From Alphaproteobacteria bacterium (lineage in GTDB: Bacteria > Pseudomonadota > Alphaproteobacteria > UBA9219 > RFNS01), in assembly GCA_037200005.1 (NCBI GenBank), contig JBBCGY010000002.1, positions 186,001 through 250,000 of the forward strand: a DNA stretch of 64,000 nucleotides. Reading direction: 5' to 3'. A program made the translations under genes and the position numbers. Positions 1 to 64,000 of this stretch are shown here, piece by piece. Below the pieces are notes generated by a model. It was not told where the DNA came from. It searched no databases and was given only the letters and a program-made list of their open reading frames with translations. Each line of letters starts with the position of its first letter. Position 1 is the stretch's first letter.

Positions 1-1
1 A

Positions 2-643
2 GGCAACAGGATTTCCACCTATGTCACATGGTGGATCAGGCATTATATCAGCCGGGGAGCCGACAATACCGGCAGAACGATCCGCCACCCGGTGCATGCG
101 CTGGAAAAATTTAAAAAAATCAAGGAAGCCGAACGGAGCATGTTCAATCAAACGGGCGTAGACCCCACGGATGAAGATGTCGCGGCGAAATTGAAAATGA
201 AACCAGAAGAGGTCGCCAAGTTTCGTTATCTTACTATCGGCGAGCCTTTAAGCTTGGATGCCCCCGTTGGCGAGAAGGACAGCATAAGCTTCGGGGACAT
301 GCTTGCGTCCGACAAATCGCCTCCCGATGCGGGCATAGAGGAAAAACAAAGGGCCGAACTCGCCCGGAGGGTGCTGGAAAAATTGGATGGCATAGATAAA
401 AGGGTTATCCTCAAACGGTTTGGGTTCGACAATAAAGGCGAAGGGTACACGTTCCAAGAAATCGGTGACGTCTATGAGCTTTCGCGGGAAAGAATTCGCC
501 AGATCGAAAGCCGTGGGAAAGAGAAGCTTCGTATCATCGCCAAGCACGAACCGGCGAGCGCGGAATTGTTCCCGACCGGCCCTACCAAACCAACGACTTC
601 CCATGCGCCGAAACGACCGGCGCCCGAAGCAAAGATTGCTTAA
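2..643 (+). CDS. RNA polymerase sigma-70 family factor, C-terminal part (RpoD-type), cut by window edge
   Basis: Directs RNA polymerase to promoters. The reading frame is open from base 2, so the gene begins before the window. The first visible residues include STYVTWWIRHYI followed by RTIRHPVH, the region 2.4/3.0 signature that contacts the -10 element. Region 3 follows. Near the end lies region 4.2, with FQEIGDVYELSRERIRQIE, the helix-turn-helix that reads the -35 element. The tail after region 4 is about 35 residues and rich in proline and alanine, longer than in typical RpoD. Regions 2.4-4.2 exclude an ECF factor. Whether it is the housekeeping RpoD, an RpoH or a secondary factor cannot be settled without the missing N-terminus. 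It is convergent with clpX, 12 bases apart. Confidence 0.85.
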   Translation, partial: GNRISTYVTWWIRHYISRGADNTGRTIRHPVHALEKFKKIKEAERSMFNQTGVDPTDEDVAAKLKMKPEEVAKFRYLTIGEPLSLDAPVGEKDSISFGDMLASDKSPPDAGIEEKQRAELARRVLEKLDGIDKRVILKRFGFDNKGEGYTFQEIGDVYELSRERIRQIESRGKEKLRIIAKHEPASAELFPTGPTKPTTSHAPKRPAPEAKIA

Positions 644-661
644 TTAAGAAGCTTATTAAGC
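638..661. terminator. AT-rich hairpin shared by two convergent stop codons
   Basis: GCTTAAT at 638-644 is the exact reverse complement of ATTAAGC at 655-661, with a 10-base loop. It covers the stop codons of both the sigma factor gene and clpX. The stem is weak and has no clear T tract, so a bidirectional terminator role is only a guess. Confidence 0.25.
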
Positions 662-1924
662 CGTCGCGCCCGCGCCCTTGGCGCGCGCCGACCCGTGGAC
701 GAAAACCGGCTTGGCTTTGCCTTCGACGACTTCCCGGTTGACGATGACTTTCTCGACATCTTCCTGGCCGGGAATATCGAACATAGGCTCAAGCAGAATT
801 TGCTCCATGATCGAGCGAAGACCGCGCGCCCCTGTTTTGCGGGCTATAGCCTTCTGCGCGATGCCGGACAAAGCGTCGGCGGTGACTTCAAGCTGCACAT
901 CTTCCATCTCGAACAAGCGCTGATACTGCTTGACGATGGCATTCTTGGGCTTGGTCAGGATATCGACCAGCGCCGCTTCGTCGAGATCGCCCAATGTCGC
1001 GATGACGGGCAGCCGTCCGATGAATTCTGGGATCAGTCCGAATTTCAGCAGATCGTCCGGTTCCGTTTGTTGCAAAAGCTCTCCGGTGCGGCGCTCTTCC
1101 GGCCCGCGCACGTCGGCGCCGAAGCCGATGGATGAGCCGCGCCCGCGCTGGGAGATGATTTTCTCCAGCCCGGCGAACGCACCGCCGCAGATGAACAGGA
1201 TGTTGGTGGTATCGACCTGCAGGAACTCCTGCTGCGGATGCTTGCGCCCGCCCTGTGGCGGCACGGAAGCGACCGTGCCTTCCATGATTTTCAGCAGGGC
1301 CTGCTGCACGCCTTCGCCCGACACGTCGCGCGTGATCGAGGGATTATCGGACTTGCGGCTGATTTTATCGACTTCGTCGATATAGACGATGCCGCGCTGG
1401 GCGCGTTCGACATTATAATCGGCGGCCTGAAGCAGCTTCAGGATGATATTCTCGACATCTTCGCCGACATAGCCCGCCTCGGTCAGAGTCGTGGCATCGG
1501 CCATCGTGAACGGCACGTCGATGATTCGGGCCAAGGTTTGCGCCAGCAGCGTCTTGCCGCTGCCGGTCGGTCCGACCAGCAGAATATTGGATTTCGCCAA
1601 TTCCACGTCAGCTTGCTTCGCGCCATGCGCCAGGCGCTTATAGTGGTTATGCACCGCGACCGACAGCACGCGCTTGGCGTGATCCTGGCCGATGACATAA
1701 TCATCCAGCACCTGCTTGATATCCCGTGGAGAAGGCACGCCGTCGCGGGATTTGACCAGCGTGGTCTTGCTCTCCTCGCGGATGATGTCCATGCATAGCT
1801 CGACGCATTCATCGCAGATGAATACCGTTGGCCCGGCAATGAGCTTGCGCACTTCGTGCTGGCTTTTGCCGCAGAAAGAGCAATAGAGCGTATTCTTTGA
1901 GTCCGTGCCTGCCGACTTGGTCAT
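656..1924 (-). CDS. clpX: ATP-dependent Clp protease ATP-binding subunit ClpX
   Basis: AAA+ unfoldase that recognises tagged substrates and feeds them into ClpP in the cytoplasm. At 422 residues it has the usual family length. An N-terminal C4 zinc finger is visible (Cys15, Cys18, Cys37, Cys40), then Walker A GPTGSGKT at 118-125, the pore loop GYVG at about 151-154, Walker B with VYIDEVDK near 180-187, the ClpP-docking IGF loop at about 267-269, and the sensor-2 stretch GARGLRS. The clpP gene lies upstream on the same strand but is separated from clpX by a DUF2059 gene. The 222 bases upstream of clpX hold no gene that I can support and may carry its own promoter. Confidence 0.97.
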
Positions 1925-2146
1925 GATGGGTGCCTGTTTCTCCTAAACTTCCCCTGAACGATAGCCAGTCAAAAGCCGTCTGTCCATATGGCAAGCCTAG
2001 CCGGGAATTGGTTACAGGTTTGTTAAAGAAAACAATCCGTCACCAGGGAAGCTTTTGGCTGCCATACGAGAAAAACCTGCCTTCGTATTCGTCAACGCCT
2101 AGAGGTTGCAGTGCAATAACGCGAGAGGTATCTATATCAGATGGGT

Positions 2147-2995
2147 CTACTCCATTATCATTTCAAGGTATTTTTTGTTCAAATCTATCTGGACGATCTT
2201 CATAGCCCGCAGGCCCGCATCTTTCCAATACTGCCCTGCATCGGTTCTCATAAAGGCCACGCCCTGCGCCAGTTCCTCGTCTGAAATTTCGTGATACATC
2301 AGGGTCATCGTCAATATGCCTCTTTGCTTGACCCTGCTTTTGGCATCGGCGGTGGTCGCGGCGATCTTGTCCTGCCGCGCCTGCCCCGGCCTGTAGAAAG
2401 CCATATTGCTGGAAAAAGCCGCCTGTATCTCATTGAGCATTTGCTGCGCAAATTCGGACGATCCGCTCAGCCGGTCCAGTTCGTATAATAACGTGAGGCG
2501 GTCGGCGCTGGTGGGATATACCGGCTCGTAAGCCAGATAATGTTCCCTTCTTTTGCGGCCTTCCGGAGTCGACAGATATTTTTCGGCATCGATGATTTTG
2601 CGGCCGACATCGCTGCGGAACCAGTCCAGGGCGGCCTGAAGCTTCTCTTTATCCTTATTCCCGTAAAGAGAATCCTTGAGCAACGCCATGATTCTCGGCA
2701 TGGCGAATTTCTCCGCCATGGTTTCATCGAAGCGCGACCGTCCTAACGCTGAAAGGGTATTTTTATTTTTCGCCGCGCCTTCTTTCAGAAGATCGACCGC
2801 CTCATTCAGACTCACATCCAGGCCGGACGCGATCACAAGCTCGTCAATCAGCCCTGAGACGTCTTCTTGAACGCCATTGCCGGTCTCGGTTTCAGATGCC
2901 GCGGCAACGGAATAAGATAAGACAGGCAGCAGCAACCCCGCCGCAAGCAGCAGCGAAGCGCAGGCCATTCGGATCATGATCGCGTGACGCCGCAT
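2147..2995 (-). CDS. DUF2059-type exported protein between clpP and clpX
   Basis: Function unknown. The 282-residue product starts with a basic stretch and a hydrophobic segment (residues 9-30, ending near VAAASE), which looks like a signal peptide, so a periplasmic location is inferred. The C-terminal half carries the pattern MLYHEISDEELAQGVAFMR followed by a short AGQYW segment. This resembles the DUF2059 domain, whose members are small helical secreted proteins without an assigned role. It is transcribed in the same direction as clpP (30 bases upstream) and clpX, so it may be co-transcribed with them, although an exported protein has no obvious role with the cytosolic protease. The DUF assignment is by eye. 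Confidence 0.7.
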   Translation of the reverse strand: MRRHAIMIRMACASLLLAAGLLLPVLSYSVAAASETETGNGVQEDVSGLIDELVIASGLDVSLNEAVDLLKEGAAKNKNTLSALGRSRFDETMAEKFAMPRIMALLKDSLYGNKDKEKLQAALDWFRSDVGRKIIDAEKYLSTPEGRKRREHYLAYEPVYPTSADRLTLLYELDRLSGSSEFAQQMLNEIQAAFSSNMAFYRPGQARQDKIAATTADAKSRVKQRGILTMTLMYHEISDEELAQGVAFMRTDAGQYWKDAGLRAMKIVQIDLNKKYLEMIME

Positions 2996-3025
2996 GACCG
3001 CCTCTTTAGGGGAATAGCAAGCGTA

Positions 3026-3679
3026 TTAAGCGGCTTTCGCTTCCGGCTCGGCGCCGCCGGGGCGCTTCTCGACCACTTGATCGATGAGGCCGAAAGTCTT
3101 GGCTTCCTCGGCGGACATGAAGTTGTCGCGCTCGACGGCCAATGCGATGACGTCGACTTTTTGCCCGGTGTGCTTGACGTAGATCTGGTTGAGCCGTTCG
3201 CGCAGCTTGAGAATCTCGCGCGCCTGGATTTCGATATCGGTTGCCTGACCCTGCGCGCCGCCCGAAGGCTGGTGAATCATGATCCGGCTGTTGGGCAGGG
3301 AGAAACGCTTGCCCTTCTCGCCCGCGGCAAGCAGCAGCGATCCCATCGAGCACGCCTGCCCGACGCATACCGTGGATACCGGCGACTTGATATATTGCAT
3401 GGTGTCGTACATCGCCATGCCGCTGGTGACGATGCCGCCGGGCGAGTTGATGTACAGCGAGATTTCCTTGGCCGGATTTTCCGATTCCAGGAACAGAAGC
3501 TGGGCGCAGATCAGGCCCGATATATGGTCTTCTACCTGGCCCTGCAGGAAGATAATCCGCTCCTTGAGAAGCCGCGAATAGATGTCATACGCCCGCTCGC
3601 CGCGCGCGGTTTGCTCGACGACCATCGGCACAAGCTGATTGTAATATTGGGCGACGGGATCGCGTTCGATGATAGGCAT
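3026..3679 (-). CDS. clpP: ATP-dependent Clp protease proteolytic subunit ClpP
   Basis: Serine peptidase that forms the tetradecameric chamber capped by ClpX. Length is 217 residues. The triad is intact: Ser111 in GQACSMGSL, His136 in [10 protein letters not shown] and Asp185 in ERDNFMS, matching the E. coli precursor numbering. The glycine-rich [12 protein letters not shown] strand is also present. The N-terminal MPIIERDP segment probably serves as the short propeptide. The purine-rich AAGGAG upstream lies about 11 bases from the ATG, rather far for a ribosome binding site. It sits between a GNAT gene and a DUF2059 gene, so the usual tig-clpP-clpX unit is interrupted twice. Confidence 0.97.
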
Positions 3680-3817
3680 AAGCGGACAAGCTCCTTCAAG
3701 GGTTCAGAATCCTAGATTAGGACGAAGCGCGGCGGAGGGCAAGATGGCACATTTTTGCCTCCTTACCCAGTCATTCCCGCATTACCTGCCATTTGCTTTT
3801 CATTCCTATCCTGCCCG

Positions 3818-4309
3818 TCATTTTAATTTCTTCTCCATAAGTATTTCGTCATAATGAATATTGCCTATGGAAACAGCACGCGATTCAGTGCCGTAAATTT
3901 CAAAACCGTTGCGCAGATATGTTTTAATCGCGTCTTTAGCCGTATGAACGACGCGAAGACGCACCTGGTCGACGCGGCTTTTGGCAAGATCAAGAATGCT
4001 TTTAAGCAGCCGGTCGCCGATGCCCTTTTTTCGATAAGCAGCGCGGACATAGACGGTGAATATCTGCCCATGACTCTGCACTTTCTCGTCGGCGGGTATA
4101 TAAAACCCTGTGGCGCCGACCAGATTGCCGTCCTCGAAAGCGCCCAATATCTCACCGTTCAGCCAGCGCCGATAGGCGGCATCGCGCGCTTCTCCGCCTT
4201 CTTCTTCCTCAGGGCTACCGAAAGATTCGGGATACAACGCTATGGCTTCCTCGCGCAATTCGTGGAAAGCCTCGATATCATCGACCGTCAGGCGTTTAAT
4301 CATCGTCAC
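3818..4309 (-). CDS. GNAT family N-acetyltransferase
   Basis: Predicted acetyl-CoA-dependent acetyltransferase with an unknown substrate. The 163 residues give one GNAT domain. The acetyl-CoA binding motif A is seen as VRAAYRKKGIGDRLL, with the R-x-x-G-x-G loop at 93-98. The preceding strand FTVYV and the late NGFEIYGTE strand fit the fold. It lies 11 bases after tig on the same strand and 138 bases before clpP, so co-transcription with tig is likely. No feature identifies a ribosomal-protein or antibiotic substrate. Confidence 0.8.
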   Translation of the reverse strand: MTMIKRLTVDDIEAFHELREEAIALYPESFGSPEEEEGGEARDAAYRRWLNGEILGAFEDGNLVGATGFYIPADEKVQSHGQIFTVYVRAAYRKKGIGDRLLKSILDLAKSRVDQVRLRVVHTAKDAIKTYLRNGFEIYGTESRAVSIGNIHYDEILMEKKLK

Positions 4310-4320
4310 GTCGTCGGCGG

Positions 4321-5688
4321 CTACGCCACCTTCTTTTTGCCCTTCTTCGGCTTCTTCTCGTCAAGCTTGTCCGGGGCGGCGCGCAGTTCCTCGGGAGTTA
4401 CCTGCTTTTCCGTTACGGAAGCCTGCGAGATCATGTAGTCGACGGCTTTGTCTTCGAGCAGCGGCGCGCGCAGACGGTCGAGAGCGCCCGGCGTATTCGT
4501 GAAATAATCGAAGACCTGCTTTTCCTGTCCGGGATAATTGCGGGTTTCGGCAATTAGCGCCTCGCGCAGCTCCGTCGGCTCGATCTTGATATTCTGCTGC
4601 TTGCCGACTTCGGACAAGACCAAGCCGAGGCGCACCCGGCGTTCGGCGATTTCCTGGTATTCGGCCTTAAGCTCTTCGTCGCTCTTGGCCGCGTCTTCCG
4701 CGGCGACCGTGCCACGCTCGCGCTCTTCCTCCAGCTGGCTCCAGATAGCCTTGAACTCCGCCTCGACCATGCTTTCCGGCACGGCGAAGTCGTAGATATC
4801 GGCAAGGCTGTCGAGCAGTTGACGCTTCATGATGTCGCGCGTCATCTGGCCGTAATCCGCCTGCATTCTTTCGCGTATCTTGGAGCGCAGCGCGTCGATG
4901 CTGTCGAAGCCGATTTCCTTGGCCAGCTCGTCATCGAGCGTCAGCGGCGCATGGGCCATGATGTCCTTGACCGTGACCTTGAATTCCGCCGGTTTTCCGG
5001 CGAGTTCGGCGGCGTGATAGGCGGCCGGGAATGTCACCTTGACCGTGACTTCGTCCCCTTTCGACCGTCCGGCAAGCTGCTCCTCGAAACCTTCGATAAA
5101 GGATTTCGAGCCGAGCTCGAGGCGATGATTTTTGCCCGCCATCCCCGGATGCGGCTTGCCCTCGGAGCTGCCCTCGAAATCGATCAGCAGAACGTCGCCC
5201 GTCTGCGCCGGACGCGGCTCGGCCAGGGATTCCGGCCCGCGCGCGCCCTTGGCCATGCGCGTAAGCATGGTCTCGACCTCGCTGTCGGGCACGGAAACCG
5301 TTAGCTTTTCCAGACTGATTTTTTTCCCGTCGGTCAGCTTGACCTCGGGCAGAACCTCGAATGCCATGGTATAAACCAGAGGCTTGCTCGCATCGATGTC
5401 CTCGATTTCGATCTTCGGACGCATGGCGGGGCGCAGGCTGCGCTCGCTGATGAGCTTATCCGCCGTCTCATTGACGGTTTTCTCGATCACCTCTCCCCGC
5501 GCCGCTTCGCCATAGCGCTTACGCAAGACGGGCATCGGCACCTTGCCGGGGCGAAAACCGTCCAATTTGACGGTTTTGCCGATTTGGACCAAGCGTTCCT
5601 CTAAATTCTTTTCAATTTCAGAGGATTCAACCGTAATCTTAAACTCGCGCTTTAAGCCTTGCGATGCGAGTTCCTGAACCTGCGTCAT
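4321..5688 (-). CDS. tig: Trigger factor (ribosome-associated chaperone and prolyl isomerase)
   Basis: Binds nascent chains at the ribosome exit and has peptidyl-prolyl isomerase activity. I place the start at the ATG ending at 5688 (MTQVQELASQGLKREF), giving 455 residues. The frame stays open upstream to 5919, but that stretch has no resemblance to the family. The ribosome-binding signature is seen as GFRPGKVPMPVLRKRYG. The FKBP-like PPIase domain follows, with GDVLLIDFEG and a central FIEGFEEQLAG. The C-terminal helical chaperone arm ends in a lysine-rich tail. It heads a leftward cluster with a GNAT gene, clpP and clpX. Confidence 0.95.
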   Translation of the reverse strand: MTQVQELASQGLKREFKITVESSEIEKNLEERLVQIGKTVKLDGFRPGKVPMPVLRKRYGEAARGEVIEKTVNETADKLISERSLRPAMRPKIEIEDIDASKPLVYTMAFEVLPEVKLTDGKKISLEKLTVSVPDSEVETMLTRMAKGARGPESLAEPRPAQTGDVLLIDFEGSSEGKPHPGMAGKNHRLELGSKSFIEGFEEQLAGRSKGDEVTVKVTFPAAYHAAELAGKPAEFKVTVKDIMAHAPLTLDDELAKEIGFDSIDALRSKIRERMQADYGQMTRDIMKRQLLDSLADIYDFAVPESMVEAEFKAIWSQLEEERERGTVAAEDAAKSDEELKAEYQEIAERRVRLGLVLSEVGKQQNIKIEPTELREALIAETRNYPGQEKQVFDYFTNTPGALDRLRAPLLEDKAVDYMISQASVTEKQVTPEELRAAPDKLDEKKPKKGKKKVA

Positions 5689-5820
5689 GTGCCTTGTTTC
5701 CCTGGATATGAATAATGAACCACCGAAATAGGCCAAGTTTCCGGGCAATGCAAGCCGTTGCAAAAGCCTTGGATATTCTGCGGCGTTTCGGCTATTGCTG
5801 CCGGGAAACCATAGAGGATC

Positions 5821-6279
5821 GTGATGCCCACCAGTAAGACCGTCGCCTTCGCCGCCGACCATCGCGGCTTTCCGCTTAAAGAACTGCTGGTCGCCAAGGC
5901 CAGGGAGTTGGGCCACCAAGTCATCGATTTGGGCACAAGCAGCGAAGATCGTTGCGATTCAATCGATTACGCGATCAAAATGGCGCGGGCCTTTTCCGGT
6001 GACGCTCCCCCTGCCCTGGGCGTTTTGATCTGCGGCACCGGCAACGGAATCGCCATGGTCGCCAATCGGTATGCCAGCATCATTGCCGCCGTGGTGCATG
6101 ATGCGACGACGGCCAGGATGGCCCGCGAGCATAATAACGCGAATGTCATGGCTCTGGGAGCCCATATCATCGGCAAGGAAGTGGCGTTCGACTGCCTCGA
6201 AACTTTTTTGAATACCGAGTTTCTGGGCGGGCGCTATGCCGTCCGGGAAACAAGATTGCGCGGTTTGGGTGGATTATAG
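5821..6279 (+). CDS. rpiB: Ribose-5-phosphate isomerase B
   Basis: Interconverts ribose 5-phosphate and ribulose 5-phosphate in the pentose phosphate pathway. The gene can begin at GTG 5821 or ATG 5824; both leave the family start FAADHRGFPLKELL intact. Key RpiB features are the DHRG loop, the catalytic Cys in VLICGTGNGIAM, and the late EHNNANVMALGA segment. Length is about 150 residues, as expected. It precedes glyA and nrdR, an order common in Alphaproteobacteria. RpiB-like sugar isomerases of the LacA/B group are an alternative, but the context favours RpiB. Confidence 0.9.
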   Translation: MMPTSKTVAFAADHRGFPLKELLVAKARELGHQVIDLGTSSEDRCDSIDYAIKMARAFSGDAPPALGVLICGTGNGIAMVANRYASIIAAVVHDATTARMAREHNNANVMALGAHIIGKEVAFDCLETFLNTEFLGGRYAVRETRLRGLGGL

Positions 6280-6367
6280 GAAATCTTTAGCTCCCGCCAT
6301 TGGTTTTGCCGGGCAGCCGCATTAGTATGGCGTGAATCGAGCTAACCTGTTTTTGGAGTTTATCGGA

Positions 6368-7690
6368 ATGGCTACCCCCACGAATGTCCGCGTGCAGCAT
6401 CAGGAATTTCCCGGCGTGAAGGATTTTTTCAAAGCGCCGCTGTCCGAGGCCGATCCGGAAGTGTTCGCCTCCGTTCGCGGCGAGCTCGCCCGCCAGCAGA
6501 ATCAGATCGAACTGATCGCGTCGGAAAACATCGTCTCGCGCGCGGTTCTCGAAGCGCAGGGATCGGTGCTGACCAACAAATACGCCGAGGGCTATCCGGG
6601 CAAGCGCTATTACAATGGCTGCGAACAGGTGGATATCGCGGAACAGCTCGCCATCGACCGGGCCTGCAAGCTGTTCAGCTGCAACTACGCCAACGTCCAG
6701 CCGCACTCCGGCGCGCAGGCCAATCAGGCGGTGTTCATGGCGCTGCTGAAGCCCGGCGACACGGTCATGGGCATGTCGCTGGCGGCAGGAGGCCATTTGA
6801 CCCATGGCGCATCGGTCAGCCAGTCGGGCAAATGGTTTAACGCCGTGCAATACGGCGTGCGTCCCGACGATCACCGCATCGACATGGACGAAGTGGCCAA
6901 GCTCGCCCGCGAGCATAAGCCGAAACTCATCATCGCGGGCGGCTCGGCTTATCCGCGCACCATCGATTTCGCTGCGTTCCGGCAAATCGCCGACGAAGTC
7001 GGCGCCTTTTTCATGGTGGACATGGCGCATTTCGCCGGCCTGGTCGCCGGGAACGCCTATCCCAGCCCACTGATGTACGCCCATATCGTGACGACGACGA
7101 CGCACAAGACGTTGCGCGGGCCGCGCGGCGGCATGGTGCTGTCGATGGACGCCGATCTCGGCAAGAAAATCAATTCCGCCGTTTTCCCCGGCTTGCAGGG
7201 CGGGCCGCTGATGCATGTCATCGCCGCCAAGGCCGTCGCGTTCGGCGAAGCGCTGCATCCGGCTTTCAGCCAATATGCCCGCTCGGTGATCGAAAACGCC
7301 CAGGCGATGGGCGCGGCGCTGACCAAGGCGGGGCTGGATCTGGTTTCCGGCGGCACCGACAGCCATCTGATCCTGGTCGATCTGCGCAAGAAAAACCTGA
7401 ACGGCAAAATCAGCACTACGTCGCTTGAGCATGCAGGCATCACCTGCAACAAGAACGGCATTCCGTTCGATCCGCTGCCTCCCGCGACGACTTCGGGCAT
7501 TCGCCTCGGCAGCCCGGCGGGCACGACGCGCGGCTTCGGCGTCGCCGAATTCTTCAGGGTCGGCGAATTGATCGCCGATGTTCTGGACGGCCTGACCCGA
7601 AATCCCGACGATAACGGCACGACCGAGAAAAAAGTCTATGCCGAAGTTTTGGATCTGTGCCGCAAATATCCCATCTATCCGGATATGTAA
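6368..7690 (+). CDS. glyA: Serine hydroxymethyltransferase
   Basis: PLP enzyme that converts serine and tetrahydrofolate to glycine and 5,10-methylene-THF. I choose ATG 6368 (440 residues) because a TTGGAG element lies about nine bases upstream; a GTG at 6332 would add 12 unrelated residues. Conserved blocks include [13 protein letters not shown], the [14 protein letters not shown] loop and [15 protein letters not shown] with the PLP-binding lysine. The C-terminal [12 protein letters not shown] motif is present. It lies between rpiB and nrdR on the same strand. Confidence 0.97.
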
Positions 7691-7705
7691 AAATTTGGGC
7701 TTAAA

Positions 7706-8164
7706 ATGAAATGTCCATTCTGCGGCTTCGACGATACCCAGGTTAAGGACAGCCGACCGACCGACGACGGCTCATCCATCAGGCGGCGGCGTTTTTGTTC
7801 CAGTTGCGGCGCGCGCTTCACGACATTCGAGCGGGTGCAGCTGCGCGAACTCACGGTTCTCAAGAGCAACGGCGAGAAAAAGGCCTTCGAGCGCGACAAG
7901 CTCGTGCGCTCGATGAAGATCGCGCTGCGCAAGCGCCCGGTCGATGAAGAACGGCTGGAACACGTGGTCAACAGCGTGGTGCGGCAGCTCGAATCGCTCG
8001 GCGAGAACGAAGTCTCCACCAAAAAGATCGGCGAGCTGGTGATGGAAACCCTGCTCACGCTCGATCACGTCGCCTATGTCCGCTACGCCTCGGTCTACCG
8101 CGATTTCCGCAGCCCCGGCGACTTCAACGAATTCGTCGATAGCTTGAAGCGCGGGAAGGTTTGA
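7706..8164 (+). CDS. nrdR: Transcriptional repressor NrdR
   Basis: Zinc- and nucleotide-binding repressor of ribonucleotide reductase genes. The 152 residues show a zinc ribbon (Cys3, Cys6, Cys31, Cys34) followed by an ATP-cone domain at roughly 49-139, which begins with [17 protein letters not shown] and has the basic [11 protein letters not shown] stretch. Length and layout match the family closely. It starts 15 bases after glyA. The ribD gene that often follows in Alphaproteobacteria is not here but 13 kb away; a toxin-antitoxin pair occupies the site. Confidence 0.96.
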
Positions 8165-8181
8165 GGCGCGTGATTTCAAGC

Positions 8182-8213
8182 TTGACAAACAACTCCCAAT
8201 ATGGGAGTATTTA
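8182..8213 (+). promoter_or_regulatory. Putative higBA promoter with overlapping operator palindrome
   Basis: TTGACA at 8182-8187 is a perfect -35 hexamer. ACTCCC (8192-8197) and GGGAGT (8203-8208) form an exact inverted repeat with a 5-base centre, and a TATTTA lies at 8208-8213. The GGGAG arm may also be the ribosome binding site, six bases before GTG 8214. This suits autoregulation by HigA. The exact -10 is uncertain: the distance from the -35 to TATTTA is 20 bases. Confidence 0.5.
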
Positions 8214-8492
8214 GTGAGAAAATTCAGGGATGTCCGGACGGAGAAGCTTTTTCGGGCTGAAAGCGCCAAAGGAATTCCGCCTGATGTCGCGCAGCGGGCG
8301 CATAACAGGCTGCGCATCGTGGCCCGAATGACCTCCTTGCACGACCTGCAGGTTTTTCCGGGCATGAAGCCGGAGCCGCTGAAAGGCGACAGAAAAGGCC
8401 AGCATAGCGTGCGCGTGAACGATAAGTGGCGAATTTGTTTCGTATGGAACGGCGCCGAGACAATGGAAATAGAATTCGTCGACTATCACTAG
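8214..8492 (+). CDS. higB: HigB-type toxin (RelE superfamily mRNA interferase)
   Basis: Predicted ribosome-dependent mRNA interferase of a type II toxin-antitoxin pair. The 92-residue protein from GTG 8214 has the HigB pattern: an N-terminal FRDVRTEKLF, a central LHDLQVFPGMKPEPLKGDR, and the C-terminal SVRVNDKWRICFVW and EIEFVDYH strands. The toxin comes first and the antitoxin second, as is typical of higBA. The pair is set between nrdR and ribE, inside a housekeeping cluster, and was probably acquired there. Confidence 0.88.
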   Translation: MRKFRDVRTEKLFRAESAKGIPPDVAQRAHNRLRIVARMTSLHDLQVFPGMKPEPLKGDRKGQHSVRVNDKWRICFVWNGAETMEIEFVDYH

Positions 8493-8502
8493 GGACGCAC
8501 AA

Positions 8503-8814
8503 ATGCCCAAACTCACCCATCCGGGAGAAATCCTGCGCAAGGAATATCTTGAACCCGCCGGTCTTAAAGCCGTTCATCTTGCTCGCGCCACGGGGCTTTC
8601 GACGGGACGAATCAGCGAACTCCTGAGCGGCAAGCGCGACATCACCGCCGAAATCGCTCTGCGTCTGGCTCGCGCTACGGGCGCTTCTGCCCGGTTATGG
8701 CTTGGGCTGCAAAGCGATTACGATCTATTGAGCGTCGAAAAGAAAAAAGCCGCGATCATTCGCAAGCAAACCAGCTTACTCCATGCTCATGATGCCTGGG
8801 CGACGGCTGAATAA
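8503..8814 (+). CDS. higA: HigA-type antitoxin (XRE helix-turn-helix)
   Basis: Antitoxin and probable autorepressor of the higBA pair. The 103 residues begin with THPGEILRKEYLEP, a hallmark of HigA-1 proteins, followed by an XRE helix-turn-helix (HLARATGLSTGRISELLSG) and the WLGLQSDYDL segment typical of the family. It starts 11 bases after higB. Length is normal and no defect is seen, so the module appears intact. The palindrome upstream of higB is the likely operator. Confidence 0.9.
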   Translation: MPKLTHPGEILRKEYLEPAGLKAVHLARATGLSTGRISELLSGKRDITAEIALRLARATGASARLWLGLQSDYDLLSVEKKKAAIIRKQTSLLHAHDAWATAE

Positions 8815-8828
8815 CGGCATCATGAATC

Positions 8829-9422
8829 ATGTTCACCGGCATCATCAAAGACCTGGGCGAAGTCGCGGCGATTGAAGACACCGCCGACCGCACGCTGACG
8901 ATCGCCACGAAGCTGCCGCTCGCGGATATGGAGATCGGCGCGTCGATTGCCTGTAATGGAATATGCCTGACAGCCATCGAGATCGAGGGCGGGCGGTTCA
9001 AGGTTCAGGCTTCGGCGGAGACTATCGCCAAAACTACGCTGGGTACGTGGCGGCCCGGCACGACAATCAATCTCGAACGCCCGCTGCGCGCCGGCGACGA
9101 ATTGGGCGGCCATATGGTTTCCGGCCATATCGACGGCGTCGCGGAAATCCTGGAACGCAAGGCCGAAGGCGGATCGGCGCGTTTTGTCCTTCGCCCGCCT
9201 CAGGAACTGATGACATTCATCGCGCCCAAAGGGTCGGTGGCGCTGGACGGGGTATCGCTGACGGTCAATGATGTGCTAAATGACAGCTTCGGCATCAACA
9301 TCATACCGCACACGCAAACATGCACGAATTTCGGGGCGCTACGGCCCGGCGACCGGGTGAATCTGGAAATCGACCTGATGGCGCGCTATCTGGCGCGCAT
9401 GATCGGGCGCGCCCCAATATGA
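8829..9422 (+). CDS. ribE: Riboflavin synthase, alpha chain
   Basis: Dismutates two 6,7-dimethyl-8-ribityllumazine molecules into riboflavin, the last step of the pathway. The 197 residues show the two homologous lumazine-binding halves. The first starts MFTGIIKDLGEV and contains IACNGICLTAIE; the second starts VSGHIDGVAEI and contains VALDGVSLTVND. The MFTGI start is diagnostic. Its stop overlaps the ribB start (ATGA at 9419-9422), which implies translational coupling. Confidence 0.96.
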   Translation: MFTGIIKDLGEVAAIEDTADRTLTIATKLPLADMEIGASIACNGICLTAIEIEGGRFKVQASAETIAKTTLGTWRPGTTINLERPLRAGDELGGHMVSGHIDGVAEILERKAEGGSARFVLRPPQELMTFIAPKGSVALDGVSLTVNDVLNDSFGINIIPHTQTCTNFGALRPGDRVNLEIDLMARYLARMIGRAPI

Positions 9423-10531
9423 TCGACGATCTGCGCCGCTTCATTTCTACGTCGGAAGAGGTCATCGCCGAGGCGCGGGCCGGGCGCATGTTCATCCTCG
9501 CCGACGACGAAGACCGCGAGAATGAGGGCGATCTGGTCATTCCGGCGCAATTCGCCACGCCGGAAGCGATCAATTTCATGGCCAAGCACGGGCGCGGCCT
9601 GATTTGCCTCGCGCTCGAGCGCGGCCAGGTCGAGCGGCTCGGTCTGCCGATGATGGCGCAGCAAAACGGCACGCGCTTTCAAACCGCCTTCACGGTATCC
9701 ATCGAGGCGCGTGAAGGCGTCACCACGGGTATTTCGGCTGCCGACCGCGCCCTTACGATCCAGACCGCCATAGCTCCCGGCGCCGGCCCGCAGCATATCG
9801 TCACGCCCGGCCATGTATTTCCGCTGGTGGCGCGCGACGGCGGCGTTCTGGTGCGCGCGGGACAGACCGAAGGCTCGGTCGATATCGCGCGTCTCGCCGG
9901 ACTAACCCCCGCCGCCGTCATCTGCGAAATCATGAATGACGACGGCACCATGGCGCGGCTGCCCGATCTGGCGCAGATGGCGCAGTTTCACGGACTGAAG
10001 CTCGGCACGGTTTCCGACCTGATCGCCCATCGCCGCCGCACCGAAACCATCATCGAGCGCAAGCTGACCACGACGCTGCATAGCGTCCATGGCGGCGATT
10101 TCACGATGCATGTCTATGTCAACAAGGCCGCCTACGCCGAACACATCGCGCTGGTGAAAGGCGATCTGAGCGCGCCGGGGCCGGTCATGGTACGGATGCA
10201 CGCGCTGAACGTCATCGACGACGTTCTGGGCGACCATAGCCATGGGCGCGGCGGAGAATTGCAGGCGGCGATGCGGATGATCGGCGCGGCGGGCCGCGGC
10301 GTGGTGGTTCTGCTGCGCGAGGCCCAGCCGACCAGCCTTTCCGTGCGTCTCGAACAGCGCCTTCAGGGCGGCGTGCCGCTGTCGGTTCTGCGCGATTACG
10401 GCGTCGGCGCGCAGATTTTGCTTGATCTCGGAATCAGGGATATGATCCTGCTGTCGAATACGGCCAAGACCATCGTCGGGCTTGACGCCTTCGGCCTTAA
10501 TATCGTCGCGCAGCGCGGAATTGAAGCATAA
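9419..10531 (+). CDS. ribB: 3,4-dihydroxy-2-butanone-4-phosphate synthase fused to a degenerate RibA-like domain
   Basis: The N-terminal domain makes the four-carbon riboflavin precursor from ribulose 5-phosphate. I start at ATG 9419 (MIDDLRRF; 370 residues); an upstream in-frame extension lies inside ribE. The acidic loop [10 protein letters not shown] (29-38), [13 protein letters not shown] and VTPGHVFPL are intact, so DHBP synthase activity is expected. The C-terminal half, from about residue 200, aligns in shape with GTP cyclohydrolase II but lacks the zinc-binding Cys-x10-Cys-x-Cys pattern; the equivalent region reads [16 protein letters not shown]. It is therefore a hybrid of the RibBX kind, and GTP cyclohydrolase II must be supplied by the separate ribA at 22464. 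Confidence 0.93.
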
Positions 10532-10538
10532 CCGCCGG

Positions 10539-11654
10539 TTAAATCGTCGGCGCTGGGTTCTTTCGATGTATTTCGCGGTTTATATTTACGCCATCGGCCA
10601 GGGGAAGATTATATGCATGAGGTTCAGCGGCAGGCTGTTTCTCGGCAAGGGGAAAAGCCGCTCTGCTTAGTGTTGTTTTATAGATTTTAGTTTTTTTGTT
10701 CTCGGCAAAGATTCCCTGACAGTACCCGCTGACCTTAATAGTCCAAGGACTGGCAACTGTTGTATTCGATGGGGTATTCTTGTCGTATACGATAACGACT
10801 GTTCGTCCGTCTTCATCGCCGACCGCACGATGCACGGCACCTTGTTTGAGGTGGGGATTTCCGTCTATCATCTTTTTCCAATCACCCTCACTCAACAAGG
10901 CCTGAATATGACTGGTGATCATTCCTGCTGGCAAGGGCACCTCGGCCTTGCTTTTAGATTTATTATCCAGGTTTTTATCGATAGCGTAGGTCGTGCTAGA
11001 GTTTTTTAATCCATGAATGAACACTCTGTTCCAGCAAGGTTCTGTGGCCGAAGGGCTGAGAGAAATGGGTCCGCAATCGCTGTGCAGTCCTGCTCCCTGC
11101 GGCTCAGTCCGCGCCACTCTGATCTCCGACACTAAATTCTTTCGTTCTCCGCCTTCCAGCAGGCCTCGCGCCGCAAGATTGCTGATATGCTCGTCGATGA
11201 CGGGGTCGCGGTAAGGCTGTGCCGCGACGGCGCCCTTGTATTTCTGTGCGCCTCTGCCGGCATCAATATCCTCAAGCCCATTCTGGTGAATGGGACGCCA
11301 CGCCTGATCCTCATGACTGGAATCATGAAGAAGAACTCCGATCAGCCTGTCGGACCTATCGTCAGGATTGGCGGGATCGCGTCCGCGCGGCAGAGTCAAC
11401 ACGGCCGGATCATGGCTGAAAAACATCTGCTCATTCAGGGCAAAGGCCTTAAAGCTGTAGCCGTTTTGGTGGGTGATGGTGTGGTGCGAAAGATCGAGAT
11501 TTTCGCCGCCCTTTTTCCGATCCTGGAGCGCATCGACCCATTTTTCCATGGAGGCGCGCAGGGAGGAATTGTTGTCATAGGGCGCGCAGACATAATTCTT
11601 GAACGCCGCCCATGGAATCTCTGTTTGCAGCCCTGCATGATTGTCGAGCGACAT
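10539..11654 (-). CDS. Unrecognised 371-residue protein on the opposite strand between ribB and ribH
   Basis: No family is recognised. The ATG at 11654 is preceded by AAGGA, a plausible ribosome binding site close to the start. The product looks soluble, without signal peptide or membrane segments. It is rich in His, Asn and Asp in the first half, with HDSSHED around residue 110 that could bind metal, and ends in a Lys/Pro-rich tail. Its DNA looks richer in A and T than that of the neighbouring rib genes. It is convergent with ribB (7 bases apart) and divergent from ribH. It splits a normally compact riboflavin cluster, so it is probably an insertion. Coding potential rests on length, start signal and lack of a better frame. 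Confidence 0.6.
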   Translation of the reverse strand: MSLDNHAGLQTEIPWAAFKNYVCAPYDNNSSLRASMEKWVDALQDRKKGGENLDLSHHTITHQNGYSFKAFALNEQMFFSHDPAVLTLPRGRDPANPDDRSDRLIGVLLHDSSHEDQAWRPIHQNGLEDIDAGRGAQKYKGAVAAQPYRDPVIDEHISNLAARGLLEGGERKNLVSEIRVARTEPQGAGLHSDCGPISLSPSATEPCWNRVFIHGLKNSSTTYAIDKNLDNKSKSKAEVPLPAGMITSHIQALLSEGDWKKMIDGNPHLKQGAVHRAVGDEDGRTVVIVYDKNTPSNTTVASPWTIKVSGYCQGIFAENKKTKIYKTTLSRAAFPLAEKQPAAEPHAYNLPLADGVNINREIHRKNPAPTI

Positions 11655-11773
11655 TTTCCTTTCCTATCAATGAGATAATGCCAACGCTCCAATACTATAT
11701 GCAAAATGGTAACATAGAACATTTTGAAAGCATTAAATTTTCGTCCATTCTCTTGCCGTATTTTGAAAAGCCC

Positions 11774-11779
11774 TATAGT
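11774..11779 (+). promoter_or_regulatory. Possible -10 element of a ribH promoter
   Basis: TATAGT at 11774-11779 matches five of six -10 positions and lies nine bases before the ribH ATG. A start point about seven bases further on would leave almost no leader, and no Shine-Dalgarno sequence precedes the ATG. The -35 candidate (TTGCCG or CTTGCC, 15-16 bases upstream) is weak. Confidence 0.3.
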
Positions 11780-11788
11780 TCTTTAGTC

Positions 11789-12310
11789 ATGCAAACATCC
11801 AAATCCCCTCCCCCGCAATTCAAATTCGATAACAAGCCGCATCTGCTGATCGTCGAGGCGCGGTTTTACGAAGATATTTCCGATCATTTATTCGCGGGCG
11901 CGCAGGAAGTTCTGGACGCCAACGAGGCGAGTTACGACAGGCTGGAGGTGCCGGGATCGCTGGAGATTCCCGCGGCGATCAATTTCGCGGTCAAGGCGCT
12001 GGATTACGATCCGATACGGCGGCGGTTCGACGGCTATATCGCGCTGGGCTGCGTCATCAAGGGCGAGACGCGCCATGACGAGATCGTCGGCAACGGAAGC
12101 GCGCGCGGCCTGCAGGAACTGGCGCTGCGATCGGTGCTGGCGATCGGCAACGGCATCCTCACCGTCGACAGCCATGAGCAAGCTCTCGCCCGAGCCACGG
12201 TCGATGGCCACAATCGCGGCGGCGCAGCGGCGGCGGCGTGCCTGCGCATGATCGAGATTAAGCAACATTTCCGCCTGATGCCTAAGCGGCGATGGGTGGC
12301 AAAATCGTGA
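11789..12310 (+). CDS. ribH: 6,7-dimethyl-8-ribityllumazine synthase
   Basis: Condenses 5-amino-6-ribitylaminouracil with the four-carbon phosphate made by RibB. I start at ATG 11789 (173 residues); the frame is open further upstream, but that part is AT-rich and unlike the family. Conserved parts are LLIVEARFYEDI, PGSLEIPAAI, and GCVIKGETRHDEIV, which carries the catalytic His. A 19-base overlap, or a GTGA overlap if the later start is used, links it to nusB, a common pairing. It appears to have its own promoter because the opposite-strand gene separates it from ribB. Confidence 0.94.
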   Translation: MQTSKSPPPQFKFDNKPHLLIVEARFYEDISDHLFAGAQEVLDANEASYDRLEVPGSLEIPAAINFAVKALDYDPIRRRFDGYIALGCVIKGETRHDEIVGNGSARGLQELALRSVLAIGNGILTVDSHEQALARATVDGHNRGGAAAAACLRMIEIKQHFRLMPKRRWVAKS

Positions 12311-12756
12311 ACGAAGTTAAAGCGGAGAAAGCTCCGCCATCCGCGAGCGGTGCGCGCCGTGCGGCGCGTCTTGCCGCCGTGCAGGCGCTTTATCAAATGG
12401 AGTACGGCCAGGAACGGCATGAAGGGCTTCACCTCGACGATGGCGGCGGCGACGTCGCCGCGCCGGATGGAGCAGTACTGGCCGCTATCGTGCGCACGGC
12501 GCAGGAGCGCCGCGCCGATATCGATGAAATCCTGACGAAATCCCTAAGCCCGGAATGGCCGTTGGCGCGGCTCGACTCCGTGCTGCGCGCCGTGCTGCGC
12601 GCCGGGGTCGCCGAGTTGCTGCATGACGGCGCGACGCCCGCCGCGATTCTGATGACCGATTATGTGGACGTGGCGCACGCCTTCTTCGGCGGTAAGGAAC
12701 CCGGCCTCGTCAATGCGGTGCTGGATAAGGTGGCGAAGATTTTGCGCGGCGCGTGA
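12292..12756 (+). CDS. nusB: Transcription antitermination factor NusB
   Basis: RNA-binding helical protein that with NusE promotes rRNA antitermination. The conserved start ARRAARLAAVQALYQMEYG and the later LDSVLRAVLRAGVAEL and KEPGLVNAVLDKVAK blocks identify it. Two starts are possible: ATG 12292, which overlaps ribH, or GTG 12307, whose GTGA overlaps the ribH stop and has GGTGG upstream. Length is 154 or 149 residues, both normal. Coupling to ribH translation is likely. Confidence 0.92.
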   Translation: MGGKIVNEVKAEKAPPSASGARRAARLAAVQALYQMEYGQERHEGLHLDDGGGDVAAPDGAVLAAIVRTAQERRADIDEILTKSLSPEWPLARLDSVLRAVLRAGVAELLHDGATPAAILMTDYVDVAHAFFGGKEPGLVNAVLDKVAKILRGA

Positions 12757-12757
12757 T

Positions 12758-14089
12758 TTACGGCGCGGGCGCGGCGGCCTTCAAATTCGTCCGCAGCTTG
12801 TCCGGCGCGCCGCAGATAATCGAGAGGTGCCCGCCTACGAAGGCGCGCTTGGGAACATCGCCGCTCGTCGCGCATTTCACCAAACCGATATCGGCGGGAT
12901 TGCCCGCCTCGATTTGATCCTCGGGCTTGGCATTACGATCCTTGCCGCAGCCGATCGCAAGCTCTCCCTTGGCGTCTATGTAAATGCGCGGATATTTTCC
13001 TGGATTTTCGACGCATTGCGCGTCGCCGATGCGCGTCAGGACGGGAGCGCCGATATCCGCTTCGCGGACGACTTTTCCGGGTTTGATAATAATGGGCTCA
13101 TGCGATGCCGGCGCCGGGGCCGTCACCACGACAACCGGAGCCACCGCTTTCGGCGTTACGGCAGGCGTCGCGTCGCCGATCCTGGCGACGACAGGCGTAT
13201 CGGGCAGCATGGAGACGTTCGCGAATCCCTTATCGAGAATTGTCCGCATTTTCGTATCGCGATTGACCTTGGATTCCCCGAACACGACGCCGACGAGGCG
13301 CACGCAATGCTTAGCCTCGTCACAGCGTTCTGCCGAGGCCACCAGATTATGACCGGAGGCGTCGACATAGCCGGTCTTGCCGCCATCCATGCCCTCGTAA
13401 TGTTCCTTCGTCATCAGATTGACGTGATTGGCGTAGGAATGGCCGTTGATAACCGCCGAGGGCGTCTGAAAGAGCTTATATTCTTCCGGAAAATCGGCGA
13501 TCAGGCGGCTCATCAAAATGGCCATGCTCCGCGCCGTCGTCTTCTGCTTGGGATCGGGCAAGCCGGAAGCATTGCGGAAGACCGTGTTTTCGCTCATGCC
13601 GATTTTCTTGGCTTTGGCGGTCATCATGCTTGCGAAATTTTTCTCGCTGCCGCCGACGGCCTCCGCCAATACGACGGCGGCATCGCAGCCGGAATGCACG
13701 ATCTCGGCTAAGATAGCGTCGCGCACCGAAATCGTCTGGTCTTTCTTGAGCTTGATGTCGAACGCGCCGCCTTCTCCGGCGGCTTCCGCCGCGGCGGAAA
13801 CCGTGAGCGGCTGCTCCATCGTCAGCTTGTTACTGTGAATCGCTTCAAAGGTCAGATAAAGCGTCATCAGCTTCGCGGTCGAGGCGGGATGGCGCAGCTC
13901 GTCGGGATTTTCCGCGTGCAGAACGCGACCGGACTTGGTCTCGATGACGATGGAAGCTTTCGGCCCGTCTCCGGCGCGCGCGGTTGGCGCATAAAGAGCG
14001 CTCGCGGTCATTACGCCCATCGCGGTCAATTGCCGCGTGTGCCCGCAGACCCAATTGGTCGCCTTGTCAAAAATATCAGTAATCGCCAT
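12758..14089 (-). CDS. D-alanyl-D-alanine carboxypeptidase (S11 family) with altered SxN motif
   Basis: Penicillin-binding protein that trims peptidoglycan stem peptides in the periplasm. Length is 443 residues. A hydrophobic leader ending near ALYAPTARAG suggests export. The S11 motifs are S70-T-A-K73 (nucleophile and base) and K238-T-G240 (in MDGGKTGY), but the middle motif, normally S-x-N, reads S133-G-C135. The codon is clearly TGC, so Cys replaces the Asn that positions substrate. A region of about 140 residues after the catalytic domain is alanine- and proline-rich, then has several cysteines; I recognise no SPOR repeat in it. It is convergent with nusB, one base apart. Confidence 0.87.
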   Translation of the reverse strand: MAITDIFDKATNWVCGHTRQLTAMGVMTASALYAPTARAGDGPKASIVIETKSGRVLHAENPDELRHPASTAKLMTLYLTFEAIHSNKLTMEQPLTVSAAAEAAGEGGAFDIKLKKDQTISVRDAILAEIVHSGCDAAVVLAEAVGGSEKNFASMMTAKAKKIGMSENTVFRNASGLPDPKQKTTARSMAILMSRLIADFPEEYKLFQTPSAVINGHSYANHVNLMTKEHYEGMDGGKTGYVDASGHNLVASAERCDEAKHCVRLVGVVFGESKVNRDTKMRTILDKGFANVSMLPDTPVVARIGDATPAVTPKAVAPVVVVTAPAPASHEPIIIKPGKVVREADIGAPVLTRIGDAQCVENPGKYPRIYIDAKGELAIGCGKDRNAKPEDQIEAGNPADIGLVKCATSGDVPKRAFVGGHLSIICGAPDKLRTNLKAAAPAP

Positions 14090-14221
14090 TTTATTCCCCG
14101 GGATGATCTATCCGGCAAAATACCACCAAAGGCGGGATTCCCAATAACGCTTAAATAGTTTCACGGCGGGGATATTGGTTAATGGGGGGGCCAGTGTAAT
14201 TTATTTTAACGAAAGCTGTTT

Positions 14222-14788
14222 TCAAGCTATTTCTTTTATACGTTTACATATCGCTCGCAGCAATGTCTCAACATTCTCTGCGCCCTTGCCATAATCGACC
14301 ATCGTGGTTGTGAGTATTGGAGCGCTTCTGATTTTAATGTTTGTTGCATTTTCTGCTGGTGCGACAATTATTGTTATTTTCTCTCCCCAGCTTCGCCATG
14401 TTGCGCTAACTCTCGCCTCAATGCGACCAGAGGAAGCATCCGCACTTATAATTTGGGCTTTTCTAAGCGAACCTATAGCGTCTTTACATGTCATGAACGC
14501 TATGGCTTGTGTATCCGAGATCAGCACTTCCCTATCCTGAATAGGATTCGTACATTCGACATTGAACCCTTTTAATTTGAGGCGTTTTTTTTCTCTAGAA
14601 TTCAGCCAGGACATGCAGCCGCCAAACAATGCACCTGTAATAACGCCACCAACGAGAGGGGCAATTATCTCGCCGCTTTGAAGAAAAGAAAAAACAGCCA
14701 TCACGCCGCCGAAATATACCCCTGTCCACAAACCGATGTGTTTCTCTCTCAATCGTAAGAGAGCAGTCTTTCTGGCGCTTATAGACAT
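14222..14788 (-). CDS. Small membrane-anchored protein of unknown function
   Basis: No family is recognised. I start at the ATG ending at 14788 (188 residues) because AGGAGG lies seven bases upstream; an ATG six bases earlier is too close to it, and a longer frame would run into the tRNA-Arg gene. Two hydrophobic segments are visible, about residues 22-38 and 43-60, the second rich in glycine (LVGGVITGALFGGCM). A basic turn REKKRLKLK and a soluble domain of about 115 residues follow, with beta-like strands such as KITIIVAP. A membrane anchor with a cytoplasmic domain is inferred. It shares its strand with the tRNA and the complex I gene upstream. Confidence 0.65.
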   Translation of the reverse strand: MSISARKTALLRLREKHIGLWTGVYFGGVMAVFSFLQSGEIIAPLVGGVITGALFGGCMSWLNSREKKRLKLKGFNVECTNPIQDREVLISDTQAIAFMTCKDAIGSLRKAQIISADASSGRIEARVSATWRSWGEKITIIVAPAENATNIKIRSAPILTTTMVDYGKGAENVETLLRAICKRIKEIA

Positions 14789-14827
14789 TCGCATGCCTCC
14801 TGTCAGACGACGCTTAAACGTCCGTAT

Positions 14828-14904
14828 TGGCGACCCCGGCGTGACTCGAACACGCAACATCCTGCTTAGAAGGCAGGTGCTCTATCCAGTTGAGCTACGG
14901 GGTC
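14828..14904 (-). tRNA. tRNA-Arg, anticodon UCU
   Basis: A 77-base cloverleaf read on the minus strand. The acceptor stem is GACCCCG paired with CGGGGTC, the D arm has TAGCTCAACTGGATAGAGC, and the anticodon loop CTTCTAA gives UCU. The T arm contains the GTTCGAGTC loop. Discriminator G and an encoded CCA are present. UCU decodes AGA/AGG, which are rare in this DNA. Confidence 0.95.
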
Positions 14905-14961
14905 GTCGATAACTGGCTTAATGGTTTTCCGTCTTCTTTCTTAAGATCGCGTTCACGGCGC

Positions 14962-15285
14962 CTATTTCGTCTGCCGTTCCTCATCCTGCGGACGGATATA
15001 GCGGAAATTGTCGAGATAATTGCGCGGCTTGATCCGGCGGCATTCCAGCGCCTCGATGTCGCATTTCCAGCCCCGTTTTAAGGCAAAAGCGACGGCTTCT
15101 TCCTTCGTGGCGAAGCGCAGCTGGTTGCGCAGTTCCGACAGGGTATCGCCCGCGCTGGTCCAGCCCATGACCGGCTCAGGCCCGCGCGGCGTCGGCAGCA
15201 CCGGCTCGATCAGCCAGATGAATTTGGTTTTGCCGCGCCCCGACTGCATCGCCGATTTCGACGGCTGATAGATACGGACTTGCAT
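14962..15285 (-). CDS. ETC complex I accessory subunit (NDUFS4-type)
   Basis: Small accessory subunit of NADH:ubiquinone oxidoreductase shared by Alphaproteobacteria and mitochondria; it sits near the N-module. The 107 residues show VRIYQPSKSAMQSG at the start, then MGWTSAGDTLSELRN and FATKEEAVAFALKRGW, the hallmarks of the NDUFS4 family, and a C-terminal YLDNFRY with a basic end. It lies just upstream of tRNA-Arg on the same strand, away from the nuo operon at the right end of the window. Confidence 0.9.
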   Translation of the reverse strand: MQVRIYQPSKSAMQSGRGKTKFIWLIEPVLPTPRGPEPVMGWTSAGDTLSELRNQLRFATKEEAVAFALKRGWKCDIEALECRRIKPRNYLDNFRYIRPQDEERQTK

Positions 15286-15314
15286 GGAAATAGCCCCGAT
15301 GATTGACCGGGAAT

Positions 15315-18300
15315 TTATAAACGCTTTTCCGGCGCTTCGCCATGCTCATTTTGCAGGGTTTCCCATGAATGGGTGCCCGCCATATGGAGCTTTCCGCCCG
15401 ACAGTTTCCGGATCGTGACATAGAATACCGGCGTCAGGAACAGACCGAAGAAGGTGACGCCGAGCATGCCGGAAAACACCGCCACGCCCATCGCATGGCG
15501 CATTTCGGCCCCCGCGCCGGTGGAAATCACCAGCGGAATGACGCCCATGATGAAGGCGAAGGACGTCATCAAAATGGGCCGCAGCCGCAGACGGCAGGAT
15601 TCCACCGCGGCCTCGAAAGGCGTGCGTCCCTGAATTTCCAGTTCGCGCGCGAATTCGACGATCAGAATCGCGTTTTTACACGCGAGTCCTATCAGCACGA
15701 AAAGCCCGATCTGAGTGAAGATGTTGTTCGTGGTGCGATCCAGCCAGACTCCCACCATCGCGCAGAACAGGCACATCGGCACGATCAGGATGACAGCGAG
15801 CGGCAGACTCAAGCTCTCATACTGCGCCGCCAGCACCATGAAGGCGAGCAGCACGCAGAGCGGAAACACCAGAAACGCCGTATTGCCCGCCAGGATTTGC
15901 TGATATTTCAAATCCGTCCATTCGTAAGACATGCCTTTGGGCAGGGTTTCAAACAGGATTTTCTCCATGGCCTCTTGAGCCTGGCCCGCCGATACGCCGG
16001 GACCGGCATCGGCATTGATGTCAGCCGTGCGATAGCCGTTATAGCGCGCCGCCCGCTCGGGGCCGAAGCTGTGGCGCACGGTGACCATGCTGCCGAGCGG
16101 AATCATCTGGCCGTCGACATTGCGGACTTTCAAATTGGCGATATCTTCGGCGTGGGCGCGGAACGGCGCGTCGGCCTGAGCGATGACCTGAAAGGTACGA
16201 CCGAATTTATTGAAATCATTCACATATATTGATCCAAGATAAGTCTGCATCGTGGAGAATACGTCCCCTACCCCCACGCCCAACTGCTTGGCCTTGGTGC
16301 GGTCCAGATCGACGTGAAGCTGCGGCACGTTGATTTCATAGCCGGAAAAAACCTGGGCAAGCTCCGGCGTCGCGCGCGCTTTCCCGAGTACGGCATTGAC
16401 GATCTTAGCCAATTCCTGGTTTCCGGCGTCGATGCGATCCTCGATTTGCAATTTGAATCCCCCCGCGGTGCCGAGGCCCATGACAGGCGGCGGCGGCAGG
16501 ACGAAGACGAAAGCGTCCTTGATCGCTCCCAGTTTCATCATCATGCTGCCGGCAATGGACTTGGCCGACAAATCCGGCGGCAAATCTCTAAGATGCAGAA
16601 AGGCCAGCGCGCGATCGAACCAGCCGGGCGACGGGCGCTCATCGAACGGCTTCAACGGAAGAAACACGATCCCGGCATTGGAGCTGTTGCTGAATCCGTG
16701 AATCGAAAAGCCGGGAAACGCGACCGAATTTTCCACGCCAGGCTCATTGAGTCCGATCTCGGACATTTGCCTTATCACCTTTTCGGTGCGGTCGAGCGTC
16801 GCGCCTTCCGGCAACTGAGCGATGCCGATCAGATATTGCTTGTCCTGCGCCGGAATATATTCGCCGGGAACCGCCTGAAAGAGGAACCATGCCGTGCCGA
16901 TCAACGCCAGATAGGCGGCAATCGCCACGCCGCGATGCCGGAGAATGCTACTGACATCCCTGGAATAACTTTCGGAAGCGCGTCGGAAAAGATTATTGAA
17001 TCCGTGGAAGAACCAGCCGAACACCCCGTCGATGAACCGGCTGAACCAATCCTTGGGCTGGTCTTTCCCTCTGAGCAGAATGGCGGCCAGCGCCGGGCTG
17101 AGCGTCAGTGAGTTGAAGGCCGAGATGACGGTGGAAATCGCGATCGTCAGCGCGAATTGCTTGTAAAACTGTCCGGTCAGGCCGCTGATGAACGCAATCG
17201 GCACGAAAACCGCGCATAGAGTGAGCGCGATGGCGATGATCGGGCCGCTGACCTCGCGCATCGCCTGATAGGTCGCATCGCGCGGCGATAGACCGTGCTC
17301 GATATTCCGCTCGACATTTTCCACGACGACGATGGCGTCATCGACCACGATGCCGATCGCCAGCACCAGCCCGAACAGCGATAGCGCATTGATCGAAAAT
17401 CCCAGCATCAGCAATGCGGCGAAGGTGCCGATGATCGAGATCGGCACCGCGAGCAGCGGAATGACCGACGCCCGCCAGGTCTGCAGAAAAACAATGACGA
17501 CCAGGACGACCAGCGCAATCGCCTCGAACAGCGTCTCGATCACCGCCTTGATGGAATCGCGCACGAAAACCGTGGGGTCGTAGACGATGCTGTAATCGAG
17601 TCCGGCGGGGAAATTCTGCTTCAACTCATCCATCGTGGCGCGCACGTCGTCTGAAATCTTGATCGCGTTCGAGCCTGGCGCCTGGAAAATCGGGATCGCC
17701 ACGGCGGGCTTGTTGTTGAGCAGCGAACGCAGCGCATAAGACGACGCGCCGAGCTCGATCCGCGCCACGTCCTTAAGCCGCGTGACCGCGCCGTCCGCCG
17801 ACTTGATGATGATGTTGCCGAATTCTTCCTCGTTTTGCAGCCGCCCCTGAGTGTTGACCAGCAACTGCGTATCGACGCCGACCGGCATCGGCGAAGCCCC
17901 GATCTGTCCGGCAGCCACCTGGACATTCTGCTCGCGCATGGCATTGACGACATCGTTCGCCGTCAGGTTGCGCGCCGCGATTTTTTCCGGATCGAGCCAG
18001 ACCCGCATCGCGTAATCGCCGGAGCCGAACAGCGCCACTTGCCCCACGCCGCTGATCCGCGCCAGGCGGTCCTTGACGTTCAGAAGACCGTAATTGCGGA
18101 TATAAAGCTCGTCATAGCGCTTGTCGGGCGACAGCAAATGCACGACCATCGTCAGGTCGGGCGAGCTTTTGAGGACGACCACGCCCAATTGCCGCACGAT
18201 ATCGGGCAGACGCGGCAAGGCTTGCGACACGCGGTTCTGCACCATTTGCTGCGCAAGATCGGGATCGGTGCCGAGCTTGAACGTCACCGTCAGTTTCATG

Positions 18301-18566
18301 ACGCCGTCCGACGTGCCCTGCGACGACAGATAAAGCATATTCTCGATGCCGTTGATTTGCTCTTCCAGCGGCGCGGCGACGGTGTCGGCGATAACCTCGG
18401 GATTGGCGCCGGGATATTGCGCCTGGACGACGACCGACGGCGGCACGACTTCGGGATATTCCGAAATCGGCAGCAGCGGGATCGCGATGATTCCGCCGAT
18501 GAGGATCAGCACCGATAGAACCGCGGCGAAAATCGGCCGGTCGATAAAGAATTTAGAGATGTTCAT
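15315..18566 (-). CDS. RND multidrug efflux permease (AcrB/HAE1 type)
   Basis: Proton-driven inner-membrane pump that exports hydrophobic compounds through an outer-membrane channel. At 1083 residues it has the full RND length, with 12 expected membrane helices and two large periplasmic loops. The start MNISKFFIDRPIFAAVLSV is typical. The proton-relay aspartates are visible in GIVVDDAIVVVENVERN and the matching lysine in IGLACKNAILIVEFA. The adaptor gene lies 33 bases upstream. No TolC-like gene and no TetR regulator lie beside it, so the outer-membrane partner and the control gene must be elsewhere. Confidence 0.96.
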   Translation of the reverse strand: MNISKFFIDRPIFAAVLSVLILIGGIIAIPLLPISEYPEVVPPSVVVQAQYPGANPEVIADTVAAPLEEQINGIENMLYLSSQGTSDGVMKLTVTFKLGTDPDLAQQMVQNRVSQALPRLPDIVRQLGVVVLKSSPDLTMVVHLLSPDKRYDELYIRNYGLLNVKDRLARISGVGQVALFGSGDYAMRVWLDPEKIAARNLTANDVVNAMREQNVQVAAGQIGASPMPVGVDTQLLVNTQGRLQNEEEFGNIIIKSADGAVTRLKDVARIELGASSYALRSLLNNKPAVAIPIFQAPGSNAIKISDDVRATMDELKQNFPAGLDYSIVYDPTVFVRDSIKAVIETLFEAIALVVLVVIVFLQTWRASVIPLLAVPISIIGTFAALLMLGFSINALSLFGLVLAIGIVVDDAIVVVENVERNIEHGLSPRDATYQAMREVSGPIIAIALTLCAVFVPIAFISGLTGQFYKQFALTIAISTVISAFNSLTLSPALAAILLRGKDQPKDWFSRFIDGVFGWFFHGFNNLFRRASESYSRDVSSILRHRGVAIAAYLALIGTAWFLFQAVPGEYIPAQDKQYLIGIAQLPEGATLDRTEKVIRQMSEIGLNEPGVENSVAFPGFSIHGFSNSSNAGIVFLPLKPFDERPSPGWFDRALAFLHLRDLPPDLSAKSIAGSMMMKLGAIKDAFVFVLPPPPVMGLGTAGGFKLQIEDRIDAGNQELAKIVNAVLGKARATPELAQVFSGYEINVPQLHVDLDRTKAKQLGVGVGDVFSTMQTYLGSIYVNDFNKFGRTFQVIAQADAPFRAHAEDIANLKVRNVDGQMIPLGSMVTVRHSFGPERAARYNGYRTADINADAGPGVSAGQAQEAMEKILFETLPKGMSYEWTDLKYQQILAGNTAFLVFPLCVLLAFMVLAAQYESLSLPLAVILIVPMCLFCAMVGVWLDRTTNNIFTQIGLFVLIGLACKNAILIVEFARELEIQGRTPFEAAVESCRLRLRPILMTSFAFIMGVIPLVISTGAGAEMRHAMGVAVFSGMLGVTFFGLFLTPVFYVTIRKLSGGKLHMAGTHSWETLQNEHGEAPEKRL

Positions 18567-18599
18567 GACATGGTGCCAGGCGGCCTTCTATCCGAGCCT

Positions 18600-19769
18600 T
18601 TAAGGCTGGGCAGCGGCGACGCTCGCCTCCATCGGTTCATCCTGCGGCAGGATCGGCGCGCCCGGCATGACGCGCTGCAGGCCGCTGACGACGATTTTCT
18701 CGCCCGCCTTCAGGCCGGAATTGACGATGCGCAGCCCGTCGGCCATGCCGCCGAGCGCAATCTCGCGGTAGTTGGCTACATTGTCCGCGCCGACGACATA
18801 AACGAATTTCCTGTCCTGATCGGTGCCGATGGCGCGGTCGATGATCAATGTCACGGGACCGATGCGCGGCAGGGCGATCCTGACTTTCGCGAACATGCCC
18901 GGAATCAGGCTGCCGTCGGGATTATCCAGGATGGCGCGCACCCGTATCGTTCCCGATCCGGGATCGAGCTGGTTGTCGAAAGTCTTGATAGACCCCTTAT
19001 GCGGCGCGCCCTTCTCTCCCGCGAGGCCGATATAGACCGGAATTTCCTGCGCCTTGTCGTTGGCGGTGGTTTGCGCCTGGACATAGGAAAGATAGGCGGC
19101 CTCATCCATGTCGAAATCGGCGTAGATCGGCGTCGTCGATACGATTTTGGTCAGCAGCGGCGCGGTAGGCAGTCCCGCCTGCACCAGATTGCCGACGGTG
19201 ATTTCGGCGCGCCCCGCCCGCCCGTCGATCGGCGCGCGGATTTCCGTGTATTCGAGATTGAGCCTGGCGGTATGGAGCGCGGCCTTCGCGGCCTGCACTT
19301 CCGCCGCCGTGACGTTCGCCGCGTTACGCCGCGTGTCGTAATCGCGCTTGGTGATGAAATCGTCTTTCACCAGCGCGGCCACGCGCTCGAAATCCTTCTT
19401 GGAGAATCCGGCCTGCGCTTCCGCCGACGCCAGCGCCGCTTCGGCGCGCTCGATCTCGGCGACGAACGGGCGCTGATCGATAGTGAACAGCAGATCGCCT
19501 TTCTTGACGAAAGCGCCATCCTGGAAATGAATCTGTTCGATGGTGCCGGTAACGCGCGGGCGAACCTCCGCATAATCGACGCTGGTCAGGCGGCCGGAAT
19601 ATTCCTTGAATTCCTGCGCGTCTTTCTCGATGACCGCGGCGACGTTCACGGGCATGGGGCCGCCCATCATGCCATGGCCGCCGCCGGGAGCATTGGATGA
19701 AAAAATTCTCTGGCCGATAACACCGGCCAAAGTCAGAACCACCAAAGCGACGATAATTTTCTTGAGCAT
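18600..19769 (-). CDS. RND efflux periplasmic adaptor (membrane fusion protein)
   Basis: Bridges the RND permease and the outer-membrane channel. The 389 residues begin with a hydrophobic anchor (KKIIVALVVLTLAGVIG), followed by a Gly/Met-rich linker. The lipoyl-like domain has GTIEQIHFQDGAFVKKGD, and then come an alpha-hairpin of about 70 residues (EIERAEAALASAEAQ...) and the beta-barrel (LEYTEIRAPIDGRAGRA). The C-terminal membrane-proximal part ends with GLQRVMPGAPI. No lipobox cysteine is seen, so it is probably anchored by the N-terminal helix. It forms an operon with the permease. Confidence 0.94.
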   Translation of the reverse strand: MLKKIIVALVVLTLAGVIGQRIFSSNAPGGGHGMMGGPMPVNVAAVIEKDAQEFKEYSGRLTSVDYAEVRPRVTGTIEQIHFQDGAFVKKGDLLFTIDQRPFVAEIERAEAALASAEAQAGFSKKDFERVAALVKDDFITKRDYDTRRNAANVTAAEVQAAKAALHTARLNLEYTEIRAPIDGRAGRAEITVGNLVQAGLPTAPLLTKIVSTTPIYADFDMDEAAYLSYVQAQTTANDKAQEIPVYIGLAGEKGAPHKGSIKTFDNQLDPGSGTIRVRAILDNPDGSLIPGMFAKVRIALPRIGPVTLIIDRAIGTDQDRKFVYVVGADNVANYREIALGGMADGLRIVNSGLKAGEKIVVSGLQRVMPGAPILPQDEPMEASVAAAQP

Positions 19770-19969
19770 GGATTTCTCCGTGGCGACTGAGCGTGCGCCG
19801 CAACTGAACCAGGATTATCTATTGGCACAGTGACGAGGGCTGGTCACGAAAAAATGCACTCAGCCGCGAATTTTGCGCTTTCCATGAGGTAACCGGAGGG
19901 ACATTTCAGGAGTGCTGATCACTATGCCGATACCGCCTCGCTTCACCACACGAAGCTATGGCGGACACT

Positions 19970-19999
19970 CGGTTTTTCTAAGCTCGCTAAGAAAAACCG
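19970..19999. repeat. 10-bp perfect inverted repeat next to tRNA-Phe
   Basis: CGGTTTTTCT at 19970-19979 pairs exactly with AGAAAAACCG at 19990-19999 around a 10-base loop. It begins one base after the CCA end of tRNA-Phe in that gene's direction. The U run lies in the first arm and no T tract follows, so it is an imperfect terminator; it may be a 3' processing hairpin. The rest of 19770-20000 holds no gene that I can support. Confidence 0.45.
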
Positions 20000-20000
20000 G

Positions 20001-20076
20001 TGGTGCCCAGGGACGGAATCGAACCGCCGACACGGGGATTTTCAGTCCCCTGCTCTACCGACTGAGCTACCTGGGC
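20001..20076 (-). tRNA. tRNA-Phe, anticodon GAA
   Basis: A 76-base cloverleaf on the minus strand with an encoded CCA. Acceptor GCCCAGG pairs with CCTGGGC; the D arm contains TAGCTCAGTCGGTAGAGC; anticodon stem GGGGA/TCCCC encloses loop CTGAAAA, giving GAA; the T loop is TTCGATT. Discriminator A is correct for Phe. Confidence 0.96.
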
Positions 20077-20144
20077 ATATGACGGGAATGGCTAAGACGC
20101 TTGTGTATATGAAACAATCGGTTGCTTGTCCAGCGTGGCAGAAA

Positions 20145-21434
<1,290 letters not shown>

Positions 21435-21465
21435 CTAACGGACAGTTTTTAGCGTTGTAGCGCCA

Positions 21466-22455
21466 GTGTCATATCTCACCGAACCCGTTTTGACAAATGC
21501 CATGTTGCGGGCCTGCGCTGAGGCGCGGCGGTATCTGGGCACGACCGTTCCCAACCCGCCCGTGGGCGCGACCGCTCTGAATGCGGCGGGAGAGATCATC
21601 GCCGTCGCGGCTCACCAAAAAGCGGGCGAGGAGCATGCCGAGGCCGCCCTGCTTTGCCTGTGCCGCGAGCAGGGCATTTTGGATCAGGTCCATACTCTGG
21701 CTGTGACGCTGGAGCCTTGCAATCATTTTGGCCGCACGCCGCCATGCACCGCAGCAATCGCCGCTACGGGCATCAAAAATATTGCTATAGGCGCGAGCGA
21801 TCCCAATCCAATCGCCAGCGGCGGCGCGGCATGGCTGCGCGAACGGGGCATTCATGTCGTCACCGGCATCGCCGAAGCGGCCTGCCGGCAGCTTATCGCC
21901 GCGTTCGCCACGTCCGTCCTTTATAAAAGACCGTGGATTACCGTGAAGCGCGCTTTCGATGCTCATGGATCGATGATACCGCCGCCGGGACAGAAGACGT
22001 TTACCTCGCCAGCTTCGCTGCGGCTGGCGCACCGTCTGCGCAAGAAAGCCGACGCGATCGTAACGGGCAGCGGCACGATTTTAGCCGATAGGCCCCTCTT
22101 CACCGTCCGTCATGTCGCGGATCATCCGGACAAGACCCGCATCCTCGCCATCGCTGACCGGCGGCGGCGCGTGGATGCCGGTTATATAGATGCCGCCACG
22201 GCGCGAGGGTTCCGCGTCATGATTTTCGACGACATCGAGCAAATGTTCGAGAAGTTGTATGCGGACGGCGCGCAGGATATCCTGGTCGAAGCGGGCCTGG
22301 AATTGAGCCAGGCCGTTCTTGATCGCGGGTTATGGAATCTCGGGGTCGGGATTCATCAGGGAACCGAAGATCGCGTTGAAGCCGCCCTCAATGAAAAGCT
22401 TGAAGTTCCCTTCGACCGGAACGAATTCGTTCTCGACAATATGCTGCCGGATTAG
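21466..22455 (+). CDS. ribD: Bifunctional riboflavin deaminase/reductase RibD
   Basis: Deaminates and then reduces the GTP-derived pyrimidine in riboflavin synthesis. Start GTG 21466 gives 329 residues; ATG 21501 would also keep the domain. The deaminase zinc site is intact: HAE at 57-59, Cys85 in TLEPCNHFGRTPPC and Cys94. The reductase half begins near RPWITVKRAFDAHG and has ADAIVTGSGTILADRP, but it is short and diverges after ILVEAG. It is followed eight bases later by ribA. These two genes supply the steps missing from the ribE-ribB-ribH group 9 kb away. Confidence 0.9.
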   Translation: MSYLTEPVLTNAMLRACAEARRYLGTTVPNPPVGATALNAAGEIIAVAAHQKAGEEHAEAALLCLCREQGILDQVHTLAVTLEPCNHFGRTPPCTAAIAATGIKNIAIGASDPNPIASGGAAWLRERGIHVVTGIAEAACRQLIAAFATSVLYKRPWITVKRAFDAHGSMIPPPGQKTFTSPASLRLAHRLRKKADAIVTGSGTILADRPLFTVRHVADHPDKTRILAIADRRRRVDAGYIDAATARGFRVMIFDDIEQMFEKLYADGAQDILVEAGLELSQAVLDRGLWNLGVGIHQGTEDRVEAALNEKLEVPFDRNEFVLDNMLPD

Positions 22456-22463
22456 GATTATTC

Positions 22464-23045
22464 ATGACCGCCACTTATCTCTCCAATGCGCAATTGCCCA
22501 ACCAATACGGCAATTTCACCATACATGTGTTCACCGACGAGAACGGCGTGGAACATCCGGCGCTTACCATGGGGAAACTGGAGGAAACGCCGCTCGCCCG
22601 AATCCATTCGATATGCACGACGGGGGACGTTTTCGGCTCCAAGCGCTGCGACTGCCAGTCGCAGCTGCATGTCGCGATGCGCATGATCGCGGAATCCGGA
22701 AACGGCATTCTGATCTATCTGCGGCATCAGGAGGGGCGCGGCATCGGTCTTGGGAATAAAATTCGCGCCTACGCATTGCAGGAACAGGGCTTCGATACCG
22801 TGCGCGCCAACGTAGCGCTCGGCTATGCAGCCGACATGCGGAATTATGATATCGCCGCCGAAATCCTGCGTCATTTCGGCATCGGGAAAATCAGGCTGAT
22901 GACGAATAATCCGGCGAAAATAGAAGCCATGCAAACCAATCGCATCGAGGTGGTGGAGCGCGTGTCGCTATGGACGGCACAAAATCCTCATAACGCCCCC
23001 TATATCGATGCCAAGAAACAGAAGATGAAGCATATGGAAGGCTGA
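22464..23045 (+). CDS. ribA: GTP cyclohydrolase II
   Basis: Opens GTP to start the pyrimidine branch of riboflavin synthesis. The 193 residues carry the zinc cysteines Cys51, Cys62 and Cys64 (HSICTTGDVFGSKRCDC) and the IYLRHQEGRGIGL catalytic loop, followed by RLMTNNPAKIEA. This is a free-standing, apparently active copy, in contrast to the degenerate RibA-like half of the ribB product. It is directly downstream of ribD and likely co-transcribed with it. Confidence 0.95.
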   Translation: MTATYLSNAQLPNQYGNFTIHVFTDENGVEHPALTMGKLEETPLARIHSICTTGDVFGSKRCDCQSQLHVAMRMIAESGNGILIYLRHQEGRGIGLGNKIRAYALQEQGFDTVRANVALGYAADMRNYDIAAEILRHFGIGKIRLMTNNPAKIEAMQTNRIEVVERVSLWTAQNPHNAPYIDAKKQKMKHMEG

Positions 23046-23058
23046 CGCCGCGCACGAC

Positions 23059-23469
23059 TTATGCGTCCGTCCAGTTGAGCATCACCTGCGCCAAGGCGCG
23101 GGCCATATTCCAGCATCGATCAATATCGGTGCGAGCGAAACCCATGGCCAACAGGTCGGATGGATTGCATTCGCCCCCTTGTTTCATCGCGGTAGCGATT
23201 GCGGCAGCCATGCGGCTGTGAACGGCGAATTTATCGTCACGCGGAGCAAGGTCATCGAAGTCGGTGCGGCTCGGGGTTTTGTTATGAATGAGGCAGAACT
23301 CTTCCATGAAGTTCGCGAGTTTAAGCGCCGATTGAGCTTTATCATGCGGCAATTCGCCCTCTTTCGAGGCCACGGCCATGAAGCCCAAGACAAGGCAAAG
23401 CTCGCGGAGGGTCAAGGCCGCATCTGCTTCGATTGGTTCGAGTGTTTTTCTGCCGGACATAAGCACCAT
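23059..23469 (-). CDS. Hypothetical protein, divergent from a frameshifted XRE regulator
   Basis: No family is recognised. I use ATG ending at 23469 (136 residues); ATG ending at 23460 is equally possible, and a TTG at 23517 lies in AT-rich DNA. The product is helical and soluble, with LTLRELCLVLGFMAVASKEG and ARALAQVMLNW as notable stretches. It is convergent with ribA (13 bases) and divergent from the XRE gene, sharing an AT-rich promoter region that contains a palindrome. A regulator-target pair is inferred. Confidence 0.55.
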   Translation of the reverse strand: MVLMSGRKTLEPIEADAALTLRELCLVLGFMAVASKEGELPHDKAQSALKLANFMEEFCLIHNKTPSRTDFDDLAPRDDKFAVHSRMAAAIATAMKQGGECNPSDLLAMGFARTDIDRCWNMARALAQVMLNWTDA

Positions 23470-23516
23470 CTTGTAGAATCTAAGTTTCAGGCGGCCCACA
23501 CTTTTATATAATATCA

Positions 23517-23536
23517 ACTTATATTAATCAATAAGT
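23517..23536. promoter_or_regulatory. Palindrome between divergent genes, possible operator
   Basis: ACTTAT at 23517-23522 is the reverse complement of ATAAGT at 23531-23536, with 8 bases between. It lies in the most AT-rich part of the gap, beside TATATAA, where promoters for both genes would be expected. It could be the binding site of the adjacent XRE protein. Confidence 0.35.
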
Positions 23537-23580
23537 ATTTCCGATTATGCGAATGAAGCAAATGCGAATATTTTCTGGCT

Positions 23581-24139
23581 ATGCCAAATCCACCCAAAGA
23601 CTCATATCCCAACAATCTTGCCGACGTGCGCAAAAGGGTCGGCAATGAGCCAGCTCGAAATTGCCGACAGGCTCAGATTGACCCAGCCCAGCTATAGCAA
23701 CCTGGAAGGCGGCAGAAGCCGCCTGACGGTCGATCGCGCGAAAAAACTGGCGAAGATACTCGGCTGCCATTTATGGGAGTTGTCCGACGACTTCCTGAAC
23801 GAGCCGGTCATCCATACCAAAGGCCGCACCCGCGCGAAGGCCCGATACAGCCTTCAGGAGTTCATTCCCGACGAAGCGAAGAAAGGGCGGGCGTCATCGC
23901 CCGAGGCCGAGAGGGTGATGGACGCCGTCGCCGCGCTCGATCCCGTATTGCGCATCACCAGGGAACACGCCGAAAGAAATAAGATCAGACGCAATCCCGA
24001 GATCGTCATGGCCGTCTATGCCGCCACCGGTCGGCACATCCAGGACTATGAGCTCGACCATGACGAAACCGCGTCCGAAGATTACATCCGCGGCGTGGTG
24101 GCCGCCAAATTCGAACAGTTCATGAAGAAGAAGCGGTAG
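23581..24139 (+). pseudogene. XRE-family helix-turn-helix regulator with a +1 frameshift near the N-terminus
   Basis: From ATG 23581 the frame reads MPNPPKDSYPNNLADVRKRVG, the expected first helix of an XRE domain. The rest of the domain, MSQLEIADRLRLTQPSYSNL, continues only in the next frame, from ATG 23645. One extra base around 23644-23645 explains this, and removing it would restore a 185-residue protein. If translation begins at 23645 instead, helix 1 is lost. After the HTH come a linker, KGRTRAKARYSLQEFIPDEAK, and about 80 helical residues with no known domain. It may be a true pseudogene, a sequencing error, or a recoding site. Confidence 0.65.
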
Positions 24140-24149
24140 GCAATCGCCG

Positions 24150-25799
<1,650 letters not shown>

Positions 25800-26189
25800 T
25801 TATTGCGCCATCGGCACGGCCGGAGCCGAGGGAGTTTCGGCGGGCTTTTGCTGCTGTGGCGTTGCAGCAGGGGCCGCTTTATCCGAAGATGCCTGAGGCT
25901 CTTCTTTTTTCATGATCGACTGAATGAGACCGGTCTGGCCATCGCTTGCCGCGCCATGATGCCGGCTGGCCATAAAAGTAAGGGTCAGGCTGGTAAGAAT
26001 GAAAATGGTTGCGAGAACCGCCGTCGTCTTGGTCAGCGCATTGGCGCCGCCGCGCGCGGTGAAAACCCCGCCCATCGTCCCGCCGCTGCCCATCAAGCCG
26101 CCGCCATCCTGCGCCGGGCGCTGAATCAGGATAAGCAGGATCATCACCAGCGCGACCAGAAGATGAATCGCCAAAATCACATTTTCCAT
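25800..26189 (-). CDS. secG: Preprotein translocase subunit SecG
   Basis: Small membrane partner of SecYE. The 129 residues show two membrane segments: about residues 5-22 (AIHLLVALVMILLILIQRP) and 55-72. The family block GGLMGSGGTMGGVFTARGGANALTK lies between them, split here only by the usual glycine loop. The C-terminal 45 residues are Ala/Pro/Gln-rich and likely disordered. It precedes pyrG and follows tpiA on the same strand, a common order in this class. Confidence 0.93.
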   Translation of the reverse strand: MENVILAIHLLVALVMILLILIQRPAQDGGGLMGSGGTMGGVFTARGGANALTKTTAVLATIFILTSLTLTFMASRHHGAASDGQTGLIQSIMKKEEPQASSDKAAPAATPQQQKPAETPSAPAVPMAQ

Positions 26190-26301
26190 AATCTAAGCCC
26201 TATCGCTTCCATGCCGCAGCCGCGGCCGATTCAGTGTTTTGATTGATTTGGGGTCCCGTATTGTCCACGGAATAGTGTGTTAGCACGAGGCTATATTCAT
26301 C

Positions 26302-26317
26302 GCAACTCAAGAGTTGC
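26302..26317. repeat. Short perfect palindrome downstream of tpiA
   Basis: GCAACTC (26302-26308) and GAGTTGC (26311-26317) form a 7-bp inverted repeat with a two-base centre, 21 bases after the tpiA stop. No T tract follows in the gene's direction. It could be a weak terminator or an operator before secG. Confidence 0.3.
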
Positions 26318-26338
26318 GGGGGCGTCCGGGAGAGGAGG

Positions 26339-27085
26339 CTACTGCGTTTTTTCGCATACCGCCCAGAAGCCGTCGGCGTTCAGGCTGACCGAGCCGATCA
26401 GGAATCCGTCGATTTCCGCCGAACCCAGATAGCCCTGCGCCAATTGGGGGGTAACCGAGCCGCCATAGATGACCTGCACGGCTTCTCCCACGGGCGCGAG
26501 AACTTTGCGGATATGCTGATGAACTTTTTCCACTTCCGCCACATCCGGCGTGATGCCGGTGCCGATAGCCCATATCGGCTCATAAGCGATGGCGATATTA
26601 GCCGTCGTGAATTTCTGCGGCAATGAAGCGCGCAACTGGGTTTCGACGGCCTGAAGGGTTTTGCGGCCATCATATTCTTCTTTGCTTTCGCCTACGCATA
26701 GAATCACGAATAACCCCGCCTGTTGCGCGGCAGCCACTTTACGCGCGATGAGCGCCGAGTCTTCATGATGGGCTATGCGCCGCTCGGAATGGCCGAGAAT
26801 GACGTAACGGCATCCCATATCGACGAGCATGGCGGCGCTGATATCGCCCGTATAGGCGCCATGATTTTCAGGATGGCAGTCCTGCGCCCCAAGCTTAATG
26901 GGCGATTCGCTCAGCACTTCCGCAATCGACCAGAGCAGCGTATAAGGCGGGCAAACGACGATATCGGTGCCGACATTGCGTTGCGTGCGCGTCCGTTGCA
27001 CTAAGTCATTGGCAAGGGAAAGGCCGGAAGTTAGTCTTCCGTGCATTTTCCAGTTTCCGGCGATAAGCTTACGACGACGTGACAT
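26339..27085 (-). CDS. tpiA: Triosephosphate isomerase
   Basis: Interconverts dihydroxyacetone phosphate and glyceraldehyde 3-phosphate. The 248 residues show Asn11 and Lys13 (AGNWKMHG), catalytic His99 in VILGHSERR, catalytic Glu169 in IAYEPIWAIGTG, and the phosphate loop VIYGGSVTP. It is divergent from the ppiD-like gene over 126 bases. It lies 149 bases upstream of secG on the same strand. Confidence 0.97.
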   Translation of the reverse strand: MSRRRKLIAGNWKMHGRLTSGLSLANDLVQRTRTQRNVGTDIVVCPPYTLLWSIAEVLSESPIKLGAQDCHPENHGAYTGDISAAMLVDMGCRYVILGHSERRIAHHEDSALIARKVAAAQQAGLFVILCVGESKEEYDGRKTLQAVETQLRASLPQKFTTANIAIAYEPIWAIGTGITPDVAEVEKVHQHIRKVLAPVGEAVQVIYGGSVTPQLAQGYLGSAEIDGFLIGSVSLNADGFWAVCEKTQ

Positions 27086-27211
27086 TGGGCATATGTTCGG
27101 TTAAAGCGGTTGCGGGATGCTTTTCAAGATGGTCCAAGACGGGGTAGCTCTTAACATGTTTGCGCAGTTTGGGCAAAAATCTTTAACGAAAACTAAACAA
27201 GGGTCTTTTCT

Positions 27212-29164
27212 ATGTTGAGAACGATGCGGGGCGCTGCCCAAACCTGGGTGATTAAGCTCTTGCTCCTATTTTTAGCCCTCAGTTTCTCCATTTGGGGCGT
27301 CGGCGACATGTTCCGGGGCAACCCCGCGCAGCGAATCGTGGCCTGCATTGGCGGCATCTATATTCCTTTCAATTTCTTTTTCGGCTCCAGCGCCGCGCTT
27401 TGCACCGGAGAAAAAATTACCGTCCAAATGCTCAATATGGAATTTCAACGCAAATTCGAGATGGCGCAGCAGAAAGCAGGCCCCGACTTCACGCTGGAAA
27501 TCGCCAGACAGCTTGGTTTTATGGACAAGGCGCTCCAGGATATGATCTTTTTCAGGCTGTTCGGCCGGGTCGCCGCCGAGTTTGGCCTGCAATTCGACGC
27601 CCCGACGATCATCAAGCAGCTGGCCGATCAGCCCGAACTGCGAACGGCGGACGGCAAATTCGATCATGACAGGCTTCGCAAGGCCATTGCGCAGCTTCAT
27701 ATGAACGAGGCGGAGTTCATCGACTATATGCGCGATAGCGCGCAGCGCACCCTGACGACGGGCATCTTCGCGCTGGCCTCCTCGCCGCCTCAAACGCTTA
27801 CCCAACAAGTGCTCGCGGCTCGCGGCCAGGAACGGCTCACGCAAGTTCTCCGGCTTGCCCATGACGCCATGCCCGCGCCTGCCGTGCCAGATGACGAGGT
27901 TTTGCAGCAATTCCATGAAAGCCATGCCGAACCGTTTACCGCGCCCGAATACCGGGATATCAGCGTGCTGAAAGTCTTCATCGACGACGTGAGCAAAAAC
28001 ATCCGCGTCAGCGACCAGGATATTGCCGCCGCCTTTGAAGCCCGCCAGGGCGAGTTCGTCCTCGGAGAACGCCGCGACCTTGTCCAGGTCGTTGTGGGAG
28101 ACGAGACTAAAGCCAGCAAACTGGCGGAAGCGGCCAGGTCGGCCAAAGACCTGAAAAAGGCCGCCGACAAAATAGAGCTGGCCACCGCAACTCTCGAAGA
28201 CCAGACCGAGCAAAGCATTATTCCCGCCTTGTACACGAACGTCTTTACCGCCGAAGCCGGCGATATCATCGGGCCGGTCAAAAGCGATTTCGGCTGGCAC
28301 GTCATACAGCTCGCCAGGATCAAGCCGCCCTATAAGCCCGTCTTGAACGACATCAAGGACAAGCTCCGCGAAAAAATCCAGCGCGAGCGCGGGGCGGAGG
28401 AAATCCAGATCATGGCCAATAAAATCGACGACGCGCTGGGCGGCGCCAGGAGCCTCGAAGACATCGGCGACGAGTTCAAACTTCCCGTCGCGAAATTTTC
28501 CGCGATCGCCGCGACGGGCAAAACCGCCGATGGCAAAAATGCCGAAATTCCCTCCCCCGCCGACCTTGTGCTGAAAAACGCCTTCGCCTTGAACGAAGGC
28601 GAGAGCAGCGCGATGCTCGACGACCGGAAGGGCAATTTCCTCGTCGTCCATGTCGACAAGATCATGGCTTCGCATCTCCGGCCCTTCGCCGAGATCAAGG
28701 ACAAGGTCGCCGCCGCGTGGCGCGCCGACCAGCAAACTCAGGCAGCCGCCCTGGAAGCAGGAGAGATCGCCTCCCTATGGGAACAAAAGCCTAACGCTTT
28801 CGCCGAACTCAGCGCGCGGCATGGCGTGACCGGACGGCAGGGCGACCCCATGTCGATACTCGGCGATTTCGATAAAGGCTTGCCGAAATCGATCCGGCAA
28901 TCCGTGTTTTCGTTGAAATCGGACGGCGTCGCCGTGGGAGCCGACGACAAAGCGCATTACATCGTGCGCCTTATCGGCTTCAAAGCCTTTAATCCCGATA
29001 AGAATATCGGCGCCCAAACCAAGCTGAAGACCAGCATCGTGAAGACATGGCGGGCCGACATTCTGCATCAATTTGAATCGATGCTCCGGCAGAAATTCAA
29101 CGTCCATGTCAATGACATCGTGCTCGATAGCGTGAGCGCCTCGGCGGAGAATAGCGAGCAGTGA
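27212..29164 (+). CDS. PpiD-like membrane-anchored peptidyl-prolyl isomerase (SurA/PpiD family)
   Basis: Periplasmic folding factor for exported proteins, inner-membrane anchored. The 650 residues begin with a cytoplasmic MLRTMRGAAQTW and one membrane helix (about 14-30, KLLLLFLALSFSIWGVGDM), the PpiD start pattern. An SurA_N-like helical domain follows (about 60-230). A parvulin-like domain lies near 285-385, ending in IIGPVKSDFGWHVIQLARI, though much of its first strand region is divergent. A second degenerate isomerase-like region and a C-terminal helical part follow. In Alphaproteobacteria this gene often precedes the trp genes; here a YibQ-like gene intervenes. Confidence 0.85.
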   Translation: MLRTMRGAAQTWVIKLLLLFLALSFSIWGVGDMFRGNPAQRIVACIGGIYIPFNFFFGSSAALCTGEKITVQMLNMEFQRKFEMAQQKAGPDFTLEIARQLGFMDKALQDMIFFRLFGRVAAEFGLQFDAPTIIKQLADQPELRTADGKFDHDRLRKAIAQLHMNEAEFIDYMRDSAQRTLTTGIFALASSPPQTLTQQVLAARGQERLTQVLRLAHDAMPAPAVPDDEVLQQFHESHAEPFTAPEYRDISVLKVFIDDVSKNIRVSDQDIAAAFEARQGEFVLGERRDLVQVVVGDETKASKLAEAARSAKDLKKAADKIELATATLEDQTEQSIIPALYTNVFTAEAGDIIGPVKSDFGWHVIQLARIKPPYKPVLNDIKDKLREKIQRERGAEEIQIMANKIDDALGGARSLEDIGDEFKLPVAKFSAIAATGKTADGKNAEIPSPADLVLKNAFALNEGESSAMLDDRKGNFLVVHVDKIMASHLRPFAEIKDKVAAAWRADQQTQAAALEAGEIASLWEQKPNAFAELSARHGVTGRQGDPMSILGDFDKGLPKSIRQSVFSLKSDGVAVGADDKAHYIVRLIGFKAFNPDKNIGAQTKLKTSIVKTWRADILHQFESMLRQKFNVHVNDIVLDSVSASAENSEQ

Positions 29165-29179
29165 GCGGATATTAAGTTA

Positions 29180-30188
29180 CTACTGCGCCGCGCCCTTCCC
29201 GTCCGGCAGCAAGGCGGCGAGCGGGACAAGGCGGAATCCCCTGCCCTGCAGCGCCGCCAGCCAGGCCGTTAGAACTTTCAAAGTAGAAGGATGCGGATGC
29301 CCGATGGCAATCGCCGACCCATGCTGTTTGGCGACGGCCTCGGCCCGGGCAAGCTCGCGCTGAACCTCGGCTTCCGTGACCGTGTCATCGAGAAAAATGT
29401 CCCGCGCCAGCGCCGGCACGCCGGCTGCCGAAGCGGCCTCGACCGCGACCGAATGCGGCGATGTCTTGGAATCGAGGAAAAACAGATGCCGCGCCTTGAC
29501 TTCCCGCATCACCGGCGCGAGCTTTTCTCCATTCGCGGTTAAAGCGGCTGCCCATATGGTTATTGACGCCGATCGCTTCCGGTATGGCTTCGAAAGCTTT
29601 GCGCACCCGCGCGGCGATTTCATCTTCCTTGAGATCGACGGTGAGAGCGCCCGGCCCCGGATCGTCATGGCCGACGGGCTGCATCGGCATATGCAGCAAT
29701 AATTCGTGCCCTTGCGCCCTCGCCGCCCCGGCCAGCGCCGTCGCATGCTCGCCATAAGGCAGAAAGCTCAGCGTCACGGCGGCGGGCAACGCGATCGCCG
29801 CTTTAGTCGCGCGCTCGTTCAAGCCCAGATCGTCGATCACGACGGCGATGCGCGGCAATTGGCCGGGCGCAAGCTCGCTGCGCTTTTCGCGCTGCTGCGG
29901 GGATATTTTCTGTGGCTGGTCGACTTCCGGCACGGAAGGCTGCGATGGCGCGAAAGGAACCCAGGAGCGCGAGGAATCGCCCGCCGGTGAAGCCGCAGGC
30001 TTATCCGTCATGGACTCATCGATCTCATCCACATCGTCATAATCGGCATGGGGTTTCGTCACGACGCGCGGAGGCAGAACCCGGGCGTGATTGGTCGGAA
30101 GAAACCAGTAAAGGAGGAATCCCACGAATATGCAGGTCAGGACAAGACCCGGATCGATTCCTTTAGGCCAGTTAGACATGGGGCGCAT
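29180..30188 (-). pseudogene. Divergent polysaccharide deacetylase (YibQ-like), broken by a +1 frameshift
   Basis: The N-terminal part (from 30188, or ATG 30179) has a membrane anchor (LVLTCIFVGFLLYWFLP), a proline-rich linker, and the catalytic-like strands IAVVIDDLGLNE, ELLLHMPMQP and GVNNHMGSRF. The expected continuation, LTANGEKLAPVM, FLDSKTSPHSV and the late AIAIGHPHPSTL motif, is present only in the next frame. One surplus base in the run at 29539-29543 accounts for it. Corrected length is about 335 residues, normal for the family. The function is unproven; it resembles metal-dependent carbohydrate esterases without clear activity. It is convergent with the ppiD-like gene. Confidence 0.8.
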
Positions 30189-30262
30189 CCATCATGATGA
30201 CGAAATAGACTGCTCAGACGATAATCGTTAGATTGTTTAGGTTCAACGTGTAAACCCTTCCC

Positions 30263-31276
30263 ATGAACTTTCACGACTATCTCATCCAGGCAAAGAACGG
30301 CTCTCTTCCGATGGCGGCAGCGGAAGCGGCTTTTGACGCCATATTGGACGGCCAGGCGGAAGCCGCCGATATAGGCCGATTCCTGATCATGCTGGCCGAA
30401 CGCGGCGAAAGTGCTGGCGAACTTGTCGGTTTGGCGCGTTCGTTGCGCCGCCATGCCGCGTCGTTCGCCGTGCCGGGAGAAACCATCGATGTGTGCGGCA
30501 CGGGAGGCGATGGCGGCCAGACGCCGAATATCTCGACCGCCGTGGGCTTCGTGGTGGCGGGATGCGGCGTGCCGGTCGCCAAGCACGGCAATCGCGCCGT
30601 ATCGAGCCGGTCGGGTTCGGCGGACGTGCTGGAAGCCCTGGGCGTCAAAATCGATGCCGCGCCCGAACTGTCGCGCCGCGCCTTGCTGGAAACCAATATA
30701 TGCTTTCTGTTCGCTCCTTTTTATCATCCGGCCATGCGCCACGTTTCGGCGGTACGGCGCGAGCTTGGCCGCCGGACGATCTTCAATCTCGCCGGACCTC
30801 TTGCCAACCCGGCTAGCCCCCGGCGGCAATTGATCGGAGTTTATAGCCGCGACTGGCTCCGGCCGATGGCCGAAACATTGCATCTGCTCGGCAGCGGCCG
30901 GGCCTGGATCGTCCATGGCCGCGACGGGCTTGACGAAATCAGCACGATGGCGCTAACCGAGGGTGTCGATATGAATGGCGGCGAGATGACTTCCTTCACC
31001 ATCGATCCCGCCGAATATGGCTTGCAGCTTAACGAACCGGAGCAATTGAAGGGCGGCGATGCCGCCGTCAATGCGGCAACAATCATGAAATTTTTGCAGG
31101 GAACGCCTGGCGTTTTTCACGACATCGTGGTAGTCAATGCCGCTGCCGCGCTGGTCATTGCCGGACGCGCCGCCAATATGCGCGAAGGCATAGCGGCGGC
31201 AAAAGATTCCGTTGCCGATGGCCGCGCCCGCGCGGCGCTTGAGGCGCTTGTGGCGATTACGAACGAGAAGCCGTAA
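30263..31276 (+). CDS. trpD: Anthranilate phosphoribosyltransferase
   Basis: Second step of tryptophan synthesis: transfers phosphoribosyl to anthranilate. The 337 residues show the PRPP loop DVCGTGGDGGQTPNIST, KHGNRAVSSRSGSADVLEALG, and FLFAPFYHPAMRHV. The C-terminal GRAWIVHGRDGLDEIS block is also present. trpC starts at its last base (TAATG at 31274-31278). trpE and trpG are not in this window, so the first step is encoded elsewhere. Confidence 0.97.
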   Translation: MNFHDYLIQAKNGSLPMAAAEAAFDAILDGQAEAADIGRFLIMLAERGESAGELVGLARSLRRHAASFAVPGETIDVCGTGGDGGQTPNISTAVGFVVAGCGVPVAKHGNRAVSSRSGSADVLEALGVKIDAAPELSRRALLETNICFLFAPFYHPAMRHVSAVRRELGRRTIFNLAGPLANPASPRRQLIGVYSRDWLRPMAETLHLLGSGRAWIVHGRDGLDEISTMALTEGVDMNGGEMTSFTIDPAEYGLQLNEPEQLKGGDAAVNAATIMKFLQGTPGVFHDIVVVNAAAALVIAGRAANMREGIAAAKDSVADGRARAALEALVAITNEKP

Positions 31277-32067
31277 TGTCCGATTTATTACAGGAAATAT
31301 CCACCGTCAAACGCGAGCATGTCGCCGCCTGCAAGCGCGCGGTGCCTCTATCCATGGTCGAGGCGATCATCGCCAGAATGCCTCCGACCCGGGGTTTTGC
31401 CGCAGCGCTTACCGATAAGATTAAGCATGATCAATTCGGCCTGATCGCCGAAATGAAACGCGCCTCGCCGTCGGCGGGGCCGATAAGGCCGGATTTCGAT
31501 CCGGCCGCCATTGCTTTGGCCTATAAGGAAGGCGGTGCGGCCTGTCTTTCAGTCTTGACCGACCGGCCTTATTTTCAGGGACGCGACGAGGATATCTCCG
31601 CCGCCTCGGACGCGGGACTGCCAATCTTGCGCAAGGATTTCATCATCGATCCCTATCAGATCGCCGAGACCAGGGCGCTCGGCGGCGATTGCGTGCTTCT
31701 CATCATGGCGGCGCTGACGGATAAGCATGCGCTGGAATTGCACGATGCCGCCATTCATTACGGCCTGGATATATTGATCGAAGTGCATGACCGGGAAGAG
31801 CTCGACCGCGCCCTGCCGCTGCTTTCCGGAATCATCGGCATCAACAACCGGAATTTGAAGAATCTGGAGATCCATCTCGGCACGACGCGCGCGCTCGCGC
31901 CGCTCGTTCCTCCAGGCCGCCTGATCGTCAGCGAAAGCGGCCTGCGCGGCCATGACGACCTGATGGATATGGCGGAATACGGCGCCAAATGCTTCCTGAT
32001 CGGCGAGCATCTGCTCAAGCAGCCCGATTTGGTCGCGGCGACGCGAAGCATTTTGGGCAACCGTTAA
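31276..32067 (+). CDS. trpC: Indole-3-glycerol-phosphate synthase
   Basis: Closes the indole ring in tryptophan synthesis. The 263 residues form a TIM barrel with GLIAEMKRASPSAGPIRPDF carrying the catalytic Lys, LSVLTDRPYFQG, ILRKDFIIDPYQI with a second Lys, the INNRNLKNLEI strand, and VSESGLRG. The start overlaps the trpD stop by one base, implying coupling. The moaC gene that often follows in related genomes is replaced by an orphan gene. Confidence 0.97.
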   Translation: MSDLLQEISTVKREHVAACKRAVPLSMVEAIIARMPPTRGFAAALTDKIKHDQFGLIAEMKRASPSAGPIRPDFDPAAIALAYKEGGAACLSVLTDRPYFQGRDEDISAASDAGLPILRKDFIIDPYQIAETRALGGDCVLLIMAALTDKHALELHDAAIHYGLDILIEVHDREELDRALPLLSGIIGINNRNLKNLEIHLGTTRALAPLVPPGRLIVSESGLRGHDDLMDMAEYGAKCFLIGEHLLKQPDLVAATRSILGNR

Positions 32068-32199
32068 CTAAATTATTGTCCTTGCCGATCTCGGGTTTAC
32101 CCATTAAAAGACGGCAACAAGTTGCCAATATTGAGTGGATAACGCTGTTTTTGGCCGCATGTTACGGAACCGCACACACCGATTGGGATTATAAAGCTC

Positions 32200-32769
32200 A
32201 TGACATGGATTGCCGATATTGCTCCCATTCAGCCCACATTGATTCAGCAGCAATTGATGCGTGCTCCGGAGCAGACGCCGGGAACGCCGAAGGTTTATTA
32301 CGACGAGGGCCAAGCGTTCATGTATATCGGCGCGCGCGAAGGCAGGCCGAAGCTTGGCAGCAGCGATACGAGCCATGTTGGCATTTATCGTTCGGCAGAG
32401 GGTCCATGCAGCCATAAGCCCGTCCCCAGGCTCGCCAGCGCCATCGTGAACGTCCTAGTTCTTCAAGGCGTGGAACAAGACGCTGCGCGGGCTGCCGTCG
32501 AAGCCATTAAGGATCATGACGAAGTGCGCGCCTTCGTGGGCGGAAAATGGAATAATCAAATTACCCAATTTTCAGACAGCACGCTGGAATTCGTGACCAG
32601 AATGGCCATGAACGAAGTCTTCGACACTTCCAATCCATCTCCTGATGTCAGATTAAATCTTCTTCATATTTTCACGGTAGCCGATAATTCGGCTTTCGCG
32701 CCGGAACCTGTAAGCCCCGCCGCCGGCATCGGCAGGAGAAACCCGCTGCTGGTTCTGTCTAACAGCTAG
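32200..32769 (+). CDS. Unrecognised 189-residue protein after trpC
   Basis: No family is recognised. The product appears soluble, with no signal peptide or membrane segment. A polar N-terminal part with VYYDEGQAFMYIGAREG gives way to a helical middle (AIVNVLVLQGVEQDAARAA) and a Pro-rich end. It starts 132 bases after trpC and is convergent with pntB. No strong ribosome binding site is seen before ATG 32200, so the start is uncertain. It occupies a slot where moaC is often found. Confidence 0.5.
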   Translation: MTWIADIAPIQPTLIQQQLMRAPEQTPGTPKVYYDEGQAFMYIGAREGRPKLGSSDTSHVGIYRSAEGPCSHKPVPRLASAIVNVLVLQGVEQDAARAAVEAIKDHDEVRAFVGGKWNNQITQFSDSTLEFVTRMAMNEVFDTSNPSPDVRLNLLHIFTVADNSAFAPEPVSPAAGIGRRNPLLVLSNS

Positions 32770-32784
32770 CATGCGGCCTGGGGC

Positions 32785-34182
32785 TTAATGTTCCAGCGCC
32801 TTGACGATCTGCTCGCACATCTTCTTGGCGTCGCCGAACAGCATCATCGTATTGTCGCGATAGAATAGCTCGTTCTCGACGCCCGCATAGCCCGACGCCA
32901 TCGACCGCTTGATGAACAGGACGGTTCTCGCCTTCTCCACGTCCAGGATCGGCATGCCGTAGATCGGCGATTTCGGATCGGTCTTCGCGGCGGGATTGGT
33001 CACGTCGTTGGCGCCGATGACGAAAGCCACGTCAGTCATGCCGAAATCGCGGTTGATTTCCTCAAGCTCCAGCACATCCTCATACGGCACGTTGGCTTCG
33101 GCCAGCAGCACGTTCATATGCCCCGGCATGCGGCCCGCCACCGGATGGATGGCGTAGCGCACCTGCACGCCTTCTTTCTTGAGATAGTCGGCCATTTCGC
33201 GCAAAGCATGCTGGGCTTGCGCGACGGCCATGCCGTACCCGGGAACGATAATCACGCTGGAAGCGTTCTTGAGGACGAAGGCCGCGTCTTCCGCCGAACC
33301 GGTCTTGACGTTGCGGTCGCCAACCGGGCCGCCTGCCGCCGCCGCGCCGGAATCGCCGCCGAAGCCGCCGAGAATGACGTTAAAGATTGAACGGTTCATG
33401 CCCTTGCACATGATGTAGCTCAGGATCGCGCCCGAAGCGCCCACCAGCGCGCCGGTGATGATCAGCAGGTTGTTTTGCAGCGTGAAGCCGATGCCCGCCG
33501 CCGCCCACCCCGAATAGCTGTTCAGCATCGAGATGACGACCGGCATATCCGCGCCGCCGATAGGCAGGATGAGCAGGAACCCAAGAGCCAGCGTCACCGC
33601 GATGATCAGGGCGAAGGCAAGGCCGGATTCGCTAAGCATCAGCCACAGGATCAGGAAGACGGCGAAAATGCCGAGAAGAAGATTGACCTGGTGCTGAAAC
33701 GGAAAGCGCAGCGGCTTGCCGGAAAGCAGCCCCTGCAGCTTGGCGAAGGCGACGATGGAGCCGGTGAAAGTGATCGCGCCGATGGCGACGCCCAGGCCCA
33801 TTTCGACCAGGCTGCCGGTACGGATATGGCCGCCCTCGGCGATGCCGTAATCGTCAGGCGAAAGATAGGCCGCGGATGCCACCAGAACCGCCGCAAGGCC
33901 GACCAGCGAATGGAATCCGGCCACCAGCTGCGGCAAAGCCGTCATCGGGATTTTCTTGGCGATATACGCGCCTATGCCGCCGCCGACGGCAATCGCGGCC
34001 AGGACGACGATCCAGGCGGGCGCGGCGACGAACTGCAGCATGGTCGTGACCACGGCCAGCCCCATGCCGGCGATGCCGAACATATTGCCCTGACGCGCCG
34101 TGTCCGGCGACGAAAGCCCGCGCAGCGCCATGATGAAGCATATGGCGGAAACGAGGTAGGCGAAGGCGACCAAACCGGACAT
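32785..34182 (-). CDS. pntB: NAD(P) transhydrogenase subunit beta
   Basis: Membrane and NADP-binding part of the proton-translocating transhydrogenase that reduces NADP+ with NADH. I start at ATG 34182 (465 residues, MSGLVAFAYLVS); upstream codons belong to the gap. The first 260 residues hold about eight membrane helices. The NADP domain III starts near SVIIVPGYGMAVAQAQH, contains YAIHPVAGRMPGHMNVLLAEANVPY and FVIGANDVTNPAA, and ends with KRSMASGYAGVENELFY. It is the last gene of a leftward pnt cluster. Confidence 0.96.
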   Translation of the reverse strand: MSGLVAFAYLVSAICFIMALRGLSSPDTARQGNMFGIAGMGLAVVTTMLQFVAAPAWIVVLAAIAVGGGIGAYIAKKIPMTALPQLVAGFHSLVGLAAVLVASAAYLSPDDYGIAEGGHIRTGSLVEMGLGVAIGAITFTGSIVAFAKLQGLLSGKPLRFPFQHQVNLLLGIFAVFLILWLMLSESGLAFALIIAVTLALGFLLILPIGGADMPVVISMLNSYSGWAAAGIGFTLQNNLLIITGALVGASGAILSYIMCKGMNRSIFNVILGGFGGDSGAAAAGGPVGDRNVKTGSAEDAAFVLKNASSVIIVPGYGMAVAQAQHALREMADYLKKEGVQVRYAIHPVAGRMPGHMNVLLAEANVPYEDVLELEEINRDFGMTDVAFVIGANDVTNPAAKTDPKSPIYGMPILDVEKARTVLFIKRSMASGYAGVENELFYRDNTMMLFGDAKKMCEQIVKALEH

Positions 34183-34201
34183 TAGATATTCCCCCTGCGA
34201 C

Positions 34202-34621
34202 CTATTTCGATTTTTTCTTGTACATTTGCAGCATGCGCTGCGTGACGATAAATCCGCCGAAAATATTGACCGACGCGAGAACGATTCCCGCAAGCCCCAG
34301 CCAGCTCGACGCCGTGATTTTTTCCGATCCCGCCGCGATCAGCGCGCCGACGATGATGACCGACGATACCGCGTTCGTGACCGCCATGAGCGGCGAATGC
34401 AAGGCCGGGGTCACGCGCCATACGACATAATAGCCCACGAAGCAGGCGAGTACGAACACCGTGAGGCCGAGGATAAAGAAGTCTCCGTGTCCGCCGCCGC
34501 TGCTGCCGACCTGCGCCACCAGATCGTGCGACCGCTCCGCGAGCGCCCTGGAGAATTTGGCCAGTTGCTCCTGCTCTTCGGCTAATCTTTGGACGTCATT
34601 GACGTAATTTTCGATGGTCAT
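34202..34621 (-). CDS. pntAB: NAD(P) transhydrogenase subunit alpha, membrane part (PntA2)
   Basis: Supplies the alpha-side membrane helices of the split transhydrogenase. The 139 residues have a polar, Glu-rich N-terminal stretch of about 45 residues, then three to four helices including FILGLTVFVLACFVGYYVVW and the family block VTPALHSPLMAVTNAVSS, and the GGFIVTQRMLQMYKKK end. It is 20 bases from pntB. The separate soluble alpha part (PntA1) lies upstream beyond a small inserted gene. Confidence 0.93.
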   Translation of the reverse strand: MTIENYVNDVQRLAEEQEQLAKFSRALAERSHDLVAQVGSSGGGHGDFFILGLTVFVLACFVGYYVVWRVTPALHSPLMAVTNAVSSVIIVGALIAAGSEKITASSWLGLAGIVLASVNIFGGFIVTQRMLQMYKKKSK

Positions 34622-34641
34622 CTTGACACTCCTTGGCGCGC

Positions 34642-34989
34642 TTATTCTGCTTTCGAGCCGTCAGCGGCATTGGGAACGGTGGGGGGAACAGTTGGCTCAA
34701 CCGGAACTACGGGGACTGCATTCGGAACCGTCCCGGATGGAAGGGTGGCAACCGCTTCCTTGGGCGCGCCCATACGATAAAGCCGCTGGAGCAAATGGTT
34801 TTCCACGCTGCGCATGTTATCCAGGCGGGATTCCGCCGTCTCGACGCGTGCCTGCAGCGCGGCCATTTGTATCTGGCTATCCAAAAAAGAAAACGTGAAT
34901 AACAGGAGGGCCGCCGCGCAGCCTATAACCGTGATGGCCAGACTTGTCACCCATTGGCCAAGTTTTTTTTCAGTTTTGTTATCCAGCAT
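34642..34989 (-). CDS. Small membrane protein with coiled coil inserted in the pnt cluster
   Basis: Unknown function. The 115-residue product has a cytoplasmic MLDNKTEKKLGQ, one membrane helix at about 15-35 (SLAITVIGCAAALLLFTFS), a coiled-coil-like stretch (QIQMAALQARVETAESRLDN), and a Pro/Val-rich tail (PVVPVEPTVPPTVP). It sits between the two alpha parts of the transhydrogenase, 10 bases after one and 21 before the other, so it is probably co-transcribed with them. A role as a stabiliser of the complex is only a guess from position. Confidence 0.65.
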   Translation of the reverse strand: MLDNKTEKKLGQWVTSLAITVIGCAAALLLFTFSFLDSQIQMAALQARVETAESRLDNMRSVENHLLQRLYRMGAPKEAVATLPSGTVPNAVPVVPVEPTVPPTVPNAADGSKAE

Positions 34990-34998
34990 ACGGGCCTC

Positions 34999-36138
34999 CT
35001 ACGAAAACTGCGGATGCACGACGCGCCCGTCATGCGTGAGCAGCATTGCTTTGACGATTTCGTCTTCGGGATTGAGTTTCAGGCTGCCGCTTTCCTTGTC
35101 ATGATAGGCGGCGATGAAGTTGTAGATATTGCGCGCGTACAGCGCGGAGGCATCGACCGGGATGCGGCTCGGCACATTACGATGGCCGACGATCTTGACG
35201 CCGGAAACATCGACAATTTCGCCGGGCTTGCTGAGCGCGCAATTGCCCCCCTGCTCGACCGCGAGATCGACGATCACCGAACCGGGCTTCATGCTGCGCG
35301 CCATCGGCTCGGAAACCAGCAAAGGCGCGGGACGTCCGGGAATCAGCGCCGTACAGATGACGACATCCTGCTTCTTGATGGTTTCGGCGATGAGCGCGGC
35401 CTGCTTTTGCTTAAAGTCATCGCTCATTTCCTTGGCGTAACCGCCTGAAGTCTCGGCTTGTTTGAGCTCTTCGCTTTCGGCCACGACAAAAGTCGCGCCC
35501 AGGCTTTCCACTTGCTCCTTGGCGGCGAGACGGACATCGGTCGCCGAAACGATGGCGCCCAGCCGTTTAGCGGTGGCAATCGCCTGCAATCCGGCGACAC
35601 CGGCGCCCATCACCATGACGCGCGCCGGAGGAATGGTTCCCGCCGCCGTCATCATCATCGGAAAGGCGCGTCCGAATTCCGCCGCGGCGTCCAGCACCGC
35701 CTTGTAACCCGCGAGATTGGATTGCGAGGACAGCACGTCCATGCTTTGCGCCCGCGTGATACGCGGCACCAGCTCCATGGCGAGCGCCGACACGCCGCGC
35801 TGGGCATAGAGCGGCAATTCCGCCTTGGCGGCATGGGGATTGAGCATGGCGATCAGGATCGCGCCCTGTTTCAGCCCGGCGATCTCGTCCACCCCCTCGG
35901 TCGAGGTCATCGGCCTTTGCACTTTCAGCACGATATCGGCATCCGCGGCGGCCGTCGCGCCATCGCGGATCTGCGCGCCCACGTCTTTGTATGCCTGGTC
36001 GGGATAGGATGCTTCGGCGCCCGCGCCGGATTCGACGGCGACGGCATAGCCGAGTCCGATGAATTTCTTGACTGTTTCCGGCGTTGCCGCGACCCGGCAT
36101 TCAAAGGGGCGGCGCTCTTTAAGGACGGCGATTTTCAT
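34999..36138 (-). CDS. pntAA: NAD(P) transhydrogenase subunit alpha, soluble NAD-binding part (PntA1)
   Basis: Binds NAD(H) on the cytoplasmic face. The 379 residues start with MKIAVLKERRPFECRVAATP, typical of the AlaDH/PNT family. The Rossmann motif is VMVMGAGVAGLQAIATAKRL, followed by SATDVRLAAKEQVESLGA. The interface block GSVIVDLAVEQGGNC is also clear. Length fits the soluble alpha subunit of the three-gene (split) form common in Alphaproteobacteria. It is the first pnt gene, downstream of the ABC1 kinase. Confidence 0.95.
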   Translation of the reverse strand: MKIAVLKERRPFECRVAATPETVKKFIGLGYAVAVESGAGAEASYPDQAYKDVGAQIRDGATAAADADIVLKVQRPMTSTEGVDEIAGLKQGAILIAMLNPHAAKAELPLYAQRGVSALAMELVPRITRAQSMDVLSSQSNLAGYKAVLDAAAEFGRAFPMMMTAAGTIPPARVMVMGAGVAGLQAIATAKRLGAIVSATDVRLAAKEQVESLGATFVVAESEELKQAETSGGYAKEMSDDFKQKQAALIAETIKKQDVVICTALIPGRPAPLLVSEPMARSMKPGSVIVDLAVEQGGNCALSKPGEIVDVSGVKIVGHRNVPSRIPVDASALYARNIYNFIAAYHDKESGSLKLNPEDEIVKAMLLTHDGRVVHPQFS

Positions 36139-36225
36139 TGGCAGTACTGGCTCTGGGCTGACTCTGGAACAGAATCGATGATCGGGGAGTTGATACTGCC
36201 CCAGTTTAAACGGCTTGTGAAGCGG

Positions 36226-37569
36226 TTATGACGGCGACTTCAGGCCCTGCTTTTTCAGCAACTTGTCTTGGTTTCTCGTAAGCTTGCCCAGATCGAAATC
36301 CTCGGTCAGACCCCGGAACAGCCTGTACCAATTGACCGACGCATCAAGCCGCAAGAACACAGAACCAAGGCCGACGGCGGCGCGATCCATGAACACGAAT
36401 TCGCGCGGCACCGTCACGCCGCCAAGCTTGCGCAACTCATGATGCACCTTATGGGCGACTTCGCGGCCATAGAGGCCGGTATTGGTTTCGGCGATCTGGC
36501 GCGTGCGATCTTCCAAAATGGGCGCATAGACGAATTTCGCCCAGATATTGAGAATTTCGACCAGCGCCTTGGAAGGATTTTTGAATCCCCATGCTTCATA
36601 GGCCGATACCGCCTCGTCATGGCTGCCGTTCGCCAGCGCGTGATAGAGCCGGATCACGCCATCGACCAGGCTTGGCGGAAATATGCGGACGCAGCCGAAA
36701 TCGAGCAGATTGACGCCATTGTCCTTGCGGATGGTATAATTGCCCATATGCGGGTCGCCGTGAATGATCCCATAATGGTAGAAGGGCACATACCAGGCCT
36801 GGAACAAATGCGTGGCGATCGCGTTGCGGTCTTTCTGGCCGCGATCCAGGACGTCGGCAAAACGCATTCCGTCGAGCCGCGTCATGGTCAGCAGGCGCGC
36901 CGTCGACAGTTTATCGACGGTTTCCGGAACTTCCACGCCACCGATATCGTCCAGCATCGTCCGGTATAGCTTGATATGCTTGGCCTCAAGGCCGTAATCC
37001 AGTTCCTCGCGCAGACGGTCGGCGATTTCCTTTTGCACTTCGCCGGTCGAAACGGCGCGGTCGTAACGCTCGAAAATCGCCATCACGATTTTCAACTGCC
37101 GCAAATCCGCCGCGACCGCCGACGCCATGTCGGGATATTGCAGCTTGCAGACCACCTGCCGTCCGTCCGGAGTCTCGGCGGCATGCACCTGCCCAAGCGA
37201 AGCGGCGGCAAAGGCGGTGCGCGAGAAGCTCTTGAATTTCTTTTCCCAGTCCGGGCCAAGCTCCGCCGCCATGCGCCGCTTGACGAACGGCCAGCCCATC
37301 GACGGCGCGTCGGCCTGCAGCTGCGCCAGCTCGGCGGCATATTCCGCCGGCACCGCGTCGGGAATGGTGGCGAGCATCTGCGCCACTTTCATCATCGGCC
37401 CCTTAAGGCCGCCGAGCGCCGCGCGCAAATCAGCGGCGAGCTTCTTGCGTTCGGTCTTCACGCCGAGATATTTCTCGCCCGCAAGCCGCGCCCCTACCCC
37501 CGCCATGCTGGTCGTTACCTTGGCATAGCGTCTGACGCGCTTGGAGAGGGTGTTGTTTTCTTTGGGCAT
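36226..37569 (-). CDS. ABC1/UbiB-family atypical kinase
   Basis: Member of the ABC1 family of atypical kinases or ATPases, some of which support ubiquinone synthesis. The 447 residues show the Ala-rich loop FAAASLGQVHAAE, the lysine strand VCKLQYPD, and the HGDPHMGNY and LLDFGCVRIF metal and catalytic motifs. The KxGQ motif reads MMKVAQMLATIP, with Ala for Gly, a variant I recall as widespread in alphaproteobacterial members. No membrane helices appear at the C-terminus, unlike E. coli UbiB, so it may not be the canonical UbiB. It is 88 bases upstream of pntAA. Confidence 0.85.
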   Translation of the reverse strand: MPKENNTLSKRVRRYAKVTTSMAGVGARLAGEKYLGVKTERKKLAADLRAALGGLKGPMMKVAQMLATIPDAVPAEYAAELAQLQADAPSMGWPFVKRRMAAELGPDWEKKFKSFSRTAFAAASLGQVHAAETPDGRQVVCKLQYPDMASAVAADLRQLKIVMAIFERYDRAVSTGEVQKEIADRLREELDYGLEAKHIKLYRTMLDDIGGVEVPETVDKLSTARLLTMTRLDGMRFADVLDRGQKDRNAIATHLFQAWYVPFYHYGIIHGDPHMGNYTIRKDNGVNLLDFGCVRIFPPSLVDGVIRLYHALANGSHDEAVSAYEAWGFKNPSKALVEILNIWAKFVYAPILEDRTRQIAETNTGLYGREVAHKVHHELRKLGGVTVPREFVFMDRAAVGLGSVFLRLDASVNWYRLFRGLTEDFDLGKLTRNQDKLLKKQGLKSPS

Positions 37570-37708
37570 AGCGCAATAGTTAGAGCAGGTTTCGCATGGG
37601 AGCCAAACCCAATTTTATGCGCAATGGGAGGCGCGCCCGGAAAGCATCGAAAAATCGCGACTCCCGCCTCCTGTTTTGAAAAATTGAGTTTTGTCGATTT
37701 ACGGCAAC

Positions 37709-37743
37709 AAAAAATCCGCCAAGATGCATAATCCGGCGGATTT
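37709..37743 (-). terminator. Rho-independent terminator after the toxin-antitoxin pair
   Basis: On the minus strand AAATCCGCC (37743-37735) pairs exactly with GGCGGATTT (37720-37712) around a 14-base loop and runs directly into six T residues (37714-37709). It lies about 70 bases after the antitoxin stop. The remaining bases 37570-37811 hold nothing else I can support. Confidence 0.75.
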
Positions 37744-37811
37744 CGGGCGCGAAGACCCCTGGGATGGTCAATAGCATGATCGCCGGATAAAATCAAGGGA
37801 AATTTCCCAAA

Positions 37812-38111
37812 TCATTGCGCCTTAACCGACAATTTCAATCCCAGCGCCTGCATGACGCGCATGACGGTGCCGAATTCCGGGTTGCCGTCCGCGCTCAATG
37901 CCTTGTAAAGGCTTTCGCGGGACAGGCCGGATTGCTTCGCGACTTTCGACATGCCGCGCGCGCGCGCAATGGTGCCAAGCGCCTGCGCGATAAAAGCCGG
38001 ATCGTCCGTTTCCAATGCCTCTTCCATGTAGGCGTTGATTGCCTCATCGCTGTCGAGATATTCAGCGGAGTCATACGGCGTTGTTTTCGATTTCGATATT
38101 TTTTTAGTCAT
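37812..38111 (-). CDS. Addiction module antidote protein (HI1420 type)
   Basis: DNA-binding antitoxin of a type II pair. The 99 residues have a lead region with AEYLDSDEAINAYMEEALET, typical of the HI1420 family, followed by a helix-turn-helix (MSKVAKQSGLSRESLYKALS) and the closing NPEFGTVMRVMQALGLKL. It starts two bases after the toxin. A clear terminator follows it, which marks the pair as a self-contained two-gene unit. Confidence 0.88.
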   Translation of the reverse strand: MTKKISKSKTTPYDSAEYLDSDEAINAYMEEALETDDPAFIAQALGTIARARGMSKVAKQSGLSRESLYKALSADGNPEFGTVMRVMQALGLKLSVKAQ

Positions 38112-38113
38112 GT

Positions 38114-38410
38114 TTAATTCTCCAAATTGGCCGCGAGCATTTTCGCGGCCTTGATGTCGTTAGCCTGCGTCTTTTTGTCACCGCCGCACAGCAGTACGAT
38201 CAGCGTCCGTCCACGCTGAATGAAATACACGCGATAACCGGGGCCATGGTGAATGCGCATTTCACTCACCCCGTTTCCTACCGGCTCGACATCGCCGGGA
38301 TTTCCGGAAGCCAGCCGGTCGATCCTGGCTGCAATCCTGGCTCTAGCGCGATCATCGCGCAGTTTTGCCATCCATGCGGCAAAAGCAGTTGTTTTGCGAA
38401 CCTCGATCAT
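38114..38410 (-). CDS. RelE/ParE-family toxin (HI1419 type)
   Basis: Toxin of a type II pair, expected to act on mRNA or the ribosome. I start at ATG 38410 (98 residues, MIEVRKTTAF); an earlier in-frame codon at 38428 has no support. Family marks are FAAWMAKLRDDRARARIAAR, DVEPVGNGVSEMRIHHGPGYR and YFIQRGRTLIVLLCGGDK. The toxin precedes its antidote, as usual for this family. It is divergent from the sugar-transport operon. Confidence 0.88.
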   Translation of the reverse strand: MIEVRKTTAFAAWMAKLRDDRARARIAARIDRLASGNPGDVEPVGNGVSEMRIHHGPGYRVYFIQRGRTLIVLLCGGDKKTQANDIKAAKMLAANLEN

Positions 38411-38413
38411 GGC

Positions 38414-38442
38414 ACTGTATCCTATCAACTACAGTTTGTCAA
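38414..38442 (-). promoter_or_regulatory. Putative promoter and palindrome for the HI1419-type pair
   Basis: On the minus strand TTGACA (38442-38437) is followed after 17 bases by TACAGT (38419-38414). CTGTA and TACAG form an inverted repeat with a 10-base centre across the spacer, a likely repressor site. The ATG at 38410 lies only three bases beyond the -10, so a start point at the usual distance would fall within the first codon. Confidence 0.4.
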
Positions 38443-38529
38443 GATGCATCATGGCCGGAAAAACCGCTTGGCCGCGAGCGCCGATCCGCTACAATCTGTC
38501 CGATTATGGCAGCCACGGGAAAATTTCCG

Positions 38530-39498
38530 ATGAAAAAAGTAGCGTTTTTGGTGCTGGCGATGATCGCGGCGCTCCCTGCTGGAGCAGCCACAGCCGAAGA
38601 GACGGGCGAGTATATCTTCATACTCAAGGCACGCGGCAATCCCTATTGGCAAGCGGTCGTGGACGGAATCAACGAGACAGCGAAAGCACAAGGCATTTCG
38701 GCCAGCGTTCATCAGTTGTCCAGCGACAGCGCGGCGGAAGAGCAATTGAATCTATGTCAGGCAGTGCTGGCGCGGCAGCCGAAATTTCTGGCGATTTCCG
38801 CCGTCACAACCTCGGTGGGAATCGAATGCGTGAAGGAAGCCGCCGCGCGCGGCATCATCGTTGCCGACATGGATTCCAGCATCTCCATCGCCGAGGCCGA
38901 CAAGGCGGGCGTTCACCTCGCTTTTTCAGTCGGTTCGGATAACTATCAGATCGGCAAGAACGCGGCGGATTATCTCAAAACGATCGCAGGCGCGCCGACC
39001 GCGAAAATTTTCGTGCTCGAAGGTGTAGCCGGCAGCATTCCAGCGCGCAAGCGCGCGGATGGCTTTACCGACGAAGTCAGGAAGGTTCTCCCCCAAGCCA
39101 AAGTCATAGCCTCCATATCGGCGGATTGGGACCGGCTTAAGGCAATGAATGTCACGACCGACATCTTGCAGCGCGAGCCGGGCCTCAATGTCATCTACGC
39201 CGCCAACGATATGATGGCGCTGGGAGCCGCGGAGGCATTGCGCGTAGCGGGCAAAACAGACCAAATCAGCGTGATCGGGGTCGACGGCGTCGCGGATGCG
39301 CGCCGGGCCGTCATGGAGGGCAAGCTCACGGCGACGGTCGCCCAGCTTCCCTATCTTATCGGCAAGCGCAGCGTGGAGAAAGCCGTCGCCGCCGTTAAAG
39401 GCGAACCCACCGAGCAACTTGAAATCACGCCGACGCCCGTTTTGACCAGGCAGTTCATGGAATCCGGGACTGATCCCCTGCTGCAATATGTTCGGTAG
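38530..39498 (+). CDS. Sugar ABC transporter periplasmic binding protein (RbsB/FrcB-like)
   Basis: Captures a sugar in the periplasm for the ABC importer encoded downstream. I start at ATG 38530 (322 residues) because MKKVAFLVLAMIAALPAGAATA is a signal peptide; the open frame extends upstream without meaning. The mature part fits peripla_BP_4 proteins: ARGNPYWQAVVDGI near the start, VLEGVAGSIPARKRADGF, VIYAANDMMALGA and VIGVDGVADARRAV. The next genes suggest the FrcBCA type (fructose, mannose or ribose), but the sugar cannot be read from the sequence. Confidence 0.9.
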   Translation: MKKVAFLVLAMIAALPAGAATAEETGEYIFILKARGNPYWQAVVDGINETAKAQGISASVHQLSSDSAAEEQLNLCQAVLARQPKFLAISAVTTSVGIECVKEAAARGIIVADMDSSISIAEADKAGVHLAFSVGSDNYQIGKNAADYLKTIAGAPTAKIFVLEGVAGSIPARKRADGFTDEVRKVLPQAKVIASISADWDRLKAMNVTTDILQREPGLNVIYAANDMMALGAAEALRVAGKTDQISVIGVDGVADARRAVMEGKLTATVAQLPYLIGKRSVEKAVAAVKGEPTEQLEITPTPVLTRQFMESGTDPLLQYVR

Positions 39499-39512
39499 AG
39501 CGCATCCCGCGC

Positions 39513-39645
39513 AGCCGTCATTCCCGACGCCGCGCAGCGGCGAGCGGGAATCCCGTTTGGTTTTTCTTTTTCCAAACAAGAAAAACGGGATTCCCGCTCG
39601 GCCTTGCCCGCCCGAAGGCGGCCAAGGCCGTCGGGAATGACGGCT
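39513..39645. repeat. Nested palindromic element inside the sugar-transport operon
   Basis: Two perfect inverted repeats are nested. The outer pair is AGCCGTCATTCCCGAC at 39513-39528 with GTCGGGAATGACGGCT at 39630-39645 (16 bp). The inner pair is CGAGCGGGAATCCCGTTT at 39541-39558 with AAACGGGATTCCCGCTCG at 39583-39600 (18 bp). Further partial pairing lies between. This is a 133-bp intergenic element built on the REP-like GTCATTCCCG theme. It has no coding capacity for a transposase, so it is a non-autonomous repeat. Confidence 0.85.
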
Positions 39646-39666
39646 AGGACAGCGAAGCGATTTGGA

Positions 39667-40602
39667 ATGACAAAATACCCTGGCAAAGCCTATCTCCTGC
39701 AAGCGGCGGTATTCCTGATCGTCCTGCTCGCGGGTTTCGGTTTTTTGTCGCCCTATTTCCTGTCGTTCTCGAACGTCAACAACATCCTGACGGCCAGCGC
39801 GGTTATCGGACTCATGGCGCTGGGCGCGACCTTCGTCATCGCCAGCGGCGGCATAGACTTGTCGACGGCGGCGATAATGGCGCTCGCCGGAGTCATCACC
39901 GCGAAATGCGCGCAGAATTTCGATTTGCCTCCCCTGCTCGCGATTTTGCTGGCGATCTCGGTCGGCGCGGTCTGCGGCTTCATCAATGGCTGGCTGATCG
40001 ACATTACCGGCGCGCCGAGCTTTATCGTGACCCTTGGCATGTTCAGCGTCGTGCGGGCCTCGGCCTATATTGTTTCCGACGGCATGCCGGTTTACGGGCT
40101 TTCCGACGCGATGACGGCCATCGGCCAGAAGACGTTGCTGGGCGTTAGCACGCCGGTTCTATTTTTGGCGGTTGCTGCGCTGATTTGCATTTATCTTTTG
40201 AATTACACGAGATTCGGCATTCATACGCTCATTCTCGGCGACAATGATCAGGCGGCCAAGGCGACCGGTATTCCCGTCAGGAATTTGCGGCTCAGGATTT
40301 ACGGGCTGGCGGGCGCGCTGTCGGGTCTTGCCGGATTCATTTTCATGGCCCGCACCAATTCCGGCGATCCCACGGCAGGGCAGAACTATGAGCTGGCCGC
40401 CATCACCGCCGTCATTCTGGGCGGCGCGAATTTGTTCGGCGGGCGCGCGACCATCGCCGGAACTTTCATCGGCGTATTATGCCTTGGCGTGCTGCAGAAC
40501 GGGCTGAACCTGCTTGCCATCGGCACGTTCTACCAGATTTTGTTCGTGGGGCTGGTGCTGTTGGCCTCGGCCTTCCTGCGGCGCAGCGGGGCGCGCTCAT
40601 GA
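39667..40602 (+). CDS. Sugar ABC transporter permease (RbsC/FrcC-like)
   Basis: Inner-membrane channel of the importer. I start at ATG 39667 (311 residues, MTKYPGKAYLL); an in-frame ATG at 39604 lies within the repeat. Eight to ten membrane helices are visible. Family blocks include GATFVIASGGIDLSTAAIMAL, split by the usual turn, GAPSFIVTLGMFS, FGIHTLILGDNDQAAKATGI and GGANLFGGRATIAGT. Its stop overlaps the ATPase start (ATGA at 40599-40602). Confidence 0.93.
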   Translation: MTKYPGKAYLLQAAVFLIVLLAGFGFLSPYFLSFSNVNNILTASAVIGLMALGATFVIASGGIDLSTAAIMALAGVITAKCAQNFDLPPLLAILLAISVGAVCGFINGWLIDITGAPSFIVTLGMFSVVRASAYIVSDGMPVYGLSDAMTAIGQKTLLGVSTPVLFLAVAALICIYLLNYTRFGIHTLILGDNDQAAKATGIPVRNLRLRIYGLAGALSGLAGFIFMARTNSGDPTAGQNYELAAITAVILGGANLFGGRATIAGTFIGVLCLGVLQNGLNLLAIGTFYQILFVGLVLLASAFLRRSGARS

Positions 40603-41318
40603 CGCTGGCCCTCAAAGACATCGCGAAATCCTTCGGCGGCGCGGGCGTCCTGCACGGCCTGACGATCGATTTCGAGCCGGGCAAGGTCACGGCGCTGGTC
40701 GGCGATAACGGCGCGGGCAAATCCACGCTGCTGAAAGTCATCGCGGGCCTGTACGCGCCCGATCAGGGACATGTCATGCTGAACGGCGCCGACATTACCG
40801 GATTATCCCCTCACGAGCGCCGCGCCGCAGGCATCGAGATGGTGTTCCAGGACCTGGCCCTCGCGGGGCAGCAGGATATCGTCAGCAATATTTTCATGGG
40901 CAGGGAAATATACGCGCCCTTCACCGGCTTTCTCGACCGGCGGCGCATGGAGCACATCGCACGCACCGAGCTTGACAGTCTCGGCATTCAAATCCCCGAT
41001 TTCGGCATGCCGGTGCAATTGCTTTCCGGCGGCCAGCAGCAGGCGGTTGCCATCGCGCGCGCCGCCATCTTCGATCCGCAGATTTTGCTGCTGGACGAGC
41101 CGACGGCAGCGCTTGCCGCCCGCGAAGTCGGCGAGGTTCTCGATTTGATCCGTGGTCAGCGTGATCATGGCCGCACCGTCATTCTGGTCAGTCATCGCCT
41201 CAATGATGTTTTTGCCGTGGCCGACAGGATCGTGATCGTCAAGCATGGCCTGATCGCCTCGGACCTTCCGGCGGCGGAAACCAGTTTGAGTAAAACCATC
41301 GAAATGATGGTCAGCTAA
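40599..41318 (+). CDS. Sugar ABC transporter ATPase, single-domain (FrcA-like)
   Basis: Powers the importer by ATP hydrolysis. I start at ATG 40599, overlapping the permease stop; 239 residues. Walker A is GDNGAGKST, the signature is LSGGQQQAVAIARA, Walker B is ILLLDEPTAAL, and the switch His is in VILVSHRLNDV. RbsA-type ATPases are usually about 500 residues with two domains; this one has only one, as FrcA does. It ends four bases inside the opposite-strand glycosylase gene. Confidence 0.93.
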   Translation: MTLALKDIAKSFGGAGVLHGLTIDFEPGKVTALVGDNGAGKSTLLKVIAGLYAPDQGHVMLNGADITGLSPHERRAAGIEMVFQDLALAGQQDIVSNIFMGREIYAPFTGFLDRRRMEHIARTELDSLGIQIPDFGMPVQLLSGGQQQAVAIARAAIFDPQILLLDEPTAALAAREVGEVLDLIRGQRDHGRTVILVSHRLNDVFAVADRIVIVKHGLIASDLPAAETSLSKTIEMMVS

Positions 41319-41938
41319 GATTTCTTGGATAAATCCGCCGCGCGCCACAGATACCAGCTCGCCACCGTCGCATGGGGCCGCCAGCGCGCGCCGAATTCCA
41401 TGAGCGCGCGCGGCTTCGGCATGGCGTCGAGCTTATAGGCAATGCGGAAACCGTTGCGGACGCCGAAATCATCGACCGGCAGAACGTCGGGGCGTCCCAG
41501 ATGAAACATCAGCAGCATCTCGACCGTCCAGCGCCCCACGCCGCGGATTTGCGTCAGGCGCTCGATGATCTCGTCGTCGGATAGCTTTCTAGCCTTGGCT
41601 AAAGTCGGCACCACGCCGGACAGCGTATGCTCGGCGATATCGCGGATCGCGGCGATCTTCGACAATGAAAAGCCGCAGGCGCGGAGCTTGTCGGTTTTCG
41701 TCGCCAGCACGGCTTCCGGCTTCGGAAAGCGCCCCGGATACAGCGCCATGAAACGGGCCAGGATGGCCGCCGCCGCCTTGCCGTGCAATTGCTGATGCGC
41801 CACGGCGCGCACCAGGCTTTCATAAGGCTGGCGCTTGCTGTCGGCGATGAGCGTGCAGGAGCCGTGCTGGCGGATGAGCCGCCGCATGACGGGATCGGCC
41901 TTGGCAAGATGGCGTTCGGCGTCGAGGAAATCCGGCAA
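41315..41938 (-). CDS. DNA-3-methyladenine glycosylase II (AlkA/HhH-GPD type)
   Basis: Base-excision repair enzyme that removes alkylated purines. The 207 residues form one HhH-GPD domain. The hairpin is LTQIRGVGRWTVEML (128-142), and the catalytic Asp lies in LPVDDFGVRNG (Asp156 or Asp157). There is no N-terminal AlkA-like beta domain and no iron-sulfur cluster cysteines, which puts it with the compact bacterial 3-methyladenine glycosylases. Its stop overlaps the frcA-like stop by four bases, convergent. Confidence 0.9.
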   Translation of the reverse strand: MPDFLDAERHLAKADPVMRRLIRQHGSCTLIADSKRQPYESLVRAVAHQQLHGKAAAAILARFMALYPGRFPKPEAVLATKTDKLRACGFSLSKIAAIRDIAEHTLSGVVPTLAKARKLSDDEIIERLTQIRGVGRWTVEMLLMFHLGRPDVLPVDDFGVRNGFRIAYKLDAMPKPRALMEFGARWRPHATVASWYLWRAADLSKKS

Positions 41939-41941
41939 TGG

Positions 41942-42331
41942 CTACTGCACTTGCAGGCGATCGACCGTCATGACGACAGGCGTATGTTCGCGCGACGTGC
42001 GGGCGTGTCTCAATGTTCCGATGGCTTGCGCGGGCATATCCCTGTTCGCCTTGACGAGACTGATGATTTCATCGCCCTTGATATTCAATTGGATTTTCAT
42101 GATGCCTGTTTCTCCCCTGTTCGCCTCGTTCTTCGGATCGAATTCGATATCCACGGGACGATCAAGTTTCAGGTAAAAAATAGTGACCGGCAGGCCTTGT
42201 TCCTTAATCTCTTCGAGATCCAGCATTCCAGACAGCGTGACGACGTCGGGTTCGTATTTCACAGCCGCGGCCTGCGCCTCCGCCGGCAACCATAAAATAA
42301 GCGCCGCTATCGATAGTAAGATCATCTTCAT
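41942..42331 (-). CDS. Small exported protein, possibly DUF4431-like
   Basis: Unknown function. I start at the ATG ending at 42331 (129 residues), which gives a clean signal peptide (MILLSIAALILWLPAEAQAA); the frame extends 45 bases further upstream. The mature part, about 105 residues, is beta-rich, with VTLSGMLDLEEIKEQ, FYLKLDRPVDIEF and IMKIQLNIKGDEI. This pattern resembles DUF4431 proteins, but I am not sure. It lies between fabG and the glycosylase gene on the same strand. Confidence 0.65.
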   Translation of the reverse strand: MKMILLSIAALILWLPAEAQAAAVKYEPDVVTLSGMLDLEEIKEQGLPVTIFYLKLDRPVDIEFDPKNEANRGETGIMKIQLNIKGDEIISLVKANRDMPAQAIGTLRHARTSREHTPVVMTVDRLQVQ

Positions 42332-42401
42332 CGGTGTTGCCTCATCGCGAAAGCCAGGGCGTTTTACCCAGGCCATATTTAACCATAAATGAAAAGATTT
42401 T

Positions 42402-43142
42402 TCAAATCATCGCCATGCCGCCATTGACATGCAAGGTCTGTCCGGTGACATACGCGGCCTCGTCGCTGGCGAGATAGACGCAGGCGGCGGAAATGTCGGA
42501 AGGCGCGCCCATCCGTCCAAGCGGAATGACCGTCAGAAGCTTCTGTTTCTGCTCGTCCGCCAGGACGTCGGTCATGGCGGTCTGGATAAATCCCGGCGCG
42601 ACGCAATTCACGGTGATGCCGCGCGGCGCCATTTCCTGCGCCAGAGACTTGCTCATGCCGATCAAGCCGGCCTTGGATGCCGCATAATTCGCCTGTCCGC
42701 CATTGCCGGTCACGCCGACGATGGAGGTGATGTTGATGACGCGGCCCCAGCGGCGGGACATCATGCCCCGCATCGCGCCCCGAATCAGGCGGAATGCCGC
42801 CGTGAGGTTGATATCAAGCACCGCCTGCCAATCCTCGTCCTTCATGCGCAAGGCAAGGCCGTCGCGGGTCAGTCCGGCATTGTTGACGAGAATATCGACG
42901 CCCGCGCCCAGTTTCGCCTCGGCATCCTTCAGCAATTGCGCCGGGCCTTCAGGATCACCGAGATTGGCGGTCGCCACGAAGCTGCGCTCGCCGAGTTCGG
43001 CCTGCAGGGCCTCGAGCGCCGCCACTTTCGTGCCGGACAAAACGACGCGCGCGCCCTGCTTATGCAAATCCCTGGCGATTACCTGGCCTAGCCCGCCCGA
43101 AGCGCCGGTCACCAGCGCGTTTTTTCCCGTAAGATCGAACAT
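42402..43142 (-). CDS. fabG: 3-oxoacyl-[acyl-carrier-protein] reductase
   Basis: NADPH-dependent reductase of type II fatty acid synthesis. I start at ATG 43142 (246 residues), with AGGGGA shortly upstream; a longer frame to 43277 runs into the fabD end. The Rossmann motif is VTGASGGLGQ (11-20), NNAG follows at about 87-90, and the catalytic Ser140, Tyr153 and Lys157 lie in NITSIVG and NYAASKAG. fabD is 23 bases upstream; acpP and fabF, usual downstream partners, are not here. Confidence 0.96.
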   Translation of the reverse strand: MFDLTGKNALVTGASGGLGQVIARDLHKQGARVVLSGTKVAALEALQAELGERSFVATANLGDPEGPAQLLKDAEAKLGAGVDILVNNAGLTRDGLALRMKDEDWQAVLDINLTAAFRLIRGAMRGMMSRRWGRVINITSIVGVTGNGGQANYAASKAGLIGMSKSLAQEMAPRGITVNCVAPGFIQTAMTDVLADEQKQKLLTVIPLGRMGAPSDISAACVYLASDEAAYVTGQTLHVNGGMAMI

Positions 43143-43165
43143 TGATTTTTCCCCTGTCTTTCGCA

Positions 43166-44107
43166 TTAAACCGTTTTCAAAAAAGCTTCGATATCCTGCG
43201 GCGTATGCAGCGACATCGCCGTAACGTCCTTGTCGATCCGTTTCATAAGCCCGGCCAGCACCGATCCAGCGCCGCATTCGACGATCTGCTCCACGCCCTG
43301 CTCTTTAAGGTAAAGCATGGATTCGCGCCAGCGCACGGCTCCCGTTACCTGTTCGACCAGCGATTTGCGGATTTGCTCCGGTTCGGCGACGGCGGCGGCG
43401 GTCACGTTGGCGACCAGCGGCACGGCAGGCGGGCGGATCGTCACCTTGCCGAGCGCCGCTTCCATGACTTCCGCCGCGGGCTGCATCAGCGAGCAGTGAA
43501 AAGGCGCGCTGACCGGCAGTTTGACGCTGCGCTTGAAGCCCTTGTCGGCGGCAATCACCATGGCGCGGTCGATCGCCGTCATATGGCCGCTGATCACGAC
43601 CTGGCCGGGCGCGTTATCATTGGCCGCGGCGCAAACTTCGTCTCCGGCGGCGGCGGCGGCAATTTCTTCGGCCTGCGGCAGATCGACGCCAAGCAGCGCC
43701 GCCATGCCGCCGATTCCAACCGGAACCGCCGCCTGCATCGCCTGCCCGCGCTGTTTCAACAATCGCGCCGCATCGGCAAGCGTGAACGAACCGGCGGCGC
43801 ACAAGGCCGAATATTCGCCCAGACTATGCCCCGCGACGAATTTAGCCGCCGCCGGAAGCTGAAAATTCGCCTCGACGGCCAAAACGCGGATAACGGCCAT
43901 GCTGACCGCCATGAGCGCAGGTTGAGCGTTTTCGGTCAGGCGCAAATCGGATTCCGCGCCGTCCCACATGATCTGGCTCAATTTTTGGTTCAGGCTGTCA
44001 TCGACTTCCTGAAACACTTCACGGGCGACGGGAAAGGCATCCGCCAGAGCTTTGCCCATGCCGACGGCCTGACTGCCCTGGCCGGGAAACACAAGTGCGC
44101 GTTGCAT
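43166..44107 (-). CDS. fabD: Malonyl-CoA:ACP transacylase
   Basis: Loads malonate onto acyl carrier protein. I start at ATG 44107 (313 residues, MQRALVFPGQGSQ) because AAAGG is seven bases upstream; a neighbouring ATG at 44110 is too close. The nucleophile Ser95 is in VAGHSLGEYSAL; LPVSAPFHCSLMQPA holds the catalytic His, and RWRESM the arginine-containing loop. It is divergent from hldD over about 90 bases and co-directional with fabG. Confidence 0.96.
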   Translation of the reverse strand: MQRALVFPGQGSQAVGMGKALADAFPVAREVFQEVDDSLNQKLSQIMWDGAESDLRLTENAQPALMAVSMAVIRVLAVEANFQLPAAAKFVAGHSLGEYSALCAAGSFTLADAARLLKQRGQAMQAAVPVGIGGMAALLGVDLPQAEEIAAAAAGDEVCAAANDNAPGQVVISGHMTAIDRAMVIAADKGFKRSVKLPVSAPFHCSLMQPAAEVMEAALGKVTIRPPAVPLVANVTAAAVAEPEQIRKSLVEQVTGAVRWRESMLYLKEQGVEQIVECGAGSVLAGLMKRIDKDVTAMSLHTPQDIEAFLKTV

Positions 44108-44196
44108 CATAAAACCTTTCAAAACAGGGCCGTACTCAAGCCGCTTGCCAAAACGAAGTCAAGATTGTGTATTGGAGGCCCATCAAGGAGAATCGA

Positions 44197-45180
44197 ATGA
44201 TCATCGTGACCGGCGGCGCCGGATTTATAGGTTCCAACCTCGCGGCGGCTTTAGAAGCCGCGGGCGAGCATGTCGTCATCAGCGATTGGCTCGGCACCGG
44301 CGACAAATGGCGCAACATCGCCAAACGCAGCCTGGAAGATTGCGTGCGTCCCGAGGATTTGCCCGCGTTCCTGGAAAAACACAAGCATCATATCACCATG
44401 ATCTATCATCTCGGCGCGATTTCCGCGACCACGGCCACCGACGGCGACGAGATTATCAAGAACAATTTCCGCCTGAGCAAGGATTTATGGCAATGGTGCA
44501 CCGAGCATCATGTGAGTTTCATCTACGCCTCGTCCGCGGCGACTTACGGCGACGGATCGGCGGAATTCGACGACAGCGACGATCCCGATTATCTGGCGCG
44601 GCTCCGGCCACTCAATCTCTATGGCTGGAGCAAGCATCTGTTCGACCGCTGGATCGTGGGCCAGCGCGATATCAGGAGCAGGCCGACGCAATATGTCGGG
44701 CTTAAATTCTTCAACGTCTATGGTCCCAATGAATACCATAAGGACAATATGCGTTCGGTCGTGCATCAGGTATTTCCGTTCGCCCAGCGCGGTGAGAGTT
44801 TTCCCTTGTTCAAATCGCACCGGCCCGATTACCAGGATGGCGGGCAACTGCGCGATTTCATATGGGTCGGCGACGTCATCAATGTCATGCTGTGGCTGCG
44901 GCAGAATCCGCGCGTGAATGGCCTGTTCAATGTCGGCACGGGCCAGGCGCGGAGCTTTGCCGATCTGGGCGCCGCCGTCTATCGCGCGGCAGGCAGGGAG
45001 CCTATGCTGACCTACCGCGACATGCCGGAAACTTTGCGTGAAAAATACCAGTATTTTACCCAGGCGAAAATGGATAAACTGGCCGGAGCCGGTTACGATG
45101 TGAGCCATATGACCAGCCTGGAAGAAGGCATCCGGCGTTACGTGCAGGATTATATGATGCAACCCGATCAGTATGTTTAA
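44197..45180 (+). CDS. hldD: ADP-L-glycero-D-manno-heptose 6-epimerase
   Basis: Makes the ADP-heptose donor for lipopolysaccharide core. I start at ATG 44197 (327 residues), with AAGGAG at 44185-44190; an in-frame ATG at 44167 is upstream of that site. The SDR pattern is IIVTGGAGFIGSN, with ASSAATYGDG and YGWSK (catalytic Tyr and Lys), and FFNVYGPNEYHK. hldE begins four bases after the stop. Confidence 0.96.
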   Translation: MIIVTGGAGFIGSNLAAALEAAGEHVVISDWLGTGDKWRNIAKRSLEDCVRPEDLPAFLEKHKHHITMIYHLGAISATTATDGDEIIKNNFRLSKDLWQWCTEHHVSFIYASSAATYGDGSAEFDDSDDPDYLARLRPLNLYGWSKHLFDRWIVGQRDIRSRPTQYVGLKFFNVYGPNEYHKDNMRSVVHQVFPFAQRGESFPLFKSHRPDYQDGGQLRDFIWVGDVINVMLWLRQNPRVNGLFNVGTGQARSFADLGAAVYRAAGREPMLTYRDMPETLREKYQYFTQAKMDKLAGAGYDVSHMTSLEEGIRRYVQDYMMQPDQYV

Positions 45181-45183
45181 CCC

Positions 45184-46665
45184 ATGAGCCAGAACCTGCC
45201 TCCCATTCTGGAAAAATTCTCCGGCCAGCGCGTTCTGGTGCTCGGCGATCTTATGCTCGACCGCTTCGTCTATGGCAGGGTCGAGCGCATTTCGCCCGAG
45301 GCCCCGATTCCGGTGCTGCGCATCGACCGCGAATTGATGATGCCCGGCGGCGCGGGCAACGTCGTCCGCAATCTCGCCGCGCTCGGCGCGCAGGTCGATG
45401 TCATCGGCATCGCCGGAAAAGACCAGGCCAGTTATGATCTCGCCGAACAATTCGCGACGCTGCACGGCGTGACGCCGACGATCCTGACCGACCCCTCGCG
45501 CCCGACCACGCTGAAAATCCGCTGTATCGCCGGCAGCCAGCAATTGCTGCGCGCCGACCGCGAAGACGGCAAATCGGTCTCTCCGGAACTCGAGGAGCAG
45601 ATCATGCTCCACGTGACTGCCGCGCTGCCGGGCGCAAGCATCGTCATCCTGTCGGACTATGCGAAAGGCGTGCTGACGGAAACCATGGTTCCGCGCGTCA
45701 TCGAACTCGCCCAGAAACAGGGCAAGCGCGTGGTGATCGATCCCAAGGGACGCGATTTCTCGCGCTATCGCGGCGCGTTCATGATCACGCCCAACCGCAA
45801 GGAACTGACCGAAGCGACGGGGGTCAGCGCGATCAAGACGGTGGCGCAGGCCGAACAGGCGGCGCGCGTGCTGATCACCGCCTATAATATCGAATGCGTG
45901 CTGGCGAAACTGGGCGGCGACGGCGTTTGCCTCGTGACCAAGGATCAGCCCGCCGTCCATATCCACGGCACGGCGCGGGAAGTATTCGACGTATCCGGCG
46001 CGGGCGACACGGTCGTCGCGGCGATGGCGATGGCAATGGCGGCAGGCGCGCCGCTGCCGGACGCCGCCTATCTCGCCAACCTCGCGGGCTCCATCGTCGT
46101 CGGCAAGGTCGGCACCGCGACGGTCACGGTCGACGATCTGCTGAGCGAAATGCAGGAAGACAACGGCATGAGCCGGGACAGCATTCACAATAAGCTGATG
46201 AGCCTGCCCGAAGCCTGCGCCCAGGCCGAGAAATGGCGCATGCAGGGCTTGAAAGTCGGCTTTACCAATGGCTGCTTCGACCTGCTCCATCCCGGCCATC
46301 TCGCCTCGATCAGGCAGGCGCGCGCGCGCTGCGACCGGCTGATCGTCGGCCTCAACGCCGATTCATCCGTCAAGAAACTGAAGGGCGAACATCGGCCGGT
46401 GCAAAACGAGCAGATGCGCGCCGCCGTGCTTTCGGCGTTGAGCGATGTCGATATGATCGTGATCTTCGCCGAGGACACGCCCTATGAGCTCATCAAGGCG
46501 CTGCGCCCGACGGTGATGGTCAAAGGCTCCGACTACAGGCCGGAGCAAGTCGTCGGCTGGGACTTGGTCCAGGGCTGGGGCGGAGAGCTTCATCTCGTCG
46601 ATCTGGTCGCCGGACACAGCACGACCTCGACCATCGACCGGATGAGCAAAACGGCGAGCGGGTGA
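45184..46665 (+). CDS. hldE: Bifunctional heptose 7-phosphate kinase and heptose 1-phosphate adenylyltransferase
   Basis: Catalyses two steps of ADP-heptose synthesis. The 493 residues have an N-terminal PfkB-type kinase (to about 320), with LVLGDLMLDRFVYG, MMPGGAGNVVRNLAALGA and FDVSGAGDTVVAAMA. The C-terminal cytidylyltransferase-like domain starts near residue 358 with FTNGCFDLLHPGHLASI and ends with HSTTSTIDRM. Both active sites look intact. Its stop overlaps a GTG start of the next gene (GTGA at 46662). Confidence 0.96.
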   Translation: MSQNLPPILEKFSGQRVLVLGDLMLDRFVYGRVERISPEAPIPVLRIDRELMMPGGAGNVVRNLAALGAQVDVIGIAGKDQASYDLAEQFATLHGVTPTILTDPSRPTTLKIRCIAGSQQLLRADREDGKSVSPELEEQIMLHVTAALPGASIVILSDYAKGVLTETMVPRVIELAQKQGKRVVIDPKGRDFSRYRGAFMITPNRKELTEATGVSAIKTVAQAEQAARVLITAYNIECVLAKLGGDGVCLVTKDQPAVHIHGTAREVFDVSGAGDTVVAAMAMAMAAGAPLPDAAYLANLAGSIVVGKVGTATVTVDDLLSEMQEDNGMSRDSIHNKLMSLPEACAQAEKWRMQGLKVGFTNGCFDLLHPGHLASIRQARARCDRLIVGLNADSSVKKLKGEHRPVQNEQMRAAVLSALSDVDMIVIFAEDTPYELIKALRPTVMVKGSDYRPEQVVGWDLVQGWGGELHLVDLVAGHSTTSTIDRMSKTASG

Positions 46666-47057
46666 TTGACTCCCTTCCCCTCCTCGCCGCCGCCCTCACC
46701 GGCTTCATCGTTGGTGCGATCCTGGGCAGCTTCGTCACGGCCTTGAGCTACCGCCTGCCGCGCGGGATTTCAATAGTCGCGCCGCGCTCGAGCTGTCCGT
46801 CATGCCATGCCGTTCTCGGGGCTCGCGATCTGGTTCCGATAGGCTCATATCTGGCGAATAAGGGAAAATGCCGCCATTGCGGCGCGAGAATCAGCCCGCG
46901 CTACCCTACTATCGAGCTGGCCGTGGCCCTCTCCTGCGCCTTGGCATTTACTATTTTATGGGGTAATTGGTTTATATTGCCTGTGGTTGTCATCATGATC
47001 GTCGGCGCGGCGACCGACATGACCATGCGTCTCGAGAAAAAGGGCTCCCATGATTAA
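46662..47057 (+). CDS. Truncated prepilin peptidase: N-terminal DiS_P_DiS domain only
   Basis: The 131-residue product matches the front of type IV prepilin peptidases (PilD, A24). It shows a first membrane helix (TGFIVGAILGSFVTAL) and the zinc-type cysteines Cys45, Cys48, Cys70 and Cys73 in CPSCHAVLGARDL and GKCRHCGARISPRYP. Two further helices follow. It stops just after Asp119 in AATDMTMRL, which corresponds to the first catalytic Asp of A24 enzymes; the second Asp and remaining helices are absent. So it is probably not a working peptidase. It starts in the hldE stop and overlaps the GST gene by eight bases, so the truncation is built into the operon. Confidence 0.8.
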   Translation: MIDSLPLLAAALTGFIVGAILGSFVTALSYRLPRGISIVAPRSSCPSCHAVLGARDLVPIGSYLANKGKCRHCGARISPRYPTIELAVALSCALAFTILWGNWFILPVVVIMIVGAATDMTMRLEKKGSHD

Positions 47058-47754
47058 GCTCTATCAGTTCCCCTCCGCTTTCGGGCTGCCCAACGCCAGC
47101 CCGTTCTGCATGAAGACCGAAGTCATGCTGAAGATGCTCGAGCTTCCCTATGAAATCGTGCCGACATCCAATCCCAAGGTCGGCCCGAAGGGCAAGCTGC
47201 CGTTCATCGAGGACGAGGACGGCGCGCGGGTCGCGGATTCCGAAATCATCCGCCAGCATCTCGAAAAGAAAACCGGGCGCGATCTCGACCAGGGATTGAG
47301 CGCCGAAGAGCGCGCGACCGCTCATGCCTTCGCCAGAATGCTGGAGGAGCGCACCTATTTCATCATGTTGCAGAACCGCTGGGACGACGAGAAGAACTGG
47401 CCGATCGTGCGCAAAACCTTTTTCTCCGACATGCCCGTCCTGATACGCAACTGGACCTTCGGCAAGATGCAGAAAAGAATGCGCGCCGCGCTGTATTATC
47501 AGGGCACGGGCCGCCATGGCCCCGATGAAATCGCCGCTTTCGGCAAGGCCGACATCAAGGCGGCCTCGACATTTCTCGGCGATAAGAAGTTCTTCATGGG
47601 CGAGCAGCCGACTTCGGTCGACGCCACGGCCTATCCGTTCCTGATCGGCTTTGCCATCGAGCCTTTCCCGTCGCCGGTTCAGGACGAAATCCGCAAGCAT
47701 CCCAATCTCATGGGCTATATGGACCGGATGCGGCGGAAATTTTATCCGCAGTAA
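47050..47754 (+). CDS. Glutathione S-transferase-like protein (metaxin/Fax subgroup)
   Basis: Likely thioredoxin-fold transferase or binding protein; substrate unknown. The 234 residues begin with MIKLYQFPSAFGLPNASPFCMK, where a Cys sits in the position used by Tom37/metaxin-like GSTs, followed by KLPFIEDEDGARVADSEIIRQHL. The C-terminal helical domain has GEQPTSVDATAYPFLIGFA, the usual GST_C signature, then HPNLMGYMDRMRRKFYP. It overlaps the truncated peptidase gene and is convergent with the lipoprotein gene. Confidence 0.85.
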   Translation: MIKLYQFPSAFGLPNASPFCMKTEVMLKMLELPYEIVPTSNPKVGPKGKLPFIEDEDGARVADSEIIRQHLEKKTGRDLDQGLSAEERATAHAFARMLEERTYFIMLQNRWDDEKNWPIVRKTFFSDMPVLIRNWTFGKMQKRMRAALYYQGTGRHGPDEIAAFGKADIKAASTFLGDKKFFMGEQPTSVDATAYPFLIGFAIEPFPSPVQDEIRKHPNLMGYMDRMRRKFYPQ

Positions 47755-47757
47755 GAT

Positions 47758-48768
47758 TTACGGAGTGGGGGCGGGCTGTTTCTGCCAGCGCACGCGGAGA
47801 TAAGGATAGAGCGTCTCGCCCATATGGACGATCTGGGCGATATGGTCTTTAGGATCTTGCCCGTAAAACCCCTTGACGTGAAAATCGCCACGATGCGCTT
47901 CATACAGGCTCCGCATCTTGCCGGGACCGGGCGGTCCAGGCGGCCCTTTGGGGACGCCCGTTTTCTGCAGGATGTATTCGGCGGTTTCGGTCGTGCCGAT
48001 AAATTTCTCCGGAAAGATCGAAGAATGGGTGACGCCGAACAGTATCCCCCCGTTTTCCGCCGCCTCGGCAAGCGCGACCCATTTGTCCATATTATTCGTG
48101 TTTATCTTACGGGGAATGCCGTTCTTGAAAAGCGTATGAAGGCCGTCCGCGAGCAACACCGCATCGATCTGCGACGCATGATCGCCGGGATTCATGATGA
48201 CCGCGCTCACACCCTGGAATCCCGCGCTCCATGATTCAAGCGCGATCCGGTTCAATTGCGCGGCCGGGCGACTGGTTTTTGCCAAACCCTCATCGATAAT
48301 TTCTTGCGTCTGGTTCAACAGCGCGTCGAAGGCATGGGGCGGATTGAAAGCCGTCGCGTATTTATCGGAAGCGATGCCGAGATTCACGCTCACGACAATG
48401 GCATTCATATTGGCGTTTTCCATATTCCGGTGTTGGTTCGGAACCGCGCCGAAAAAATGCGCAATCAAATCATACTTGCCGCCGATGGGGCAGAAACGCG
48501 CGGGGATATACACGTCATACGCTTTATCTCTGGTGGATGGAATATCGGGCCCGAATTTCTTACTCCAAGGCTGGCCCGTGGGATTGCATAATAGCGGTGC
48601 CGGGACAGGATTTTGCGGAGGCGGAGACGGAGGCGGCGGGGCCGCAGATCGGGATATCGGCCCGATCCACGACGGAAGCGTCGGCGTCTTCTCGGAATCA
48701 CAGCCCACCGCAGCCGCCAATAAAATTCCGGCGCTGATAAATTGCGCGAGGCGCTGCTTAATCTGCAT
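47758..48768 (-). CDS. Predicted lipoprotein with alpha/beta-hydrolase-like features
   Basis: Function unknown. The 336 residues begin with a hydrophobic leader (GILLAAAVGC), Cys23 being a likely lipid site, though Ala at -3 is not ideal. A proline-rich linker (PPPPSPPPQNPVPAP) follows. In the core, YDVYIPARFCPIGGKYDLIAH and the elbow LESWSAGFQGVS with Ser181 resemble an alpha/beta-hydrolase, and LLADGLHTL (208-216) could give the acid. A short collagen-like GPPGPPGPG run lies near residue 285. The hydrolase idea rests on motifs only. Confidence 0.6.
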   Translation of the reverse strand: MQIKQRLAQFISAGILLAAAVGCDSEKTPTLPSWIGPISRSAAPPPPSPPPQNPVPAPLLCNPTGQPWSKKFGPDIPSTRDKAYDVYIPARFCPIGGKYDLIAHFFGAVPNQHRNMENANMNAIVVSVNLGIASDKYATAFNPPHAFDALLNQTQEIIDEGLAKTSRPAAQLNRIALESWSAGFQGVSAVIMNPGDHASQIDAVLLADGLHTLFKNGIPRKINTNNMDKWVALAEAAENGGILFGVTHSSIFPEKFIGTTETAEYILQKTGVPKGPPGPPGPGKMRSLYEAHRGDFHVKGFYGQDPKDHIAQIVHMGETLYPYLRVRWQKQPAPTP

Positions 48769-48882
48769 TCCTAATCCTCTTAACCTTAAATCACACTGCT
48801 ATGAAAATGATCATACAGCATAAACGCGAAAGTAATTTCTCTATAATGGAAGCGAGCGGATCGCGCTGGTACCACGTCGTTA

Positions 48883-48900
48883 GGTAAACTCCTGTTTACC
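48883..48900. repeat. 7-bp perfect inverted repeat in the gap before a small periplasmic gene
   Basis: GGTAAAC (48883-48889) and GTTTACC (48894-48900) pair exactly around TCCT. It lies between two divergent genes, about 100 bases before ATG 48996. No T tract follows, so an operator is more likely than a terminator. The rest of 48769-48995 shows no gene I can support. Confidence 0.4.
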
Positions 48901-48995
48901 AAGAGATTTTCAGAAGCGGTCATAGAAATTTCACAATCCATCCGTATGATTTCCGACAGTCCGATAACGGACTCATCTATAACGGAGACATAACA

Positions 48996-49313
48996 ATGAA
49001 ATTGGCACAATTCGCCTGTTTAGGCGTGGCCTTGGCGCTGACGGCAACCCCGGCGCTGGCCGAAGGCGGCAAACGATATCAGCGGCATGAAGCGGGGCAA
49101 GATCGCCGGATCGAAAAGGGCGTGGAAAGCGGCGCGCTGACCCCCGGCGAAGAGAAAGGGCTTGAACGCCGCGATGAGGCGCTCGACAAGCGCAAAGAGC
49201 ACATCGTCAGCGACGGCAAGGTCACGCCCGGCGAGAAACATCGCCTGCGCCGCGCCGAGCATCGGGAAGACCGGGCAATCTTCCGCAAGAAGCACAATGG
49301 GCGCGACGGTTAA
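48996..49313 (+). CDS. Small periplasmic protein with charged repeats
   Basis: Unknown function. The 105 residues start with a clean signal peptide (MKLAQFACLGVALALTATPALA, cut after ALA). The mature 83 residues are very rich in Arg, Lys, Glu and His, with two related motifs, SGALTPGEEKGLERR and DGKVTPGEKHRLRRAEHR, similar to degenerate EF-hand-like repeats in small proteobacterial periplasmic proteins. GGAG lies about eight bases before the start. A strong terminator follows it, so it is a single-gene unit. Confidence 0.75.
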   Translation: MKLAQFACLGVALALTATPALAEGGKRYQRHEAGQDRRIEKGVESGALTPGEEKGLERRDEALDKRKEHIVSDGKVTPGEKHRLRRAEHREDRAIFRKKHNGRDG

Positions 49314-49339
49314 GGGGCAGCGGATATCGACAAAAGGGG

Positions 49340-49371
49340 AGGCCCGGAGATTGTCCGGGCCTTTTTCTTTT
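49340..49371 (+). terminator. Strong Rho-independent terminator
   Basis: AGGCCCGGA (49340-49348) pairs exactly with TCCGGGCCT (49354-49362) around a five-base loop and continues into a T-rich tract (49362-49371). It ends transcription of the small periplasmic gene and lies before the convergent repeat-protein gene. Confidence 0.92.
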
Positions 49372-49396
49372 CGACGATTTTCTAATGGAGATGCCG

Positions 49397-50662
49397 CTAT
49401 CGGCGCAACTGCAATCGATTGCCGAACCCGCTTCCCGATCTCGGGCTGGACCTGGCCGATCCGTCGCTCACGGTATTCTGAACTTTATATGCGCCTTCGA
49501 CGGCGCTGACGAGGCGCGCTCTGACCTGCGGATTCTGTTCGGTTTCCAGCCTGCCATTCACGATATCGCGCGCGCGTTCTTTTGAACCGCCGGGGGTTTT
49601 GCCGTCCGCATTGCCGATGATAAACCCCAAGGCAATCGTGGCCGCGATGCGCGTATGCACATCTTCATCATTGATGATCTTCTCGGCGATACCGACCACT
49701 CTTGATGCCTGGCCGGGATAGTGCTGCGCAACATACTGCAAGCCCTTCACGGCCGCGCCGATTTCGTACGTTCCGCCTTTTTCTGAACCGCCGTCGATGC
49801 TTTTTTCGATATTGGCCACGGCCCGTTCTTCAAGACCCGGCTGATTTCTTGCCGTCTGCGCGAATTCTCCCGCGATGGACATGCGCACACGGTCGATTGT
49901 CTCCGTATCCTGGAAGGACTCGAGCGCGCCCATGGCTTGTTCCGCCTTCTGCGGGTGAGAATAGCCAACATTTCCTACAAGCTTGGCGGCGGCCATGCGC
50001 GCCTCCTCGCGGCCGGATTTAAATCCTTCCGCCGCAAGCTCCAGCATGGAATCGGCATAGGGTGTATTGCGGGAATATTTCTGGATCAGGGCGCTTCCCA
50101 CATTCAGGGCTGCTTCTTTTGCCTCGGCAGCGCCGTCGCCGTCTGCCGCGACCGTGCCGGTCAGCAGCGGAATGACGGAACGGCTATAATCGATTTGACC
50201 ACGATCGACGACCGCTCCAAGAATTTTTACCGCCGCAGTCTGGACTTCTGGGCTGCTGTCTTTGAGGCCCGGACTGGCGAAATCGCGCAGCACCGTTCCC
50301 GCCTCTCGCGGCGCGAGGCCGATAACCGCCGCCGCCGCGTTCATGGCCGCTATCCGCGCCCTGGGGCTTTCCTGATCATCCCGGCCTTTGCCGGCCAGTT
50401 CGAGAAATTTATCGGCATATTTCGAATGGTCGCTGCCCGCCATCTGCGCCAGGATTTCCATGCTCTGGCCGCGCTGATCCAGGCTGCCCGCATTCATGGC
50501 GGTTTCTATAAGAGCCATGATCTTGGAAACGCCGCCTCGCTCGCGCTCCGCTCCCCTGACTATGTCCATCTGCGCCGCGCCCAATTTCGCGGACAATTCG
50601 GCAGGCGTAATGGGCTTGGGCGGGTGCTTATCGCGCCCCATTTTATTGCGGTATTGGCTCAT
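49397..50662 (-). CDS. HEAT/ARM-like helical repeat protein
   Basis: Unknown function; likely a protein-interaction scaffold. The 421 residues lack a signal peptide and membrane segments. Repeated helical units of about 40 residues have the small-residue pattern of HEAT repeats, as in ARIAAMNAAAAVIGLA, EVQTAAVKILGAVV, AKEAALNVGSALI, EARMAAAKLVGNVG and TRIAATIALGFIIGNADG. The first 30 residues are basic and the C-terminal 30 are Ser/Arg-rich. It lies downstream of alaS on the same strand after about 120 bases. Enzyme function is not suggested. Confidence 0.65.
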   Translation of the reverse strand: MSQYRNKMGRDKHPPKPITPAELSAKLGAAQMDIVRGAERERGGVSKIMALIETAMNAGSLDQRGQSMEILAQMAGSDHSKYADKFLELAGKGRDDQESPRARIAAMNAAAAVIGLAPREAGTVLRDFASPGLKDSSPEVQTAAVKILGAVVDRGQIDYSRSVIPLLTGTVAADGDGAAEAKEAALNVGSALIQKYSRNTPYADSMLELAAEGFKSGREEARMAAAKLVGNVGYSHPQKAEQAMGALESFQDTETIDRVRMSIAGEFAQTARNQPGLEERAVANIEKSIDGGSEKGGTYEIGAAVKGLQYVAQHYPGQASRVVGIAEKIINDEDVHTRIAATIALGFIIGNADGKTPGGSKERARDIVNGRLETEQNPQVRARLVSAVEGAYKVQNTVSDGSARSSPRSGSGFGNRLQLRR

Positions 50663-50780
50663 AGGGCCTGCCCCCGAATGGAATATTCCGCGAGTTTACC
50701 ATAGGGGCATGAAGGGAATGTGTATTTCGCTATTCGCATTAACGGCGCATTCACCATAACGCCGCGGAGCAAAGGCTTTT

Positions 50781-53447
50781 TTAGCCGCGCGCCGCCAAAG
50801 CCGCTTCGATAGCCGCGACCGCTTGCGGCATGGCGGCGATATCCGTGCCGCCCGCCTGCGCCATATCGGGGCGGCCGCCGCCGCCTTTTCCACCGACGGC
50901 CTCGGCTCCGGCGCGCACCAGATCGACCGCGCTGATTTTGTCCGTCAGGTCGGGCGTCACCGCGACAACCAGGGAAACCTTGCCCTCATAGCCGGAAATC
51001 AGCGTCACGACGCCGGACGACAGTTGCTGCTTCAACTGATCGGCCATCGGCTTCAAGTCCTTGGCCGGAAGATCGGCGAGAACGCGGGAAACGAATTTGA
51101 TGCCGCCGATTTCCTTAGGCGCATCCTGCGCCGCCGCGCCGCCGCCTCCGCCGAGCGCAACTTGCCGCCGCAGTTCGGCGACTTCGCGCTCCAGCTTCTT
51201 GCGTTCCTCGACCAGAGAGACGACGCGATCCAGCACCTCGGCGGGCGATGCTTTGAGCGCCGCCGCCGTCTGCTGCAGCCGTTGTTCCTGCTCGGCCATG
51301 TAGGCGAGCGCCCCCTGCCCGGTCAGCGCCTCGATGCGACGGACGCCCGCCGCGACCGCGCTTTCGCCGACGATCTTCAGCAGGCCGATATCGCCGGTGC
51401 GCCGCACATGCGTGCCGCCGCAAAGTTCGATGGAAAAAGCCTTTCGCCCTTCCTCATCCTGGCCGCCCATGGACACGACGCGCACCTCGTCGCCGTATTT
51501 CTCGCCGAATAGCGCCATCGCGCCTTCGGCCACGGCTTCGTCCGGGGTCATGAGCTGGGTCGTTACTTCGCTGTTCCTGCGGATGCGCTGATTAACCTCG
51601 GCCTCCACTATGGCCAAATCGTTGGCGGCGATGGGCGTCGGCTGGCTGATATCGAAACGAAGCCGCTCCGGCGCGACCATCGAGCCTTTTTGCGTCACAT
51701 GCGTTCCCACATGACGGCGCAACGCCTCATGCAGCAAATGCGTCGCGGAATGGTTGGCGCGAATGGCATCGCGGCGCTGGCTGTCCACCAGCATGGTCAC
51801 GCTGTCGCCAGCCTTGAATATGCCGTCGGATATTTCCGCATAGTGAACCCAAAGCGCGCCAAGCTCCTTTTGCGTGTCGGTAATCGCGGCTACAGCGCCT
51901 TGTGCCGTGGTGAATTGGCCGGTATCGCCCACCTGGCCGCCGGATTCACCGTAAAAAGGCGTCTGATTGACGATGATTTGCACTTTATCGCCCGTTTTGG
52001 CCTCTTTGACCCGCTCGCCGTCTTTGATAATGGCCTGAATCACGCCCTGAGCCGCCTCGGCGCTATAGCCGAGAAACTCTGTCGCGCCGGTTTCCTCTTT
52101 GAGATCGAACCATAGTTTGGCCGTTCCGGTTTCGCCCGACCCGGCCCATGCCTCGCGCGCGGCCGCTTTTTGCTTGGCCATCGCGGACTCAAAGCCAGAT
52201 GTATCCACCTTGATATCCCGCGCGCGCAGGACATCCTGCGTCAGGTCGAGCGGGAAGCCGTAGGTATCATAAAGCTTAAACGCAACTTCTCCGGACAATT
52301 CATTGTTTTTATTATTTATTTTGCCAATCTCTTCATCTAACAGTTTAAGTCCGCGATCCAAAAGCTGCTTAAATCGGTTTTCTTCCAGTTTCAGCGTCGC
52401 GGTGATGAGTTCCTGCGCCCGCCCCAGTTCGGGATAAGCCGCGCCCATCAGCTTCACCAGTTCCGGCACCAGCCGATAAAGCAGCGGCTCCTTGGCCCCA
52501 AGAATATGCGCGTGACGCATGCCACGCCGCATGATCCGGCGCAGGACATAGCCGCGCCCCTCATTGCTCGGCATCACGCCGTCGGCGATCAGGAAGGAGC
52601 TGGCGCGCACATGGTCGGCGATGACGCGGAAAGACGCCTTATGCTCTCCGGCGGGATCGGTCTTCACCATGGATGAAGTCAGGCCGATGAGATCGCGGAA
52701 CAGATCGATATCGTAATTGGAATGCACGCCCTGCATGATCGCGGTCATGCGCTCCAGCCCCATGCCGGTATCGACAGACGGCTTGGGCAAGTTAATACGC
52801 TTGCCGCCGGGCAGTTCCTCGAACTGCATGAAGACCAGGTTCCAGAATTCCAGGAAGCGGTCGCCGTCTTCGTCCAGGCTGCCGGGAGGGCCGCCTTGCA
52901 GCTGTGGCCCCTGGTCGATAAAGATTTCCGAGCAAGGCCCGCACGGGCCGAGATCGCCCATGCGCCAGAAATTCGCGTCGGTCTTGATGCGGATGATCTT
53001 GTCGTCGCCGAAGCCCGCAACCTTCTTCCAGATTTTAGCGGCCTCCTCGTCTTCGTGATAGACGGTGACCAGCAGATTGTCGGGCTTCAGGCCGAATTCC
53101 TTCGTCACCAGTTCCCAGGCGAATGCGATGGCCTCTTCCTTGAAATAATCGCCGAACGAGAAATTGCCGAGCATCTCGAAAAATGTGTGATGCCTCGCGG
53201 TATAGCCGACATTCTCCAGATCGTTATGCTTGCCGCCGGCGCGGACGGATTTCTGAGTCGATGTCGCGCGGGTATAGGGGCGCTTTTCGTTGCCGGTGAA
53301 GACATTCTTGAACTGCACCATGCCCGAATTGACGAACATCAAGGTCGGGTCGTTGCGCGGCACCAGCGGGCTGGATTCGACCAGCGTATGCCCCTGCCGC
53401 TCGAAATAGCGCAGGAAGGTGGATCGTATATCGGCGAGTGTTTTCAT
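50781..53447 (-). CDS. alaS: Alanyl-tRNA synthetase
   Basis: Charges tRNA-Ala and edits mischarged products. The 888-residue protein has the full domain order. The aminoacylation core begins with [14 protein letters not shown] and includes [15 protein letters not shown]. The editing domain has [18 protein letters not shown] with the HxxxH zinc site and [17 protein letters not shown] with the third ligand. The C-terminal oligomerisation region ends with the Gly-rich [21 protein letters not shown]. Length is normal. It is divergent from a toxin-antitoxin pair. Confidence 0.98.
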
Positions 53448-53538
53448 GGCCCATTAACCCATTGCGATTACGGTTAGTTTATCTATAAAAAACAGAAACG
53501 CAAAGGCAGCAATTTATAGCGTGATTTGGTGACGCAAA

Positions 53539-53549
53539 AGTGTTACACT
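53539..53549 (+). promoter_or_regulatory. Palindrome before the third toxin-antitoxin pair
   Basis: AGTGT and ACACT form a perfect inverted repeat around one T at 53539-53549. It lies 19 bases before ATG 53569 and just before the ribosome binding site AGGAGG (53555-53560). It may be the site where the antitoxin binds to repress its own operon. Confidence 0.4.
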
Positions 53550-53568
53550 CAGCCTAGGAGGAACAAAC

Positions 53569-53790
53569 ATGCCCACAACCAATCCCCGCATTAATCTAAC
53601 ATTAGAGCCGCAATGGCGCTCTATTTTGGCAAAGATCGCCGCCGTCGAGGGAAAAACCATCGCTGGTCTTACCAAAGAACTGGTTCTCGAAGCCCTGGAA
53701 CTGCGCGAAGACATAGCTCTTTCTGCGCTTGCCAAAGCGCGCGAGGCTACATCTAAAAAGCTGGTGTCTCATGAAGACGCTTGGCGGTAA
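53569..53790 (+). CDS. RHH-type antitoxin
   Basis: Likely DNA-binding antitoxin of a type II pair. The 73 residues begin with a beta-strand-like NPRINLTLEPQWRSILAKIA, then EGKTIAGLTKELVLEALEL, a ribbon-helix-helix layout. The tail (AREATSKKLVSHEDAWR) ends in a DAWR-type motif seen in antitoxins paired with RelE toxins. AGGAGG lies nine bases upstream. Its end overlaps the toxin gene. Confidence 0.85.
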   Translation: MPTTNPRINLTLEPQWRSILAKIAAVEGKTIAGLTKELVLEALELREDIALSALAKAREATSKKLVSHEDAWR

Positions 53791-54053
53791 AAGTGTTTAC
53801 GATCAAATACCGTGATCAGGTTACTGAAACGGATATTCCGGCGCTTCCCAAAACCATGAGGCTTCGTATTCAGAAAGCGATTGAGGAGCGGCTGGTGCAT
53901 GATCCCATCGCCTTTGGCAAACCGCTTCGATTCAACATGCAGGGAAACAGGCGGATGCGCGTTGGGGATTATCGCGTCGTCTATCGCATTGAGGTCGAGA
54001 CCAATACGGTTATCATCAACGGCATCAGGCATCGCAAAGATATTTACGATTGA
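53781..54053 (+). CDS. RelE/ParE-family toxin
   Basis: Predicted mRNA interferase paired with the RHH antitoxin. The 90 residues from TTG 53781 have the RelE layout: MRLRIQKAIEERLVHDP, GKPLRFNMQGNRRMRVGDYRVVYRIE and IINGIRHRKDIYD. GTG 53793 is an alternative start. The first start gives a 10-base overlap with the antitoxin. Positions used for mRNA cleavage in RelE (Arg, Lys and Tyr) have plausible counterparts, so the toxin looks intact. Confidence 0.88.
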   Translation: MAVKVFTIKYRDQVTETDIPALPKTMRLRIQKAIEERLVHDPIAFGKPLRFNMQGNRRMRVGDYRVVYRIEVETNTVIINGIRHRKDIYD

Positions 54054-54059
54054 GCTTTC

Positions 54060-54299
54060 TCAATCCCTGAACGAAAATACGTCCGCCTTGACCACGGCAT
54101 AGACCAGAAGCCACAGAACCGCGCTGATGGCCGTCGTCCACAACGCCTTGCGCTTGAGGTCGGGATTTTCCGGCGCGCCGGGCATCTGGCCTTCGACACC
54201 CTCGCCCTTTTCGGGCTGTTTCAGACCGACGGACAGCAGGCAGAAGAACACCGGCCACCAGATGATGACGAATAATGTGACGCCCGAGACGATGTTCAT
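54060..54299 (-). CDS. DUF1467 family membrane protein
   Basis: Small inner-membrane protein of unknown function common in Alphaproteobacteria. The 79 residues show a first helix (IVSGVTLFVIIWWPVFFCLL), the loop with GAPENPDLKRKALWTTAISA, and a second helix (VLWLLVYAVV). The IWW and PxLKRKA marks identify the family. It is often near rnj in this class, as here. It overlaps the next gene upstream by four bases. Confidence 0.85.
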   Translation of the reverse strand: MNIVSGVTLFVIIWWPVFFCLLSVGLKQPEKGEGVEGQMPGAPENPDLKRKALWTTAISAVLWLLVYAVVKADVFSFRD

Positions 54300-54889
54300 G
54301 CGGCCTCTCTCGGAACGACGCGGCGGCGATAGATGATAATCCCCGCTCCGGCGGTATGAGCCAGGATCATCGCCACGGGCATGAGCGCCGTGGTCGGATT
54401 GACGGCCTCCAGCGCGAAGACCGCCAGGATATAGACGAACACGGGCGGTATGAAGATCATCAGGCTTTCATGAAAAGGCCGGAACCAGCTTTTCCGAAGC
54501 GTCGGATAAAATCCCAGGATATCGATAGAGGTAATGAGAACGATCGACCAAAACGGGTCTTTGGTCGCCCACCAGAGCGGCAAGGCCATGCATGCGACCG
54601 CAAGCGTAAGCCAGTCGCCACGGGTGATATTTCTCTTTCCATATTTCACGCCCAGTATAGCGACGCATAAATTGCTAAGGGCGTAAAATCCCGAAGACCA
54701 TGAACCCGCGCCGCCGCCGGAAACATATTGCGCCGCCCAGGTGATGCCCATCGTCAAGGCCCATATGAACCAGGAAATGGCATGAGGCTCGACCAGACGC
54801 CTGAATATGCGGGTATAATAAAAGATCGCGGGGCCGATAGCCAAAGCAATGGATAAGCCTCCCAATATTTCTTTATGGCCCAAATCCAT
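54296..54889 (-). CDS. Polytopic membrane protein, second of a tandem paralogous pair
   Basis: No family is recognised. The 197 residues have about six or seven hydrophobic segments. It is clearly paralogous to its upstream neighbour: both share EILGGLS, EPH-SWFIW/LVW, QYVSGGG-GSW-SGFYA, KYG-K-ITRGDW-TLAVA, PLWW-TKDP, and FYPTLRKSW-RPFHESL. The spacing and segment order are the same, so a gene duplication is clear. It starts one base after its neighbour's stop and overlaps DUF1467 at the end. Transport or sensor function is possible but unsupported. Confidence 0.7.
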   Translation of the reverse strand: MDLGHKEILGGLSIALAIGPAIFYYTRIFRRLVEPHAISWFIWALTMGITWAAQYVSGGGAGSWSSGFYALSNLCVAILGVKYGKRNITRGDWLTLAVACMALPLWWATKDPFWSIVLITSIDILGFYPTLRKSWFRPFHESLMIFIPPVFVYILAVFALEAVNPTTALMPVAMILAHTAGAGIIIYRRRVVPREAA

Positions 54890-54890
54890 T

Positions 54891-55478
54891 TCAGGCTCTC
54901 GCGACGATGCGGCGGCGATGCAAAATGGCCCAGGCGCAGGCGCCGTTGGCCACGGCCATTATCATGGGAGAGAATACCGTCGTGAGATTCAAAACCTCCA
55001 GCGCCCCCAGGGACAGCAAGTTGCTGACCGCCGCCGGGGCGCACATCAACAAGCTCTCATGGAACGGCCGGTTCCAAGATTTCCGCAGCGTCGGGTAAAA
55101 GATCACGACATCGATGAGCGTTACCAAGATCACCGACCAGAGCGGGTCTTTCGTGATCCACCACAAAGGCATCGCGGCGAAGGCGACAGCCAAGGTGATC
55201 CAGTCGCCGCGCGTGATATGTTTTTCTCCGTATTTCAGGCCGAGCAAGGCGATCAGGATTCCTATAACAGCGTAAAATCCCGAGGTCCACGATCCCGGCC
55301 CGCCCCCGGAGACATACTGCCCGGCACAGACGACTCCGGCATTGATCCCCCAGACGAGCCATGAAAAGACATGAGGTTCGAACCGCCGCTGGAATATTCC
55401 CACGAAATAAGGAATGTTGGCTGCGACGATAATCGCGGCGGACAAGCCGCCCAATATCTCACGATAGGATAGCTCCAT
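54891..55478 (-). CDS. Polytopic membrane protein, first of a tandem paralogous pair
   Basis: I start at ATG 55478 (195 residues, MELSYREILGG), one base after the rnj stop, with AGGA about eight bases upstream. It has the same layout as the neighbouring paralogue, roughly half of residues matching by eye, with Trp- and Gly-rich membrane segments and a conserved cytosolic or periplasmic FYPTLRKSW-RPFHESL block. The pair is co-directional with rnj and DUF1467, all closely spaced, so the four are likely co-transcribed. Confidence 0.7.
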   Translation of the reverse strand: MELSYREILGGLSAAIIVAANIPYFVGIFQRRFEPHVFSWLVWGINAGVVCAGQYVSGGGPGSWTSGFYAVIGILIALLGLKYGEKHITRGDWITLAVAFAAMPLWWITKDPLWSVILVTLIDVVIFYPTLRKSWNRPFHESLLMCAPAAVSNLLSLGALEVLNLTTVFSPMIMAVANGACAWAILHRRRIVARA

Positions 55479-55479
55479 C

Positions 55480-57165
55480 CTAAATCCTGACCACATGCAC
55501 CTCTGTCGTTGGCTTCTTGCCTTGCCGTTCGTTCAGGAACCGGCGCAGCGCCTGGCCGGATGTTTTAATGACGGCTTGATCGTCGGCGCGCGCGGATTTC
55601 TGCATGTTTTCGATAGCGTCGGCGATGGCCGCCGCCGCCTCTCCGCAGATCGACTTCATCTCATGATCGTCGACGATTCCGAGCAGGCTCAACTGAGGCT
55701 CTTTCAGGAGCCGCCCGCCCTTGTCGAGCACGACGGTCGCGACCGCCGCGCCGGAAATGCCGATCTTCTTGCGATCCTTGACGGTGCGATGCCCTAAAGG
55801 CCGCAGCGCCCTGCCGTCCAGGCCCCACTGGCCGTAGGGCACTTCGCCCACGACTTCGGCGATGCCGGGGCCGAGCCGGATGATCTGCCCATTGGAAGGA
55901 ATGATCGTGTTCGGCACCTGGCACGATTTGGCGAGCGCGGCATGTTCGGTCTGGTGCCGGATTTCGCCATGCACCGGCACGGCCAGATTTGGACGCACCC
56001 ATTGATACAGCTGCGCCAGCTCATCACGGCAGGCATGGCCGGAAGCGTGAATAATGGACTCGCATTGATCGGCGGTGATGACCTGCACGCCAAGCTCGAT
56101 CAGCGCGTTCTGCACGCGACCGATGGCCTTTTCGTTGCCGGGAATGTCGCGCGAGGAAAACACGACCGTATCGCCTTTCTCCAGCACCAATTCGGCATGA
56201 TCGCCAACCGCGAGCCGCGCCAGCGCCGAGCGCACTTCGCCCTGGCTGCCGGTGCAGACATAGACGACCTTGTGCCGCGGCATGAATCCGGCGTCATGTT
56301 CGCTGAGCAACATCGGAAATTCCGGCAGATAGCCGCATTCCTCGGCGATCTCGGTATTGCGCCATAAGGAGCGCCCCACCAAACCGACCTCGCGGTGATG
56401 ATGCCGCGCCGCCGCGACCGCACTCTTGACGCGGGCGATGTTGCTGGCGAAGCAGGTGACGACGATGCGCTGGGGCAAACCTCCGAACAGTTCCTTGAAG
56501 CCTTTCTGGACATCGGCTTCCGAGGCCGTATGGCCCGCCACCAGCGCGTTGGTGGAATCGCCGATCATCGCCATGACGCCTTCGCGGCCAAGCTCGCGCA
56601 GCCTTTCCTCGTCGGTGACTTTTCCGACAAGAGGCTCCGGATCGAATTTCCAGTCGCCGGTATGCAGCACCGTACCGTTCGGCGTCGCAATCGCCAGCAT
56701 GTTGGATTCCGGCACCGAGTGCGTCACGCTGATGAATTCGACCGAGAACGGCCCGAGCGAGAATTTTCCGCCCAGCGGTATTTCGATGATGCGGATTTTT
56801 CCGGGAATATTCCGCTCCGCTATTTTCGTGCGGATGAGATTGGCGGTGAAGGGCGTCGCGTAGATGGGGCATTGCAGCTGCCCCCATAGATGTTCCAGGG
56901 CGCCGATATGGTCTTCGTGACCGTGCGTGATGACGATAGCGACCAGATCGTGCTTGCGCTCGGCGATGAAGCCGATATCCGGCATGATGACTTCGATGCC
57001 GGGCGTGGATTCGTCGCCGAAAGTGACGCCGCAATCGACCATGAGCCATTTGCCCTTGGTGCCATAGAGATTGAGATTCATCCCGATCTCGCCGGAGCCG
57101 CCGAGCGGCAGGAACCACACCGCGTCATCGGGCGGGCGGTACATATCTTTTCTGGGCTTGTTCAT
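55480..57165 (-). CDS. rnj: Ribonuclease J
   Basis: Metallo-beta-lactamase fold ribonuclease (5' exonuclease and endonuclease) for RNA processing and decay. The 561 residues have FLPLGGSGEIGMNLNLYG, the metal motif THGHEDHIGAL with His81, His83, Asp85 and His86, and GDSTNAL. The beta-CASP part has VVTCFASNIARVKSA, VVFSSRDIPGNE and the late HASGHACRDELAQL and VPVHGEIRHQTEHA. Length is normal. It is a member of a leftward gene run next to birA. Confidence 0.96.
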   Translation of the reverse strand: MNKPRKDMYRPPDDAVWFLPLGGSGEIGMNLNLYGTKGKWLMVDCGVTFGDESTPGIEVIMPDIGFIAERKHDLVAIVITHGHEDHIGALEHLWGQLQCPIYATPFTANLIRTKIAERNIPGKIRIIEIPLGGKFSLGPFSVEFISVTHSVPESNMLAIATPNGTVLHTGDWKFDPEPLVGKVTDEERLRELGREGVMAMIGDSTNALVAGHTASEADVQKGFKELFGGLPQRIVVTCFASNIARVKSAVAAARHHHREVGLVGRSLWRNTEIAEECGYLPEFPMLLSEHDAGFMPRHKVVYVCTGSQGEVRSALARLAVGDHAELVLEKGDTVVFSSRDIPGNEKAIGRVQNALIELGVQVITADQCESIIHASGHACRDELAQLYQWVRPNLAVPVHGEIRHQTEHAALAKSCQVPNTIIPSNGQIIRLGPGIAEVVGEVPYGQWGLDGRALRPLGHRTVKDRKKIGISGAAVATVVLDKGGRLLKEPQLSLLGIVDDHEMKSICGEAAAAIADAIENMQKSARADDQAVIKTSGQALRRFLNERQGKKPTTEVHVVRI

Positions 57166-57253
57166 TGGGTTTTCATATCCTGTGTGATGTTGTTCCGATT
57201 TCGTTCATAAATAATCTTCAGCCCGCGCGGCATAAGCCCGCATCGACAGCCGA

Positions 57254-57991
57254 TCAGTTCTCTCCGGAGCGCATGAAGAATACATCTCCCGCGGCAATAG
57301 TCAGCACCATACCCCCTGGCTGTTCCAAGAGCAAACGGCCCTGTTCGTCGATCGTCATGAACCGGCCCGCAATGTCGCGATCCGGCATTTTGACGACCAT
57401 ATTCTCGCCTATGCCGGTTGCCTGGGCCATCCAGGCATCATGCAAAATGCTGAAACCTTCGGCATGGAGCATGCCATGATAGCGGCTGAATTCCTCAAGG
57501 ATCGTATCCAGGACCACGGCAGGCGTCATGCGCGCCGGATCGAACCCGAGCGCCGCGAGCGACGTCGCCGGATAGCGCGTCTCGGCGGGATCGGGATGCG
57601 CGGCGATATTGACGCCAAAACCGACGACAAGCGCTGTTCCCGCGCTTTCCAGGATGATACCCGATATTTTCGCGCCATCCACCAGGACATCGTTCGGCCA
57701 TTTCAGCCGTACGCGGGCGGGATCGAGATAGCGCCGCAGCGCTGCCGCTATCGCAAGCGACGCGACGAAGTTATACAGCCCGGCATCTATCGTACCGTCC
57801 GGGCGCAAAAGCAGCGAAGCGTATAGATTGCCCGGCGGCGAAAACCAGCTTCGCCCCCGCCTGCCCCGTCCGCCGGTTTGCGTCGCGGCGGTGATGACCA
57901 GACCTTCGGCTTCGCCAGATTCCGCAGATGCCAAAACGTCGTCGTTGGTGCTGCCGGTGGTTGGTTTATGGGTGATGCGGAAGGAGAGCAT
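57254..57991 (-). CDS. birA: Biotin--[acetyl-CoA-carboxylase] ligase
   Basis: Attaches biotin to the acetyl-CoA carboxylase carrier protein. The 245 residues show the ligase core GSTNDDVLASAESGEAEG, the ATP/biotin loop GGRGRRGRSWFSPPGNLYAS, LKWPNDVLVDGAKISGIILE, and GFGVNIAAHP. No N-terminal helix-turn-helix is present, so it is a ligase without repressor function. It lies upstream of rnj, 88 bases apart. Confidence 0.95.
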   Translation of the reverse strand: MLSFRITHKPTTGSTNDDVLASAESGEAEGLVITAATQTGGRGRRGRSWFSPPGNLYASLLLRPDGTIDAGLYNFVASLAIAAALRRYLDPARVRLKWPNDVLVDGAKISGIILESAGTALVVGFGVNIAAHPDPAETRYPATSLAALGFDPARMTPAVVLDTILEEFSRYHGMLHAEGFSILHDAWMAQATGIGENMVVKMPDRDIAGRFMTIDEQGRLLLEQPGGMVLTIAAGDVFFMRSGEN

Positions 57992-58024
57992 TGAAAGGCG
58001 CTTTTACTTTCTTTTCTTAGGGAG

Positions 58025-58039
58025 TACATTCGGCATGTA
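58025..58039 (+). promoter_or_regulatory. Palindrome before the PadR-like gene
   Basis: TACAT and ATGTA form an inverted repeat around TCGGC at 58025-58039, 25 bases before the ATG. PadR-type repressors often bind ATGT/ACAT half sites, so an operator for this gene and perhaps divergent birA is plausible. Confidence 0.4.
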
Positions 58040-58064
58040 TTACTAGCGATTATAAAGGTCATTT

Positions 58065-58334
58065 ATGCAAGAAAAAGAAAGCCCCACCAGATTGCGCATA
58101 TTGTCCATTCTGGACGCGGCCCAGCAAGAAATGTTCGGTCGCGATATTATCAAAGCATCCGAGCAATCCCCCGGTCTGCGTTTACAGCTAGGGGTTATTT
58201 ATGTCGATCTCAATCGAATGGAGGAAGATCGCCTCGTTTCGTCGAGAGAGATGCCTCTCGAACCGGGGCTTAGCCTCCCGCGCAGAAAATATTCCATCAC
58301 GAGCGCCGGACGTTTCGAGCTCCATAGAAAATAG
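58065..58334 (+). CDS. PadR-like winged-helix regulator
   Basis: Small DNA-binding protein, probably a repressor. The 89 residues show RLRILSILDAAQQEMFGRDIIKAS, then LQLGVIYVDLNRMEEDRLV, and RRKYSITSAGRFEL, which is the PadR N-terminal winged helix with its characteristic YxITxxG. AAAGG lies seven bases before ATG 58065. It lacks a C-terminal dimerisation domain, so it belongs to the short form. It is divergent from birA and convergent with nuoN. Confidence 0.75.
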   Translation: MQEKESPTRLRILSILDAAQQEMFGRDIIKASEQSPGLRLQLGVIYVDLNRMEEDRLVSSREMPLEPGLSLPRRKYSITSAGRFELHRK

Positions 58335-58337
58335 GCA

Positions 58338-59804
58338 TCAACGACCGAACAGACCCGCCGCCGCGCTATGCGCGCCGTCGATAATCGGCGAAGGCATCAG
58401 CGTGAACAGCACCATTGCCAGCGCCGCGACCGTCACGACGGCGCGCAAGCCGAGTTCCGGCACCGGATCGATATCCTGCTGGCGGCTATCGTCGAAATAC
58501 ATCAGCTTGACGATTTTGAGATAATAATAGGCCGCGACCGCGCTGGTCAGCACGCCGATGATAGCGACGGCATAAAGCCCGGCATGAACCGCCGCCATGA
58601 AGACATAGAATTTACCGAAGAATCCCGCCAGCGGCGGCACGCCCGCCAGCGAGAACATGAAAACCGTCATCGCTAAGGCCAGCAATGGCCTGGAGCGCGA
58701 CAGGCCCGCGAGATCGGCGAGGGTTTCGACCATCGCGCCGCCGCGCCGCATCGCCAGGATCACCGCGAACGCGCCAAGCGTGTTCAGGACATAGATCGAA
58801 AGATAAACCAGCGCGGCCTGAATGCCTTCCTCGCTGCCCGCCGCGAGGCCCGCCAGCACATAACCGGCATGGCCGATGGCGCTATAGGCCATAAGGCGCT
58901 TGATATTGGTTTGCACGATGGCCGCGAAACCGCCGATCATCATCGACGCGAGCGCGGCGAAAATGAGGATTTGCTGCCATTCATGGATCATGCCCTGCAT
59001 CGGCACGAACAGAACGCGGATTAGCAGCGCCATCGCCGCCACTTTGGGCGCCGAGGCAAAGAATCCGGTCACGGGCGTGGGCGCGCCCTCGTAAACGTCC
59101 GGCGCCCACATATGAAACGGCACGGCGGCAATCTTGAAAGCAAGTCCCGCCATGACGAAAATCAGGGCGACCAGCGCGCCGGGCGAAGCCGCTTCGGCAG
59201 AAAAGAAATCCTTCAGCTGGATGAAATTCGTGGTGCCGGACAGGCCATAGAGCCATGACGCGCCGAACAGCAGCAGGCCGGACGAAAGCGCGCCGAGGAC
59301 GAAATATTTCAACCCGGCTTCGCTGGATTTCTGTTCGTCGCGCTGGAACGCCGCCAGCACGTAAAGGCTGAGGCTCTGCAATTCCAGGCCGACATAAAGC
59401 GCCAGCAGATCGTTCGCCGAAACCATCAGCATCATGCCGAGCGTGGCGAACAGCGCCAGGACCGGATACTCGAAATGCGCGATCTTCCGCGCTTTGAGGT
59501 AAGGCAGCGCCATGGCCAATGCGAGCGCCGACGCGCCCAGCGACAGAAGCTTGGCAAAACGCGAGAATGCGTCATTGACGAACATGCCGCCGAAAGCCGG
59601 TATCGGCGGCTGCGCGGATACCGCGGGCGAAATCGAAAACAGCGCGATGCCGAGCGCGGCGAAAGCAAGCCCCGCGATCGCGGCCAGAGTCAGCGGCTGC
59701 GTCAGCCGGTCGCCGCCGAAGACCCCAATGAGGAGCAGCAGCATCGCAAGCCCGGCGAGCCATAATTCCGGCATGACCGTCACGAGATCCATCGAAATAT
59801 TCAT
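58338..59804 (-). CDS. nuoN: NADH-quinone oxidoreductase subunit N
   Basis: Proton-pumping antiporter-like membrane subunit of complex I. The 488 residues carry about 14 membrane helices. Family marks include the LYVGLELQSLSLYVLAAF glutamate helix, KYFVLGALSSGLLLFGASWLYG, FKIAAVPFHMWAPDVYEGAP with the key Lys and His, RLMAYSAIGHAGYVLAGL, and FMFSLAGVPPLAGFFGKFYVF. It overlaps nuoM by four bases at its start. It is the end of the leftward nuo series in this window. Confidence 0.96.
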   Translation of the reverse strand: MNISMDLVTVMPELWLAGLAMLLLLIGVFGGDRLTQPLTLAAIAGLAFAALGIALFSISPAVSAQPPIPAFGGMFVNDAFSRFAKLLSLGASALALAMALPYLKARKIAHFEYPVLALFATLGMMLMVSANDLLALYVGLELQSLSLYVLAAFQRDEQKSSEAGLKYFVLGALSSGLLLFGASWLYGLSGTTNFIQLKDFFSAEAASPGALVALIFVMAGLAFKIAAVPFHMWAPDVYEGAPTPVTGFFASAPKVAAMALLIRVLFVPMQGMIHEWQQILIFAALASMMIGGFAAIVQTNIKRLMAYSAIGHAGYVLAGLAAGSEEGIQAALVYLSIYVLNTLGAFAVILAMRRGGAMVETLADLAGLSRSRPLLALAMTVFMFSLAGVPPLAGFFGKFYVFMAAVHAGLYAVAIIGVLTSAVAAYYYLKIVKLMYFDDSRQQDIDPVPELGLRAVVTVAALAMVLFTLMPSPIIDGAHSAAAGLFGR

Positions 59805-61300
59805 GGCGCGGCCTCAGCGGTTTTTTCCTGGTACTCGGCAATAAGTTTCGTAATCGCCGGCGCCATCACGTCCTTGAACGGCGCGGGATTGACGCCCATC
59901 CACAGGATCAGCGCGGCCAGCGGCAGCAGGATCATATATTCGCGCGGCGTCAGGTCGGTCATCGCGGCGGCATCGGCGTGAACCGACGGCCCGTAGAAAA
60001 TCCGGCGGCAAAGCCAGAGCATATAGGCCGCGCCGAGAATGGTGCCGAGCGCGGCGAACGCCGCCACGCGGCCGTCATGCAGGAATGCGCCCTGCACGCT
60101 GAGAAACTCGCCGATAAAGCCGCTGGTGCCGGGCAGACCTATGGAGGCGAAAGCGAAGAACAGGAAGAACAGCGCGTAACGCGGCATATTGTTCGCCAGC
60201 CCGCCATAGCGCGCAATCTCGCGGGTATGCAGCCGGTCATAAACCACGCCGACGCATAGGAACAGCGCTCCGGACACCAAAGTGTGCGAGAGCATGACAT
60301 ACATCGCGCCTTCCAGCCCTTGCGTATTGCCGAGGAAAATGCCCAGCGTCACATAGCCCATATGCGCGACCGAAGAATAGGCGATCAGTTTCTTGAGATC
60401 GCTCTGCGCCAATGCCACCAGCGACGCATAGATGATCGCGATGACGCTCATCAGCAGTACGAGCGGCAGATAATAATGGCTCGCCTGCGGAAACATCTGC
60501 AGGCAGATGCGGATCAGCCCGTAGCCGCCCATTTTCAGCAGCACGCTGGCCAGAACCACCGATCCCGCCGTGGGCGCCTCGACGTGGGCGTAAGGCAGCC
60601 AGGTATGGAACGGCCACATGGGCGTCTTGACCGCGAAGCCGAGGAAGCAGGCCAGCCACAGCCAGCCCGCCATCGGCATCGGAAAGCCGTTATGGATCAT
60701 CACCGTCATGTCGGTTGTTCCGGCATGAATCGCCATGGTGATGAAGGCGATCAGCATCAGCACCGAGCCGGTGAAAGTATAGAGGAAGAATTTATAGGCG
60801 GCGTAAACCCGGCCCGACCCGCCCCATATGCCGACGATCAGGAACATCGGGATCAGGACGGCCTCGAAGAACACGAAGAACAGGATCAGGTCGAGCGCCG
60901 TGAACATGCCGAGCAGCATGGTCTCCAGGATCAGCATCGCGATCATGAATTCCTTGGTGCGCTTGGTGATGCCGCCGAAGGCCGACAGGATGCATATCGG
61001 CGCGATGAAGGTGGACATCAGCACGAACCAGGCGGATATGCCGTCCACGCCCAGGAAATAGGAAATCCCGAATTGCGGCATCCAGGCGGCGCGCTCGACG
61101 AACTGGAATCCGGTATCTTGCGGGTTAAATCCGGCCAGCATCACGACCGACAGCGCGAATGCGATCAATGAGATAACGAACGCAATCATCCGCGCCGGGC
61201 GGGCGCTGCTCTCTTCCGGCCCGCGCACGAACAGGAATATCCCCAGCGCGCCAAGCAGCGGCAGGAAGGTCATGACGGAGAGGATGGGAAAAGCGGTCAT
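59801..61300 (-). CDS. nuoM: NADH-quinone oxidoreductase subunit M
   Basis: Second antiporter-like pump subunit. I start at ATG 61300 (499 residues, MTAFPILSVMTFLPL); the longer frame to 61369 covers a hairpin in the gap and lacks similarity. Key blocks are YFLGVDGISAWFVLMSTF, FFVFFEAVLIPMFLIVGIWG with the conserved Glu, AVKTPMWPFHTWLPYAHVEAPT with Lys and His, and KKLIAYSSVAHMGYVTLG. No strong ribosome binding site precedes the ATG. Confidence 0.95.
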   Translation of the reverse strand: MTAFPILSVMTFLPLLGALGIFLFVRGPEESSARPARMIAFVISLIAFALSVVMLAGFNPQDTGFQFVERAAWMPQFGISYFLGVDGISAWFVLMSTFIAPICILSAFGGITKRTKEFMIAMLILETMLLGMFTALDLILFFVFFEAVLIPMFLIVGIWGGSGRVYAAYKFFLYTFTGSVLMLIAFITMAIHAGTTDMTVMIHNGFPMPMAGWLWLACFLGFAVKTPMWPFHTWLPYAHVEAPTAGSVVLASVLLKMGGYGLIRICLQMFPQASHYYLPLVLLMSVIAIIYASLVALAQSDLKKLIAYSSVAHMGYVTLGIFLGNTQGLEGAMYVMLSHTLVSGALFLCVGVVYDRLHTREIARYGGLANNMPRYALFFLFFAFASIGLPGTSGFIGEFLSVQGAFLHDGRVAAFAALGTILGAAYMLWLCRRIFYGPSVHADAAAMTDLTPREYMILLPLAALILWMGVNPAPFKDVMAPAITKLIAEYQEKTAEAAP

Positions 61301-61368
61301 GATGGGATGCCGGGTGGTACAGGACTGGATAATGCAGAATTGGGACAGGCAGTGCGGCTTGACACCCA

Positions 61369-61385
61369 TCTCCCCTCCGGGGAGA
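61369..61385. repeat. GC-rich palindromic hairpin in the nuoL-nuoM gap
   Basis: TCTCCCC (61369-61375) and GGGGAGA (61379-61385) pair around TCC, with GGGGC following. The stem is the kind of REP-like palindrome found in intergenic DNA. The gap of 137 bases is unusual for a nuo operon, where neighbours mostly overlap. Confidence 0.55.
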
Positions 61386-61437
61386 GGGGCACCTCACTGC
61401 ACCAACATGCCACATTCTGAATCTTTTCAGGCATCCC

Positions 61438-63414
61438 TTATCCCCTTCCCCAGAACCAGGACATGAAGGCCGCGACGCCGATGACCATGGCGAAGGCGTA
61501 GTGATAGACATAGCCGGTTTGCATCGCGCTGGCGCGGGCGGCAAGGCGTTGCGCGAGCGCGGCGATGCCGTTAGGCCCGAAACCGTCGATCACCTTATCG
61601 TCGCCCCAGCGCCACAGCGCCTCGCCATAGCGCCTCGCCGTGCGGACGAACAGGAAATCATATAGCTCGTCGATATAGTATTTGTTGAAGACGAGGCGAT
61701 AGAGGCCGCCCATCGCGCGAGCGAATTTGGCGGGCAGTCCCGGCGCTGCGAGATAAGCGACATAGGCCAGCCCGATCCCCGACAGCGCGGCGAGAAGAGG
61801 CAGCAGGGTCACGATATGCGGCACATGCTTGCCGGATTCATGCATGATCTCTTCGGCATTATGCTCCGGCAGCACAAGCAGGGCTTTGCCCCAGAATTCC
61901 CCCTGTCCTTCGCCGACAAACCAATGGTAGCCGAAATAACCCGCGACGACCGATCCGATGGCGAGCGGCAGCAGCGGCAGCAGCATCACCAGCGGCGATT
62001 CATGTACATGCTCCATCGTGTGATGATCCGCGCGCGGCCGGCCGTGGAATGTCAGCAGCAGCAAACGCCAGGAATAGAACGCCGTCAGGAAGGCGGTGAC
62101 GATGCCAAGCCAATAGGCCAGGTGGCCGAATTTAGAACCGGTGAATCTTCCCGCCGCCCAGGCCGATTCCAGGATCGCGTCTTTGGAATAGAAGCCCGCG
62201 AAGCCGAATACATGCTCGAAGCCGATGCCAGCCAGCGCCAGCGATCCGATCCACATCAGGGCGTAGGTCATCGGGATTTTCTTCCAGATGCCGCCCATCT
62301 TGCGCATGTCCTGCTCGCCGGACATGGCGTGAATGACCGAGCCCGCGCCGAGGAACAGCAGCGCCTTGAAGAAGGCGTGCGTCATCAGATGGAATATGGC
62401 GGCGGAATAAGCCGAGACGCCGAGCGCGAAGAACATATAGCCAAGCTGGCTCATGGTCGAATAGGCGATGACGCGCTTGATATCGAATTGCGTCATGCCG
62501 ATCGTCGCGGCGACGATGGCCGTCAGCGCGCCGGTCAGGCACACCACGTCGCGCGCCAGCGGCGCAAGCTCGAACAAGGGCGAGAGGCGCGCGACCATGA
62601 ACACGCCCGCCGTGACCATCGTCGCGGCGTGGATCAGCGCGGAAACGGGCGTCGGCCCTTCCATCGCGTCCGGCAGCCATGTGTGAAGACCGAGCTGCGC
62701 CGATTTGCCCATCGCGCCAATAAACAGCAGCAGGCATACGGCTTCCAGCGAAGTTATCTCATGACCGAACAGATGGAAAATCCCCGGGACCGCTTCCCCG
62801 GCGGCCGTGAAAACCGCGTCGAACTGAATGCTGTTATACAGCGCGAAGCACAGCATGATGCCGAGCGCGAAGCCGAAATCGCCGACACGGTTGACGATAA
62901 AAGCCTTCATGGCGGCGCGGTTGGCGCTGTCTTTCTCATACCAGAAATTAATCAACAGATAGGAAGCGAGGCCGACGCCTTCCCAGCCAAAGAACATCTG
63001 CAGGAAATTATCCGCCGTCACCAGCATCAGCATGAAAAAAGTGAACAGGCTGAGATAGGCCATGAAGCGCGGGACGCTCTTGTCGTGGCTCATATAGCCG
63101 ACGGAGTAGATATGCACCATCGACGATACGCCATTGACCACCACCAGCATCACGGCGGTCAGCGTGTCGATCCGCAAATCCCATCCGGCCTTAAAGTCTC
63201 CGGAACTGATCCAATCCATCAGATGGATCGTGCGGGCATGGCCCGCGAGCGCCACGTCCTTGAATATCAAGACGCTGCATATGGCGGAGAACAGCACGGC
63301 GGCGCAGGTAATGACCTGCGCGGCGCGGTCGCCGATCTTGCGCGTGAACAGGCCCACAATCGCCGCGGCCAGAAGCGGCGGGAATACGGCGGCTAAATCG
63401 ATCCAGGCAGGCAT
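61438..63414 (-). CDS. nuoL: NADH-quinone oxidoreductase subunit L
   Basis: Third antiporter-like pump subunit, with the lateral helix that braces the membrane arm. The 658 residues include DTLTAVMLVVVNGVSSMVHIY, FFGWEGVGLASYLLINFWYE with the conserved Glu, KSAQLGLHTWLPDAMEGPTPVSALIHAATMV (here split by the usual turns) with key Lys and His, and VIAYSTMSQLGYMFFALG. The C-terminal extension contains FNKYYIDELYDFLFVRTARR and a last helix. It lies five bases after nuoK. Confidence 0.96.
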   Translation of the reverse strand: MPAWIDLAAVFPPLLAAAIVGLFTRKIGDRAAQVITCAAVLFSAICSVLIFKDVALAGHARTIHLMDWISSGDFKAGWDLRIDTLTAVMLVVVNGVSSMVHIYSVGYMSHDKSVPRFMAYLSLFTFFMLMLVTADNFLQMFFGWEGVGLASYLLINFWYEKDSANRAAMKAFIVNRVGDFGFALGIMLCFALYNSIQFDAVFTAAGEAVPGIFHLFGHEITSLEAVCLLLFIGAMGKSAQLGLHTWLPDAMEGPTPVSALIHAATMVTAGVFMVARLSPLFELAPLARDVVCLTGALTAIVAATIGMTQFDIKRVIAYSTMSQLGYMFFALGVSAYSAAIFHLMTHAFFKALLFLGAGSVIHAMSGEQDMRKMGGIWKKIPMTYALMWIGSLALAGIGFEHVFGFAGFYSKDAILESAWAAGRFTGSKFGHLAYWLGIVTAFLTAFYSWRLLLLTFHGRPRADHHTMEHVHESPLVMLLPLLPLAIGSVVAGYFGYHWFVGEGQGEFWGKALLVLPEHNAEEIMHESGKHVPHIVTLLPLLAALSGIGLAYVAYLAAPGLPAKFARAMGGLYRLVFNKYYIDELYDFLFVRTARRYGEALWRWGDDKVIDGFGPNGIAALAQRLAARASAMQTGYVYHYAFAMVIGVAAFMSWFWGRG

Positions 63415-63419
63415 GCTTG

Positions 63420-63746
63420 TCAGCCCCTCATCTGGTTGATGTCTTCGACGGCGATGGTGCCGCGATTGCGGAAATAGACCACGAGAATGGCGAGGCCGAT
63501 GGCGGCCTCGGCGGCGGCCACGGTCAGGATGAACATCGTGAAGACCTGCCCCGCGATATTATGCAGAAACGCCGAGAACGCGACGAAATTGATATTGACC
63601 GCGAGCAGGATCAATTCGATCGACATCAGAAGGATGATGACGTTCTTGCGGTTGATGAAAATGCCGAACACGCCGATGGTGAACAGCAGCGCGGCGACGA
63701 CCAGATACATATTCGCGGTCAGGGGCGCTTGAAGAAATTCGGTCAT
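63420..63746 (-). CDS. nuoK: NADH-quinone oxidoreductase subunit K
   Basis: Small three-helix subunit of the complex I membrane arm. The 108 residues include [20 protein letters not shown], the helix [20 protein letters not shown] with the conserved glutamate, [20 protein letters not shown], and the closing VEDINQMRG. The start overlaps the nuoJ stop by four bases (63743-63746), as in most alphaproteobacterial nuo operons. Confidence 0.96.
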
Positions 63747-64000
63747 TCTACCCCCCCGCCATTCGCGACCTTAGTCAGCCGGACGACATCCCCGCGCTTC
63801 ACATCGAGCTGCTGCCGGGGATTTTGCCGTTTCAGATCGGTCTTATGGCGCAAGGTCAGCACGATCGCGCCGATCATGGCCACCAGCAGGATCAGCCCGG
63901 AAACCTCGAACGGATAGACATAATCGGTATACAGCACCATGCCGATGGCGCGCGTATTATCGGCAACGGGCGCGACGGCTTCGGCCGCGTGCGGGGCGAT
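63743..64000 (-). CDS. nuoJ: NADH-quinone oxidoreductase subunit J, C-terminal part, cut by window edge
   Basis: Membrane subunit of complex I. The frame is open to the window end, so only the last 85 residues are visible. They start in a loop ([19 protein letters not shown]) and continue with [20 protein letters not shown], the last helix of NuoJ, followed by [19 protein letters not shown] and a short tail. This is the usual end of alphaproteobacterial NuoJ. It directly precedes nuoK. Confidence 0.9.

Follow-up and report, generated by a model that had tools for sequence, protein, structure and literature searches.

A third, diverged S11 serine DD-peptidase paralogue with a K15-like S-G-C motif in an alphaproteobacterial genome

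A single open frame, running from ATG to stop and encoding 443 amino acids, was found on the minus strand at 12758-14089 of the window (the whole stretch of 64,000 nucleotides that was analysed). Its translation matched the Peptidase_S11 family of Pfam (PF00768; E 1.6e-56), with a score of 191.9 bits that passed the curated cut-off of 27.6. The gene and its parts are listed below, with the basis of each assignment.

12758..14089 (-): the whole gene, an S11 paralogue (serine DD-peptidase / penicillin-binding protein) with S-G-C, 443 aa (Pfam match and native codon usage)
13970..14089 (-): probable signal peptide, aa 1-40, with a hydrophobic run to A-R-A (judged visually on the translated sequence)
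13274..13960 (-): Peptidase_S11 catalytic domain, aa 44-272 (Pfam; the model matches PBP6, PBP5 and K15 structures)
13871..13882 (-): motif 1, S70-T-A-K73, with the nucleophile and the general base (translation and alignment)
13685..13693 (-): motif 2, S133-G-C135, Cys at the position of Asn in relatives (translation, alignment and pattern surveys)
13370..13378 (-): motif 3, K238-T-G240 (translation and alignment)
13304..13324 (-): beta-hairpin bearing Cys256 and Cys262, lengthened by an insertion compared with relatives; candidate disulfide (alignment column counts)
12761..13054 (-): C-terminal orphan segment (aa 346-443) with four Cys, beta-rich by prediction and perhaps made of two similar halves (low-confidence model)

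The three motifs named in the original prediction (STAK at residues 70-73, SGC at 133-135 with codon TGC, and KTG at 238-240) were confirmed by translation, and Ser70, Lys73, Ser133 and Lys238-Thr-Gly were all present. S70-T-A-K73 supplies the serine nucleophile and the lysine of the S-x-x-K motif of S11 enzymes, and K238-T-G240 corresponds to their K-T-G motif. S133-G-C135, encoded by TCC GGC TGC, belongs to S11 when the second motif is defined as S-x-N, or S-x-C as in Streptomyces K15; with Cys135 it falls outside the classical, PBP5-type definition, in which Asn is the third residue. The claim that S11 enzymes carry S-x-N at this place held for the surveyed relatives, with Streptomyces K15 (S-G-C) as a known exception (1ES5 row of the classification in PMC12073871). 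Promoter and terminator scans of the gene gave no signal usefully above that of shuffled sequences.

In the window, nusB is followed by the S-G-C gene, which lies on the opposite strand and adjoins tRNA-Arg(tct), a tRNA gene also located near NdufS4 in G001-G003. In G002 and G003, two sister-family genomes, the gene after nusB encodes a small protein with a signal-like N-terminus. Comparison of these neighbours thus places the S-G-C gene at a junction that is absent from the sister-family genomes. Two other open frames were observed nearby on the minus strand. One, of 371 aa (10539-11654), has no Pfam match, a GC3 of 0.56 and a poor codon score; it separates ribBA from ribH, two genes with a 4-base overlap in G003, and is a lineage-specific insert in the rib operon. 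The other, of 212 aa (14222-14860), has a GC3 of 0.42, a strongly non-native codon score and a sub-threshold match to DUF6404; its listed start overlaps tRNA-Arg(tct) (14828-14904), and it is possibly foreign DNA beside the tRNA.

Three S11 loci were identified in the genome (2.36 Mb, two contigs): the S-G-C gene, a paralogue with SLTK and SAN motifs and a C-terminal SPOR domain (C1:894448), and a paralogue with SMSK and SGN motifs (C2:509303). The S-G-C gene is a third, diverged S11 paralogue. All 33 genomes of the order yielded S11 matches, none of which, apart from the protein itself, exceeded 54% identity to the S-G-C protein. In an alignment of 58 rows (the query, three self copies, and 54 relatives or pieces of them, lower-scoring matches being only partly included), column 135 held Asn in 53 of the 54 relatives and a gap in the other, which is a fragment. 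The branch of the S-G-C protein was long (0.66; the median for terminal branches was 0.245), and its placement in the tree was unsupported (bootstrap 29-40). A whole-protein search of genome contigs for orthologues retrieved two Desulfobulbus proteins only, both S-A-N. With the protein as query no viral contig was matched, and an alignment query recovered two distant viral S11 proteins (S-G-N and S-A-N). None of 188 plasmid records covered 80% of the query, all being below 60% identity; the best named plasmid matches were to Azospirillum and Sinorhizobium, as would suit an alphaproteobacterium. The sister-family genome G003 has a third S11 paralogue of its own (L066, G003:C155), in which K-S-G replaces K-T-G and several other conserved positions are changed.

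To describe how often Cys occurs in motif 2, we used a degenerate DNA pattern for S-[G/A]-C-D in an S11 context, a narrow one that S-x-C in a different context would escape. It matched three rows among 385 class genomes and three among 398 phylum genomes, two sets that overlap (G413-G771 being new in the phylum set). The only true S11 S-[G/A]-C was the window gene, with one row in each set; for the other four rows (G047, G316, G480 and G485), phmmer gave no S11 match in the open frames of their loci. A scan with W-R-Y as the third codon of motif 2, in 115 class genomes, returned 106 rows, including 82 SGN and 20 SAN, assigned to S11 by motif context, as well as 1 CAN and 1 SGC, the latter being the window gene. 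Two rows were not S11 (G047, with an in-frame stop, and G072, a histidine-kinase-like frame). The CAN row (L104, G097:C181:57200-59000) is a frame-broken S11 piece with C-A-N for S-A-N in motif 2. The Cys of the original prediction is genuine rather than a product of chance, and it stands out in these class and phylum genome samples. In the literature on S-x-C in S11, K15 was the sole case found: the structural classification in PMC12073871 has the Streptomyces K15 DD-transpeptidase, with STTK, SGC and KTG, as the sole member of its subgroup and its only S-G-C example. The S-G-C site is real and uncommon in the lineage, yet precedented by K15.

The nearest PDB sequences were E. coli PBP6 and PBP5-type proteins, and K15 chains were also matched (E 3e-5 to 6e-4). 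An AlphaFold2 model built from a five-row alignment had a mean pLDDT of 58.4, with block values of 75-93 (residues 41-100) and 77-92 (residues 111-200), and lower values on the KTG side. Compared with the PDB, this model has the beta-lactamase / DD-peptidase fold (Z 24.9-33.8 for the listed rows). Its core aligned with K15 structures over 235-238 residues, with an rmsd of 2.0-2.1 Å and a Z of about 30; PBP6 and PBP5 were slightly better, with a Z of about 33. In 2003, Rhazi et al. reportedly observed that C98N in K15 lowers transpeptidation and increases both hydrolysis and acylation by beta-lactams; they are also said to have proposed that Cys98 plays the role that Asn has elsewhere. The suggestion that the Cys changes activity or beta-lactam response fits K15, for which PDB titles record solved structures of the C98A and C98N mutants (1es3 and 1es4). 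The crystal structure 1SKF of the K15 enzyme has been interpreted as containing a Lys38-Cys98 NOS bridge, said to be likely to inhibit catalysis (PMC8964421).

The protein contains eight cysteines (15, 135, 256, 262, 359, 381, 406 and 426). Cys15 lies within the signal region, Cys256 and Cys262 flank the beta-hairpin insertion (53 of the 54 relatives have a gap at column 262), and the last four are in predicted strands of the C-terminal extension. Six of them could pair as three disulfides, which would leave Cys135 as the sole thiol of the mature protein. The genome encodes DsbB and a DsbD-type reductase (DsbD_N, TM and thioredoxin domains), and thus both disulfide-forming and thiol-reducing functions of the envelope.

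The C-terminal extension, which had been described as unexplained, contains four cysteines and belongs to no Pfam or NCBIfam family, and its PHROG match was weak (E 0.018). No match to SPOR (PF05036) was obtained at E up to 1 with either the whole protein or the C-terminal part; the protein is therefore not one of the S11-SPOR proteins of the class, which carry SPOR at the C-terminus, as does its own SAN paralogue. In the 385 class genomes, only the gene itself was above noise for this segment (the next, G043, had E 8.7e-4), and the best match to a PDB sequence had an E of 0.33. By eye and by strand pattern, the C-x21-C and C-x19-C halves suggest an internal repeat, which is not established, since the alignment score of the halves was equalled in 268 of 5000 shuffles. 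A single-sequence model of the segment (mean pLDDT 58.1, too weak to judge fold novelty) gave no matches with Foldseek (E 0.001) or VIA-align (Z of at least 2). At a guess, the extension is a disulfide-stabilised structural part for binding or anchoring.

Whether the gene is maintained was considered from its conserved positions and codon usage. Among 54 positions at least 90% conserved in 48 SAN relatives, 46 were kept; the eight changes were L71T, T72A, L112I, G117D, A134G, N135C, D188S and N223V, four of which are inside motifs 1 and 2, with others, such as D188S and N223V, elsewhere in the protein. In leave-one-out controls, the positions retained were 54/54, 53/54, 54/54, 45/55 and 50/56, so that the loss lies between the main SAN line and a divergent side paralogue in G003. 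The codon score was 0.205 for the whole gene and 0.224 for the C-terminal part, whereas both shifted sense frames scored negative and one antisense frame 0.087. This native usage along the full gene also excluded a recent foreign gene. A sequencing or assembly error at the Cys135 codon appears extremely improbable: although Asn is present in 53/53 relatives with a residue at column 135, passing from AAC or AAT to TGC or TGT takes two base changes, hence two adjacent errors, and the neighbouring residue 134 differs too (Ala in the SAN group, Gly here). Asn in related proteins had been put forward as a sign of such an error; it is indeed found in the relatives compared, but these are paralogues or distant homologues of about 50% identity, and their Asn is therefore no proof of one. 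A second Asn filling the site was searched for and excluded by Gly134, the invariant Asp136 and a gapless alignment at this point. A relaxed or decaying duplicate, in which the Asn-to-Cys change was neutral, seems quite unlikely, even though the gene is a paralogue of a retained SAN enzyme, has a long branch and occupies a junction absent from sister-family genomes. The frame is full-length, codon usage is native through the C-terminal part, and decay is unlikely because 46/54 conserved positions are kept together with that usage. The other parts of the active site are intact, as the original prediction stated for the two other motifs. The two-base codon change and native codon usage argue that the gene is maintained, and the same change in Streptomyces K15 points to an unusual variant and not to a gene that has broken down.

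On the analysis presented here, the gene probably encodes an exported, active, lineage-specific serine DD-peptidase of S11 with a K15-like S-x-C, whose specificity would be altered and whose Lys73-Cys135 pair is likely to be sensitive to oxidation. The protein would be exported and, by analogy with K15, still acylated by substrate and beta-lactam. Its balance would be shifted as in K15, with less hydrolysis, more acyl transfer and slower acylation by many beta-lactams, and the lone thiol beside Lys73 would make it sensitive to oxidation via an N-O-S bridge or sulfenic acid. Three points weigh against this account: with 24% identity to K15 over the core, the context of Cys135 may differ; eight conserved positions are changed, including D188S and N223V; and the long branch could reflect relaxed constraint. 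D188S, N223V, the long branch and the C-terminal segment, an orphan at the position of SPOR in the paralogue, also favour a pseudo-enzyme or binding protein that would acylate poorly or never and bind peptidoglycan or partners, with that segment as the interacting part. We regard this as rather unlikely, as the nucleophile, base, Ser133 and KTG are all present; the earlier suggestion of a protein acting mainly by binding is unsupported because K15, with the same S-G-C motif, is described as a transpeptidase. A redox-gated penicillin-binding protein, in which Cys135 was selected as a sensor, is possible but on the doubtful side. Under oxidative stress, a Lys73-Cys135 N-O-S link or oxidation of Cys135 would remove the base and stop the enzyme, and DsbD-fed reductant would restore it. 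Such gating would be consistent with the NOS assigned to the equivalent pair of K15, with Cys135 alone among the mature cysteines lacking an evident partner, with the DsbD-type reductase, and with the protection of single-cysteine periplasmic transpeptidases by E. coli DsbG, as stated in PMC3526765. However, a reaction seen in a crystal does not prove that a switch operates in the cell, the gene had no redox gene as its neighbour, and the protein is known from one genome.

The S-G-C enzyme, probably in a Gram-negative, would be a second example of this motif, phylogenetically distant from K15. It makes testable the idea that Asn-to-Cys has led more than once to a peptidoglycan enzyme that leans towards transpeptidation or is gated by oxidation. 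The K15 NOS bridge is a crystal observation (PMC8964421). More speculatively, and with rather little expectation that it is so, an independently evolved K15-type Lys-Cys pair in a Gram-negative penicillin-binding protein might act as a valve through which redox conditions control the trimming of peptidoglycan; structural disulfides would hold the remainder of the protein fixed, leaving the active-site thiol as the only sensor of the redox state of the envelope.

Compared with K15, the S-G-C protein has the same motif set (S-T-x-K, S-G-C and K-T-G), which makes its site K15-type, a Lys-Cys pair at the same motif positions (Lys73/Cys135) and, in the model, the same catalytic-core fold. K15 entries in the PDB, with 257-262 residues, are without a C-terminal segment of this type, and identity over the aligned core is low (24%, versus about 50% to SAN relatives, in a comparison whose tree is without actinobacterial S11). 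The K15-type S-x-C site may well have been reached independently of K15. E. coli PBP5 and PBP6 (DacA and DacC) have the S11 fold and were the best structural matches, PBP6 also being the best PDB sequence match, but they have an S-G-N motif and another C-terminal part. The S-A-N peptidases of the class, including the genome's own paralogue (C1:894448), have the same motif order, and the nearest of them share about 49-54% identity in the catalytic domain; the S-G-C protein differs from that paralogue by STAK/SGC in place of SLTK/SAN and by the lack of a SPOR match, and from the aligned relatives by the Cys256-Cys262 hairpin insertion. Overall, the protein is nearer to the SAN-type S11 relatives of its own class than to K15, with which it has the S-G-C site in common.
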